Virus record (IMG/VR): IMGVR_UViG_3300025099_000049
Coordinates: 1 to 40,019 of that record
Direction: 5' to 3' (one strand)
DNA length: 40,019 bases
Source of the DNA: a virus
Positions within the stretch are counted from its first letter, which is position 1; every line of letters begins with the position of its first letter. A model generated the notes under the pieces. That model saw only the letters and a program-made list of their open reading frames with translations. It made no database searches and was not told the origin of the DNA. The position numbers and the translations under genes are program-made. Shown here piece after piece: positions 1 through 40,019 of this stretch.

Positions 1-30
1 TACAGGGTGTTGCGTTGCCAAGCATACGGC

Positions 31-156
31 TAAACATTATGTGCTTGACCATTCTTGCCGCTGTAAAATGAAAAAAAGTCAGCAACCCACGCCCCAAAAT
101 CCGGGCCGTCTCTCGTAATAGAACTCGCACACGTAAAATTCCCATTTTTCATTTCC
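31..156. repeat. terminal direct repeat, left copy
   Basis: These 126 bases are identical to 39894-40019. This shows either that the contig is circular or that the virion DNA has a short direct terminal repeat like those of T7-like phages. The outer 30 bases (1-30) also align without gaps to 39864-39893 but match at only about 20 of 30 positions, so the two ends are not a simple duplicate of one molecule. The repeat lies in a mostly non-coding interval between the leftward genes 39506-39811 and 210-410. Confidence 0.9.
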
Positions 157-209
157 GTCGGACGTTTAATAATGCCACGCTGTAATCCTACCATTCACTC
201 ATAAGTATT

Positions 210-410
210 TCAACGCGACTCGTTCTCCAGCTCGTCCTGCCCTTGATCCTCTTCTAACTCGTCTTTGGCGATGCTTGAGCAGCGCAGCCGCACCGTAGGA
301 GGATACACGATACTGAAAGTCCCGCATTGATTTAAGAGAGTTGGCTTATCGACAGGTATGTGAAGGAGAATATCGGCGCTGCATTGTCTAGGGATTGCTT
401 CAGAGGACAT
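210..410 (-). CDS. small hypothetical protein (66 aa)
   Basis: This ORF starts at ATG 408-410 and ends with an acidic, glutamine- and glutamate-rich tail. I do not recognise the family. It has no membrane segment and no clear domain. No strong Shine-Dalgarno sequence is seen upstream, but an AT-rich zone with a 16-bp palindrome (466-481) lies about 60 bases ahead and could be its control region. In a circular map it follows the leftward gene 39506-39811 across the terminal repeat, so it may be part of the same accessory block. It is called because no better frame exists here and the composition looks protein-like; a chance ORF remains possible. Confidence 0.45.
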   Translation of the reverse strand: MSSEAIPRQCSADILLHIPVDKPTLLNQCGTFSIVYPPTVRLRCSSIAKDELEEDQGQDELENESR

Positions 411-465
411 GCTTACTATCTAGTATATATATAAGGGATTTGCCAAGGAGGGGTTTACTAAGTAT

Positions 466-481
466 TTATAAGTACTTATAA
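466..481. promoter_or_regulatory. 16-bp perfect palindrome with adjoining direct repeat
   Basis: The bases read TTATAAGTACTTATAA, a perfect 16-bp palindrome. The preceding ten bases (461-470 region) form an imperfect direct copy of the same unit (AAGTATTTAT then AAGTACTTAT). Such an arrangement just upstream of the leftward gene 210-410 looks like an operator for a dimeric regulator, but the binding protein is unknown. Confidence 0.4.
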
Positions 482-519
482 GATTTGTTAGTTATATAGA
501 TTAGATTGGCGAATGTTTT

Positions 520-690
520 TAGCCTCGCAGAGCGATAACCCCGAAGGGCTAGTTCTGGAAGCAGAACAGACTCCTGGCCAGATATTTATATAATTTGTTA
601 GGACAACTTCAAAACATTTAAACCAAGTCGGCTAAAGCCTCCCTCCTGCTAAAGCAGGAGAACACTGATTGCTTTTTTCTGCGAAAAAAG
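520..690. other. structured intergenic region with several hairpins; possible non-coding RNA
   Basis: The stretch from 411 to 902 holds no convincing gene. Within it, inverted repeats are dense: TAGCC 520-524 with GGCTA 547-551; GTTCTG 552-557 with CAGAAC 562-567 around a GAAG tetraloop; the palindrome CTGGCCAG 574-581; GGC-TAAA-GCC 630-639; CTCCTGC-TAAA-GCAGGAG 643-660; and CTTTTTTC-TGC-GAAAAAAG 672-690. Two neighbouring hairpins share the same TAAA loop. I cannot assign an RNA family or a strand. It could be a small RNA, a leader, or remnant hairpin ends of a mobile element. Confidence 0.4.
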
Positions 691-843
691 AAAACATGTG
701 TTCGGTATATCCAAGCTATATACTTAACAATATATTAAATAATTATAATTAAGTCTTTAACTAATTCAATTATATCATATTTTCACTATTTTTTCAAGAG
801 TATTTTTACCTCTTTGTTTATAGTACGTTGTAGCGTTACACAC

Positions 844-921
844 GCCTGAGTATACTCAAAGTAAGGAGTAATAACTTTTCTTGAGGTATACCGTAATTTG
901 TTTTGAAACGAATACTCAGGC
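844..921 (+). promoter_or_regulatory. palindromic sites ahead of the late operon
   Basis: GAGTATACTC (848-857) is a perfect 10-bp palindrome. In addition GCCTGAGTAT (844-853) is the exact inverse of ATACTCAGGC (912-921), 58 bases away. They flank the start of the first rightward gene at 903. The AT-rich stretch 695-800 just before has TATAAT-like sequence at 744-749 but no clear -35 box. An operator controlling rightward transcription is the simplest reading. Confidence 0.4.
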
Positions 922-1136
922 TTGTCAGAGATGTGGCTCAACCGCGCCCAGAAGTTGTTCACGACGCGAATGAGTATTTGAAGTCTGATCCTCTCAACGG
1001 CGTTGGCATACCTAGCTCCTTCCCTGTCTTTGAAGAAGCTATGAATTCTTATTACTACGGCCCAGAAATTAAACGGACTCCTTACGATCGTACGATGGCA
1101 CAAATTGTCGATGGAATCGAGGCGAAAACACGTTGA
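903..1136 (+). CDS. hypothetical protein (77 aa), first gene of the rightward operon
   Basis: This soluble 77-residue protein has no recognised domain. The TTG start at 903 was chosen because the frame is closed by a stop at 894-896 and the next in-frame ATG lies past residue 45. A GAGG at 883-886 is too distant to be a good binding site, so the start is uncertain. The protein has a mixed charged composition typical of real coding sequence, and its end overlaps the next gene. A leftward 154-codon ORF covers the same DNA (786-1250) but looks like a shadow. Confidence 0.6.
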   Translation: MKRILRLVRDVAQPRPEVVHDANEYLKSDPLNGVGIPSSFPVFEEAMNSYYYGPEIKRTPYDRTMAQIVDGIEAKTR

Positions 1137-1404
1137 AGTTCCCGCCTGCGGTGCGGATATACCGCGGTGTCCCTGGGAGGGATGCGGCGGCAGCTTAGAG
1201 TTTTGGGAAGAGCAGATATTTGATAGCACGTTTTTGGCAATGGGCTGCACTAAATGCCCTGGCTTATGGTTTCGGTATGAAGATGCTGGCGAGTGGCTTT
1301 GCTCAATGAGTTACGTCGAGTGGAGGAGCCGTGTTCACAGACAAGAGTATCGAGTGGGGAATTTGGGAAGGCTGGGGGATGGATGTAGTTATTCGCCTGA
1401 TTGA
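1111..1404 (+). CDS. small zinc-binding-like protein (97 aa)
   Basis: The protein carries a cysteine pattern typical of a zinc knuckle: CPWEGCGG near residues 20-27, a later MGCTKCPG, and then an aromatic-rich WFRYEDAGEWLC segment. It resembles small phage zinc-ribbon proteins, but I cannot name a family. ATG 1111 is used; a TTG at 1105 is an alternative. It overlaps the preceding gene by 26 bases and the following one by 74 bases, indicating a tightly packed operon. No catalytic motif is visible. Confidence 0.6.
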   Translation: MESRRKHVEVPACGADIPRCPWEGCGGSLEFWEEQIFDSTFLAMGCTKCPGLWFRYEDAGEWLCSMSYVEWRSRVHRQEYRVGNLGRLGDGCSYSPD

Positions 1405-1468
1405 CCCAGAAGAAGAGCTGGCGAATTTTTTATTTGATTGCGAAGCGTTTTTTGAAGAGGACGAGTAA
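1331..1468 (+). CDS. acidic micro-protein (45 aa)
   Basis: This is a short ORF with GTG start at 1331 placed five bases after GGAGG (1322-1326), a good ribosome binding site. Its stop codon TAA (1466-1468) shares its last base with the ATG of the next gene, a typical coupled junction. The product is strongly acidic, with a DPEEE segment and a FFEEDE C-terminus, and has tryptophans near the N-terminus. It begins inside the preceding gene. The good start context and the coupling argue that it is translated; function is unknown. Confidence 0.6.
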   Translation: MFTDKSIEWGIWEGWGMDVVIRLIDPEEELANFLFDCEAFFEEDE

Positions 1469-1842
1469 TGACTCAGAAGAGAAAAGTTGGCCCAGGCGGT
1501 GGAGACTTTGCGCTTAACCCTAATCGGTTTAGCGGCGGCGGCGGTGGCAAGAGCATAGTCACTGGTAAGAAAAGCAGTGTCTCAAAGAAATCTAAAGAGA
1601 AACTTAAGGGAAAGAAAAAGGAAGCCCCAGAAAAACCAAAAACAAGTAAAAAGTTGGATGATCTGGTGAAGCGAATGAGTCGTCTTTACGGAGCGAAGGA
1701 GAAGTCGGAGAGAGAAGGCAAGATTGCGGCGCAAAAGAAGAAAGTTCAGGATGCTAAAGATAAAAAAGAGAACGAAAAAATTTGGCTCAAGAAACTGGAG
1801 AAGAGTCTATTGAAAGATAGTGCGTGGGATAGACGCAACTAA
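1468..1842 (+). CDS. lysine-rich hypothetical protein (124 aa)
   Basis: The N-terminus contains a glycine-rich patch (GGGGG near residue 23), followed by a highly basic, lysine-rich region with predicted coiled-coil character (KKSKEKLKGKKKE and later KKKVQDAKDKKENEK). No domain is recognised. The composition would suit binding to nucleic acid or a structural role, but this is inference. The start ATG overlaps the stop of the acidic micro-protein and its stop overlaps the endolysin start, so the three are probably co-translated. Confidence 0.65.
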   Translation: MTQKRKVGPGGGDFALNPNRFSGGGGGKSIVTGKKSSVSKKSKEKLKGKKKEAPEKPKTSKKLDDLVKRMSRLYGAKEKSEREGKIAAQKKKVQDAKDKKENEKIWLKKLEKSLLKDSAWDRRN

Positions 1843-2198
1843 TGACCTGGAATAACTTTAGCCGAGAAGAGTTTGCATGTAACTGCGGCTGCAACGCTAA
1901 CGATATTAAGGATGAGCTGGTAGACCGCTTGCAGATCGTAAGGGAAATGTACGGCAAGCCTATGCGTATCAACTCAGGCCATCGTTGCAAAAAGTCAAAT
2001 GGCAACGCTGGTTCATCTAGCACTAGCTCGCATCTCATAGGCGAAGCGGCTGACATAGGCTGCACTTGCTCTGGAGATAGGGATAAGTTGGTAGGTTTTT
2101 TAAGGACGCAATTTAATCGCATGGGTATTCACAAGCAGTTTATCCACGTTGATATTTCAGATGACAAGAAAGCATCGCCAGTTTTATGGGTGTACTGA
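1842..2198 (+). CDS. M15-family peptidoglycan peptidase (endolysin)
   Basis: This 118-residue protein matches the peptidase M15A/M15_3 family, zinc D-Ala-D-Ala carboxypeptidases or L,D-endopeptidases that cut peptide bridges in the cell wall. The zinc-binding motif is clear: SHLIGEAAD at residues 63-71 supplies H64 and D71, and IHVDI (101-105) supplies H102. RINSGHRC (42-49) is the usual beta-strand motif upstream. It has no signal peptide, so it should need a holin or other release route. Extra cysteines at the N-terminus (CNCGC) are typical of this phage subfamily. It heads the lysis block with holin-like and spanin genes downstream. Confidence 0.9.
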   Translation: MTWNNFSREEFACNCGCNANDIKDELVDRLQIVREMYGKPMRINSGHRCKKSNGNAGSSSTSSHLIGEAADIGCTCSGDRDKLVGFLRTQFNRMGIHKQFIHVDISDDKKASPVLWVY

Positions 2199-2474
2199 TT
2201 GGCAAAGCCAAAGCTAAAAGTTGAAGACCCTATTGTAGTCGAGTGGCGAGATGCTGCTGACTTGGGGGATGAAAGCTGGACAGATTTGAAGGACGCGTTG
2301 AAGGATACCAGGGACATGCCGGTAAGCACGATTGGCTATTACCTTGGCGAGACAGATCATAACTTGTGGATGTTTAGCAATATAGAGACTCGCGATAAAG
2401 CTAATAAAAGTATCACAGGAAGAATGCAGATTCCTTTGGGCTGCATTAAGAAAATAATTAAATTGAGGAAATGA
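2199..2474 (+). CDS. hypothetical protein (91 aa) in the lysis block
   Basis: The start is TTG at 2199, immediately after the endolysin stop, which implies translational coupling. The product is a small soluble protein with an acidic, tryptophan-containing first half (VEWRDAADLGDESW) and a C-terminus rich in isoleucine and lysine (CIKKIIKLRK). I believe related small proteins occur in uncultured aquatic phages, but no function is established. No membrane span is visible, so it is unlikely to be the holin itself. Confidence 0.65.
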   Translation: MAKPKLKVEDPIVVEWRDAADLGDESWTDLKDALKDTRDMPVSTIGYYLGETDHNLWMFSNIETRDKANKSITGRMQIPLGCIKKIIKLRK

Positions 2475-2475
2475 A

Positions 2476-2685
2476 ATGGAGATGCTGACAGGTTTGCTTA
2501 ACGACAACATGGCAGTGACTTGCGTAGCTTTTATGATTGCGCTTGCCAATATGGTGACTGCGGTTATGCCTTCTGTTAAAGGTAACGAAGTTTACGACAC
2601 GATCATGCGCGTATTGAACTGGGCTTCTTTGAATGTTGGTAAGAACAGAAACAGCGATGATCCAGAGCAACCAACGAAGAAATAG
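2476..2685 (+). CDS. small membrane protein, possible holin
   Basis: This 69-residue protein has a hydrophobic segment at about residues 12-31 (MAVTCVAFMIALANMVTAV), a second mildly hydrophobic helix, and a charged hydrophilic tail (NRNSDDPEQPTKK). Size, charged tail and position between the endolysin and the spanins fit a holin that permeabilises the inner membrane. Start ATG 2476 has GAGGA seven bases upstream. Holins lack conserved sequence, so the call rests on topology and context. Confidence 0.55.
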   Translation: MEMLTGLLNDNMAVTCVAFMIALANMVTAVMPSVKGNEVYDTIMRVLNWASLNVGKNRNSDDPEQPTKK

Positions 2686-2687
2686 GT

Positions 2688-3098
2688 TTGCCTTACAAGT
2701 CTAAAGCGGATCGGAAGCGAGTAAGTGATGCTTATTATCAGGCTCACACAGAAGAAGTGAAAGCAAATACTCGCCTTTGGAGACAGCGCAATCCTGTAAA
2801 TGTTTTTAGGAACCGCATTAAGAGAAACGCTAAGAGAGCAGGAGTAGAGTTTGACTTGGACTTGGAGTGGTTTAAAGAGCGTATGGAACGAGGAGTTTGC
2901 GAAGCAACGGGATTGCCGTTTGTGGATTCCGATAAGCCAATGGCTCCTTTTACACAAAGTGTAGATCGCACTGACCCTGGTAAGGGCTACACAAAAGATA
3001 ATTGCAAGATGGTCATTTGGATTTACAACGCAGCAAAAGGCAGCAACTCACATGAAGATGTAATGATTATGGCGAGGTCTTTATGTATTCAATCTTAG
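2688..3098 (+). CDS. HNH / endonuclease VII-like protein (136 aa)
   Basis: The C-terminal half carries the pattern SVDRTDPGKGYTKDNC followed by MVIWIYNAAKG, which is typical of phage HNH-type nucleases where an S-x-D-R-x-D/N loop precedes the metal-binding part. The N-terminus is basic and resembles DNA-binding regions of these proteins (YKSKADRKRVSDAYY). The zinc-binding CxxC pairs of endonuclease VII are not present, and a clear catalytic H is not obvious, so activity is unproven. Start is TTG 2688. It sits inside the lysis block, and its end overlaps the i-spanin gene by 16 bases; it may be an inserted homing-like gene or a packaging-associated HNH nuclease. Confidence 0.65.
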   Translation: MPYKSKADRKRVSDAYYQAHTEEVKANTRLWRQRNPVNVFRNRIKRNAKRAGVEFDLDLEWFKERMERGVCEATGLPFVDSDKPMAPFTQSVDRTDPGKGYTKDNCKMVIWIYNAAKGSNSHEDVMIMARSLCIQS

Positions 3099-3301
3099 CA
3101 GTAATCGTATTAGGTGTAGGCGCAGTATTTTACTTTATTAGGATTGGCAAGAAGTTGCAGAAATCTTCTAGCCTTAAAGCAGCTTTAAATGTACACGGGA
3201 AAATCAATCGTGAGAAAGCAAAGCTTGAAGAAGAGTATAAGGAAAAATTGGCAAAGAAAAGTAAGGGTAATCCTCGCGATTTTTTTAACCGTCGGAATTA
3301 A
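3083..3301 (+). CDS. inner-membrane spanin (Rz-like)
   Basis: This is a 72-residue protein with one N-terminal transmembrane helix (residues 3-20, ILAVIVLGVGAVFYFI) followed by a charged, probably coiled-coil periplasmic part rich in lysine and glutamate. A second gene starts inside it in another frame and encodes a lipoprotein, exactly the arrangement of lambda Rz/Rz1. Spanins fuse inner and outer membranes as the last step of lysis in Gram-negative hosts. The protein is short for an i-spanin, but the topology and embedded partner make the call convincing. Confidence 0.75.
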   Translation: MYSILAVIVLGVGAVFYFIRIGKKLQKSSSLKAALNVHGKINREKAKLEEEYKEKLAKKSKGNPRDFFNRRN

Positions 3302-3497
3302 TGCCTGCTCGACTATGCCAGATAGTTTGAACCTGGCGTACCCGATTCGCCCCGCAGAGCCAACGCTTTATTTTAAAGATACTGGGCAGCATTGTTTGAA
3401 GGACGAGGAGCTGGATGAGTTATCCACTTACATTTTAGGTGTACAAAAATATCAGGACACGACTGAAGCTATTATTGATAGCGTTAATAGTCCCTAG
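3189..3497 (+). CDS. outer-membrane lipoprotein spanin (Rz1-like), overlapping the Rz-like gene
   Basis: A basic N-terminal region (KNWQRKVR) leads into a hydrophobic stretch (VILAIFLTVGIN) and a lipobox-like INAC, so the mature protein would begin at the cysteine and be lipid-anchored to the outer membrane. The mature part contains several prolines (YPIRPAEP), as in Rz1 proteins. Start could be ATG 3189 or the later TTG at 3225, both inside the Rz-like gene. It then extends almost 200 bases past the end of that gene, longer than lambda Rz1. Confidence 0.75.
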   Translation: MYTGKSIVRKQSLKKSIRKNWQRKVRVILAIFLTVGINACSTMPDSLNLAYPIRPAEPTLYFKDTGQHCLKDEELDELSTYILGVQKYQDTTEAIIDSVNSP

Positions 3498-4029
3498 TTT
3501 TTGCACAGGTACTCCGTTGACGGCTGGGCAAGTATACGAGCAATGGCGAATGGAAATGCCAGGGTTTATAGAGCCGCCAATGAAATACATGATCGGCTGG
3601 AGCATCAACGAAGTTCCGAGAAACGCAACGATTTACTACGACTTGGATGGCGACAAACGACCTGAGTTGGTATTTGCACATCCGATTATAGCTGAGAATC
3701 ATGCGCCTAAATGTAATGGAAGCAAGAGAGAAGAAGAGGAGTTTCATTTACTACTATCAACTTGCCCTTCTCCTCATGCAGTAGATTATTTTATTACCAG
3801 GCAATACTCGATGTTTCGGTTATTGAATGAAAAAGTCTGGTCAAGAATTTTTAGAATGGTAGGTGACAATGGACGACATGCTGAAAGGTGCAAGGCTGAT
3901 AGAAGAGAAAGTCAAAGCTTTACGCCTCGAACCATTAGAGAAATGCGTGGACAAGGCATCGAGCCAGAGTGTTCGGCAGCAGTTGATGACGACTTTCGAG
4001 CGCATCGGTGGCGAGCAGGCTTTCGCTGA
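3439..4029 (+). CDS. putative secreted hypothetical protein (up to 196 aa)
   Basis: The N-terminus looks like a signal peptide: basic start (KNIRTRLK) then a hydrophobic run LLLIALIVPSF. The body contains YYDLDGDKRPELVFAHP, a Dx(D/N)xD-type loop like those that bind calcium, and several cysteines. It begins (GTG 3439) inside the o-spanin gene. From about residue 144 onward it overlaps the small terminase gene in another frame, and that tail (rich in R, E, G and lacking hydrophobics) reads like a shadow translation. Either the overlap is real or a frameshift has extended an originally shorter protein. Periplasmic location is inference. Confidence 0.55.
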   Translation: MYKNIRTRLKLLLIALIVPSFCTGTPLTAGQVYEQWRMEMPGFIEPPMKYMIGWSINEVPRNATIYYDLDGDKRPELVFAHPIIAENHAPKCNGSKREEEEFHLLLSTCPSPHAVDYFITRQYSMFRLLNEKVWSRIFRMVGDNGRHAERCKADRRESQSFTPRTIREMRGQGIEPECSAAVDDDFRAHRWRAGFR

Positions 4030-4207
4030 GTTTGTCAAGAAGGACGATAGAAACAAAAGGGAGTTTTATAGTTGGTGGTCAAAACTAGCACCGAAGGAAG
4101 AAGGCAATGTCGGTACTCAAATTCAAATCAATGTCATAAATTATAATGGCGAAACTGACAATACCTTACAACTTCCAACCGCGCAAATACCAGATACCCC
4201 TCTTTAA
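3869..4207 (+). CDS. terminase small subunit (putative)
   Basis: This 112-residue, mostly helical protein lies directly upstream of and overlaps the large terminase by 62 bases, the standard place for the small subunit that recognises the packaging site. The middle contains a helix-rich segment (SVRQQLMTTFERIGGEQAFAEFVKKD) followed by KREFYSWWSKLAP, which resembles small terminase N-terminal DNA-binding and oligomerisation regions of podoviruses. ATG 3869 is used; a GTG at 3863 is the alternative. Identification rests mainly on position and style. Confidence 0.7.
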   Translation: MDDMLKGARLIEEKVKALRLEPLEKCVDKASSQSVRQQLMTTFERIGGEQAFAEFVKKDDRNKREFYSWWSKLAPKEEGNVGTQIQINVINYNGETDNTLQLPTAQIPDTPL

Positions 4208-5468
4208 AGCGTTTGACGCTGGAATAAAAAGAGGCGTGTGTTGCTGGCACAGACGCGCAGGAAAAGATAAATGCGGTCTTAACTTGTTCATCAGAGAAAT
4301 GTTCAAGCGCAAAGGCCAGTATTACCATTTGTTTCCAACCGCCCGACAGGCTCGCAAAGCTATATGGGACGGAATTGATAAAGACGGTCTGAAGGTGATG
4401 GATCATTTTCCGAAGGAGGTGATCGTATCTAAAAACGAGACTGATATGAAGATTACTCTTACTAACGGGAGTATCTATCAATTGGTCGGGACGGACATGG
4501 GCCTGGATTGGCTGGTCGGCACAAACCCTGTCGGCTTGCTCTTTAGTGAATATCCAATCATGTCACCTAAAGCGTGGGATTTTCTAAGACCTATTATCAG
4601 GGAGAACGATGGAATAGCGTTGTTTGTATATACGCCGCGTGGTCAGAATCACGGTCATCGAATGTTTGAGATGGCTCAAGAAAACGACCAGTGGTTTTGC
4701 TCGAAGCTTACGGTGGAAGATACGCGCCGTGATTCAGAAGGTGAAGATGGTTCAAGAGTTGTAACCGCAGATGATTTAGAAGAAGAGCGCCGCGAAGGCA
4801 TGGACGAGCAAATGATCCAGCAAGAGTATTACTGCTCTTTTCACGCGGCGATTCCAGGCGCTTACTTTGCTAAAGAAATGACTCGTATGGAAACAGACGG
4901 GCGAATCGGCAGAGTACCTTGGGAGCCGAAGTTAAGAACAAGTACATATTGGGATTTAGGAATAGATGACTCGATGTCAGTGGTCTTCGCTCAACAACAT
5001 GGTCAAGAGGTACGCATTATTGACTACTATGAGGCGAGTGGCGAAGGGCTGCCGCACTTCATCAGCGAGATTAAAAGTAAGCCGTATTCTTACGACAGCC
5101 ACAACGCCCCGTGGGACATAGAAGTACGGGAGTTAACGACAGGCAAAACTCGTAGGGAAACGGCGCGTAGTTTAGGCATTAACTTTCGAGTTGGAAAGAA
5201 AGTGAATAAGAAGGAAGAAGCGATTGAGCAGGCAAGGCAATTGCTAAGTCGTTGCTGGATGGATCGCAGGAAATGCGAAAGATTGATTGCATCACTTAGG
5301 AATTACCACAAAGAGTATGACGACAAGAATCAAGTGTTCAAGGCAAGGCCGGTGCATAACTGGGCAAGTCATGGCGCGGATTCATTTATGGAATTAGCTA
5401 TGAGCATCAGGCCAGAAAGAACAGAGCCGTTGCAAATGCAAGCAACTAACGTAGGAGATTTTATTTAA
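4146..5468 (+). CDS. terL: terminase large subunit
   Basis: This 440-residue packaging motor has ATPase and nuclease halves. The Walker A-like motif is HRRAGKDK (35-42), unusual as in other phage terminases, and the Walker B strand with catalytic acid is PVGLLFSEY (138-146, E145). YTPRG (172-176) is the usual coupling motif. The C-terminal nuclease shows acidic residues at D280 (YWDLGIDD), D327 (YDSHN) and D422 (ASHGADSFMELA), matching the RNase H-like fold. Length is normal for the family. It pumps DNA into the prohead through the portal at 5924-7597 and cuts the concatemer. The stop overlaps the next ATG. Confidence 0.95.
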   Translation: MAKLTIPYNFQPRKYQIPLFKAFDAGIKRGVCCWHRRAGKDKCGLNLFIREMFKRKGQYYHLFPTARQARKAIWDGIDKDGLKVMDHFPKEVIVSKNETDMKITLTNGSIYQLVGTDMGLDWLVGTNPVGLLFSEYPIMSPKAWDFLRPIIRENDGIALFVYTPRGQNHGHRMFEMAQENDQWFCSKLTVEDTRRDSEGEDGSRVVTADDLEEERREGMDEQMIQQEYYCSFHAAIPGAYFAKEMTRMETDGRIGRVPWEPKLRTSTYWDLGIDDSMSVVFAQQHGQEVRIIDYYEASGEGLPHFISEIKSKPYSYDSHNAPWDIEVRELTTGKTRRETARSLGINFRVGKKVNKKEEAIEQARQLLSRCWMDRRKCERLIASLRNYHKEYDDKNQVFKARPVHNWASHGADSFMELAMSIRPERTEPLQMQATNVGDFI

Positions 5469-5680
5469 TGGGCGCACCTTCACCACCCCCTCAAAAGGTC
5501 GAAACTACGACGGCTCCCGTAAAAGTGGCAAAGGCCGAGCCTATGTCTCAAAGTACTGAGGAGCGGCAAGCGAGAAATAAAAAAACGGGCAGAACTTCTT
5601 TAATTGTAAATCGGGGCGGCGCTCAAGGTTTGGGCGGCGGCGATGATAATGCTTCTATTAAGAAACGCACTTTAGGTTAG
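5468..5680 (+). CDS. small hypothetical protein with GRTSLI motif (70 aa)
   Basis: This is a proline-rich N-terminus (PSPPPQK) and a C-terminal part with GRTSLIVNRGGAQGL. The neighbouring gene at 5685-5927 contains the same motif as GRGSLITNKGGAAGL, so the two are tandem paralogues. Short proteins of this kind, carrying a GR-x-S/T-I/L-L motif, are often found between terminase and portal in podoviruses. Their role is not established; a link to head assembly or portal plugging is only suggested by location. Confidence 0.65.
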   Translation: MGAPSPPPQKVETTTAPVKVAKAEPMSQSTEERQARNKKTGRTSLIVNRGGAQGLGGGDDNASIKKRTLG

Positions 5681-5684
5681 CTAT

Positions 5685-5927
5685 ATGAATTTTTTAGATT
5701 TTATTGTTACTGGATGCTTTAGTTCTCCGTCATTGCCCCCTCTTCCCGAAGAGCCAGAAAAGTTGCCAGACGTAAATCAGTCGGATGAAGATAAGAAAGT
5801 ACGCATGGCAAGTCTTCAACAAAAGAAAAAAGGGCGTGGTTCACTTATTACCAATAAAGGCGGCGCGGCTGGGTTAGAAGGAGAAACGGACGAAGCTAAG
5901 AAAACTAAACTAGGTGGGTTCGGATGA
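5685..5927 (+). CDS. small hypothetical protein, paralogue of the preceding gene (80 aa)
   Basis: The N-terminus has a short hydrophobic part with a cysteine (FIVTGCFSSPSLPPLPEEPE) reminiscent of the SSPS/PP-rich starts of podovirus proteins upstream of the portal. The C-terminal half repeats the GRGSLITNKGGAAGL motif shared with 5468-5680 and then ends in lysine and glycine residues. Its stop codon TGA overlaps the ATG of the portal gene (ATGA), so translation is coupled to the portal. Function unknown. Confidence 0.65.
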   Translation: MNFLDFIVTGCFSSPSLPPLPEEPEKLPDVNQSDEDKKVRMASLQQKKKGRGSLITNKGGAAGLEGETDEAKKTKLGGFG

Positions 5928-7597
5928 GCGTAAACGCAAAGCAATTACTTAGCAGAAATGAAACGCTGAAAGAAGACCGTACTCTTTGGGACGGCTTCTA
6001 TCAAGACGTTGTTGATTTTATGCGAATGGGTAAACAGGCTCCTAACGAACAGCGAGTCTCTGGTACTCAAAGGCATAAGCATTACGACTCGACTGCGCCA
6101 CATGCTTCAAAGACTCTTGCTTTAATTATGGCAGAGACTTTGACAAGCAAAGCGATTCAGTGGTTCGGCTTTAAAATTCCTGAGTCATCTCAATATGCTG
6201 ATTTTAATGACGACCAGGATGTTCTGCGCTGGTTCGATGATTTATCTAAAAGCGTTAACTTCGCTCTTCAGCAAAGCAACTTTTACGTTGTTATTAATGA
6301 AGTGTACGAAGACTTTAATTCATTCGCCACAGTCTGCCTGTATATGGAAGAGGCAAGGCTAAAGCATAAAGGGTTTAACGGATTAAACTTTAGAGCGTTG
6401 CCAATCAGCTCTTACGTTTTTGCTGAAAGCGAATCAGGATTAGTTGATACAGTTTTTTGGGAGTACGAAAGAACAGCGCGGCAAATGGTGCAGCAGTTTG
6501 GTGAAAAGAATATTCCAGACCCTGTTCGCAAAGCATTAGAAAAAACTCCTGACGATAAGTTTGATTTGGTAAGAGTGGTAGCCCCCGTTGACGAAATTGG
6601 CGCGAAAGTGGCGAGTAAGTTTGCATACGCTCACGTTGATATTTTCAAAGATATGTCTTTGGTATTAGACCAACGCGGCTACCATGAAAATCCATATATG
6701 GTTGGACGCTGGGATAAAGCATCTGGGGAAACAAGAGGACGCGGCCCTGCCATGATAGCGATGGATGATATTAAATCGCTTAACCAATTAAGAAAGCTTG
6801 AGCTTACTGGATTAGAAAAAGCAGTCAACCCTTCCATACTAACTGGCGAAGAAGGTTTTATCGGCAACGTCAAGTTGGGCGGTAACTCAATCGTCTACTC
6901 GCGTGATCCGCAGAACGTCAGGCTATTACCTACAGAATTACGACTCGACCTTTCCTCGTTAAAAGCAAATGAGCTGCGCCAGGGTATCCGCGATATGTAC
7001 TTGACGGATCAATTAAACTTGCCTAGCAGCTCGCGCATGACAGCAGAAGAAATTATGACAAGGCGCGGCGAGATGGAAAGACTGCTTGGCCCGACGATAG
7101 CAAGATTTGAAACTGAAGTTCTTGGGCCAATGCTGGAAAGAGCCGTTGGTATCATGTTGCGATCAGGAGCGATTGCTCCACCGCCAGAAGTTTTAAACGG
7201 TTTAGATAAGATTGACATTGAGTACGTTGGGCAACTGGCAAGAGCGCAGCGAGTTTCTGAAGTTCAATCCATGCAAAGCTGGCTGGGCATGTTAGCGGAA
7301 TGGGGGCAACTTGATCCAGAGGTTATGCAGATTCCTGACCTTCCAGCGATGGCGAGATTGGCAGCGCCAATTTTGGGAGTACCAAAAAAAGGTATACGAG
7401 GCGCGGCTGAAACTCAAGAAAAGATTGGTGAGGTTAAACAAAAAGAAGCAGCGATGCTCCAGCAGCAACAAGCGGCCCAGGTCGCGGAGTCGGCTGGCAA
7501 GGCAGCGCCTGCAATGAAAGTCTTACAAGAGGGAGCGGCAAATTTAAGTGACGAAGACAAGCAAGCACTCGTCCAGCAATTCTACGAACAAGGGTAG
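5924..7597 (+). CDS. portal protein (head-tail connector, T7 gp8-like)
   Basis: A 557-residue protein of the podovirus head-tail connector family (PF12236 type). The start AKQLLSRNETLKEDRTLWDGFYQDVVDFM is characteristic in pattern, with the following HYDSTAPHASKTLA segment present in these portals. It forms the dodecameric ring at one capsid vertex through which DNA enters and leaves, binding the terminase and tail tube A. The C-terminus is glutamine- and alanine-rich (KEAAMLQQQQAAQ), typical of the crown/barrel. Length matches the family. It overlaps the preceding gene by ATGA and the following small gene by 50 bases. Confidence 0.92.
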   Translation: MSVNAKQLLSRNETLKEDRTLWDGFYQDVVDFMRMGKQAPNEQRVSGTQRHKHYDSTAPHASKTLALIMAETLTSKAIQWFGFKIPESSQYADFNDDQDVLRWFDDLSKSVNFALQQSNFYVVINEVYEDFNSFATVCLYMEEARLKHKGFNGLNFRALPISSYVFAESESGLVDTVFWEYERTARQMVQQFGEKNIPDPVRKALEKTPDDKFDLVRVVAPVDEIGAKVASKFAYAHVDIFKDMSLVLDQRGYHENPYMVGRWDKASGETRGRGPAMIAMDDIKSLNQLRKLELTGLEKAVNPSILTGEEGFIGNVKLGGNSIVYSRDPQNVRLLPTELRLDLSSLKANELRQGIRDMYLTDQLNLPSSSRMTAEEIMTRRGEMERLLGPTIARFETEVLGPMLERAVGIMLRSGAIAPPPEVLNGLDKIDIEYVGQLARAQRVSEVQSMQSWLGMLAEWGQLDPEVMQIPDLPAMARLAAPILGVPKKGIRGAAETQEKIGEVKQKEAAMLQQQQAAQVAESAGKAAPAMKVLQEGAANLSDEDKQALVQQFYEQG

Positions 7598-7796
7598 CGA
7601 TAAGCTGTTACGAGCGTTTTACGATACATTCAAAAGCCAAAGTGGCTCCGTAGTCTACGAGCATCTTCAAGATGTTTATAACAACACATCCAGTTTTGTT
7701 CCTGGCGAACCTGAGACTACGGCTTATAACGAAGGTTGCCGTGCGGTGTTCTTACAGATAAAGCACAACTTGGAACGCTGGGAAAACAGAGGGTAA
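7548..7796 (+). CDS. Bbp19-like small phage protein (82 aa)
   Basis: The protein core LLRAFYDTFKSQSGSVVYEHLQDVYNN, then FVPGEPETTAYNEGCRAVFLQI, matches the small conserved protein between portal and scaffold in Bordetella BPP-1-like and marine podoviruses (Bbp19-like domain). The gene begins with GTG 7548 inside the portal gene; the serine- and asparagine-rich first 15 residues may not be part of the conserved unit, so the start is uncertain. It lies four bases before the scaffold gene. The molecular role is unknown; location suggests head assembly. Confidence 0.7.
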   Translation: MTKTSKHSSSNSTNKGSDKLLRAFYDTFKSQSGSVVYEHLQDVYNNTSSFVPGEPETTAYNEGCRAVFLQIKHNLERWENRG

Positions 7797-7799
7797 CAC

Positions 7800-8660
7800 A
7801 TGAGCGAAGAAACGATAACCTCAGAAGTAGAGGCCGTGGAATCAACCGAAGCAGTAGAAGAAACAGCAGAAGAAGTAGCAGAAGTAGCGGAGAAATCTTG
7901 GCGGGATGAATTGCCAGATGACTTGCAGGGAATTAAAACCTTGGAGAAATTCAAGGACGTTTCAGGTCTAGCTAAAAGTTACGTTGAAACGGAACGGTAT
8001 TTTGAGGGAGCAGTACGCATCCCAGACGAGAAAGCATCCACTGAAGAGTGGGAGCGGTATTACACAAAGTTGGGTCGTCCAGAACAGCCAGACGGCTACG
8101 AGTTTGAAAAAGTTGAGTTGCCAGAGGGCATGAGCTACGACGACAACTTTGAAAAAGCTTTTCTGAATAAAGCTCACAACGCAGGCTTGAACAATAAGCA
8201 AGTCAGCGAGCTTTACGATTGGTGGAACAGTACAAGTAAGGATATGTACGTTGAAGGCCAAGTTGAATCTGAGAATACAATTCAGAGAGCAGAGATAGAG
8301 TTAAGAGCGGATTGGGGCAGGCAATATGATGAGAAGCTTGCAGGAGTACAGCGATTGGTTGATAAGTATGCTGACGGCGCTGACAAGCAATACTTGGAAG
8401 AGTCAGGTGTGGGCAACAACCCTGGCTTGGCAAGATTCTTGGATCGACTTGCTAAAGACTTTGGCGAAGGCCGTCACTTGGGTGATCCAAAAGTCAATGC
8501 CTTTACTGATCCTGAGTCGGCTCAACTTGCTAAAGACGCATTTTATAACGATACGAAGAGCGACGATTATCAAGCTTACTTCGATGAAACTCACCCGCGT
8601 CATAACCAGATGGTTAAGATGATTGACCGCTGGAACACGACGATTCACGGGGAGGAGTAA
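7800..8660 (+). CDS. capsid assembly scaffolding protein
   Basis: The 286-residue protein is very acidic at the N-terminus, with long E/A/V repeats (TEAVEETAEEVAEVAE) and extended helical, charged regions, as expected for a scaffold that guides capsid polymerisation and leaves the head before packaging. It has the segment SWRDELPDDLQGIKTLEKFKD and a RPEQPDGYEF motif often seen in podovirus scaffolds. It has a good ribosome binding site (GGGTAACAC before ATG 7800). It lies between portal and capsid, the usual place. Confidence 0.85.
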   Translation: MSEETITSEVEAVESTEAVEETAEEVAEVAEKSWRDELPDDLQGIKTLEKFKDVSGLAKSYVETERYFEGAVRIPDEKASTEEWERYYTKLGRPEQPDGYEFEKVELPEGMSYDDNFEKAFLNKAHNAGLNNKQVSELYDWWNSTSKDMYVEGQVESENTIQRAEIELRADWGRQYDEKLAGVQRLVDKYADGADKQYLEESGVGNNPGLARFLDRLAKDFGEGRHLGDPKVNAFTDPESAQLAKDAFYNDTKSDDYQAYFDETHPRHNQMVKMIDRWNTTIHGEE

Positions 8661-8939
8661 ATGGGATTAAGCCAGGATATTAAATGTAGCGATTGCTTGT
8701 ATTTCATCGATGCTACAAGCACTTGCGAAGAGTACAGCGCATCGGTAGAGCGAGAAGAAACAAGAAACTGTTATTTTTTTCGAGCTTTACCGAAAGACGA
8801 TCCTTCTATGGACAAGCCTATGGCCCCTAAGAAGACCGTTAAGAAGAAACGCCGCAAGGCTGTTCCTGACAACCCTAAGAGGGCCAGGGCAAAAAGTCAG
8901 GGGAGTCCAACTTATGGGCAACTCTCCGCAATAACTTAA
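8661..8939 (+). CDS. cysteine-containing basic hypothetical protein (92 aa)
   Basis: The N-terminal half contains four spaced cysteines (CSDCLYF, TCEEY, NCYFF) that could bind zinc, and the C-terminal half is strongly basic and rich in lysine, arginine and proline (KKTVKKKRRKAVPDNPKRARAK). ATG 8661 follows the scaffold stop directly, with GGAGGAG just upstream. Such a zinc-plus-basic-tail protein located between scaffold and major capsid is found in related phages, but I do not know its function; DNA binding inside the head is a guess. Confidence 0.65.
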   Translation: MGLSQDIKCSDCLYFIDATSTCEEYSASVEREETRNCYFFRALPKDDPSMDKPMAPKKTVKKKRRKAVPDNPKRARAKSQGSPTYGQLSAIT

Positions 8940-8959
8940 TTAATTTATAGGAGAGAGTA

Positions 8960-9832
8960 ATGTCTAACCAAATTAACAAGGCATTTGAGACTTCCTTCTC
9001 CGATAACTTTATCCACCTTGCAAGTCAAAAGACTAGCAAGCTGGCTGGAGCGGTTCGGATGGAACAGGTCAACGATGCGAAGCAATTTTTCTTCGATAGA
9101 ATGGATACCGTTTCGATGGTTCAATCTATCAGTCGGCATGAAGATACACCTCTAACCGAGGTTCCATTTTCAAGACGACGCGTAACATTTAACACATACA
9201 GAGCCGTTGACTTGATCGACAATCCTGATCGAGTGAAGATGGCAAAAGACCCAACGTCGCCTACCATGAAGCAATTGATGGCGGCTATGAATCGGCAGAA
9301 AGACGATGTAATTATCGCCGCTGCTCTTGGAAGTGCTTACTCAGTAAACTCTTCTGACACAGCTTCTGCGGTAAGTCTTCCTTCTGGACAGCAAATTGCA
9401 AATGGTGGTAGTGACTTGACACTCGCTAAATTGCTTGAAGCTAAGAAGAAGTTATTGAGCAACGACGTTGATCCAGCAGAAGAGCCAATGTATATCGTTT
9501 GCGGCCCTGACCAATTGGAAGCGTTGTTGAACGTAACAACCAATACGAGTGTTGACTATAACAGCGTCAGAGCATTAATGAACGCAGAGCTTGACACATG
9601 GGCTGGATTTAAGTTCATCATTTCTAATCGTCTTGCTAAGAGCGGAAATATTAGAAGCTGTTTCGCATGGGCGAAGTCTGGACTTGGCCTTGCCATGAAC
9701 GGTACTCCAAATATCCGAATCTCTGAGAGAAGCGATAAAAACTACAGTACTCAGGTTTTTGTTGAATGTTCACTGGGCGCGACACGCATCGAGGACGAGA
9801 AAGTTGTCCAAATCGATTGTGACGAATCCTAA
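8960..9832 (+). CDS. major capsid protein
   Basis: A 290-residue protein placed directly after the scaffold with a strong ribosome binding site (AGGAGAGAG). Its first part (SNQINKAFETSFSDNFIHLASQKTS) and later KDPTSPTMKQLMAAMNRQKDD helix are typical of the capsid proteins of BPP-1-like and marine podoviruses, which have the HK97 fold. A beta-rich C-terminus follows. It is slightly short for the group (about 300-340). It should be the main structural component of the icosahedral head. Codon use is high in preferred codons, which fits high expression. Confidence 0.88.
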   Translation: MSNQINKAFETSFSDNFIHLASQKTSKLAGAVRMEQVNDAKQFFFDRMDTVSMVQSISRHEDTPLTEVPFSRRRVTFNTYRAVDLIDNPDRVKMAKDPTSPTMKQLMAAMNRQKDDVIIAAALGSAYSVNSSDTASAVSLPSGQQIANGGSDLTLAKLLEAKKKLLSNDVDPAEEPMYIVCGPDQLEALLNVTTNTSVDYNSVRALMNAELDTWAGFKFIISNRLAKSGNIRSCFAWAKSGLGLAMNGTPNIRISERSDKNYSTQVFVECSLGATRIEDEKVVQIDCDES

Positions 9833-9866
9833 ACCTGATTACTTAATTTAACTAGGAGTATTAAAA

Positions 9867-10421
9867 ATGGCTACTGCATATTCAACAGAGCTAACCAACT
9901 ATGAGGCTACTCCTCAAGTTATGGTGGACTCTGGAAGTGCCGGTGGAAAGGTTCGCGTATGGTCTGACACCATCGCTGCTGGAACTGGCGACATTGACGA
10001 CAACGACATCCTTATGATGGCTGAAATTCCGTCCAACGCAAAGATCAAGTCTATCAAGTTGTACAACGATGACTTGGACAGCAACGGATCGCCAGCTTTG
10101 GTAACTGATGTTGGTATTTACAACGGTAACGTAAAGTTTAACGACACTGACGGTTCTGCCACAGCTTATGCTGCGGAAGGCGTTATTGATCGTGACTGCT
10201 ACGGTACGGTAATGACTACGCTTCAAGCAGCTAACACGGCTGGCGTTGAAGTTCGTTATGAAACCCTTGGCGTTGAAACGGTTGGAAACTTTATGTGGGA
10301 AGACGCTGGATTGACTTCTGATCCTGGCAAAATGCTTCGCATTGCGTTGACAATCGAAACTGCGGCTGCAACTGCGGCTGCTGGTGACGTAACGATGGTA
10401 GTTGAGTACATCGTAAACTAA
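9867..10421 (+). CDS. putative head decoration or minor capsid protein (184 aa)
   Basis: The protein is almost entirely beta-strand in character, rich in alanine, threonine, glycine and aspartate with repeated DxD and DNGS-type turns (DIDDNDILMMAEIP, DSNGSPALVTDVGIYNGN). It lacks cysteine-rich or membrane parts. Position between the major capsid gene and a strong terminator, plus a good ribosome binding site (TAGGAG), suggests a highly produced virion surface protein, similar to proteins in the Bbp16 position of BPP-1-like phages. The exact role is inferred. Confidence 0.65.
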   Translation: MATAYSTELTNYEATPQVMVDSGSAGGKVRVWSDTIAAGTGDIDDNDILMMAEIPSNAKIKSIKLYNDDLDSNGSPALVTDVGIYNGNVKFNDTDGSATAYAAEGVIDRDCYGTVMTTLQAANTAGVEVRYETLGVETVGNFMWEDAGLTSDPGKMLRIALTIETAAATAAAGDVTMVVEYIVN

Positions 10422-10427
10422 CGGATT

Positions 10428-10456
10428 GGGGGAGGCTTCGGCTTCCCCCTTTCTTT
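10428..10456 (+). terminator. intrinsic terminator after the head genes
   Basis: GGGGGAGGC (10428-10436) pairs with GCTTCCCCC (10441-10449) around a TTCG tetraloop, a nine-pair stem with one G-T pair, followed by TTTCTTT. This is a textbook rho-independent terminator. It separates abundant head genes from tail genes and probably lets only a fraction of transcripts continue downstream. Confidence 0.92.
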
Positions 10457-10471
10457 AACTATTGGTAGACA

Positions 10472-11047
10472 ATGGCATCTTTTGTTGAAATTACATCGAA
10501 TGCGCTAAGACTTTTAGGTGACGATCCTATCACTTCTTTATCTGATGATTCAGAACGAGCGAGATTAGTTAATGCTCTGTATGAGGAAGTCAGAGATGAG
10601 GTAACTCGCGCTGCAATGTGGAACTGCGCTAAAGATCGCCAAGTGTTAGCTTCATTAGCAACAACGCCAGCATTTGGCTGGTCGTTTTATCATCAGCTTC
10701 CATCTGACTGTTTGCGTGTCGTTGATGTGCTATCAGGCGACATTCGAGTTGAGCATGAGTTGGAAGGAAGAAAGTTAATGACAGATGAAAGTTCTGTCAA
10801 TTTAATTTTTCTGAAAAAAATAACTGATCCGAATGACATGGATAGTTTGTTCATCGGAGTCTACACGGCAAAACTTGCCGCAGAACTTGCCGAGCCAATT
10901 ACAGGCAGTCGCTCTTTAGCAGAACAAATGTGGCAACTTTATGAACGCAAAGTGCGTGAAGCTAGAACAATTGATTCTCAGGAAGGCACAGTATCTAATT
11001 TGGATATACAGCAACTTGTAGACGCTAGAGCAGGCACGGTACTTTAA
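10472..11047 (+). CDS. tail tubular protein A (T7 gp11-like)
   Basis: This 191-residue protein shows the family hallmarks of the gatekeeper ring between portal and nozzle: an N-terminal ALRLLGDDPITSL segment, then RARLVNALYEEVRDEVTRAAMWNCAKDR, and a FGWSFYHQLPSDCLRVVDV core. The C-terminal helical segment (QMWQLYERKVREARTIDSQEG) is also typical. It starts 16 bases after the terminator and its end overlaps the start of tail tube B by one base. It connects head to tail and keeps DNA inside the head. Confidence 0.9.
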   Translation: MASFVEITSNALRLLGDDPITSLSDDSERARLVNALYEEVRDEVTRAAMWNCAKDRQVLASLATTPAFGWSFYHQLPSDCLRVVDVLSGDIRVEHELEGRKLMTDESSVNLIFLKKITDPNDMDSLFIGVYTAKLAAELAEPITGSRSLAEQMWQLYERKVREARTIDSQEGTVSNLDIQQLVDARAGTVL

Positions 11048-13425
11048 TGGCAAAATCTGCTTCAATAATTTCCACGTTCACGGCTGGCGAAGTAACAGAA
11101 CGCCTGGACGGACGGACTGACCTTGCTAAGTACAAAGACTCTTTGAAGACTTTGGAAAATGGCATCGTGCTTCCTCATGGCGGTATTAAAAGTCGAGGTG
11201 GCTTTCATTTTGTTGCAGATGTCAAAGCGACAGCCGCTGGATCAGAATTGGTTACTAACGGAACTTTTGCCAGCAACATTACAGGGTGGACAGATAAAAG
11301 TGTTGGGAGTGGATCATCGATAGCTCATGCGACCAACTTAATGAACATCGTTTCAGTCGATGCCAGTAATTACGGATGGGCTGAAGATAGTTTTACGACT
11401 GTCGCTGGAGTTCGCTATGTAATGAGTTTCACGATTGGCACTGGCGCAATTAACGTGCAGATCGGAACGGCTACCGCAGGCGAGCAAATTCTAGCTTCTA
11501 CTTCTTATACAGCAGCGACTCACACGATTGAGTTTACAGCAATAAGCACTTCGACTTTTATAGGTTTTAAGCACACTACTGGCGCAACGCATACTTTGGA
11601 TAATGTTTCAGTCAAATCAGGGACGCAGGATGCAAAAGTTCGCTTAGTGCCTTTTGAGTTTTCAGTCACGCAACCTTACATATTAGAGTTTGGCAATTTA
11701 TATATCCGTATATACAAGGACAACGGGCAAATTCAATCAGGTGGTAAGCCAGTAGAAATCACTACAACTTATCTGACGGCAGACTTGCCTTCACTAGCCT
11801 TTGCCCAAAGTGCAGATACTTTATATATATCGCATAAAGAATACGCTCCGAGAAAGCTGACTCGCTCGTCACATACTTCTTGGACGTTAGCAAAAATTAG
11901 TTTTACCGGCTCTACGTTCCCATCTACTTTTTGCGCTGGCTCCGCAGGCGTTGGAACAGATGGTAATGACAAGAACCCAGGCGCAGTCACTTTCTTTAAC
12001 CAAAGATTATTTTGGGGAGGAAGCAATACTGATCCTCAAAAGATTTGGGGAAGTGAAGTAGCAAGCTTTGAGTCTATGGATCAAGGCAGCGCGGGAGCTG
12101 ATAACAGCGTTGAGTTTACTTTAGTGGCAAATCAGGTAAACGCAATTCAATGGCTGGCAGAATCGACTGACATGTTATGCGGAACACTGGGCGGCGAGTT
12201 TACAATTACTGGAGGACAGGACGATAATATTTCTCCGACAAATATTAAAGCGGTTCGCCAAGCTGGTTTCGGAAGCAACAAAGTAGCACCTCTTAATGTA
12301 GGTAACTTACTTTTGTTCAATCAAAGAGCTGGGCGAAAAGTAAGAGAGTTGGTATTTAGCTTTGACGTTGACGGATATTTAGCGCCTGACATTACTTTGC
12401 TTGCAGAGCATGTTAGCGAATCGGGTGTCGTGGACATGGCTTACCAGCAAGAAGAAGACACCATTGTTTGGGCGTGTACTGCTGACGGAGTGTTAATCGG
12501 TTGTACTTACTTGCGCGACCAGAATGTAGTGGCATGGCATCGTCATCCAGTAGGCGGCGATATGCCGGTAATCGAATCAGTAGCTGTTATCCCTTCTTCT
12601 GATGGTTTAAGAGATGAGCTTTGGATTAGCGTTAAGAAAAGAGTTAATGGAGTAACAAAAAGATTTGTTGAATGGCTTGACCCGTATGTTTTTGCTGACT
12701 CATGTTTAACGCTGGATAATCCTGTAACAATTACAGGGGCGACACAAGCTAATCCTGTAGTGGTGACGGCAGCGTCGCATGGATTTTCAAACGGTGATCT
12801 GGTTGACATTAAAAAAGTAATGGGAATGACTGAGTTGAATGGCAATCGTTACAAGGTTGCCAATCAAGCTACGAACACGTTTGAACTGACGAACCAAACG
12901 ACAGGAGCCAATATCAATGGCACTGCGTTTGGAGCATACGACTCTGCTGGAGAAGTTCGGAAGGGTGTAACCACAATCACTGGTCTAGCGCATCTGGAAG
13001 GCGAGTCGGTAAAAATAGTAGGAAACGGCGCAGTCTTTCCAGATAAAACTGTAAGCGGTGGCTCAGTCACAGTTTCAAGTGCCGTATCTGAAGCTTATGT
13101 TGGGCAGGGATTTTCAGGAGTGATTAAACCTAGCAGGCCAGAGTTTGGAACACCTACTGGAACGAGCCAGGGTAGAAAGAAAAGAGCCAATCAGATTTTA
13201 GTTCGATTGATTAACACAACTGGAATCAAAATCAATGGCGACCAAATCCCATTTAGATCATCTGCTGATGCAATGGGCAGTCCTCCAGCAGCTTTTACTG
13301 GAGATAAAAAAGTGATGAACTTAGGTTATGACCGCGATGGCTTTGTCGAGATAAAGCAAGATCAGCCTTTGGATTTTCATGTGGTCGCCGTAATCATGGA
13401 CATGAATGTCGGGGAACACTTCTAA
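11047..13425 (+). CDS. tail tubular protein B (T7 gp12-like nozzle) with inserted domains
   Basis: A 792-residue nozzle protein. The start contains FTAGEVTERLDGRTDLAKY and NGIVLPHGGIKSRGGFHFV, which are diagnostic of the family; PFEFSVTQPYILEFGN follows. Between these, residues about 67-192 form an inserted beta-domain beginning ELVTNGTFASNITGWT and ending TLDNVSVKSG, a pattern typical of carbohydrate-binding (CBM4/9-like) modules. Near residue 560-650 another beta-domain with VTITGATQANPVVVTAASHG and GMTELNGNRYKVA resembles the Ub-activating enzyme E1 FCCH-type insertion found in tail proteins. The nozzle normally closes the tail tube and may touch the host surface; the inserted modules suggest glycan contact. 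Confidence 0.9.
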   Translation: MAKSASIISTFTAGEVTERLDGRTDLAKYKDSLKTLENGIVLPHGGIKSRGGFHFVADVKATAAGSELVTNGTFASNITGWTDKSVGSGSSIAHATNLMNIVSVDASNYGWAEDSFTTVAGVRYVMSFTIGTGAINVQIGTATAGEQILASTSYTAATHTIEFTAISTSTFIGFKHTTGATHTLDNVSVKSGTQDAKVRLVPFEFSVTQPYILEFGNLYIRIYKDNGQIQSGGKPVEITTTYLTADLPSLAFAQSADTLYISHKEYAPRKLTRSSHTSWTLAKISFTGSTFPSTFCAGSAGVGTDGNDKNPGAVTFFNQRLFWGGSNTDPQKIWGSEVASFESMDQGSAGADNSVEFTLVANQVNAIQWLAESTDMLCGTLGGEFTITGGQDDNISPTNIKAVRQAGFGSNKVAPLNVGNLLLFNQRAGRKVRELVFSFDVDGYLAPDITLLAEHVSESGVVDMAYQQEEDTIVWACTADGVLIGCTYLRDQNVVAWHRHPVGGDMPVIESVAVIPSSDGLRDELWISVKKRVNGVTKRFVEWLDPYVFADSCLTLDNPVTITGATQANPVVVTAASHGFSNGDLVDIKKVMGMTELNGNRYKVANQATNTFELTNQTTGANINGTAFGAYDSAGEVRKGVTTITGLAHLEGESVKIVGNGAVFPDKTVSGGSVTVSSAVSEAYVGQGFSGVIKPSRPEFGTPTGTSQGRKKRANQILVRLINTTGIKINGDQIPFRSSADAMGSPPAAFTGDKKVMNLGYDRDGFVEIKQDQPLDFHVVAVIMDMNVGEHF

Positions 13426-13870
13426 ACGCTGGGTAACTGGCTTTGAACCGTGGCATCTGGACGCTTTAAATTTTAGAGCGAGAGAAGCCCGAATATTTAA
13501 GAAGATTGATCGTAACGCTGACGCTCAAGTTAAAGCTACGCAACGTGGAACAGCGTTTACGGGATTTTCAGAAGAAGGAATTATAGGATGCGCTGGCATC
13601 GTTCCTGTTTGGCGCGGCGTAGGTCATGCTTGGGTTGTCTTGGGGAAAGATTATAAAGCTCATCGTATTTGGATGCACAAGCAAGTTGTTGCATTTCAAG
13701 ATAAGATTATTGCGGGTATGAATTTGCATAGAGTAGAAGCGACAGTCATGTGCGAGTTTACACCTGGTATTCAATGGCTTGAAAGAATGGGTTTCCAATT
13801 AGAAGGGAAGAAGCGTAAGTACGGGCCTGATGGCAAAGATCATTATTCATACGCAAGGATTATTGAATGA
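13406..13870 (+). CDS. GNAT-like acyltransferase / T7 gp13-like protein
   Basis: The 154-residue protein has features of the N-acetyltransferase fold: a central beta-strand IIGCAGIVPVWRGVGHAWVVL, and a late ATVMCEFTPGIQWLERMGFQLEGKKRKYGPDG segment, which corresponds to the conserved C-terminal GF motif of GNATs. In podoviruses a protein of this type (DUF2833, T7 gp13 position) sits immediately after tail tube B and is required for proper virion formation. Whether it is enzymatically active is unknown. It overlaps the previous gene by 20 bases and the next by 4 (ATGA). Confidence 0.75.
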   Translation: MSGNTSKRWVTGFEPWHLDALNFRAREARIFKKIDRNADAQVKATQRGTAFTGFSEEGIIGCAGIVPVWRGVGHAWVVLGKDYKAHRIWMHKQVVAFQDKIIAGMNLHRVEATVMCEFTPGIQWLERMGFQLEGKKRKYGPDGKDHYSYARIIE

Positions 13871-14484
13871 CATTGGAAGTTGCTGGGTGGAATATTACTA
13901 CGGGCTGCGAGCGGTTAACGCCAGGATGTGATAACTGCCCTACATATTGGGATGCAAAAGAACGAGGGCTGGACTATCACCCTACATTTAATGCTGATCT
14001 GCTTGGCGTTCCGTTAGTAAATAAAACGCCTACTGCTTATATGGTTTCAGCGGGTAGCGACTTATTCCATGAAGCGATTAGAGCGGAAGAAATTGAGGTC
14101 GTGTTTAAGTTGATGGCTAAAACTTCTTGGCATCATTTTGAAGTGATTACTAAAAGGATAGAGCGCATGGAAGTACTATCGAACAGAGGGCTTGACTGGC
14201 CTGACAATGTGATGGCTGGAGTCACTATTGAAGAATCAAAATATAATTGGCGGCTTGATTGCCTTCGCGATATTAAAGCTAGACGTTTTGTATCTTTTGG
14301 CCCCATGACAGGCAGGATTGGAAAGGTTGATTTGTCTGGTATCGAAGCTGCTGGAGTAGTCGTTGAAGCATGGGGCAAGCCTCGCCCTGTTAAGCAGGAA
14401 TGGATTGACGAAATATATTTGCAGTGTGACGAACAAGATGTGCGAATTGCCAAACAGCATTGGCTGACTCAGGAGGTGGCGTAA
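13867..14484 (+). CDS. DUF5131 (phage Gp37/Gp68) family protein
   Basis: The protein begins with WNITTGCERLTPGCDNC (residues 8-24), a version of the family hallmark W-N-P-x-x-G-C-x-x-x-S/T-P-G-C-x-x-C, giving cysteines at 14, 21 and 24. Later the VITKR, VMAGVTIEES and RFVSFGPMTGRIG segments and KPRPVKQEWIDEIYLQC also fit the family. Related proteins have a three-cysteine cluster resembling radical SAM enzymes, but their activity is not firmly known. At 205 residues it is somewhat shorter than usual (about 230-280). It is placed among tail genes, between the GNAT-like protein and internal virion proteins, an unusual location suggesting cargo or a moron. Confidence 0.85.
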   Translation: MTLEVAGWNITTGCERLTPGCDNCPTYWDAKERGLDYHPTFNADLLGVPLVNKTPTAYMVSAGSDLFHEAIRAEEIEVVFKLMAKTSWHHFEVITKRIERMEVLSNRGLDWPDNVMAGVTIEESKYNWRLDCLRDIKARRFVSFGPMTGRIGKVDLSGIEAAGVVVEAWGKPRPVKQEWIDEIYLQCDEQDVRIAKQHWLTQEVA

Positions 14485-14996
14485 TGGCAGGAGCAGCGAC
14501 ACTTACAGCAACTCAAATAGCAGTCGCGGGTCTTGCGGTGTCGGTTGCTGGCGTTGCTGTTTCGGCTTACGGGCAGAAAAAGCAGGGCGATGCTACCAAC
14601 ATGATTGCTCAGAGAAACGCGCAGATACAAATCCGCGACGCTAAAATAGCCAAGGACAACGCTGAGTTTAACGCGAAGATGAAAGAAAAGCAGGACGACG
14701 CAAGGCGAAGGTCAATGGTTAACAAGCAAGGGGGTAGCGGCGTTGAAGCTGTAGAAGGAACAAACTTGCTTGCTTTAGCGGAACAAGAATTTATTGACGA
14801 CATGAACGCGCAGTTAATACGACGAGGCGGCGCTATAGAGTCTCAAGGATTGCAAGACCAGGCAGTGCTTACTTCAGCAAGCGGCAGAGCCGCTAAATCA
14901 GCAGGAACGACAGGGGCTGGGGCAAGTTTGCTAACGGGGCTAGGCAAAGCTGGGCAGAATTATCAGACGCTAGACGCGCAGGGGGTATTTGGCTAA
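14484..14996 (+). CDS. internal virion protein, small (T7 gp14-like)
   Basis: The 170-residue protein has a hydrophobic N-terminal segment (ATLTATQIAVAGLAVSVAGVAV) followed by a long alanine-rich charged helix with many DAKIAKDNAEFNAKMKEK-type repeats and a glycine/alanine-rich C-terminus. This architecture matches gp14-type ejection proteins that form a pore in the outer membrane. ATG 14484 was chosen because AGGAGG lies seven bases upstream; an upstream TTG at 14460 is unlikely. It overlaps the neighbours by one base on both sides. Confidence 0.8.
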   Translation: MAGAATLTATQIAVAGLAVSVAGVAVSAYGQKKQGDATNMIAQRNAQIQIRDAKIAKDNAEFNAKMKEKQDDARRRSMVNKQGGSGVEAVEGTNLLALAEQEFIDDMNAQLIRRGGAIESQGLQDQAVLTSASGRAAKSAGTTGAGASLLTGLGKAGQNYQTLDAQGVFG

Positions 14997-17125
14997 TGGA
15001 TATAGATTTGCGCGTAATTCAACCGACTAAAAATTCAGGTCTACGGCAGACTGACCCGCGAGCATTTACTGCTGGCGCACAAGGATTAATTCAGCTTGGG
15101 CAGGGTTTGCAGGATGTGGGTGACGCTGGAGCTAAGTTTGTGTTAGCGGAGCAAAAGTTATTTAACAATACCCAATTTGCCTCTAGTGAAGTTGAGCGCA
15201 AATTACAAGTTGCAGACTTGGAAAAAAGATTGCGCGAGCCAGGAGTGTTTAACCCCCATACCTTTGAGGGTGATATGAAAATGGGGATTGCAAATATTAA
15301 TGCAATCTTGGCGGGCGATAAGAGCAAGGGAGGAGTTTCAGCGTTTGGTGCTAATAGTCTATTAAAAACTCAAATTAAAGCAAGTGGCGAATCTTATTTT
15401 GCGGATAATTTGAAACGGATTCAAAGTGAAGGGCGAGTATATAGGTTGAAGTCTTTGCAGGCTCAAGGGTTGGGTAATGTTAGGGCATTGAGACAAGAGC
15501 TGACCAACACAAATGATCCTTTGTTAAAAAAAGGTTTGCGGGAAACGATTGAAAATGTTTTAGAGGGCATGACCGACGGGGATATTCTTGATCCATTAAA
15601 AGCACAGGCTGAATTAGATTCTATAGATAAAGATATAGATGAAGGCAATATTCGTCGGAAGATTGCAACCGCCAAAACTTATCGAGAAGTGGAAGCTGTT
15701 ATAGATGCCTCACGTTTTCTTTCTGCTGAAGAAAAAGAAATATATAAAGTAAGCGCCGAAAGAAATTTGCGAATGCGTATTACAGAAAGAAATGCAAAAT
15801 TTGATCGCGATCATAAGTTGTCCGAGTGGGAAAGAGATGAGCGTTATCGAGCTAATGAGGCTAATTTTATAGACCGATTAAATTCTAACAACCCCCCAAC
15901 GGTGGAAGAGTTGGATCAGGCAATGAAAGCAGACAAAATTACGAGTAGTGCGCGAAATAGTTTAGAAAAAGAAATAACCACATTTACGCCAGAATCTGAC
16001 CGCCCAACTATTAGAGCAGATTACAAAAGTGTGGTGGAAAAAATAGAGGCTGGCACTATTTCTGAATCGGATATTCGCTTTCATTCGGGGCTATCTAATA
16101 AAGATCGCACATCATTGGTCACTAGGTTGGTGAGTAAGGGGGCAAAAATAGAGACTACGGATATGTCTCAAGCTCGTCATTTGATGACTACGGTTGTGGG
16201 AGATACGGCTGCAATTAATAAGTACGAGGCTGCCGCTAAAAGAATGGCAGCGCAAGCAGGATGGGTAGAATTTTATGATCGCGTGAATGGCTATAACGAC
16301 CAGCCGAAAGAATCTCCGCAAGATGTGGCAAACGATATTGTAGGTAGATGGACGAATGCGGAGAGTCCAGAAAGCCAAGTGCATCAGACTAGAGTAAGGC
16401 GTGTAAAACTTGATATGCCTAAAATTTATCATAAACATTTTGTTCCGAATGCCGATGGCCTTGAGGTTCCTGATACAGCGGCAATGGCAAATCAGTTACT
16501 GAAAGAGCAAGCAAGTCTCAGTGAAGAGGAATTTTATAGGCGTTCTCAGCAAATTAAGGAATTAAAGGATTATTGGAGCTTAGAAGACCAAACAAAATAT
16601 TTACCTCCTCCTCCACCTATAGAACCAGGGGAGCCAAAGGTAGAAGAGAAAAAATTATCCGTTCAAGAGCAAGCCAAAGAAATAGTACAGCCTATTCAAG
16701 AGCAAGCCAAAGAAATAGTACAGCCTATTCAAGAGCAAGCCAAAGAAATAGTACAGCCTATTCAAGAGCAAGTTAAAGAAGTAGTAGAACCTATTAAGAA
16801 AACTTTGCAGTCGCTTAAAAAAGCTATTTCTGACTCAGAAACTGGGCCAGAAACTTTAAACCGTTGGGCAAATGAGGGGCTTCAAGCATTAGGTATGCAA
16901 GAGGAGCCTTCTTCGACTTTAAAGGAGCCGTCTTATTCTAGAGAAGAATTGTTTAACACTGGGCTAACCGCAAAAGAATTGCAAGATGATAGCGAATGGC
17001 CTAATGATTTTTTAGAGAAAAAGCATATGGAATTAAGCGTAGATGAAAATTTAGACTACAAAGAGAAAGCACTATTGCAGCGCTTGCGTCAAGAGCTAAT
17101 TCGCAGAGGTTTACGAAAAGGGTAA
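14996..17125 (+). CDS. internal virion protein, medium (T7 gp15-like)
   Basis: A 709-residue, strongly helical, hydrophilic protein. Its N-terminus includes FTAGAQGLIQLGQGLQDVG, often seen at the start of these ejection proteins, followed by long charged helices. Residues about 556-599 consist of four tandem 11-residue repeats of the type IQEQAKEIVQP. Position between gp14-like and gp16-like proteins and size fit the gp15 role: a core protein ejected into the periplasm to build the DNA channel. No enzymatic motif is visible. Confidence 0.75.
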   Translation: MDIDLRVIQPTKNSGLRQTDPRAFTAGAQGLIQLGQGLQDVGDAGAKFVLAEQKLFNNTQFASSEVERKLQVADLEKRLREPGVFNPHTFEGDMKMGIANINAILAGDKSKGGVSAFGANSLLKTQIKASGESYFADNLKRIQSEGRVYRLKSLQAQGLGNVRALRQELTNTNDPLLKKGLRETIENVLEGMTDGDILDPLKAQAELDSIDKDIDEGNIRRKIATAKTYREVEAVIDASRFLSAEEKEIYKVSAERNLRMRITERNAKFDRDHKLSEWERDERYRANEANFIDRLNSNNPPTVEELDQAMKADKITSSARNSLEKEITTFTPESDRPTIRADYKSVVEKIEAGTISESDIRFHSGLSNKDRTSLVTRLVSKGAKIETTDMSQARHLMTTVVGDTAAINKYEAAAKRMAAQAGWVEFYDRVNGYNDQPKESPQDVANDIVGRWTNAESPESQVHQTRVRRVKLDMPKIYHKHFVPNADGLEVPDTAAMANQLLKEQASLSEEEFYRRSQQIKELKDYWSLEDQTKYLPPPPPIEPGEPKVEEKKLSVQEQAKEIVQPIQEQAKEIVQPIQEQAKEIVQPIQEQVKEVVEPIKKTLQSLKKAISDSETGPETLNRWANEGLQALGMQEEPSSTLKEPSYSREELFNTGLTAKELQDDSEWPNDFLEKKHMELSVDENLDYKEKALLQRLRQELIRRGLRKG
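16661..16792 (+). repeat. four tandem 33-bp coding repeats
   Basis: Units at 16661-16693, 16694-16726, 16727-16759 and 16760-16792. The second and third are identical, the first differs by a single base, and the fourth has drifted. Each encodes the 11-residue motif IQEQAKEIVQP. Near-perfect DNA identity suggests recent unequal duplication. The encoded segment would be an amphipathic helix with proline breaks. Confidence 0.95.
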
Positions 17126-17128
17126 TTT

Positions 17129-20100
17129 ATGACAGAAACTTTAAAAGACAGCCGAGCAGCAGAGATAGACGCAAACCTTCAGAATGACAAGATGCAGCGC
17201 GCCAGAGAAGATATGATGTCTATGGTTGCAGAGCGAGAAGCCCAGGTTGTAGAACAGAGACAGCAGGCACAAGTTGCTGCGGAACAGCCAACTTCTAGCG
17301 TGGAACAGGGGCAAGACCCGCTAAGAGGCAATATTGATTTAGGGGTGAAAAGTAAGACGGCAGAAGAAGTCCCTGATGTGGTTGCCCCTACTGGCAGGCC
17401 AAGTTTTGATCCTCCAACTTCTGGATTCCATAAGTTTTTGCATGATACTCCTGGCTGGCAATTTTCTGCGGGAACCTTAGATGGTGTTTCGCAATTATTA
17501 AATGCGGGGCAGGATGTTGTTGAGGGATTGTTTGATGTGGAGAGCGATGGAAAGATTGGCAATATTGTTCCCGATATATCCCCTGGAAATGAAAACCATC
17601 CAATGGTACGAGCGTTGGGGCAATTTTTCGCCCCATTTAAACTTGTGGGTAAGGTGACAAAGGCGTTTGGTGTTGCTAGGAAAAATAAAAAGTTAAAAGC
17701 GGCGATTGATTATGGGTTAGCAGATTTTACCGCTTTTGATCCGAAAGGCGGTAACTTGGCTGCTGTTATCGCTGAAAATTCCAAGCTTGCTGCTCCTGTA
17801 GCAGAGTTGCTGGCAAACGGAGAGGACACGCCAGCAATTAGGGGCCGCATTAATAATGTTCTTGAAGGTTACGTTACGGGTAAAACGATTGATAAGTTTA
17901 TCGACATGGTTAAGTTTTACGGCTTGCGGAAAAAGGTAAATCCTTATCGCAAGTGGCGAGCAGAACAAAAGTTTGATGCACAGCCTGACATAGAATTTCC
18001 AAATGCAGCAGGGCCAAAAAAGAAACAGATTAAGACTACTGGGTTTGTGCGAGATATTAATGAGCAGTTTGGCATTAACTGGGGCAAGATTGATTCTGAC
18101 CGAGACATTAAGAGAATTATCGCCACCTTGCGTAAGCAAGACGAAGAATCTTTGTCAAAAATTTTACAAGATACATCTCGCAAAGATTTAAAAGCTCATG
18201 CCCAAAAAGAAGTTGCAGATAATGCCGAAGGAAGTGTCGATAAAATATTAGAGTTGGCAGATGCTTCTGATTTGCGCTTGAGCCGCAAAGATCAAATGAT
18301 TGCCAGGGTGTTGTCTGTATCTTCTGCCAAATATGTGCAGAATATTTCAGATATGGTTTTATCTGGGGCTATCCCAGAGCAAGAAATGGATAGAGCTTTT
18401 TTGCTGTTTACTAAATTACAGAGAGCTAAAAGTCTTTTTCAGGCAGATTCTTCGAGGCGATTTAGTGACCTTCAAGAAAAAATTGGAGCATCTGAAAAAG
18501 CAACACAAGAATTTACTGAAAATTTATCCGTTGATTTGGCGAAGAGCGTAGAAGAAGCTGGCTTGCCAGTGCAAGGGATGAAACTTGCCGAAAGAATTGC
18601 CGTATTGCCCAATCAAGCCGCAAGAGAAAAATTCTTTGATGATCTGGCTGGGCCAGGTGGTTTGAGAATGTTCCAAGAGGTTTGGCTCAACGCTTTGTTA
18701 ACCGGCCCTAAAACGCATTTTACCAACTTAACAAGCAATACCTTGGCAAATTTAAATGAATTTACTGTTGAAAAATTTCTAACTGCGTCAATCGACACAT
18801 TGCGTCGTGCGCCTAATGACGAGAGAGCATTTTTTGGGGAAATCCCAGCAGCATTTTTTGGCATGAGAGAAACAATGGGCGAATCTTTTCGGATGGCAAA
18901 AGCGGTTTGGAAAGAGCGTAAACATGGTTTAGGAATTGATGATGAAAAATTTGCTGAGTTGGGTGGGTTAGATAACGTCAAGCTGGAAGGATTCGCCAAG
19001 CCAGAAGCGACGGTTGAGAATTTAAACAGAATGGCGCGTCGTTTTCAAAGAAAAATTGGGGTTCCAGAAGGTGAATTTATGGAACTTAACGAGCAAAACT
19101 TTTTTATTCACATGCTTGACGCAAGTTTTCAGCTTTGGAGAAATCTAGGTGGCGCTGCTCTTGTTTCTTCTGACGCATTTTTTAAGTCAATGGCATATCG
19201 AATGCAAATTAATAGCGCGGCATATAGGGCTGGCAAGGCTAAAAATTTAAAAGGATCAGAGTTGACACAATTTATTGTTGAACAGCGTCAAAAACCTGAT
19301 GAATTGATACGCATGGAAGCGCAAGATATGGCGGCGTATTTGACATTTACCAAAGCGTTGGGGGATAGAGGCAAGGCAGTGCAAGGATTGGTTGAAGCTA
19401 ACCCTGAGTTAAGGTTTGTTTTGCCATTTGTTCGCACTCCCATGAATTTAAATAAATATGCTTTTGAACGCTTCCCAGTTTTAAATATGGCGGTGCGCGA
19501 GTCACGTGAAGCGTTGTTCCCGCATGGTATGAACCTTAGTGAGCAGGCTTTAACTAAAGAGCAAGGTATGGCTAGAAGCCGAGCCGTTGCTAGGTTAGCG
19601 CAAGGGTCACTTCTTGCTGGCCTTGCGTATAACATTGCCGAAAATCAGCTCAACAACCCGAATGATTCTTCTGTAGCCGTTACTGGAAGCGGCCCAGTAG
19701 GTGGTGGGGCAAAAGGTTCTAGGGATGTTTTAAAGGCGGCGAGAGTGCAAAACGATTCTATTGCGTTTAGGTCGGACGATGGCAAATGGCATCAATGGTC
19801 GTTTGACCGTAACGATCCTTATGGGATGGTTTTTGGTATGGCGGTTGATCTTCACGCTTTTCGCCAAGACTTGGATGAACATAGTTGGGGGGAAGCTTCA
19901 CAAGCTTTCTCGCTGGCATTATCTCGCCAAATGTTAAGTAAGACTTGGGCAACAAATTTTAGAAATTTAATGGACGCAATGTTGGCCCCAGAAAGAAACA
20001 CGGGGAAATATTGGAAAAGTTTATTTGGCTCTGTCGTGCCGCGAATTATTGCGGAGGGGGCAACTTTTTTTGACCCCACATTAAGGGCAACGCAAACTTT

Positions 20101-20698
20101 GTTTGATGAAATTAAACAGAATTTACCAGTGCTTCGAGAGACTTTAGAGCCAAAACTTGATGTTCTAGCTAGGCCGCGTTCCAAGCAGCGTAATAATTTG
20201 TTAGATGCAATTTTCCCGACGGAGAGACAGACGAAGGATGAAACTCCGCTTGTCAAAGAAATGCTTAATATAGGATTAAACTTTAATACTATTGGAGATT
20301 CTTTGAGTACCGAAGGGGTGTCTATTAAATTAACTCGCAGACAAAAAAACTGGCTCATTCGGCAAACGGTTGAGGAGGCGACACTGCCTGATCCAGAAGA
20401 CAATGGAAAGCAAAAAAATTTTAAGGATATGATGAGCGATATTATTAAACGGGATTCTTATAAATTTGCGGGAATCGGTGCTATGAAAAAAAAGCAAACT
20501 AGCTATGAAAAATCGCAAAGATGGCAAAGTACATACAACGACTTTCGAGATGCTGTTATTCATGGTTTGCCATTTCGCAATGAATTTCCTGCTTTAAACG
20601 CGAGAATTGAGGAATTGAAGGAAGAAAAAAGTATACGAGAAACTGGACAATCTCAATCCGCTTTCGGCGGGTTTAGTGGAACATTATTGCCGAGGTAA
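17129..20698 (+). CDS. large internal virion protein (T7 gp16 position)
   Basis: At 1189 residues this is the largest protein of the phage and sits last in the internal virion set. It is largely helical and hydrophilic. The segment FVLPFVRTPMNLNKYAFERFPVLNM (about residues 768-792) is typical of very large phage core proteins of aquatic podoviruses. I see no lytic transglycosylase motif at the N-terminus, unlike T7 gp16, so cell-wall digestion during entry may be absent or supplied elsewhere. Expected role: ejected with the DNA and spanning periplasm and inner membrane. ATG 17129 follows an AAGGG site. Confidence 0.78.
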   Translation: MTETLKDSRAAEIDANLQNDKMQRAREDMMSMVAEREAQVVEQRQQAQVAAEQPTSSVEQGQDPLRGNIDLGVKSKTAEEVPDVVAPTGRPSFDPPTSGFHKFLHDTPGWQFSAGTLDGVSQLLNAGQDVVEGLFDVESDGKIGNIVPDISPGNENHPMVRALGQFFAPFKLVGKVTKAFGVARKNKKLKAAIDYGLADFTAFDPKGGNLAAVIAENSKLAAPVAELLANGEDTPAIRGRINNVLEGYVTGKTIDKFIDMVKFYGLRKKVNPYRKWRAEQKFDAQPDIEFPNAAGPKKKQIKTTGFVRDINEQFGINWGKIDSDRDIKRIIATLRKQDEESLSKILQDTSRKDLKAHAQKEVADNAEGSVDKILELADASDLRLSRKDQMIARVLSVSSAKYVQNISDMVLSGAIPEQEMDRAFLLFTKLQRAKSLFQADSSRRFSDLQEKIGASEKATQEFTENLSVDLAKSVEEAGLPVQGMKLAERIAVLPNQAAREKFFDDLAGPGGLRMFQEVWLNALLTGPKTHFTNLTSNTLANLNEFTVEKFLTASIDTLRRAPNDERAFFGEIPAAFFGMRETMGESFRMAKAVWKERKHGLGIDDEKFAELGGLDNVKLEGFAKPEATVENLNRMARRFQRKIGVPEGEFMELNEQNFFIHMLDASFQLWRNLGGAALVSSDAFFKSMAYRMQINSAAYRAGKAKNLKGSELTQFIVEQRQKPDELIRMEAQDMAAYLTFTKALGDRGKAVQGLVEANPELRFVLPFVRTPMNLNKYAFERFPVLNMAVRESREALFPHGMNLSEQALTKEQGMARSRAVARLAQGSLLAGLAYNIAENQLNNPNDSSVAVTGSGPVGGGAKGSRDVLKAARVQNDSIAFRSDDGKWHQWSFDRNDPYGMVFGMAVDLHAFRQDLDEHSWGEASQAFSLALSRQMLSKTWATNFRNLMDAMLAPERNTGKYWKSLFGSVVPRIIAEGATFFDPTLRATQTLFDEIKQNLPVLRETLEPKLDVLARPRSKQRNNLLDAIFPTERQTKDETPLVKEMLNIGLNFNTIGDSLSTEGVSIKLTRRQKNWLIRQTVEEATLPDPEDNGKQKNFKDMMSDIIKRDSYKFAGIGAMKKKQTSYEKSQRWQSTYNDFRDAVIHGLPFRNEFPALNARIEELKEEKSIRETGQSQSAFGGFSGTLLPR

Positions 20699-20701
20699 CA
20701 A

Positions 20702-22663
20702 ATGACCATATCGACCACAAGACGAACACGACAATACAACGGGAATGCCTCGACGACGGCCTTCGCCTATGACTTTAACATCCAGGCTGACTCAGAAATT
20801 GAAGTCTACCTTGGCACTCCTGTCGGCGCTCCGACATCCTGGGCGTTACAAACAATCACTACGCATTATACGGTGAGCAACGCAGGAGTTGCAGGCGGCG
20901 GTAATGTAACTTTTGGATCAGCTCCTCCATCTGGAACTGGCAACGTATTTATTCGCCGCGTTACGCCAAAGACTCAAGCGACGGACTACGTTGAAAATGA
21001 TTCGTTCCCAAGTAGCGCCCATGAAAATGCGCTTGATAAATTAACGCAAGTCACGCAGGACATGCAGGAAGAGATTGACCGTTGTTTCAAACTTGGAACG
21101 ATTGTCCCTGACGTTGGAACTACAGAAGCGTCCAGCGTAGTTGCAGAACGCAAGAATAAGCTATTTGCGTTTGACGACGACGGCGACTTCAGCGTTACCT
21201 CTGAGATAGGTACAGTTAAGGGAAATTGGGCAGCGAGTACTGCTTACGTTCTGCGAGATATTGTCAAGGATACGAATAACAATAATATTTACATTTGTAT
21301 TACAGCTCATACGTCTAGCGGGTCAGTGCCAATCAGCTCGAATACAGATGTGGCAAAATGGTTCTTATTAGTAGATGCAGCATCAGCGACAACTAGCCAA
21401 TCGGCTGCCGCAAGTTCGGCGACAGCAGCAGCTTCTTCGGCTACGGCTGCCGCTGCTTCAGCCAGTACGGCTACAGCGAAAGCTGTTTTAACGGCAAGCG
21501 ATGCAGTGGACACAGCAGCAGATTTAGTTGAGACAGCCGCAGATGTAGTTTTAGCAGAAGCCGCGAAAGTTACAGCGGTAGCGGCGACGGGAGCATCCGC
21601 ATTCAAATACACATTCGATAATTCTACAACGATGGCTGACCCTGGTAGCGCGGGAGAAATTCGGTATAACCACGGCACAGTCGGAAGTGTTACGGCTCTC
21701 GCTATTCGCGCTACATCGGCTGACACGGGCAACCCTGATATTTCTCCTTTCATTGCCTCATGGGATGACGGCGATAACTCAACGCATGAAGGTTACATCA
21801 CGATTCGTAAGTCTGGCACTCCAGCAACATACGCTGTATTTTCTTTAACGGGAGCCGTGGTCGATAACACTGCCTGGTTACAATTGCCGGTGACTCATGT
21901 TTCATCAAACGGGTCATGGTCAAACGCCGACACTCTTTATATTTCATTTACTCGATCAGGGCAAAAAGGGGATACAGGTTCTACTGGAGCTATTGGCCCT
22001 TCTGCAGGGTTGGATATGATATATGAGTCTACAACCACTGATACAGATCAAGGCGCTGGAAAGATTTTTTTCAACCACGGGACTTTAAGTTCAGCCAGTG
22101 TACTTTACATGGATGATGTTGATTCTAATGCCGCAAGCATTAATTCATATATTGATTCCTGGGATGATTCTACAACTACCGCTTTACGCGGGACGGTGAC
22201 GGTAACGAAACAATCTGATGCTGCCGTTTTTGCAATTTACAATGTAACTGGGGCTGTTACATCAGCTTCGACTTATTCAAAAATTCCTGTTTCGTATGTT
22301 ACTGGGGCTGGATCGTTTACGGATGCTGATACTTGTACGGTACATTTTACTCGCACAGGGAATACTGGCTCGGCTGGTAGTTCCACTCCCTCTGACGCTA
22401 CATTCAGAATCCAAGATAATTCTGACAATACAAAGCAGATTGCATTTGAAGCTTCTAGCATTGGGTCTGGTGTGACCAGGACTATTACGATGCCAAATTC
22501 GGATGTCACTTTAGTTGCGGGAGCTTTAGCGAATGTTTCTGAAGACGGCTCCCCGCAATTGGGGGCCAGCCTAGACATTTTAGCGCACAACATAACCTCA
22601 TCAACAACAATTATGAACCCCTCAATTTCTAGCACGGGCAAAGCCCTAGTGTTGGGCTTCTAG
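20702..22663 (+). CDS. tail fibre protein (T7 gp17-like N-terminus) with duplicated domain
   Basis: Residues 1-130 (STTRRTRQYNGNASTTAFAYDF then RRVTPKTQATDYVEND and SSAHENALDKLTQ) match the N-terminal tail-attachment domain of T7 gp17-like fibres. Next come a short module with NWAASTAYVLRDIV and IYICITAHTSSG resembling carbohydrate-binding modules, and an alanine/serine coiled region at 224-300. Two copies of a 120-residue beta-domain follow at 301-425 and 438-558 (shared NHGT, SWDD, FTR and G-x-x-G ends). A C-terminal IQDNSDNTKQIAFEASSI domain ends the protein. It should bind host receptors as a trimer. Confidence 0.85.
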   Translation: MTISTTRRTRQYNGNASTTAFAYDFNIQADSEIEVYLGTPVGAPTSWALQTITTHYTVSNAGVAGGGNVTFGSAPPSGTGNVFIRRVTPKTQATDYVENDSFPSSAHENALDKLTQVTQDMQEEIDRCFKLGTIVPDVGTTEASSVVAERKNKLFAFDDDGDFSVTSEIGTVKGNWAASTAYVLRDIVKDTNNNNIYICITAHTSSGSVPISSNTDVAKWFLLVDAASATTSQSAAASSATAAASSATAAAASASTATAKAVLTASDAVDTAADLVETAADVVLAEAAKVTAVAATGASAFKYTFDNSTTMADPGSAGEIRYNHGTVGSVTALAIRATSADTGNPDISPFIASWDDGDNSTHEGYITIRKSGTPATYAVFSLTGAVVDNTAWLQLPVTHVSSNGSWSNADTLYISFTRSGQKGDTGSTGAIGPSAGLDMIYESTTTDTDQGAGKIFFNHGTLSSASVLYMDDVDSNAASINSYIDSWDDSTTTALRGTVTVTKQSDAAVFAIYNVTGAVTSASTYSKIPVSYVTGAGSFTDADTCTVHFTRTGNTGSAGSSTPSDATFRIQDNSDNTKQIAFEASSIGSGVTRTITMPNSDVTLVAGALANVSEDGSPQLGASLDILAHNITSSTTIMNPSISSTGKALVLGF

Positions 22664-22672
22664 GAGAATAAA

Positions 22673-23002
22673 ATGGCATCAGAATTATTAAAAGTATCAC
22701 ATACCGCAGGAGTAACTAATAGCGAATCGGTTTTGCTCAATGGTGTAAATGGACATACTTACACTATTCTTTCAATTCTTATTTGTGAAACCGCAGGAGC
22801 CGCAGAGACATTTGATCTTTATATAGACGATGGTGGAGGTGGTACAGATTATGAAATCTATTCCGATCAAGCTTTAGCGGCTAATGCAACCTTTGAGCAT
22901 ACCTCTAAGTTCGTTATTGAAGATGAAGATCATCTATGTGCCGCCACAGCTAGTTCTGCCAATGTGGATATTATTGTTAGTTATTTAGACCAAACTAGAT
23001 AA
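22673..23002 (+). CDS. small tail-fibre-associated beta protein (109 aa)
   Basis: The short protein appears to be one beta-sandwich: alternating strands such as HTYTILSILICETAG, AETFDLYIDDGGGGTDYEIY and a C-terminal VDIIVSYLDQTR. Proteins of this kind follow the main fibre in many aquatic phages and may cap the fibre or act as a fibre chaperone or receptor binder. A good AGGAG site precedes ATG 22673. No enzymatic residues are apparent. Confidence 0.6.
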   Translation: MASELLKVSHTAGVTNSESVLLNGVNGHTYTILSILICETAGAAETFDLYIDDGGGGTDYEIYSDQALAANATFEHTSKFVIEDEDHLCAATASSANVDIIVSYLDQTR

Positions 23003-23013
23003 GGAAATACAAC

Positions 23014-24087
23014 ATGAGTGGAATAGTTGATACAAATCCGGGTCGTGGCTCTGGATCAGTAGGAGCAACGCCAGCGGGTGCAGATTTGACAATCACAGGG
23101 AGTGACCCTGCCGTTGATACCAACCCATCGGGAGGGGTAGGCACACAATGGTCAAATTCTAGTACTAATGATTTTTATATTTTAACGGATGCAACGGCTG
23201 GGGAAAATGTTTGGTCTAATGTAGATAATGACGGTGATGACGTTGAGCCACATTGGTACGGTGGAGCGACTTCTGGATATCGGGCGGCTGGACACCCGAA
23301 TACGGATGTCATAGACAAATTTCCGTTTGCATCAGACTCAAACGCAACAGACATTGCAAATTTAACCGAATCTACCCACGCACCTGGTGGTAATTCTTCT
23401 AAGGTGTCGGGGTATCGTGCTGGGGGAAGTGGTGGCACCGATACGATAGACAAGTTTTCGTTTGCGTCTAGTTCGGATGCGACAGACGTAGGAAATTTGA
23501 CAGTGGGTAGGCATTACCCTGCTGAACCCGGTGGGTCATCACTTGCTCATGGGTATGTACTGGGTGGCTATGGCCCACCATTTTATGATGTGGTGGATAA
23601 GTGGACATTTGCCGCTGATGCTCATGCGACTGACGTAGGGAATTTAACAACAAGTCATAATTCGCTTTATGGACATAATTCCGAAACTCATTGTTATGCT
23701 GGTAAAAACGATATTATTGAGAAGGTTGCGTTTGCTAGTGATGGAAATGCTACAGATGTGGGGGCATTATTAACTGGTGCAACGGCTGGGGCAGGCCAAT
23801 CATCACAAACACATGGCTATTCGAGCGGAGCAGAACCTCATGGTGGCCCGCATGGTAACGTGATAGACAAATACTCATTCGCCTCAGAAGGAACCGCAAG
23901 TGATGTAGGCGATTTAACGGTAGGACACAGCAACCATTCTGGGCAATCATCCAGAACTTATGGCTATAACGCAGGGGGAGATGGTATTAATGTGATCGAC
24001 AAATTCCCATTTGCTAGTGATACCAACGCTACAGACGTAGGCGATATTACTCAATCTGTAGGGTATTGTTGTGGACAACATCACTAA
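23014..24087 (+). CDS. kelch-like repeat host-recognition protein (357 aa)
   Basis: After an N-terminal domain of about 75 residues (ending TDATAGENVWSNV, a motif common in marine phage fibres) there are six repeats of 41-49 residues. Each contains I-D-K-F-x-F-A-S-x-x-x-A-T-D-V-G-x-L-T, starting at about residues 100, 145, 193, 235, 284 and 328, often preceded by GYxxGG. This resembles kelch/beta-propeller repeats, and six repeats would suit one propeller. Location after the fibre suggests a receptor-binding adhesin. The fourth copy is most divergent (IIEKVAFAS), and the protein ends abruptly with GYCCGQHH, so a last blade could close with the first. Confidence 0.75.
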   Translation: MSGIVDTNPGRGSGSVGATPAGADLTITGSDPAVDTNPSGGVGTQWSNSSTNDFYILTDATAGENVWSNVDNDGDDVEPHWYGGATSGYRAAGHPNTDVIDKFPFASDSNATDIANLTESTHAPGGNSSKVSGYRAGGSGGTDTIDKFSFASSSDATDVGNLTVGRHYPAEPGGSSLAHGYVLGGYGPPFYDVVDKWTFAADAHATDVGNLTTSHNSLYGHNSETHCYAGKNDIIEKVAFASDGNATDVGALLTGATAGAGQSSQTHGYSSGAEPHGGPHGNVIDKYSFASEGTASDVGDLTVGHSNHSGQSSRTYGYNAGGDGINVIDKFPFASDTNATDVGDITQSVGYCCGQHH

Positions 24088-24095
24088 GGAAAAAA

Positions 24096-24887
24096 ATGAC
24101 TGATTTAATTTTAAAAAGTTTTAATGGTGTCGCAAAACAAAAGTCGTATGGTGGTAAAACCTTAAAGGAAAATTTAGACAACGCTGAAAAAGCGATAGCC
24201 AAAGTTCAATACACGGAACGTATCTGGGATAGATCAAGATCACAGTACATGCTGAAATATCTTACTTGTTCAAATGCAGATGGTTGGTTGCGTCTAAGGC
24301 AGATCAGTTCGGAGATGAATCGTAAGCGGTCAGCGTTATCTGAAGCTAAGTTTACTTATCTAAAAAATAAAACGAAAGCAAAAATCAAATGTGATGAGAT
24401 GCTTGAGGAAGAGAACGAAAATAAAAAATTGCTTTTGGAAATTGAAGCGGCAGAGTTTGAATCGCAAGCGAATGAAATGTTGGTAAAGGTGGAAGGAGCA
24501 TTGAAAGAGTGCGAAACGCTGGCTCAAATGCACGATCAACTTAAAGAAAGATTAGGCCCGATTACAGAAGAAGCGTTTGAAGAGGCTCAAGTCAAGGGCC
24601 ATATAAAAAGAGCAACGATGCAAGCGATCAGAGATGTGAAGCACACAGGACGTATCTCCATTGGGAATGCAGAGTATCTTGAGCAAAGTGGATTATCGAC
24701 CAGTGCAATACAGGCAGAAATTTTATTGTTTATCGAAAAAGAATCTAAGTCTGGTATCGGCGATACTTCCATGCTTCATAAATTTTTAGATGCTATTGCG
24801 GAGAAATATGAGGGGGCGGCTATTCAGCAAGCAGAGTGGCTAGGGTTTGATCCTCATGCGGATAAAAACTTTACTTATGAGCCATAA
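24096..24887 (+). CDS. coiled-coil hypothetical protein (263 aa)
   Basis: The central part of this protein is rich in lysine and glutamate and is predicted helical (residues about 75-150, including KAKIKCDEMLEEENENKKLLLEIEAAEFE). The N-terminus has NGVAKQKSYGGKTLKENLDNAEKAI. ATG 24096 was chosen since AAGGA lies five bases upstream; the ORF could be extended by ten residues but those overlap the previous gene. It sits between adhesin and oxygenase. No family recognised; it may be a structural or chaperone protein. Confidence 0.65.
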   Translation: MTDLILKSFNGVAKQKSYGGKTLKENLDNAEKAIAKVQYTERIWDRSRSQYMLKYLTCSNADGWLRLRQISSEMNRKRSALSEAKFTYLKNKTKAKIKCDEMLEEENENKKLLLEIEAAEFESQANEMLVKVEGALKECETLAQMHDQLKERLGPITEEAFEEAQVKGHIKRATMQAIRDVKHTGRISIGNAEYLEQSGLSTSAIQAEILLFIEKESKSGIGDTSMLHKFLDAIAEKYEGAAIQQAEWLGFDPHADKNFTYEP

Positions 24888-25469
24888 ATGTTTTTTGTAT
24901 TTCCAAGGGCTGTACGACCTGATGTTTGTGACCAGATAGTTCTAGATTGCAAACAGAATATTTTAAAGGACGCTAAAGTAGATGGCCTTGATAAAAAAGG
25001 TAGAAATGATCCAGGCATTAGAAAAACTTCTATTAATTTTATAACGGATAAAGATAATAAAATAAACGCACTGGCTTGGCATTTTTTAAGAGAAGCAAAC
25101 AAGGTGCAATTCCATTATGACCTTACATTTTTTCAAGCCATACAGTTTGCAGAATATAAAGATGGTGGATTTTACGATTGGCATCAAGACGCAAGTGGCA
25201 TTGATCCTAATAACGAAATCAGAAAACTATCATTAAGTATAATCTTATCTGATCCTGATAAGTTTGAAGGTGGTGAATTACAATTTTTTAATGGTGGCAG
25301 ACCAATGGAAGATCAAGAACATGTTAACGCACGACAACTTCAGCAAGACATTCAGGCACAAGGAACCATTGTCGTATTTGATTCGAGTGATTTTCATAGA
25401 GTAACCCCCGTCAATCAAGGTGTGCGTCATTCAATCGTATGTTGGACAGTCGGGCCAAATTTTAAATAG
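24888..25469 (+). CDS. 2-oxoglutarate-Fe(II) oxygenase (prolyl-4-hydroxylase-like)
   Basis: The 193-residue protein shows the double-stranded beta-helix signature of 2OG-Fe(II) oxygenases: FYDWHQD with H99 and D101, then FEGGELQFF (126-134), and VVFDSSDFHRV with H170, followed by R180 in GVRHSIVCW as the 2-oxoglutarate ligand. All iron and cosubstrate ligands are present, so it is probably active. The family hydroxylates proline or other residues or nucleobases. Aquatic phages often carry such enzymes next to tail genes; the substrate is not known, but a virion protein or a host surface molecule is possible. Confidence 0.92.
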   Translation: MFFVFPRAVRPDVCDQIVLDCKQNILKDAKVDGLDKKGRNDPGIRKTSINFITDKDNKINALAWHFLREANKVQFHYDLTFFQAIQFAEYKDGGFYDWHQDASGIDPNNEIRKLSLSIILSDPDKFEGGELQFFNGGRPMEDQEHVNARQLQQDIQAQGTIVVFDSSDFHRVTPVNQGVRHSIVCWTVGPNFK

Positions 25470-25477
25470 GAGCAACC

Positions 25478-25780
25478 ATGAGCATTATCGAATATAAACT
25501 ACACCCAATGCCACAAGGGGGAATGAAGATACCTGACTTTGTGACTGACGGTGGCTACTGGCAAAATCCAGATGATTACACATTGATTGGCACAGTCCCA
25601 GATGGGGTTGAATATTATGTCCCGGATACGGTGACTACTTACACACTGGCAGAACTCAAGACAAGACAGCTTGCAATTCATGCTAAGTATCCAATGCGTA
25701 AGCCTCATGCTGATGAAGATATGACTAATGCGGAAGTAGAAACTGAAATTGATACTTGGTGGGAAAGAGTGAATCAATAA
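25478..25780 (+). CDS. small hypothetical protein, possibly tail-fibre assembly-like (100 aa)
   Basis: The protein has aromatic-rich strands (GGYWQNPDDYTLIGTVPDGVEYYVPDTVTTY) followed by the helix TLAELKTRQLAIHAKYPM and a C-terminal acidic helix ending in TWWERVNQ. The layout resembles small phage proteins where a short beta-domain is followed by a helix as in tail-fibre assembly proteins. AGGAG lies six bases before ATG 25478. The role is inferred from context only. Confidence 0.6.
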   Translation: MSIIEYKLHPMPQGGMKIPDFVTDGGYWQNPDDYTLIGTVPDGVEYYVPDTVTTYTLAELKTRQLAIHAKYPMRKPHADEDMTNAEVETEIDTWWERVNQ

Positions 25781-25805
25781 ATAACATGGAAGTCGATATC
25801 AATTA

Positions 25806-25958
25806 ATGATGCGCTTATACCTAATTTTAGCAATTACATTTCTTATAGGATGCGGCGCTTTGACCAATTTTATAGTCGGAGCATCTGGCAACTTGTTTTC
25901 CGATTCTGTCGATAGAGCTATTGACAGACAAGTAAATCCTTCTGACTGTTCAAAATGA
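25806..25958 (+). CDS. small lipoprotein (50 aa)
   Basis: Two adjacent ATG codons (25806, 25809) lead into RLYLILAITFLIGC, a clean signal sequence with a lipobox (FLIGC), so the mature protein would be about 35 residues with an N-terminal lipid anchor. The remainder (NLFSDSVDRAIDRQVN) is short and amphipathic. Its stop lies directly before the ATG of the next gene. It could be a second o-spanin-like lipoprotein, or a superinfection-exclusion lipoprotein. The gene is short but its features are too regular to be chance. Confidence 0.65.
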   Translation: MMRLYLILAITFLIGCGALTNFIVGASGNLFSDSVDRAIDRQVNPSDCSK

Positions 25959-26270
25959 ATGGAAAAAATACTCGAAAATATATGGGGCATTTTTGTAGGA
26001 CTAGGATGGTGGATGCTAAACCGAATGACTGCCAAGATAGACGGATTAGAAAAAGACAAAGCTGATGCGTCTGCGGTTGGGCGCAATTCCAGCTTAATCC
26101 ATGAAACAGATAGAAGAATAGACGAAATTCAACACACGACTGTTCCCAGGCAAGAATATAAAACTGATATTGCTAGTCTTCATATTAGAATCAACGAACT
26201 TGAAAAATCTAAGGAAGATAAAGTTCAAGACATTCGACTTGTTGATAATGGCAAAAAGAAAGGCAAATAA
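25959..26270 (+). CDS. membrane-anchored coiled-coil protein (103 aa)
   Basis: An N-terminal hydrophobic region (NIWGIFVGLGWWMLNRM) is followed by a long helical charged region with heptad character (KIDGLEKDKADA, ETDRRIDEIQH, HIRINELEKSKEDK) and a basic C-terminus. The topology (N-terminal anchor and extended coiled coil) resembles i-spanins and some holin-like proteins. It begins directly after the lipoprotein stop, so the pair may act together, as Rz and Rz1 do, and the next gene has the same layout. Confidence 0.6.
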   Translation: MEKILENIWGIFVGLGWWMLNRMTAKIDGLEKDKADASAVGRNSSLIHETDRRIDEIQHTTVPRQEYKTDIASLHIRINELEKSKEDKVQDIRLVDNGKKKGK

Positions 26271-26272
26271 AA

Positions 26273-26488
26273 TTGGACAAGCTAAACGAAATAGTTGTGG
26301 CAATTACCAGCGGCCTCGTTGCGATTGGCATATGGATATTCAAGCGCCTATTCAAAAGCATTGACATAGCCCATGAGCGGATTGACAAATTGGAAGATGC
26401 AGTAGATCGCAAATACTTAGAGACTCAGCTCGCGCCAATTCGCGCTGACTTGCATATCATCACGCAACATCTTCTGGATCGTAAGTAA
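26273..26488 (+). CDS. small membrane coiled-coil protein, holin-like (71 aa)
   Basis: Start is TTG 26273, two bases after the previous stop. Residues 6-25 form one transmembrane helix (EIVVAITSGLVAIGIWIF), and the rest is an amphipathic helix (SIDIAHERIDKLEDAVD). Size and topology fit class III or pinholin-like small membrane proteins. It is the last gene of the rightward operon and overlaps by 29 bases the end of the convergent VRR-NUC gene. With the two genes before it, this makes a second membrane/lysis-like cassette far from the endolysin. Confidence 0.55.
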   Translation: MDKLNEIVVAITSGLVAIGIWIFKRLFKSIDIAHERIDKLEDAVDRKYLETQLAPIRADLHIITQHLLDRK

Positions 26489-26894
26489 TTCTTGGCCCAG
26501 CGTTTCCCCCAGGGTCGCCAATGATTTCATCCAAGCGCAAGTAATTTAATATCGTATACATAGCTTCTTCAAAGCCGTGGCACACTTGCACGTTATGCCC
26601 AGCCTCACTCAGCAAGCTTATCCACTGGCCTTGCTCTGCTGACAGCCTGCCTTTCTTGCCAACGTCCTTCATTTCAATATACAAAGTTAAAAAATTTCCG
26701 CGACTAATGGGTAAGCATAAATCAGGTACCCCTTTTTGCATACCTTCGCGACGCATTTTCTGCCCTCTGATAATCGCAGCTCTGCCAGCTCCTCCCTGAT
26801 TCGGGATGGCGTAGAGCAATTGAAGCTCTGGGTACACGTTTATCTGCGACTTCGCCCAATCTATTAGCGCTACTTGCTCGTCGTGTTCGCTCAT
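26460..26894 (-). CDS. VRR-NUC domain nuclease
   Basis: A 144-residue protein consisting of one VRR-NUC domain, a PD-(D/E)XK nuclease family found in phages and in FAN1-type repair nucleases. The catalytic residues are visible: D58 in GVPDLCLP and E74-x-K76 in LYIEMK, with the preceding AIPNQGG and the later LSAEQGQWISLL helix typical of the domain. Likely acts on branched DNA such as Holliday junctions. ATG 26894 overlaps the stop of the preceding gene (ATGA) and follows an AGGAG site; an upstream ATG is less likely. Confidence 0.9.
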   Translation of the reverse strand: MSEHDEQVALIDWAKSQINVYPELQLLYAIPNQGGAGRAAIIRGQKMRREGMQKGVPDLCLPISRGNFLTLYIEMKDVGKKGRLSAEQGQWISLLSEAGHNVQVCHGFEEAMYTILNYLRLDEIIGDPGGNAGPRITYDPEDVA

Positions 26895-27772
26895 CGATAC
26901 TCCTGCCATGATACTGTTTGAAATATTTGCCTGCGATTCACCCATCTCTGGAAGCGTTTTTGATAACCATCGTCGCGGTCATAAGCCATGACAAATGGAT
27001 CACAACCCCAAGCTTTTAATGTTTCGACTCTATGCAAATCTTCTTCTTGTGTAGAGTCGTAGCCAATCAATACAAAAAACTGCATTTGATAAGGTTTGAT
27101 GCCAGCCTTTAAACATTTATCAAAGCCACGTTTTATAAACTTTTCGTCTTGAGTGTTATCCCAGGCGAAAGTAATTTGCTTATATTTAAAACTTAAATTT
27201 CTAAAGTTAATTTTCTTCAACATCAATGCTTGCGCCTCAGTTATTGTCCGAATGTTTAACCCTTGCGAGAAACAAACTTTCAGTTTACGATCCGCAAGTT
27301 CTTCCATGACTGCCAAACAATCTGGGTGTCCCAGAAAATCGTCGTCCAACAAAACTAATCTGTCCTCGCCATGTGGGTTGGTAAGTAACTCAGAAATATC
27401 TGCTGCCTTAGTCGGCTTGCCTTCTTTCTGAGGCACGACGCAAAAAGAGCAAGAGAGTCTGCACCCACGCTCGCTAAAACCTAAATGGTTGGGGTAATTT
27501 GGATAGAGAAACCATCCGTCGCCAGGATTGGCAGAGAGCATTTCTGCTGGCAACTTGCTTTTCCACGAAAACCCAGTGCCGCCTTTTATAACGTGTGAAG
27601 GCAAAAGGTCTTCAGTGAATTGAAAGATTTTGCTGGCGTACACTTGGTCGTATGGGAACAGCGGCCCGTCCCACCATGCCACATCATCGCCTAATACGGA
27701 GTGATGAGCAGCAATTTGCATGAGGGCTAAGTTCGGTATTTTGCCGTCCATTTGGACTAACCCGATATTCAT
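26891..27772 (-). CDS. radical SAM protein with B12-binding-like N-terminus
   Basis: The 293-residue protein has a CxxxCxxC cluster (C104, C108, C111 in RGCRLSCSFC) that would coordinate the 4Fe-4S cluster binding S-adenosylmethionine. The N-terminus (IGLVQMDGKIPNLALMQIAAHH) is similar to the short cobalamin-binding-like region of Fe-S oxidoreductases, and the central LLDDDFLGHPDC segment fits a TIM-barrel strand. Such phage proteins have no established substrate; base or tRNA modification is possible. Both ends overlap neighbouring genes by ATGA, between VRR-NUC and a PD-(D/E)XK-like protein. Confidence 0.88.
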   Translation of the reverse strand: MNIGLVQMDGKIPNLALMQIAAHHSVLGDDVAWWDGPLFPYDQVYASKIFQFTEDLLPSHVIKGGTGFSWKSKLPAEMLSANPGDGWFLYPNYPNHLGFSERGCRLSCSFCVVPQKEGKPTKAADISELLTNPHGEDRLVLLDDDFLGHPDCLAVMEELADRKLKVCFSQGLNIRTITEAQALMLKKINFRNLSFKYKQITFAWDNTQDEKFIKRGFDKCLKAGIKPYQMQFFVLIGYDSTQEEDLHRVETLKAWGCDPFVMAYDRDDGYQKRFQRWVNRRQIFQTVSWQEYR

Positions 27773-28236
27773 AGCACCTCGAATTTCTTCAGCTCATCTT
27801 GCGAGGCGCGGTAAACTTTGCTGCCGCTTCGGTGCGTGTATAACCTTTTCTTACGCATCAGCCTGTCGCCGCACATCCACCCGACGATGTTGTACTCAGG
27901 CATCTCGCCAGTAACGAGAGCGTATATATCTACTTCACCTGGAGTTTTGTCCGTAGATACTTCGAGATGCCCAAAAGGATAGCGCGTGGTCTTCACATCG
28001 ACTGTCTTACCAGCGATGACCATGTCGTGTTTTCCAGGATAATCTTTTAGATCAGGGTATAGGTTGAGAGCTTTGGCGAATGCTATTTCTCCACCAACGC
28101 CATCTAACTCTGTCGCCTCATCAGACTGAGGGCCGTGTCTGCGATTTGAGTTTCCATTTTTTCGGTTGCTTAAAGTTCGCTCTTTGGCGAGTTGTCGTGC
28201 GAGCTGCACCTCGTTTGCGTTTAGCTTGATGGGCAT
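27769..28236 (-). CDS. PD-(D/E)XK-like nuclease family phage protein (155 aa)
   Basis: The N-terminal helix (NEVQLARQLAKERTLSNRKNG) and then GGEIAFAKAL with E50, KHDMVIAG with D71, and VDVKTTR with D80 and K82 form the motif order of the restriction-endonuclease-like fold. It ends with YALVTGEMPEYNIVGWMCGDRLM, also common in such proteins of phages. The function is probably DNA cleavage in recombination or host DNA degradation. ATG 28236 was chosen, with a TTG directly before it as an alternative. It overlaps the previous gene by 116 bases. Confidence 0.75.
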   Translation of the reverse strand: MPIKLNANEVQLARQLAKERTLSNRKNGNSNRRHGPQSDEATELDGVGGEIAFAKALNLYPDLKDYPGKHDMVIAGKTVDVKTTRYPFGHLEVSTDKTPGEVDIYALVTGEMPEYNIVGWMCGDRLMRKKRLYTHRSGSKVYRASQDELKKFEVL

Positions 28237-28486
28237 CAATTAAATTGCCTCCGAATATATCTTTTGCCATTGTCAAAACCCGCAGCTCTTCTGGAGTATT
28301 CAGCTCCCCTTGTTTCTTCAGCTTCTTCATGTATCTAATTTCATCTTCATTAAATCTTAGTAACGATTTGTCTGGCACAGGCGCGTCCATGCTTTTCACC
28401 ATGTACACTTCCTGATTCATAATTGAAGAATGAATTTTGATATAACCTTGCTTTGTATAAAACTCTACATCTTCTTTGTTAAGCAT
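28121..28486 (-). CDS. hypothetical protein (up to 121 aa)
   Basis: The first 85 residues (LNKEDVEFYTKQGYIKIHSSIMNQEVYMV and KSLLRFNEDEIRYMKKLKKQGELNTPEEL) look like a real protein of a small mixed fold. The last 35 residues are arginine/lysine/threonine-rich and overlap the next gene in another frame, so they may be a by-product of the overlap. GGGAGG precedes ATG 28486, and the start overlaps the primase-helicase stop by 8 bases. Unknown family. Confidence 0.6.
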   Translation of the reverse strand: MLNKEDVEFYTKQGYIKIHSSIMNQEVYMVKSMDAPVPDKSLLRFNEDEIRYMKKLKKQGELNTPEELRVLTMAKDIFGGNLIDAHQAKRKRGAARTTTRQRANFKQPKKWKLKSQTRPSV

Positions 28487-30137
28487 CTAAAAACCTCCCT
28501 GTTTCGTATTCATAACGAAAATTCGCCACTCCAATTTGACCGCAGTGTTTCATTTTAATTTTTTGCAAGTGAACTGAAACGTCATGTTTGTCGTTGCCGT
28601 CATCGCCTGGATTGCGATGTACTGAAATAATATTGTGCGCCATATTGTACCAGTGGGCGGATCCACTAATATCGTAAGCGGTAGGTATGTTGTACTTGCC
28701 CGTCGTCTTATCCTTCTGCATCTTCGCTGGATGCGCGATTAAAAAAACGTGAGCGTTATGAGAAGCTGCGAACATTCTTATCTTGGCTAGAGAATGGCGA
28801 ATGTATTGAGTTTCACTATTTCCCATTGCGCTATGATCGAAGTCGTTCCACGGGTCTAATACAAAAAAGTGAACGCCGTTTTTCATCACCATTGCTCGCA
28901 TCATTGCCAAGATGTCATCGACGGATCGCTTCATTTCATCAGGTATCATGTAATTGATTGCCTTACTCAACTTCTTGCTCGTCGCTGCTAACTCTTCTCT
29001 GCTAATTCTTTCTTTGTAATTCTCACCAAACGGTTTGCCAGCGTATAATTCAGCGAGCCTAGCGATATGCGTTTCTACCGGCTGATGCTCTGGCGAAAAT
29101 ATTCCAGCTTTCAAGTCATGGTCTTTAATCAAATTAATCATCAAGTGTTCTACAAAAGAACTTTTGCCATGACCAGGTATGCCAGTTACGATGGTCAGCT
29201 CACCTGGCAACACAGTAAAGAGTTGGTCGAGGACGAACCAGCCCGTGCTAAAGCCGCGTGTCAGCCCTTCATCATATAAAGTAAGTAATCTATCCTCGAA
29301 ATGGTCGATGCTGAATACTCCGTCAATAGGATAAGGCTGGGCGTTCTCTACGCACTCTCTTAAAAACTCTGGCCCGTATGTCATCAACACTTCGTTAGCG
29401 TCTTTAATTCCTTCGGGCCAAATAACTCGCCAGCATCTTTCTTTTCCTAGCCTTCTCGCCAGCTCTTCTTCTAACTTCTTTCCGCAAGGATCATTATCCA
29501 CAGCCAATACGATCCGACTGACCTGACTAAGCTTTTCATGCGAATGCTCCAAGGACTCGTCAAGATCGGCGAAGCTGGTTGCGTCAAGCGATGGCGCACC
29601 GAAGGGAACGCTAATAGATGCTCGTAGATCAGCCATGTCGAATGATAATTTATCCAACTCCCCCTCGCATATGATGGTCTGTTCTGGATCAATATCGTCA
29701 TGTCCATAGAAGACTTTGTATGGCGATTGGCTTGTGAACATTTGAGACTTTTTTGCTCCACGATATTTGAGAAATGCGACCTCATGTTCCTTAAAAAACG
29801 GAAATACGATATGCCCATCTGACATGCTAATTTTAGATCGCTCCAAAGATGCTTCATCTATTCCTCTATTCGCGAACCACATGATCGCTTTTTTACTAAG
29901 CGCCTTATATTCAAAGACAGGCTTAAAATAATCTTTCTTATTCCACTGAGCAGGACGAGCAAGGGAAGGATCGCGCTTAAGACGACCACGAAAATCACAA
30001 TCAGGCCCGTGGCAATTGAATACACCGTTATCACGATCAACGCTGAGACTAACGGACTTATGATGACATCGAGGGCATTTCGTCTTGCTGCCTTTTTTGA
30101 GTTTGATGCCATAGTCTTCCCAAGTTTCAATAAACAA
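28479..30137 (-). CDS. DNA primase-helicase (bifunctional, T7 gp4-like)
   Basis: The 552-residue protein has an N-terminal zinc-binding motif C21-x2-C24 ... C42-x4-C47 (CPRC then CHGPDC), a TOPRIM-type primase core with E158 (ICEGELDKLS) and D214-N-D216 (LAVDNDPCGK), and a C-terminal RecA-like DnaB helicase with Walker A GIPGHGKSS (319-327) and a Walker B-like FVLDPWND. It unwinds and primes at the fork. The TTG start at 30137 was chosen, since the longer ORF reaches into the upstream gene and that part is not conserved in style. It is the only replication enzyme visible, apart from the SSB. Confidence 0.92.
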   Translation of the reverse strand: MFIETWEDYGIKLKKGSKTKCPRCHHKSVSLSVDRDNGVFNCHGPDCDFRGRLKRDPSLARPAQWNKKDYFKPVFEYKALSKKAIMWFANRGIDEASLERSKISMSDGHIVFPFFKEHEVAFLKYRGAKKSQMFTSQSPYKVFYGHDDIDPEQTIICEGELDKLSFDMADLRASISVPFGAPSLDATSFADLDESLEHSHEKLSQVSRIVLAVDNDPCGKKLEEELARRLGKERCWRVIWPEGIKDANEVLMTYGPEFLRECVENAQPYPIDGVFSIDHFEDRLLTLYDEGLTRGFSTGWFVLDQLFTVLPGELTIVTGIPGHGKSSFVEHLMINLIKDHDLKAGIFSPEHQPVETHIARLAELYAGKPFGENYKERISREELAATSKKLSKAINYMIPDEMKRSVDDILAMMRAMVMKNGVHFFVLDPWNDFDHSAMGNSETQYIRHSLAKIRMFAASHNAHVFLIAHPAKMQKDKTTGKYNIPTAYDISGSAHWYNMAHNIISVHRNPGDDGNDKHDVSVHLQKIKMKHCGQIGVANFRYEYETGRFLDA

Positions 30138-30456
30138 ATTTAACTTTCTGTTTAGGTGGGCGAGCCGATTGATTGAGGTAACCCTCGAACTTAGGGCCGA
30201 AAAGAGTAGTTGGGCGAATGAACGGGCGCATCGCAGGATCACCAAGCCATTCTTCGCATTTCGTCTTAATCACCTGGGCAAAATCTTCAGCCGTCCACCC
30301 TTCTTTTAACCTTGCTGTAATCACAGCGGCAGTCTGCTTAGTAGTCGCCTTATAATGTGTGCCTGCGACGCGATTCAACTCTGCGATAACACTTTTGATT
30401 GCCATCGTATCTGCTTTCGGCACTTCACCTTTTCCATTGCAAGTTGGGCATTTCAT
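30127..30456 (-). CDS. phage replication protein with phg_2220_C-like domain
   Basis: The N-terminus starts MKCPTCNGKGEV, a CxxCxGxG zinc-finger motif as in DnaJ. The rest, from IAELNRVAGTHYKATTKQTAAVITARLKEGWTAEDFAQVI to FIRPTTLFGPKFEGYLNQ, matches the conserved phage C-terminal domain (phg_2220_C, PF09524), normally fused to replication initiator proteins. Here it is a free 109-residue unit with a zinc finger instead of the initiator half. It ends inside the start of the primase-helicase, suggesting cooperation in replisome loading. Good GGAGGAG site before ATG 30456. Confidence 0.85.
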   Translation of the reverse strand: MKCPTCNGKGEVPKADTMAIKSVIAELNRVAGTHYKATTKQTAAVITARLKEGWTAEDFAQVIKTKCEEWLGDPAMRPFIRPTTLFGPKFEGYLNQSARPPKQKVKFVY

Positions 30457-30468
30457 AACTCCTCCTCT

Positions 30469-30660
30469 CTAGTTAGGAACATCCTCATCAGCTAGGTCTG
30501 TATAGTCCAGCGGTCTAGCAGGCGGCTGGCACACTTCGCCCTGACAGCAATCGCCATCTCCAATTTGATTGCATTTGGGGCATTGAAAATGACCGTGTAC
30601 CCAGACAAAATCTGAGCCGACGTATCTGCATCGCTCACATCTTTGAGTGTGGTAGTTCAT
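30469..30660 (-). CDS. small zinc-ribbon protein (63 aa)
   Basis: Cysteines in two CxxC pairs (RCERCRYVG, FQCPKCNQIG) form a zinc ribbon; a further CCQGEVC follows before a proline and acidic tail (PPARPLDYTDLADEDVPN). Such small zinc proteins are common in early operons and may act as transcription or replication accessory factors. Its start overlaps the end of the preceding DUF5664 gene (ATGA), so the two are co-translated. Confidence 0.75.
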   Translation of the reverse strand: MNYHTQRCERCRYVGSDFVWVHGHFQCPKCNQIGDGDCCQGEVCQPPARPLDYTDLADEDVPN

Positions 30661-30968
30661 TTGCTCACCATATTGTTTTCATACCAATCCATGAACATAG
30701 CGTTTATGGCAACTTTAGCCAGGTGCGGCTCTGAGCGGTCACCGCTCTGCCATTTATACAAATGCTCCAGAAGATGGTTAATGGTTACGCCTTCTGGAAC
30801 GCCGCCTTTCCAATTATCATCGCCATACTTCTCAGCGCCCTCGTTCATAACGCAAGCCATCTCTCTAATAAATTTCTCGCAGAGCAAATCCCAACGCACA
30901 TCCATCGTGGATCGCGCTGCTCCTGATTCATAAGTGACCGTTTCGTTTTGCATGTTCTTCCCAGGCAT
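30657..30968 (-). CDS. DUF5664 domain (dATP/dGTP diphosphohydrolase N-terminal-like)
   Basis: This 103-residue protein shows RWDLLCEKFIREMACVMNEGAEKYGDDNWKGGVPEG and NHLLEHLYKWQSGD, the hallmark of the DUF5664 / dATP/dGTP diphosphohydrolase N-terminal family (G-A-x-K-Y-x-x-x-N-W). Phage members alter nucleotide pools or resist dGTPase-type defences, or build modified bases; this one is a stand-alone domain. ATG 30968 is used, ATG 30953 is an alternative. It overlaps 30928-31185. Confidence 0.8.
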   Translation of the reverse strand: MPGKNMQNETVTYESGAARSTMDVRWDLLCEKFIREMACVMNEGAEKYGDDNWKGGVPEGVTINHLLEHLYKWQSGDRSEPHLAKVAINAMFMDWYENNMVSK

Positions 30969-31185
30969 GTTCTTCGTCCCTTTCTAAATCGTCCTGCAAT
31001 TCATGTTTTTCCATCTCTTTGTCGTGATACTCACAGCAGTATCTCGGTATGTCAGATACCGCTCGATAGAAGTACATCGAGACAGCAGGCTTGCCGCATT
31101 CTTCGACTCCAATCGGAGTGCGCTCTCGATATTTCACGACCATTTCCTCGCATCGAGGCAGACCTTTTCTTGTAGCTCCAGACAT
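30928..31185 (-). CDS. hypothetical protein with possible zinc site (85 aa)
   Basis: The middle of the protein has cysteine and histidine residues in a zinc-like arrangement (VEECGKPAVSMYFYRAV then RYCCEYHDKEMEKHE), with an acidic helical C-terminal region (LQDDLERDEEHAWEEH). AAGGAG lies five bases upstream of ATG 31185. Function unknown; the family resembles short phage proteins that hold one zinc ion with CxxH-type pairs. Confidence 0.65.
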   Translation of the reverse strand: MSGATRKGLPRCEEMVVKYRERTPIGVEECGKPAVSMYFYRAVSDIPRYCCEYHDKEMEKHELQDDLERDEEHAWEEHAKRNGHL

Positions 31186-31193
31186 AATGCTCC

Positions 31194-31484
31194 TTACTTA
31201 ATTCTTGCTATTAATCTGTTCCATAAAACTTTTAATGCAATTGCTCCAGTAAGCGGGACGACTCCGTTTCCCAACGCTTGTAAGCGTTCTGATCGATAGG
31301 TATTGGCAAGCTCCAGCCAACTGGCACTCCCATCAGCCATTCGACAAAATTCGGGTTGAGCCTCTTTTTCAACGGCTGGGGCGAGGTCGGGTCGTTGTTC
31401 GAGGATTCGTTGCCATTCTTCTGTTTCGCTTGGGCCAAGGGGCCAGTATATATACTCGCATTCGCTAGTTGATCTAGTCGGCAT
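31194..31484 (-). CDS. C-terminal fragment of DNA cytosine methyltransferase
   Basis: This ORF is in the same frame as the N-terminal methyltransferase ORF (31527-32069) but separated by 42 bases with three in-frame stops (TGA, TAA, TAG). Its end contains RMADGSASWLELANTYRSERLQALGNGVVP, which matches motifs IX and X (R-x-x-x-L-x-x-L-G-N-G/A-V-V-P) of C5 methyltransferases. It may be translated from ATG 31484 and join the N-terminal fragment as a split enzyme, or be part of a decaying gene. It also overlaps the second-frame gene 31232-31843. Confidence 0.7.
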   Translation of the reverse strand: MPTRSTSECEYIYWPLGPSETEEWQRILEQRPDLAPAVEKEAQPEFCRMADGSASWLELANTYRSERLQALGNGVVPLTGAIALKVLWNRLIARIK

Positions 31485-31843
31485 TTGCCATCCTTTCTAA
31501 CAATAGTGTTATATGTGCCTTTGTAGTCACGCATTGCTGGAGTAGGCCAAGATGAAGACTCTTTTTCTAAGATGGGTGCTACCCACATCTCTTGCCGAAA
31601 ACACTCCCCACTGTGCATCGAACCCCATTTCGGAAAGCTCTCCGAGTACGACTGACATGAATTTGTTAGAAAGGAGTCCTGCGACGTTTTCGATAAAAAG
31701 ATACCTTGGTCGTACTTGGCGAATAATTCGGCAGGCTTCAAAGAAGAGTCCTGACCTTGTGCCTTGCTCAATTCCTTTTTGCTTGCCTGCGACTGAGAGG
31801 TCTTGACATGGGAAGCCGAAAGCGACTGTATCCACGCATCCAT
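31232..31843 (-). CDS. overlapping-frame protein at the methyltransferase locus (203 aa)
   Basis: From ATG 31843, preceded by GGTGAG eight bases upstream, this frame encodes 203 residues without a stop while the methyltransferase frame is broken. It includes SLSASHVKTSQS, LFAKYDQGIFLSKTSQDSF, SESFPKWGSMHSGECF, SSSWPTPAMRDYKG and RLNPNFVEWLMGVPVGWS. From memory, these fit a family of phage proteins that sit next to or over dcm genes. So the same 600 bases code for two recognisable proteins over long parts. Role unknown; perhaps a methyltransferase partner or target-recognition unit. Confidence 0.65.
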   Translation of the reverse strand: MDAWIQSLSASHVKTSQSQASKKELSKAQGQDSSLKPAELFAKYDQGIFLSKTSQDSFLTNSCQSYSESFPKWGSMHSGECFRQEMWVAPILEKESSSWPTPAMRDYKGTYNTIVRKDGKCRLDQLANASIYTGPLAQAKQKNGNESSNNDPTSPQPLKKRLNPNFVEWLMGVPVGWSLPIPIDQNAYKRWETESSRLLEQLH

Positions 31844-32069
31844 TGAAGCGCTCACCGTCGAAGGTTGCAACGTCACTCCATATAGGAGCTTCACCCAGGG
31901 TCTTGTCTTCCATCCTCGCCACGAGTACGGACGCGGCGTAGGCTTCCCGCTCGATGTAACAAACAGTTCGACATTTTGGAAAAACAAGCCGTATCGCGCT
32001 ATCAAGTCCACCGATTCCGGCGAAGATAGACAGTACTCTCTGGGGATGTAAAGCCACATAATGCTCCAT
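31527..32069 (-). CDS. dcm: N-terminal part of DNA cytosine-5 methyltransferase (Dcm-like)
   Basis: The 180-residue ORF contains motif I SIFAGIGGLDSA, motif IV with catalytic cysteine GFPCQDLSVAGK, motif VI as IENVAGLL, and motif VIII SARDVGSTHLRKRVF, which together form the SAM-binding and catalytic half of a C5 methyltransferase. The ORF ends at a TGA just after motif VIII, before the target-recognition domain. The C-terminal part with motifs IX/X follows in frame at 31194-31484. Either it is a split enzyme or a pseudogene. The phage may protect its DNA from restriction with it. Confidence 0.85.
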   Translation of the reverse strand: MEHYVALHPQRVLSIFAGIGGLDSAIRLVFPKCRTVCYIEREAYAASVLVARMEDKTLGEAPIWSDVATFDGERFNGCVDTVAFGFPCQDLSVAGKQKGIEQGTRSGLFFEACRIIRQVRPRYLFIENVAGLLSNKFMSVVLGELSEMGFDAQWGVFSARDVGSTHLRKRVFILAYSSNA

Positions 32070-32087
32070 TGTGTTCGTTGGTAATTT

Positions 32088-32332
32088 TGTGCGGGATTTG
32101 TGCGGGATAATGGCTTACAATGGGTCACAACCGCACAGTGTCGCGGAAGTAACCCGTTGTAAAACCAATGTTTAGAAGAGCTTAAAAATCGAGGGGATAA
32201 CTCATATCCGTAGTGTCGGGGGTTCAACTCCCTCCACCGCTATTAACTTTTTGTCAATAGATTCAACGACTTGTGAGCCTTCTTGTTTATCCTTCGCAAC
32301 GTAGTCAAAAGAGTGTGCGGGATTTGTGCGGG
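32088..32332. other. attP region with paired arm-type repeats and tRNA/tmRNA 3' end
   Basis: The sequence near 32215-32243 (GGGGGTTCAACTCCCTCCACCGC) reads like the T-arm and acceptor 3' strand of a tRNA or tmRNA, the usual crossover core for phage integrases, overlapping the 3' end of the integrase gene. On both sides lies the same 19-bp direct repeat TGTGCGGGATTTGTGCGGG (32088-32106 and 32314-32332), itself made of two TGTGCGGG units. Such flanking repeats are typical arm-type binding sites for tyrosine integrases. Confidence 0.7.
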
Positions 32333-33470
32333 GTAGATTTTCGTTTGCCGGCACAAAAGTGAAGGTTTTTCGCTCCACCAGCTTGTCCACAGCATCGACT
32401 AACGACTCCACAATATGCGTTCTAAACGCATAATCTGCGGTCACTCCCTTGACTGTATGCCCCATTAAAATGCTGATTGTATCCTTACTCACCTCGTACC
32501 CGCCGAGCCTGGTAGAAAACGTCGTCCTAAAATCGTGAAAGACAACATGTTCCAAATTTACCAGTTTCCTAATTCTCCTAAAAGAAGTTGAATTAAGTTT
32601 TCTAATAGGCTGCCCCTCGTAAGTAAAAACAAACTCAGGGTGCTTGCCACGATTTCTTTCAATAATTTCCTTGGCAATTGAATTGAGGACGACCAGCTTC
32701 GGCTTTTTGTTTTTGTGATATTCCCTTGGAATGCGAAACGCTTTAATGTCCAGCGGTTTTGGAAAAAGAATTTCCCAACTCCATCGCAGCTCTGTAATCT
32801 CACAGGTGCGAGCGCCAGTATTCAAACTATACAGAGCGGCATCCCTAACATGGCAAGGCAAAGCATTTAGTAGGCGATCCTGCTCTTGCCAGCTTAAAAC
32901 ATAACCCTCTCTGGCATCCATATCAGAATTGACGTTATGCTTGACCTTTTCTGTTTCAAAATTATGACGGCGATTTCGCCAAGGCACTCCATGCTCTTCT
33001 TTTCTCATTGCCGTGTTTAAAATGTTGCCTACTAAATTTATAAAATGATTAATAGTTTTAGCTTTCTGCTTTTTCTCTTTCCTGCTCTCAATAAAAGGCT
33101 CGATAGTGCTATGATTAATATCGTTGAGTGGAGTCTCCAAAGGTAAACACCACTTCATTTGCTCAATCATGCGCTTTTCCACTTGCCGCGCTTTATTATT
33201 CTTTTTCCTAAAAAACAACGCAACCGCATCGCCATAAGTTTTCCCTAACATTTCTGGCGGCACAGCCAGGTTATTTATCTTCAGATATTTCATGCGATCC
33301 TGTCTTTCGCGCAGCTCAACTTTTTTCTTCTCTAACAACACTTGAGCCTTCTTGACCTGATCTGTTTTAGTCGTACCTCTTAGCTCTTCGCCACCAACTT
33401 CGGTGTGGATATGAATCTTATTTCCTCGCCAGATAAGTCCTGCTGGTAATTTTGGCTTTTTCTTTTGCAT
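32202..33470 (-). CDS. int: tyrosine recombinase integrase
   Basis: The 422-residue protein has the full active site of a phage integrase: R221 (GARTCEI), H312-x2-R315 (FHDFR), H338 (LMGHT) and Y347 (TADYA), with a lysine-rich strand (about 254) between. The N-terminal part contains the arm-binding and core-binding domains. ATG 33470 follows AGGAGG by seven bases. The last residues (VEGVEPPTLRI) are encoded by the tRNA-like attP sequence, so integration would replace the end of the gene with host sequence. It mediates site-specific insertion into, presumably, a host tRNA or tmRNA gene. Confidence 0.93.
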   Translation of the reverse strand: MQKKKPKLPAGLIWRGNKIHIHTEVGGEELRGTTKTDQVKKAQVLLEKKKVELRERQDRMKYLKINNLAVPPEMLGKTYGDAVALFFRKKNNKARQVEKRMIEQMKWCLPLETPLNDINHSTIEPFIESRKEKKQKAKTINHFINLVGNILNTAMRKEEHGVPWRNRRHNFETEKVKHNVNSDMDAREGYVLSWQEQDRLLNALPCHVRDAALYSLNTGARTCEITELRWSWEILFPKPLDIKAFRIPREYHKNKKPKLVVLNSIAKEIIERNRGKHPEFVFTYEGQPIRKLNSTSFRRIRKLVNLEHVVFHDFRTTFSTRLGGYEVSKDTISILMGHTVKGVTADYAFRTHIVESLVDAVDKLVERKTFTFVPANENLPRTNPAHSFDYVAKDKQEGSQVVESIDKKLIAVEGVEPPTLRI

Positions 33471-33655
33471 GGTGTTACCTCCTGAGTTCCAAACATGCTG
33501 TTAATAAAATCCTCTATATCAGATTCTCTGAAGAGGATGTGCTTGCCTAACTTCGCCTCTTTTAAGTGAGGTCGAATGTTATCGTTGAAGAATTTCCTGT
33601 TCACGTTTAGCATTTTCAAACTTGATTTTAGCGAGAGTAGCCTTGGATTTTTCAC
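33380..33655 (-). CDS. excisionase-like HTH protein (91 aa)
   Basis: The first 60 residues (MLNVNRKFFNDNIRPHLKEAKLGKHILFRESDIEDFINSMF) follow the pattern of MerR-like/HTH_17 excisionases and helix-turn-helix regulators, where a conserved I-x-F-R-x-x-D/E-I-E motif ends the winged helix. GTG 33655 is the start, with AGGAG five bases upstream. The end overlaps the integrase start by 91 bases in a different frame. Position immediately before int supports a role as Xis, directing excision or controlling the lysogeny switch. Confidence 0.75.
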   Translation of the reverse strand: MKNPRLLSLKSSLKMLNVNRKFFNDNIRPHLKEAKLGKHILFRESDIEDFINSMFGTQEVTPCKRKSQNYQQDLSGEEIRFISTPKLVAKS

Positions 33656-34073
33656 CGTGTCTCCTATTCTTTGCGATATTGGCTAGACGGCGGCAAGGTA
33701 CGCTACAAAATTTCTGCTTGCCGGTCGTCACAAATGTGTTATCGCAAGTTTTGATTCCGCAAATCGTTTCGTACTGCGGCTTCAGCTTTGAATATTTATT
33801 GTTGTTATCTCTGCGCCTTTTCGTCTGGCATTCAAGCGAGCAGAACCTCGTTCTCTTACCCATGACAATCGCTTCTTTTTTGCATTCAACATTGGCACAA
33901 ATGATTTTACGCCCTCGCTCTTCGAGTGTCTCCTCGTCAACGTCTACGCCTCGATTGTGGTAGTCGCCGCCTTGAAGATAAAACTCTGACCAATATAATT
34001 TCTGCGCGTTCTTTTGTTCGACAACTTTTTTTACGTTGCCTTCGCCATCATATATTTTTACGCCGTAAATCAT
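33579..34073 (-). CDS. zinc-ribbon hypothetical protein (164 aa)
   Basis: The protein has two cysteine groups: IICANVECKKEAIV with RFCSLECQTKRR, and ICGIKTCDNTF with KFCSVPCRR. Each is a CxxxxC...CxxxC zinc ribbon of the type found in small phage proteins near integrases. The C-terminus is basic and helical. AAAGGA lies ahead of ATG 34073, and the end overlaps the excisionase start. DNA binding is likely; no family name is certain. Confidence 0.7.
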   Translation of the reverse strand: MIYGVKIYDGEGNVKKVVEQKNAQKLYWSEFYLQGGDYHNRGVDVDEETLEERGRKIICANVECKKEAIVMGKRTRFCSLECQTKRRRDNNNKYSKLKPQYETICGIKTCDNTFVTTGKQKFCSVPCRRLANIAKNRRHGEKSKATLAKIKFENAKREQEILQR

Positions 34074-34083
34074 TAACTTTTCC

Positions 34084-34245
34084 TTTAAAGTGCCGCCGCC
34101 TGGAGGAGAAATCAGGCGACGGCGAGAAAGTCAGTAGACCCATTTATACTGACTCCCGATTTACTTAGACAGCGGCGAGGCCGAATTATAATCTACGAAA
34201 CTTATCTCCATAGTAAGAGATGGTTAAGTACTCGCCGCTGCCTTT
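34084..34245. other. intergenic region with three GC-rich inverted repeats
   Basis: The gap between two leftward genes contains: GCCGCCGCCTG (34092-34102) with CAGGCGACGGC (34113-34123), one mismatch; GTCAGTA (34130-34136) with TACTGAC (34147-34153); and CAGCGGCGAG (34170-34179) with CTCGCCGCTG (34231-34240), a perfect ten-pair stem enclosing 51 bases with an inner ATCTC/GAGAT. A T5 tract follows the last stem on the plus strand, so it could terminate rightward transcripts, or fold as an RNA on either strand. Also contains TATAAT at 34187-34192. Confidence 0.5.
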
Positions 34246-34587
34246 TTATGAGATACGCCAAACTCGCCAGCCCGTTTGCTCCGAGCCTTTAAATTGCCGC
34301 TTTGCGTAACCCTTTCCCTCTCGCCTTCTAAGCTTTGAAATTGCATAGCAAAGCGTTTTAAAGTCTGACTCGTTTGAAACAAACACACTGTCGCCAATAT
34401 TCATGCCGCTCAAAAATTCCCTCGCCTCACGATTCTTTGGCAACTCGCGGCGAAAAAAGTCGGGCATTGGAACATTCTTTTCGACTACAAATCGACTGAC
34501 CGGCTCCGGGTGATCTGCGGCATAACGCTGGCGCATGTTGTCCATCGTTTGATGGCCTCGAAATGGATTAATCTGAGCTTCCTGCAT
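34246..34587 (-). CDS. hypothetical protein (113 aa)
   Basis: The protein is conserved-looking in style, with FFRRELPKNREAREFLSGMNIGDSVFVSNESDFKTLCYAISKLRRREGKGY and a C-terminal WRVWRIS. The segment GDSVFV and following helix with basic residues suggest a small nucleic-acid-binding fold similar to those found in many phage early genes, but the family is not recognised with certainty. AAGGAGG five bases upstream of ATG 34587 is an excellent ribosome binding site. Confidence 0.7.
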   Translation of the reverse strand: MQEAQINPFRGHQTMDNMRQRYAADHPEPVSRFVVEKNVPMPDFFRRELPKNREAREFLSGMNIGDSVFVSNESDFKTLCYAISKLRRREGKGYAKRQFKGSEQTGWRVWRIS

Positions 34588-34612
34588 AGTACCTCCTTGT
34601 TTAAGTTAGTAT

Positions 34613-35344
34613 TTAAAAAGGTATATCGTCAGCGTCGTCTTCGTCTGCCATACCGCCTGCTGCTACCAACTCTTTTGGCGCATCAGGGTTAGCTTCAAAC
34701 GCGCTATCGTCAAACCCCCCGCCGTTGTATTCCACTAACTCCCAGACTTGCGTGGCGCACAATCGAATGCGTATTCCGATTGAAGGCTTCTGGTATCCAC
34801 TCAACTCAATGGCGAGCTTTATTAACGATCCATTGCCAATCTTAGGAATCACATCGTAAGGTTTGTTAAGAGGACTGCGAACATGCGGGATGTTTTCCCA
34901 CTCTTCAATAACGTTACCCATCTTGTCTTTCTTAACGCCCTTCGCCCATTGCTTGGCTTTGACTTCCCATTCGTCAATCAAGTCGCCATCTTCGTTACGA
35001 ACTTGCTTAATCGGCAAAGGATTAATCTTAATTTCAGTTTGCTCAGTGACAAACTTAACTGCGTCTTTAATTTTTCCTTTTTGCTTCGGGAACTTTTCTA
35101 GATGCGCGGCTAAAATATTCTCGCAGGCTTCCTTTAAATTCTCTTCATGGAGTTTTGTGATTAACTCTCGCAATGATTTAGATTCTTCAGCGGTAAACCT
35201 AACGCAAGCTTCGTAGTACCCACCCTGCTTGTAAGCAGGATCGGCAGGCGTTACCCAACGAGTCTCAGGTTGCGCCAACTTAGTCCACATGGACTTGCCT
35301 ACTGGCGTTGTAACTTTTTTAAATTGCATTTCTTTTTTCGCCAT
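34613..35344 (-). CDS. single-stranded DNA-binding protein (gp2.5/DUF2815-like)
   Basis: This 243-residue protein has beta-strand-rich central parts and a final acidic tail ending ADEDDADDIPF, the kind of C-terminus that recruits replication partners in SSB proteins. The middle contains NPLPIKQVRNEDGDLIDEWEVKAKQW and GSLIKLAIELSGYQKPSIGIRIRL, a pattern typical for gp2.5-like phage SSBs with an OB fold. Next to the YqaJ exonuclease it likely supports recombination-dependent replication by coating single strands. Confidence 0.82.
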   Translation of the reverse strand: MAKKEMQFKKVTTPVGKSMWTKLAQPETRWVTPADPAYKQGGYYEACVRFTAEESKSLRELITKLHEENLKEACENILAAHLEKFPKQKGKIKDAVKFVTEQTEIKINPLPIKQVRNEDGDLIDEWEVKAKQWAKGVKKDKMGNVIEEWENIPHVRSPLNKPYDVIPKIGNGSLIKLAIELSGYQKPSIGIRIRLCATQVWELVEYNGGGFDDSAFEANPDAPKELVAAGGMADEDDADDIPF

Positions 35345-36221
35345 TTAATTGCTCCCTTTTAAAATTGAAGTTGAATCTTCTATCGCCTTTTTTAGTTTGC
35401 TTCCAGGTACACAGTACTTCGCCAGTTGGCGCGACTATCGTGTCAGCGTTTTGCAAAAAGTTTCTTAGGCGGTTTTCCATTAACTGCATTTGCGAGTGAT
35501 ACACTTCTTTCATTTCTTTTTTGCCAGCTCGTTCTTTTAAGTAAGTCATTACTGAATCATCAGCAACCTTGACCTGACCTGGATTGCTCTCTCGCCACTC
35601 TTGTTTCAAAGTGGTAGAAGTCGCGTCAGACCCATCTACATCTGGAGGAGTTTCAGTCTGTACATGCTCCCAGAACTTGAGACAGCGATCCAAGTACAGG
35701 TCAACATCGTCTTTAGTAAATTCAAATGTCTTGAAGAACGGATCGCGTCTGCCATCCGTAAAGACTGCGGCAAAGTCCCATGTCATGCGCCCTGTAACTA
35801 AGGCGTAATGCTTAACCTGGGAGATGTAATAAGGGGGAACGATAAGATTATCTTCCTCGTCAAGCCATTTTCCCATGCCGTCTGAGGTGACAGCCTTACA
35901 TTCAACGCCTCGATTCGGATCGCCTTCGACCAGACGATCTATATGACCGCCAATGAAGTCGTACTTCTTATGCCTGAGAGTGCGGTGAACCATGCGACAT
36001 TTGCGCCCTGAGAAAGCTTCGTACTCTTGGACAGCGAATCCTTCAAGCCAAGTGCCGAGCTTCGTCTTATTGTTACCCTTAAACGTATCTTTAACGCGCC
36101 CCGTCTTCATTGCCCAGCATCCATAGGCAGAAGTGTATTGAGATGTCCCTTCAATCGCTCCTGCGTCAGAGCCTGTAATCATTCGCAGGCGTTCTTCAAG
36201 CTGTTCGTCACTTAAGCTCAT
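35319..36221 (-). CDS. YqaJ-family recombination exonuclease (alkaline nuclease-like)
   Basis: The 300-residue protein follows the YqaJ viral recombinase family, lambda-exonuclease-like PD-(D/E)XK enzymes. Motifs are MITGSDAGAIEG at the start, IGGHIDRLVEGDPNRGVECKAVTS with the D...E-x-K triad, and PPYYISQVKHYALVTGR with the Q-x-x-H/W-Y motif. It resects double-strand ends for annealing. ATG 36221 was chosen, with AGGAG five bases ahead; a longer start overlaps the small membrane gene. The end overlaps the SSB gene. Confidence 0.92.
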   Translation of the reverse strand: MSLSDEQLEERLRMITGSDAGAIEGTSQYTSAYGCWAMKTGRVKDTFKGNNKTKLGTWLEGFAVQEYEAFSGRKCRMVHRTLRHKKYDFIGGHIDRLVEGDPNRGVECKAVTSDGMGKWLDEEDNLIVPPYYISQVKHYALVTGRMTWDFAAVFTDGRRDPFFKTFEFTKDDVDLYLDRCLKFWEHVQTETPPDVDGSDATSTTLKQEWRESNPGQVKVADDSVMTYLKERAGKKEMKEVYHSQMQLMENRLRNFLQNADTIVAPTGEVLCTWKQTKKGDRRFNFNFKREQLNGEKRNAI

Positions 36222-36369
36222 CGTCGCTCCTGTATTTTTCAAAGTCTTCAAGTTCGTCTATGTCGCAAGCATCCCAAAAATCCCAAAACAGATCGGTGAA
36301 AACAAACACAATCGCTAGGGCAATTCCTATGAGAAAGAGGCTGCCGAATATTAGATACGCATCAGTCAT
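36208..36369 (-). CDS. small membrane protein (53 aa)
   Basis: Start ATG 36369 has AAGGAG seven bases upstream and overlaps the end of the preceding gene, and its end overlaps the start of the exonuclease gene. The protein is a transmembrane helix (AYLIFGSLFLIGIALAIVFVF) followed by an acidic tail (DACDIDELEDFEKYRSDDELK). The coupling and context show it is real. The role could be membrane attachment of the replication apparatus or superinfection immunity; not known. Confidence 0.7.
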   Translation of the reverse strand: MTDAYLIFGSLFLIGIALAIVFVFTDLFWDFWDACDIDELEDFEKYRSDDELK

Positions 36370-36634
36370 TCGCTGACTCCTTTTGTAATCTTGAGAGCAT
36401 TTCCTGTAAAGCTAAGACCTGAGTACACTCAGAATAATTATTAATTTCCTTGACAATTAATTTATTTAAGTATAATGAGGGATGAATAGAGGTAGCTCCA
36501 CCCGATTCGCCAGGAGGTTGGCTAGATACATTTGCCATCGGAAACGAATCGAGCGGAGCTGAGTAGGACTCTGCGGGAGTACTACTCGAAAGGCTAGGTA
36601 TTTGATTTATAAGTATAAAATTATGTTTTTTCAT
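36362..36634 (-). CDS. hypothetical protein, first gene of leftward operon (90 aa)
   Basis: Starting at ATG 36634 just behind the divergent promoter/operator region, this would be the first product of the leftward transcript. The first 50 residues are low in charge and rich in serine and proline, and the rest (NKLIVKEINNYSECTQVLALQEMLSRLQKES) is helical. No DNA-binding motif is recognised, so a Cro-like function is not supported. No strong SD sequence precedes the ATG. The coding region contains three GAGT-type dyads that may be operators. Confidence 0.5.
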   Translation of the reverse strand: MKKHNFILINQIPSLSSSTPAESYSAPLDSFPMANVSSQPPGESGGATSIHPSLYLNKLIVKEINNYSECTQVLALQEMLSRLQKESAND

Positions 36635-36709
36635 AAGTGTATTTAGACTCTTTAAATCAATATCTTAAAACTTAAATACACTTTAAAATAGATTAGCAGT
36701 ACTTGTCAA
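36635..36709 (-). promoter_or_regulatory. leftward promoter with repressor operator
   Basis: On the minus strand TTGACA (36704-36709) is followed after 16 bases by TTTAAA (36682-36687), a consensus -35 with a moderate -10. An 11-bp inverted repeat, AAGTGTATTTA (36635-36645) and TAAATACACTT (36673-36683), overlaps the -10 box and the start codon region. The same TTGACAA reads TTGTCAA on the plus strand and could be the -35 of the repressor gene. This is the likely lysis-lysogeny control point. Confidence 0.6.
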
Positions 36710-36742
36710 TGAATTTTTTAATCTTTTTTTAAAAAAGTCCAA

Positions 36743-37111
36743 ATGAATCTAAAAGACGCAGTTAAACGCGAATGCAGATTACGGAATATTACTCAAGCAG
36801 AACTGGCAGAACAGTTAGGGATGAAGCCGAGTAATTTTAATAATCAAATCAACCGCGACGATACTGTTCAGTTAGGGTTAATAAAAAAGATTTGCCAAGC
36901 ACTAACCATTAGTGTAGGTTCGCTTCTCGAAAGTGATTTTCAACATTCTAACAGTGAGGAGGAGCAGATGATTTTCGATCAATTAAAAGCAATTCTTGAT
37001 GGCGGGGATGAAGACACAGTGGACTTGATTGTAGGAAAAATCACTAGAGAGTATGGCAGAGTTCAGCAAAAAAAAGACTCCTCTCGCAAGCGAGCAGTAA
37101 ACGGGGAATAA
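36743..37111 (+). CDS. XRE-family transcriptional repressor (CI-like)
   Basis: The 122-residue protein has an N-terminal Cro/CI helix-turn-helix (RLRNITQAELAEQLGMKPSNFNNQINRDD, residues about 12-40, recognition helix SNFNNQI). A C-terminal acidic helix (EEEQMIFDQLKAILDGGDEDT) may serve for dimerisation; no LexA-type autopeptidase is present. It is divergently oriented to the long leftward operon, the usual place for the lysogeny repressor. No strong SD precedes ATG 36743; leaderless or weakly initiated translation would suit a regulator. Confidence 0.85.
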   Translation: MNLKDAVKRECRLRNITQAELAEQLGMKPSNFNNQINRDDTVQLGLIKKICQALTISVGSLLESDFQHSNSEEEQMIFDQLKAILDGGDEDTVDLIVGKITREYGRVQQKKDSSRKRAVNGE

Positions 37112-37182
37112 CTGCGAGAGGGGGCATCCTTGATTCCCAAAAAATTAATTTAGACTTAAGAATTGCTCCGCTGGTAGGAGCG

Positions 37183-37524
37183 GTGGGAGAATTTACTTTC
37201 GACTGCGCTACTGGTTTTTCAAAGTGTGATCCAATCGACCAGGCAATTATCGGATCAGCTACACGCAAGCTCACGCATAACGAAGTAGCTCAGTTAGTCA
37301 CCGAAGTGGATCGCCAGAAGTTCATAGACGTTTCGCTGGGGAAGCCGCAGTTAGACAACACCTCTTCTACTATTTTGCGGCTCACCAATGGCAATGTAGT
37401 TCGCGACTCGTACACATACATCTATCACCCTGAAGATTACGCGCAAAGCAGTCTTCAGTCAGTGCGCGGAATCACTCAGCTTATTGGGCGAGACTCAGTT
37501 AGACCTACAGCGTACCGCAGTTAG
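37183..37524 (+). CDS. hypothetical protein (113 aa), downstream of the repressor
   Basis: The frame from GTG 37183 encodes FTFDCATGFSKCDPIDQAIIGSATRKLTHNEVAQLVTEVDRQKF, which has a protein-like composition. The frame is open for more than 80 bases upstream without a good start, so the N-terminus could begin earlier at a non-standard codon. An AGGAG lies only two bases before the GTG. Three of the seven AGTTAGAC repeats fall in or at the end of this gene. The function is unknown; it may be a lysogeny-related accessory gene. Confidence 0.5.
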   Translation: MGEFTFDCATGFSKCDPIDQAIIGSATRKLTHNEVAQLVTEVDRQKFIDVSLGKPQLDNTSSTILRLTNGNVVRDSYTYIYHPEDYAQSSLQSVRGITQLIGRDSVRPTAYRS

Positions 37525-37753
37525 ACTAAAATTAAATAATATTACACTTAGAAAGAGCGTGGCAGATTAAGTCAGTTAGACTTACGCCGCGCTCTTTTGC
37601 GTCCTGGGTGAGACAAGCCAGCTCTTCGGGAGTTAGACGAACAGACACGCGCTCGCTCTTGCGATCCTCTGGGGCAAGCGGCGGCCTACCCCTGGTTTCT
37701 TCCTTCTGTTTCATAAGTAAATTCCTTTTAAAGTTAGTTAGACTCAGTTAGAC
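37349..37753 (+). repeat. cluster of seven AGTTAGAC repeats
   Basis: AGTTAGAC occurs on the plus strand at 37349, 37497, 37519, 37574, 37631, 37736 and 37746, five of them as CAGTTAGAC. The last one is part of AGTTAG-A-CTAACT (37746-37758), an inverted repeat. About 0.006 copies of any 8-mer would be expected per strand in 405 bases. The array covers the end of the unknown gene, the whole RHH gene and its upstream region. Iteron-type operator, centromere-like or origin-type sites are the main ideas. Confidence 0.8.
37532..37714 (-). CDS. ribbon-helix-helix (Arc/CopG-like) regulator (60 aa)
   Basis: The short protein begins with a basic tail (KQKEETRGRPPLAPEDRKS) then ERVSVRLTPEELACLTQDAKERGVSLTDLICHALSK, the beta-strand, helix, turn, helix order of ribbon-helix-helix DNA-binding proteins. 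AAAGGA precedes ATG 37714. Such proteins bind short repeats co-operatively, and the gene lies inside the AGTTAGAC array with two copies right upstream, so autoregulation or a partition-like function via these repeats is a strong possibility. Confidence 0.8.
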   Translation of the reverse strand: MKQKEETRGRPPLAPEDRKSERVSVRLTPEELACLTQDAKERGVSLTDLICHALSKCNII

Positions 37754-37842
37754 TAACTCATCCATTTATATTTTTTGTTAATAGCTTCTTTAATATTGGT
37801 ATGTGCTTCACTTGGTAATTGAATAATTTTCATACTTGGCAT
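37753..37842 (-). CDS. micro-ORF (29 aa)
   Basis: From ATG 37842, eight bases after AGGAG, a 29-residue peptide begins with PSMKIIQLPSEAHTNIKEAI and ends with a lysine/tryptophan tail (NKKYKWMS). Its stop lies inside the AGTTAGAC/CTAACT palindrome. The good start site suggests real translation as a leader-like or small regulatory peptide. Very short, so uncertain. Confidence 0.4.
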   Translation of the reverse strand: MPSMKIIQLPSEAHTNIKEAINKKYKWMS

Positions 37843-37860
37843 AATTTATGCTCCTATTCT

Positions 37861-38106
37861 TTATTGACGTTCAAAATCTTGGCCTTCAAAATACTCTTGC
37901 AATTTGGTCAAGTGATCAAAGGTATTTGATTTATATTTTTTGTAAACGCGCCACACTTGTTTTTTGCTATATAAGGATTGTGTTTTAATCAATATTTTCC
38001 CATTATCTCGGATGGATAAAGTTATTGTTACTCCTGAAATATTCAAGTAATCTAACGGTTTTTTAAAGCGCATTAATTCTTTACCATTTGCCGATAATTT
38101 AGCCAT
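37861..38106 (-). CDS. hypothetical protein (81 aa)
   Basis: The protein is lysine-rich with alternating beta-strands (LNISGVTITLSIRDNGKILIKTQSLYSKKQVW) and a C-terminal helix, similar to a small phage DNA-binding fold, but with no certain family. AGGGGA precedes ATG 38106 by eight bases. It lies in the leftward accessory group between the GP88-like block and the RHH gene. The next gene upstream encodes a tiny membrane peptide. Confidence 0.6.
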   Translation of the reverse strand: MAKLSANGKELMRFKKPLDYLNISGVTITLSIRDNGKILIKTQSLYSKKQVWRVYKKYKSNTFDHLTKLQEYFEGQDFERQ

Positions 38107-38117
38107 AATAATTTCCC

Positions 38118-38195
38118 CTATAAAAACATTGATAGAATAAGCGCGAAATACGCGAGCGCGAATAAAATTATATTTTCGATAATTTCTTTAAGCAT
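38118..38195 (-). CDS. tiny membrane peptide (25 aa)
   Basis: ATG 38195 overlaps the stop of the GP88-like gene, following GAGGG, and gives a 25-residue peptide that is almost wholly hydrophobic: EIIENIILFALAYFALIL. Stop TAG at 38118-38120. Coupled start and clear transmembrane character suggest a true small membrane peptide, as often found in phage accessory operons, possibly a toxin-like or regulator peptide. Low length limits certainty. Confidence 0.45.
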   Translation of the reverse strand: MLKEIIENIILFALAYFALILSMFL

Positions 38196-38889
38196 ACGCC
38201 CTCACATTCTGGACAAATTCGCCATTATTCTTAATTGCTTTACCCTTTGCTCTTAAGCCGACAATAACGCCTATTTTATCTTTGAAACGTAAATCATCAA
38301 GATCGCCGTCAATTACTTTGTAACGCTTGCCATTAATTTTATGAGTTTTGGGTAATGGCATATCACGCTTGACATTAAAAACCATTGATACATTGGCAAT
38401 TTTATTTTTTAAAAGGTAGGACGATTCAAGAATATTTAATCCGTCAAATGAAAATGTAAGATGGTAACCTTTGTACCCTTGATAATTTAAGACGCGTAAA
38501 AAATCCTTTGAATAATCATAAGCTTGATCGAATGGCTGCTCCGGCATATCTAATAGAATTTTCAATTCTTCAAATCTATCGGATGTGCCATTATTTCTAT
38601 AGGCAAATTTTTTACCTTTTTTATTAGCTGCTTTTTTAGCCTTGAATAATTCATTTTTTAAACGATCTAAATAATTTTCTGGCTCTTGAAATAAAAGTTT
38701 AGTCCGATCTATCATCTGCTTTTTTGCCATTGGCAAACGTCCAGATGATTTAAGGCAAGTTTTAAAACAAGTATCTGAAAATGGACATAAAACTTTATTT
38801 GGCAAAAGGTAAGTTAAGGCATTATCCCAGTCTGGGTATTTCGACTCTGTCTTAGCAGTCTTAATAGTTTTGGATAATAAAGATTTCAC
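38188..38889 (-). CDS. GP88-like protein (gene product 88 family)
   Basis: The protein resembles the phage GP88 family (PF17338 type). Features are KVLCPFSDTCFKTCLKSSGRLPM with a cysteine set C-x5-C-x3-C early in the protein, YRNNGTSDRFEELK near the middle, FSFDGLN, and a repeated-glycine IGVIVGLRAKGKAI end. These families have a cysteine cluster that may hold metal or an iron-sulphur centre, but no activity is proven. GTG 38889 was chosen as it follows AAAGGGAAA; a longer ORF has no SD. Its SD lies inside a hairpin region that may control translation. Confidence 0.75.
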   Translation of the reverse strand: MKSLLSKTIKTAKTESKYPDWDNALTYLLPNKVLCPFSDTCFKTCLKSSGRLPMAKKQMIDRTKLLFQEPENYLDRLKNELFKAKKAANKKGKKFAYRNNGTSDRFEELKILLDMPEQPFDQAYDYSKDFLRVLNYQGYKGYHLTFSFDGLNILESSYLLKNKIANVSMVFNVKRDMPLPKTHKINGKRYKVIDGDLDDLRFKDKIGVIVGLRAKGKAIKNNGEFVQNVRAYA

Positions 38890-38892
38890 AAT

Positions 38893-38952
38893 ATTTCCCT
38901 TTCGTGTTAAAAGGGAAATTAGCAAGCCCTCGAAAGTTTGCTAAAATCCCTT
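38893..38952 (-). promoter_or_regulatory. candidate RNA switch sequestering the GP88-like SD
   Basis: Minus-strand transcript: segment C AAAGGGAAAT (38893-38902) holds the ribosome binding site of the gene starting at 38889. Segment B (38910-38919) is its exact ten-base complement, with a 7-base loop. B can instead pair with segment A AAGGGA (38947-38952), and that helix is extended by TTAGCAA/TTGCTAA (38919-38925, 38938-38944) around a 12-base loop. These two structures exclude each other, one hiding and the other exposing the SD. Confidence 0.55.
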
Positions 38953-38962
38953 GTGGATTTAT

Positions 38963-38999
38963 GCCGCCGTCTATTTCGCGATAGATTGGCGGCTTTTTT
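38963..38999 (+). terminator. rho-independent terminator for rightward transcription
   Basis: GCCGCC (38963-38968) pairs with GGCGGC (38988-38993) and TCTAT (38970-38974) with ATAGA (38981-38985) around a TTCGCG loop, followed by TTTTTT (38994-38999). The T tract lies on the plus strand, so it stops rightward transcripts, although neighbouring genes run leftward. It may end readthrough from the repressor transcript or a plus-strand RNA. Confidence 0.7.
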
Positions 39000-39255
39000 A
39001 TTTAAATTTTTCCCGACTTTGAATTTCTAAATTATGTTGCATATTACGCAATGATAATGCTACATCGTCAAACGATTGATTAAACGGTAAATCAACGCCC
39101 GACAAATCAAAATAGTCATCTGCGTTAAAATTTTCATAATTCCACGCGTCAGATAATTCACTCGCCTTATCAGCAAACTCTTTTAAAGTTTGTATAAAAT
39201 CATCTGCGTTGTTTTGCAACTCTTGAAATTCTCTTCTTTCGTTATCTTTTTCCAT
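38998..39255 (-). CDS. acidic hypothetical protein (85 aa)
   Basis: The product is acidic and mostly helical (ERREFQELQNNADDFIQTLKEFADKASELSDAW then DDYFDLSGVDLPFN), with no domain or membrane part. AGGAGG is seven bases before ATG 39255, and a good promoter lies further upstream (39300-39327). An acidic, DNA-mimic-like protein near the promoter could be an anti-restriction or regulatory factor, but this is speculation. No family name. Confidence 0.65.
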   Translation of the reverse strand: MEKDNERREFQELQNNADDFIQTLKEFADKASELSDAWNYENFNADDYFDLSGVDLPFNQSFDDVALSLRNMQHNLEIQSREKFK

Positions 39256-39284
39256 TGTTTAAACCTCCTGATTAATTATTGTCA

Positions 39285-39327
39285 TACATTAATAAATGTA
39301 ATATACGCCTCGAAAAAGTTTTGTCAA
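39285..39327 (-). promoter_or_regulatory. sigma-70 promoter with overlapping dyad
   Basis: On the minus strand TTGACA (39322-39327), 16 bases, then TATATT (39300-39305): a near-consensus promoter directed to gene 38998-39255. The inverted repeat TACATT-AATA-AATGTA (39285-39300) follows directly where transcription should start, so a regulator could block it. The region up to 39505 has no gene; it contains two GCGGGAT units (39475, 39486) 11 bases apart. Confidence 0.7.
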
Positions 39328-39505
39328 CAAAAATCTACTTAAAATCGAATTATTTATTTAAAAGTATATCGCGACAATTGCGCGGGAATGCTGAAAATTG
39401 CTAGATTGCGGATTGTGGGGGGATGCTGGAGTATTCGCCAATAAGGAATAATGGATTATACGGGAAATGAGAAGGCGGGATTTTCGCGGGATTGAGGGGA
39501 AACGG

Positions 39506-39811
39506 CTATTCGATGATTTCGCCATCATTCTGCGCGGCTAATTCTTGCGCTATTTTCTGAGCGTGTAATATAGATGCGCTGGCGCAGAATGCTTGAAGCG
39601 ATACGCCGATCTTATAGGCGACACTCTTAATGAAGGAATGCTCCTGGCGAGTGAAATAGTACGAAACGGCGCGGCGTTTACGGCGATCATATTGCTTCTT
39701 TTTGGTTAGACTACTCGGAAGCTTGACAAACTGGCCTTTCTCATTGCGGCTTAATATAGTAGGGGTAGGGTTGCCATACTTCTTGACATTTGGATCGGCT
39801 TTCTTTGTCAT
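39506..39811 (-). CDS. basic hypothetical protein, possible ribbon-helix-helix-like (101 aa)
   Basis: The N-terminal half is basic (KKADPNVKKYGNPTPTILSRNEKGQFVKLPSSLTKKKQYDRRKRRAV). The second half has the order VSYYFTRQEHSFIKSVAYKIGVSLQAFCASASILHAQKIA, similar to ribbon-helix-helix proteins (strand, helix, G-V-S turn, helix), as in mobilisation protein MobC or antitoxins. It would be a DNA-binding regulator. GGGA lies very near ATG 39811, so the start could be later. It borders the terminal-repeat region. Confidence 0.6.
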   Translation of the reverse strand: MTKKADPNVKKYGNPTPTILSRNEKGQFVKLPSSLTKKKQYDRRKRRAVSYYFTRQEHSFIKSVAYKIGVSLQAFCASASILHAQKIAQELAAQNDGEIIE

Positions 39812-39893
39812 TCCCGCACAATTCCCTCACAAAAGTAGTGGCGTGGGTAGTAACTCCAATGAATACGGGTGCTTGCGAGTCCGAGCATACGAT

Positions 39894-40019
39894 TAAACAT
39901 TATGTGCTTGACCATTCTTGCCGCTGTAAAATGAAAAAAAGTCAGCAACCCACGCCCCAAAATCCGGGCCGTCTCTCGTAATAGAACTCGCACACGTAAA
40001 ATTCCCATTTTTCATTTCC
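39894..40019. repeat. terminal direct repeat, right copy
   Basis: Identical to 31-156. Together with the left copy it indicates a complete genome. A short rightward frame (39859-39981, 40 codons, cysteine/histidine-rich) and a leftward frame (39808-40008) both cross it. Neither has a good ribosome binding site, so the interval is treated as probably non-coding. Confidence 0.9.

Follow-up and report, generated by a model that had tools for sequence, protein, structure and literature searches.

How should one read a methyltransferase gene whose own frame is broken by three stop codons and whose bases are also covered, in the +1 frame, by a long open reading frame? The gene in question lies at positions 31194-32069, on the minus strand, of a virus record of 40,019 bases (this whole stretch of DNA is called the window), and an initial annotation had considered for it real dual coding, an open frame that outlived a dcm frame, and a ribosomal frameshift fusing the two. 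The answer that we argue for here, and which we regard as likely, is that the locus encodes a cytosine-C5 DNA methyltransferase spread over two overlapping frames, called A and B below, whose chains would assemble in trans like those of M.EcoHK31I. The features on which this reading is built are collected in Table 1.

Table 1. Features of the candidate two-frame methyltransferase locus; positions are those of the window.
Feature	Position	Strand	Support or remark
A1, frame-A catalytic piece with C5-methyltransferase motifs I-VIII	31527..32069	-	matches to PF00145, TIGR00675 and M.HhaI
GGAG before the overlapping B ATG (32059) and A GTG (32057)	32064..32067	-	AGGAGG in L003 and AAAGG in L040 at the same place
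B, +1-frame polypeptide with the VIII-IX (putative target-recognition) region and motif IX	31232..32059	-	L003 and L040 share the start and the open frame; phrog_1008; substitution constraint
WPTPAMRDYKG motif in B, where the VIII-IX region of B begins; runs over the end of A1, near two A-frame stops	31517..31549	-	
Three in-frame A stops: TGA 31529, TAA or equivalent 31511, TAG 31499	31497..31529	-	break the A chain
Shine-Dalgarno-like AAAGGA, 6 nt ahead of the A2 ATG	31491..31496	-	same site in L003
A2, the C-terminal part in frame A, with LGNGVVP at 31274-31254 as motif X	31194..31484	-	phrog_29583; conserved in L003 and L040
Motif-IX-like segment LNPNFVEWLMGVPVGW in B	31313..31360	-	aligns to M.HhaI motif IX

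Frame A runs from an ATG at 32069 to a first stop at 31529-31527, and the piece that it encodes, A1, matches PF00145 (4.9e-36, profile positions 2-162 of 324) and TIGR00675 (1.3e-30), has M.HhaI (residues 13-172) as its closest solved relative, and carries the catalytic PCQ at about 31811-31803. The GTG at 32057 is a more likely start for A1 than the ATG at 32069, because GGAG lies 6 nt upstream of it and a GTG occupies the same place in the two closest relatives, L003 (84% identity in A1) and L040, where frame A has no ATG. Beyond the stops, A2 is an ORF of 96 amino acids from an ATG at 31484 and matches phrog_29583 (1.8e-8, at 399-460 of 468). Frame B, the +1 frame of A, is stop-free from upstream of 32227 down to 31232, which bears out, and in fact extends, the open stretch from an ATG at 31843 to 31232 that was first described. 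Its start may be the ATG at 32059, which overlaps the A GTG as ATGTG, or the internal ATG at 31843, a choice that stays uncertain because L040 has no ATG at the position equivalent to 31843. The database searches proposed for both frames took A to PF00145 and B, on its own, to the PHROG families phrog_1008 (3e-19) and phrog_27243 (9e-12). Of the motif order first given for the dcm frame, I-VIII, the stops and then X hold, and motif IX belongs to frame B instead of A; the second frame does possess family-like motifs, namely those of the VIII-IX region and IX, and not a complete methyltransferase set of its own.

Could frame B be open by chance? When the A codons of the window were shuffled synonymously 500 times with protein A kept, frame B acquired a mean of 4.7 stops per 180 codons and was never stop-free, and across 185 loci, most of them picked by B, it is stop-free over a mean of 267 codons, against 4.3 stops left by synonymous shuffles of the A codons and 14 in the third frame. 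Since loci selected by B are biased towards an open B, a second set was fetched by frame A alone; there, B has no stop from VIII to IX in 65 of the 66 loci in which motif X was found and no IX in A (a count that takes in the earlier A-selected loci, L003-L013). Many of the A-selected loci carry B stops early in the catalytic region, with B opening mostly 100-125 codons before the end of motif VIII, and in more distant relatives such stops occur only upstream of an internal start. Start sites are enriched in B in that region, where an internal ATG with a Shine-Dalgarno sequence was counted 24 times in frame B, 6 times in frame C and once in frame A; in most B-selected loci B begins 4 bases downstream of where A does, as ATGAATGAG.

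Substitutions indicate which of the two frames is read by selection. Among 40 independent pairs, the raw fractions of substituted sites (multiple hits uncorrected) at A codon positions 1, 2 and 3 are 0.131, 0.064 and 0.244 over motifs I-VIII, 0.411, 0.185 and 0.188 from VIII to IX, where the third position of B is free, and 0.178, 0.086 and 0.193 from IX to the end, and 64 pairs give the same pattern; therefore selection reads A in the core, B between VIII and IX, and both frames at IX-X. Four-fold sites of A change at 0.181 over the 60 codons that lead up to the end of VIII versus 0.355 just upstream, which suggests that the third position of A is held back ahead of VIII, where B would be translated; four-fold sites of B change at 0.408 from VIII to IX. 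Within the window's own trio, the first, second and third A positions over I-VIII show 43, 22 and 38 changes of 168 between the window and L040, and 36, 20 and 35 between L003 and L040; positions 1 and 3 change about equally, and both frames are therefore constrained across I-VIII, the constraint on the A2 piece being read from few substitutions. The dual coding that the initial annotation had entertained, on the understanding that missing constraint in the second frame or stops among relatives would speak against it, is thereby supported: B is constrained, it is open beyond chance, and relatives keep it stop-free from VIII to IX.

The same figures deal with the suspicion that B seems conserved merely through the conservation of protein A. 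Reading conserved A motifs in +1 does yield B-like strings over IV-VIII and X, as the translations make visible, and part of the B-frame similarity over motifs IV-VIII is such a by-product, but the stops of the window clade break A and spare B, and from VIII to IX the constraint sits in B and not in A. For that interval the by-product reading was rejected, and as an account of the whole locus we give it practically no probability.

If B carries the selected sequence between VIII and IX, what does frame A do there? It has no stop over this interval in 191 of 195 loci, whereas synonymous shuffling of the B codons predicts 27. The frame is thus maintained in readable form even though hardly any constraint acts on its amino acids there; normally, it would seem, frame A links VIII to X through this stretch. 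The interval holds 3 A stops in the window, 3 in L003 and 10 in L040, the last figure equal to the shuffled expectation. Motif X restarts in the window and in L003 from an AAAGGA followed by an ATG, and in L040 an AAAGGA again precedes the A2 ATG, but at another site that is not homologous; this restart argues for a chain split in the clade of the window, L003 and L040, so that three polypeptides would be made, with motif X beginning anew at the Shine-Dalgarno-led ATG. The stops of the window, and those that L003 and L040 carry in the same interval, could also be taken as marks of decay, the dcm frame being a pseudogene and the open frame a residue or an accident. We find this very improbable, given that all three trio members conserve A1, B and motif X, that chance openness of B is rejected, and that A2 keeps its Shine-Dalgarno ATG even where the flanking sequence is non-homologous. 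The earlier idea that the open frame outlived the dcm frame fits less well for the same facts, A1 and motif X being kept in the closest relatives and A2 having its own led ATG.

A ribosome could in principle produce one continuous chain by making a +1 shift out of A into B around motif VIII and returning to A close to X, so that I-VIII would come from A, the VIII-IX region and IX from B, and X again from A. Programmed frameshifting of this kind would explain why selection switches frames precisely at these borders and why the spacing from IX to X resembles that of ordinary single-chain enzymes, but it needs two opposite shifts, and the sequence upstream of the putative shift site speaks against it: B is open there for about 100 codons or more ahead of VIII in most loci, it is enriched in ATGs with Shine-Dalgarno sequences that a shift would not need, and it is constrained ahead of any shift site. 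Frame A, moreover, is stop-free through VIII-IX, which a shifted ribosome would not require. The fusion by frameshift that had been suggested is thus the less fitting account, and we consider it unlikely; separate overlapping subunits describe the data better.

What the B subunit would contribute can be judged from its motifs. The segment RLNPNFVEWLMGVPVGWSLPIPIDQNAYKRW aligns to RKLHPRECARVMGYPDSYKVHPSTSQAYKQF of M.HhaI (shuffle p 0.0015), and hhalign of B against canonical IX-X chose the same columns at low probability, the motif IX match being short. A canonical motif IX, RKLTPPEKERLQGFPEGW, is found in frame B of L009 and has its counterpart in frame B of L010, motif X lying in A in both. 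In these two loci (L009 3843-4738, L010 2868-3892) the motifs alternate between two open, overlapping ORFs, B holding I and IX and A holding IV-VIII and X, and B of L009 also matches PF00145 at motif I. PF00145 covers A to about motif VIII only. An AlphaFold model of the A chain of L212 has a confident core and motif X helix, with 161-253 mostly at low confidence and no small domain in the model, and a Foldseek search with it returned M.HhaI first over about 165 columns. In the AlphaFold model of the window's B alone, the chain is mostly unfolded (mean pLDDT 62) except for the IX helix and a C-terminal helix, and no target-recognition fold is seen; a PDB profile search with B yielded nothing useful. 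It could be proposed that B is an overprinted protein with a role of its own, such as regulation or anti-restriction, and has no part in completing the methyltransferase, and it is consistent with this that Pfam and NCBIfam profile searches gave no match for B alone and that MSW-type loci are constrained in the N-terminal part of B too. Against it stand an A chain without motif IX or a predicted small domain, a B chain with an IX-like segment, the canonical IX in B of L009 and L010, and the end of B, which in most loci falls about 21 residues past IX; we hold this proposal to be quite unlikely, more so than frameshifting.

How far does the arrangement extend? More than 200 related loci from phages, plasmids and bacteria were examined; the layout is conserved among them, and nearly all, the A-selected set included, have B open between VIII and IX. 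L003 and L040 both show A1, the stops and a newly started piece with motif X, along with an unbroken B, and in all 13 annotated phage or plasmid loci matched by B, frame A encodes a C5-methyltransferase that an open B overlies, both ORFs being annotated in phage K1G and B alone in a Sphingomonas plasmid. The WPTPAMRDYKG motif class recurs in many related loci, with B third positions free there. A five-sequence subset of B was used as query, the broad B alignment having too few conserved stretches, and it matched at least 600 viral stretches, of which at least 558 were confirmed, and 190 genome stretches, of which 137 were confirmed; the DNA of the window, searched at the DNA level against phage records, gave just two short matches (88%). 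Motifs were called by regular expressions that miscalled motif VIII in some loci (VIII end near 100), which alters individual rows and not the direction of the totals. The two-frame layout occurs in hundreds of phages and bacteria, and is more general than the initial annotation supposed. Other arrangements were also seen: L261 has IX and X both in frame A and WPTP units in a frame B that then stops, L256 has an extra frame change with motif X in frame B and an IX-like segment in frame C, and in L011 and L014-L018 an ORF of its own encodes the IX-X end of an ordinary C5-methyltransferase, resembling the M.AquI split.

In the two-frame enzyme that we favor, motifs I-VIII, which make up the core that binds SAM and carries out catalysis, would be translated from frame A together with motif X. 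Frame B, with a separate start that lies either within the A gene or where that gene begins, would yield motif IX and the region that serves in ordinary enzymes as the target-recognition domain, by which B would set the target sequence; the two chains would then join in trans to form one enzyme active in methylation, as the two subunits of M.EcoHK31I do. Most relatives would keep A stop-free over VIII-IX only so that a linker holds motif X on the core, and in the clade of the window that constraint would have been lost, stops accumulating and motif X becoming a third small polypeptide from its Shine-Dalgarno-led ATG. With somewhat less confidence, we think it probable that many 'dcm' genes of phages and prophages, now annotated as a single enzyme, encode multi-subunit methyltransferases in two frames, with specificity residing in an overlooked overlapping gene, the window clade having a three-polypeptide enzyme from one DNA stretch. 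Long same-strand dual coding with selection in both frames has rarely been established in prokaryotes, and here the parts of one enzyme are shared between frames with the border visible in substitution data. If true, the specificity subunit of many phage methyltransferases is wrongly annotated or absent from the annotation, enzymes cloned as a single ORF may lack activity, and the family offers a tractable model for how genes become split between frames.

The flank of the locus has features of its own. At 32194-32241 of the window (+), GGGGATAACTCATATCCGTAGTGTCGGGGGTTCAACTCCCTCCACCGC resembles the 3' half of a tRNA with the anticodon loop CTCATAT and lies partly within the integrase gene (32202-33470, minus), at the 3' end of that gene; ARAGORN found no whole tRNA at this stretch, which is probably the phage attachment core. 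A 22-base direct repeat, TGTGCGGGATTTGTGCGGGATA (32088-32109 and 32314-32335, 95% identical), flanks it, and the two copies are possible integrase arm sites.

How does the locus relate to known systems? Within the part of the literature searched, no description of widespread two-frame C5-methyltransferases was found. A1 agrees with an ordinary PF00145 enzyme in motifs I-VIII, including PCQ and ENV, but such an enzyme carries the variable region, IX and X along with I-VIII on a single chain, whereas in the window IX falls in B and a distinct A ORF encodes X. The nested two-frame layout is like that annotated by the depositors of Kagunavirus K1G, where ORF31 and ORF30 are a C-specific methylase and a nested Mte8-like protein, although A is continuous in K1G and its record states no function for the nested ORF. 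Frame-B proteins of this kind match phrog_1008, phrog_27243 and phrog_26627, whose labels ('DNA methyltransferase' or unknown) omit the overlap with the catalytic gene. The beta chain of M.EcoHK31I, which recognizes YGGCCR, was reportedly found by Lee, Kam and Shaw in 1995 to be read in another frame within the alpha gene. Two split enzymes serve as the nearest models: M.AquI, with motifs I-VIII and part of the variable region in alpha and the rest with IX-X in beta, and M.EcoHK31I, a two-polypeptide C5-methyltransferase with I-VIII and X in the larger chain and IX in the smaller (PMC3404938). The window shares with M.AquI a natural break after motif VIII and a separate C-terminal chain (A1 and A2), but IX and X share one chain in M.AquI, and here IX is in B and X alone in A2. 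Compared by description, M.EcoHK31I has the arrangement of the window and most relatives, with I-VIII and X in one frame and IX in an overlapping one; it differs in that its target-recognition domain is assigned to the large chain, whereas here VIII-IX is constrained in B and not in A, and in that the window's large chain is itself split by the three A stops.
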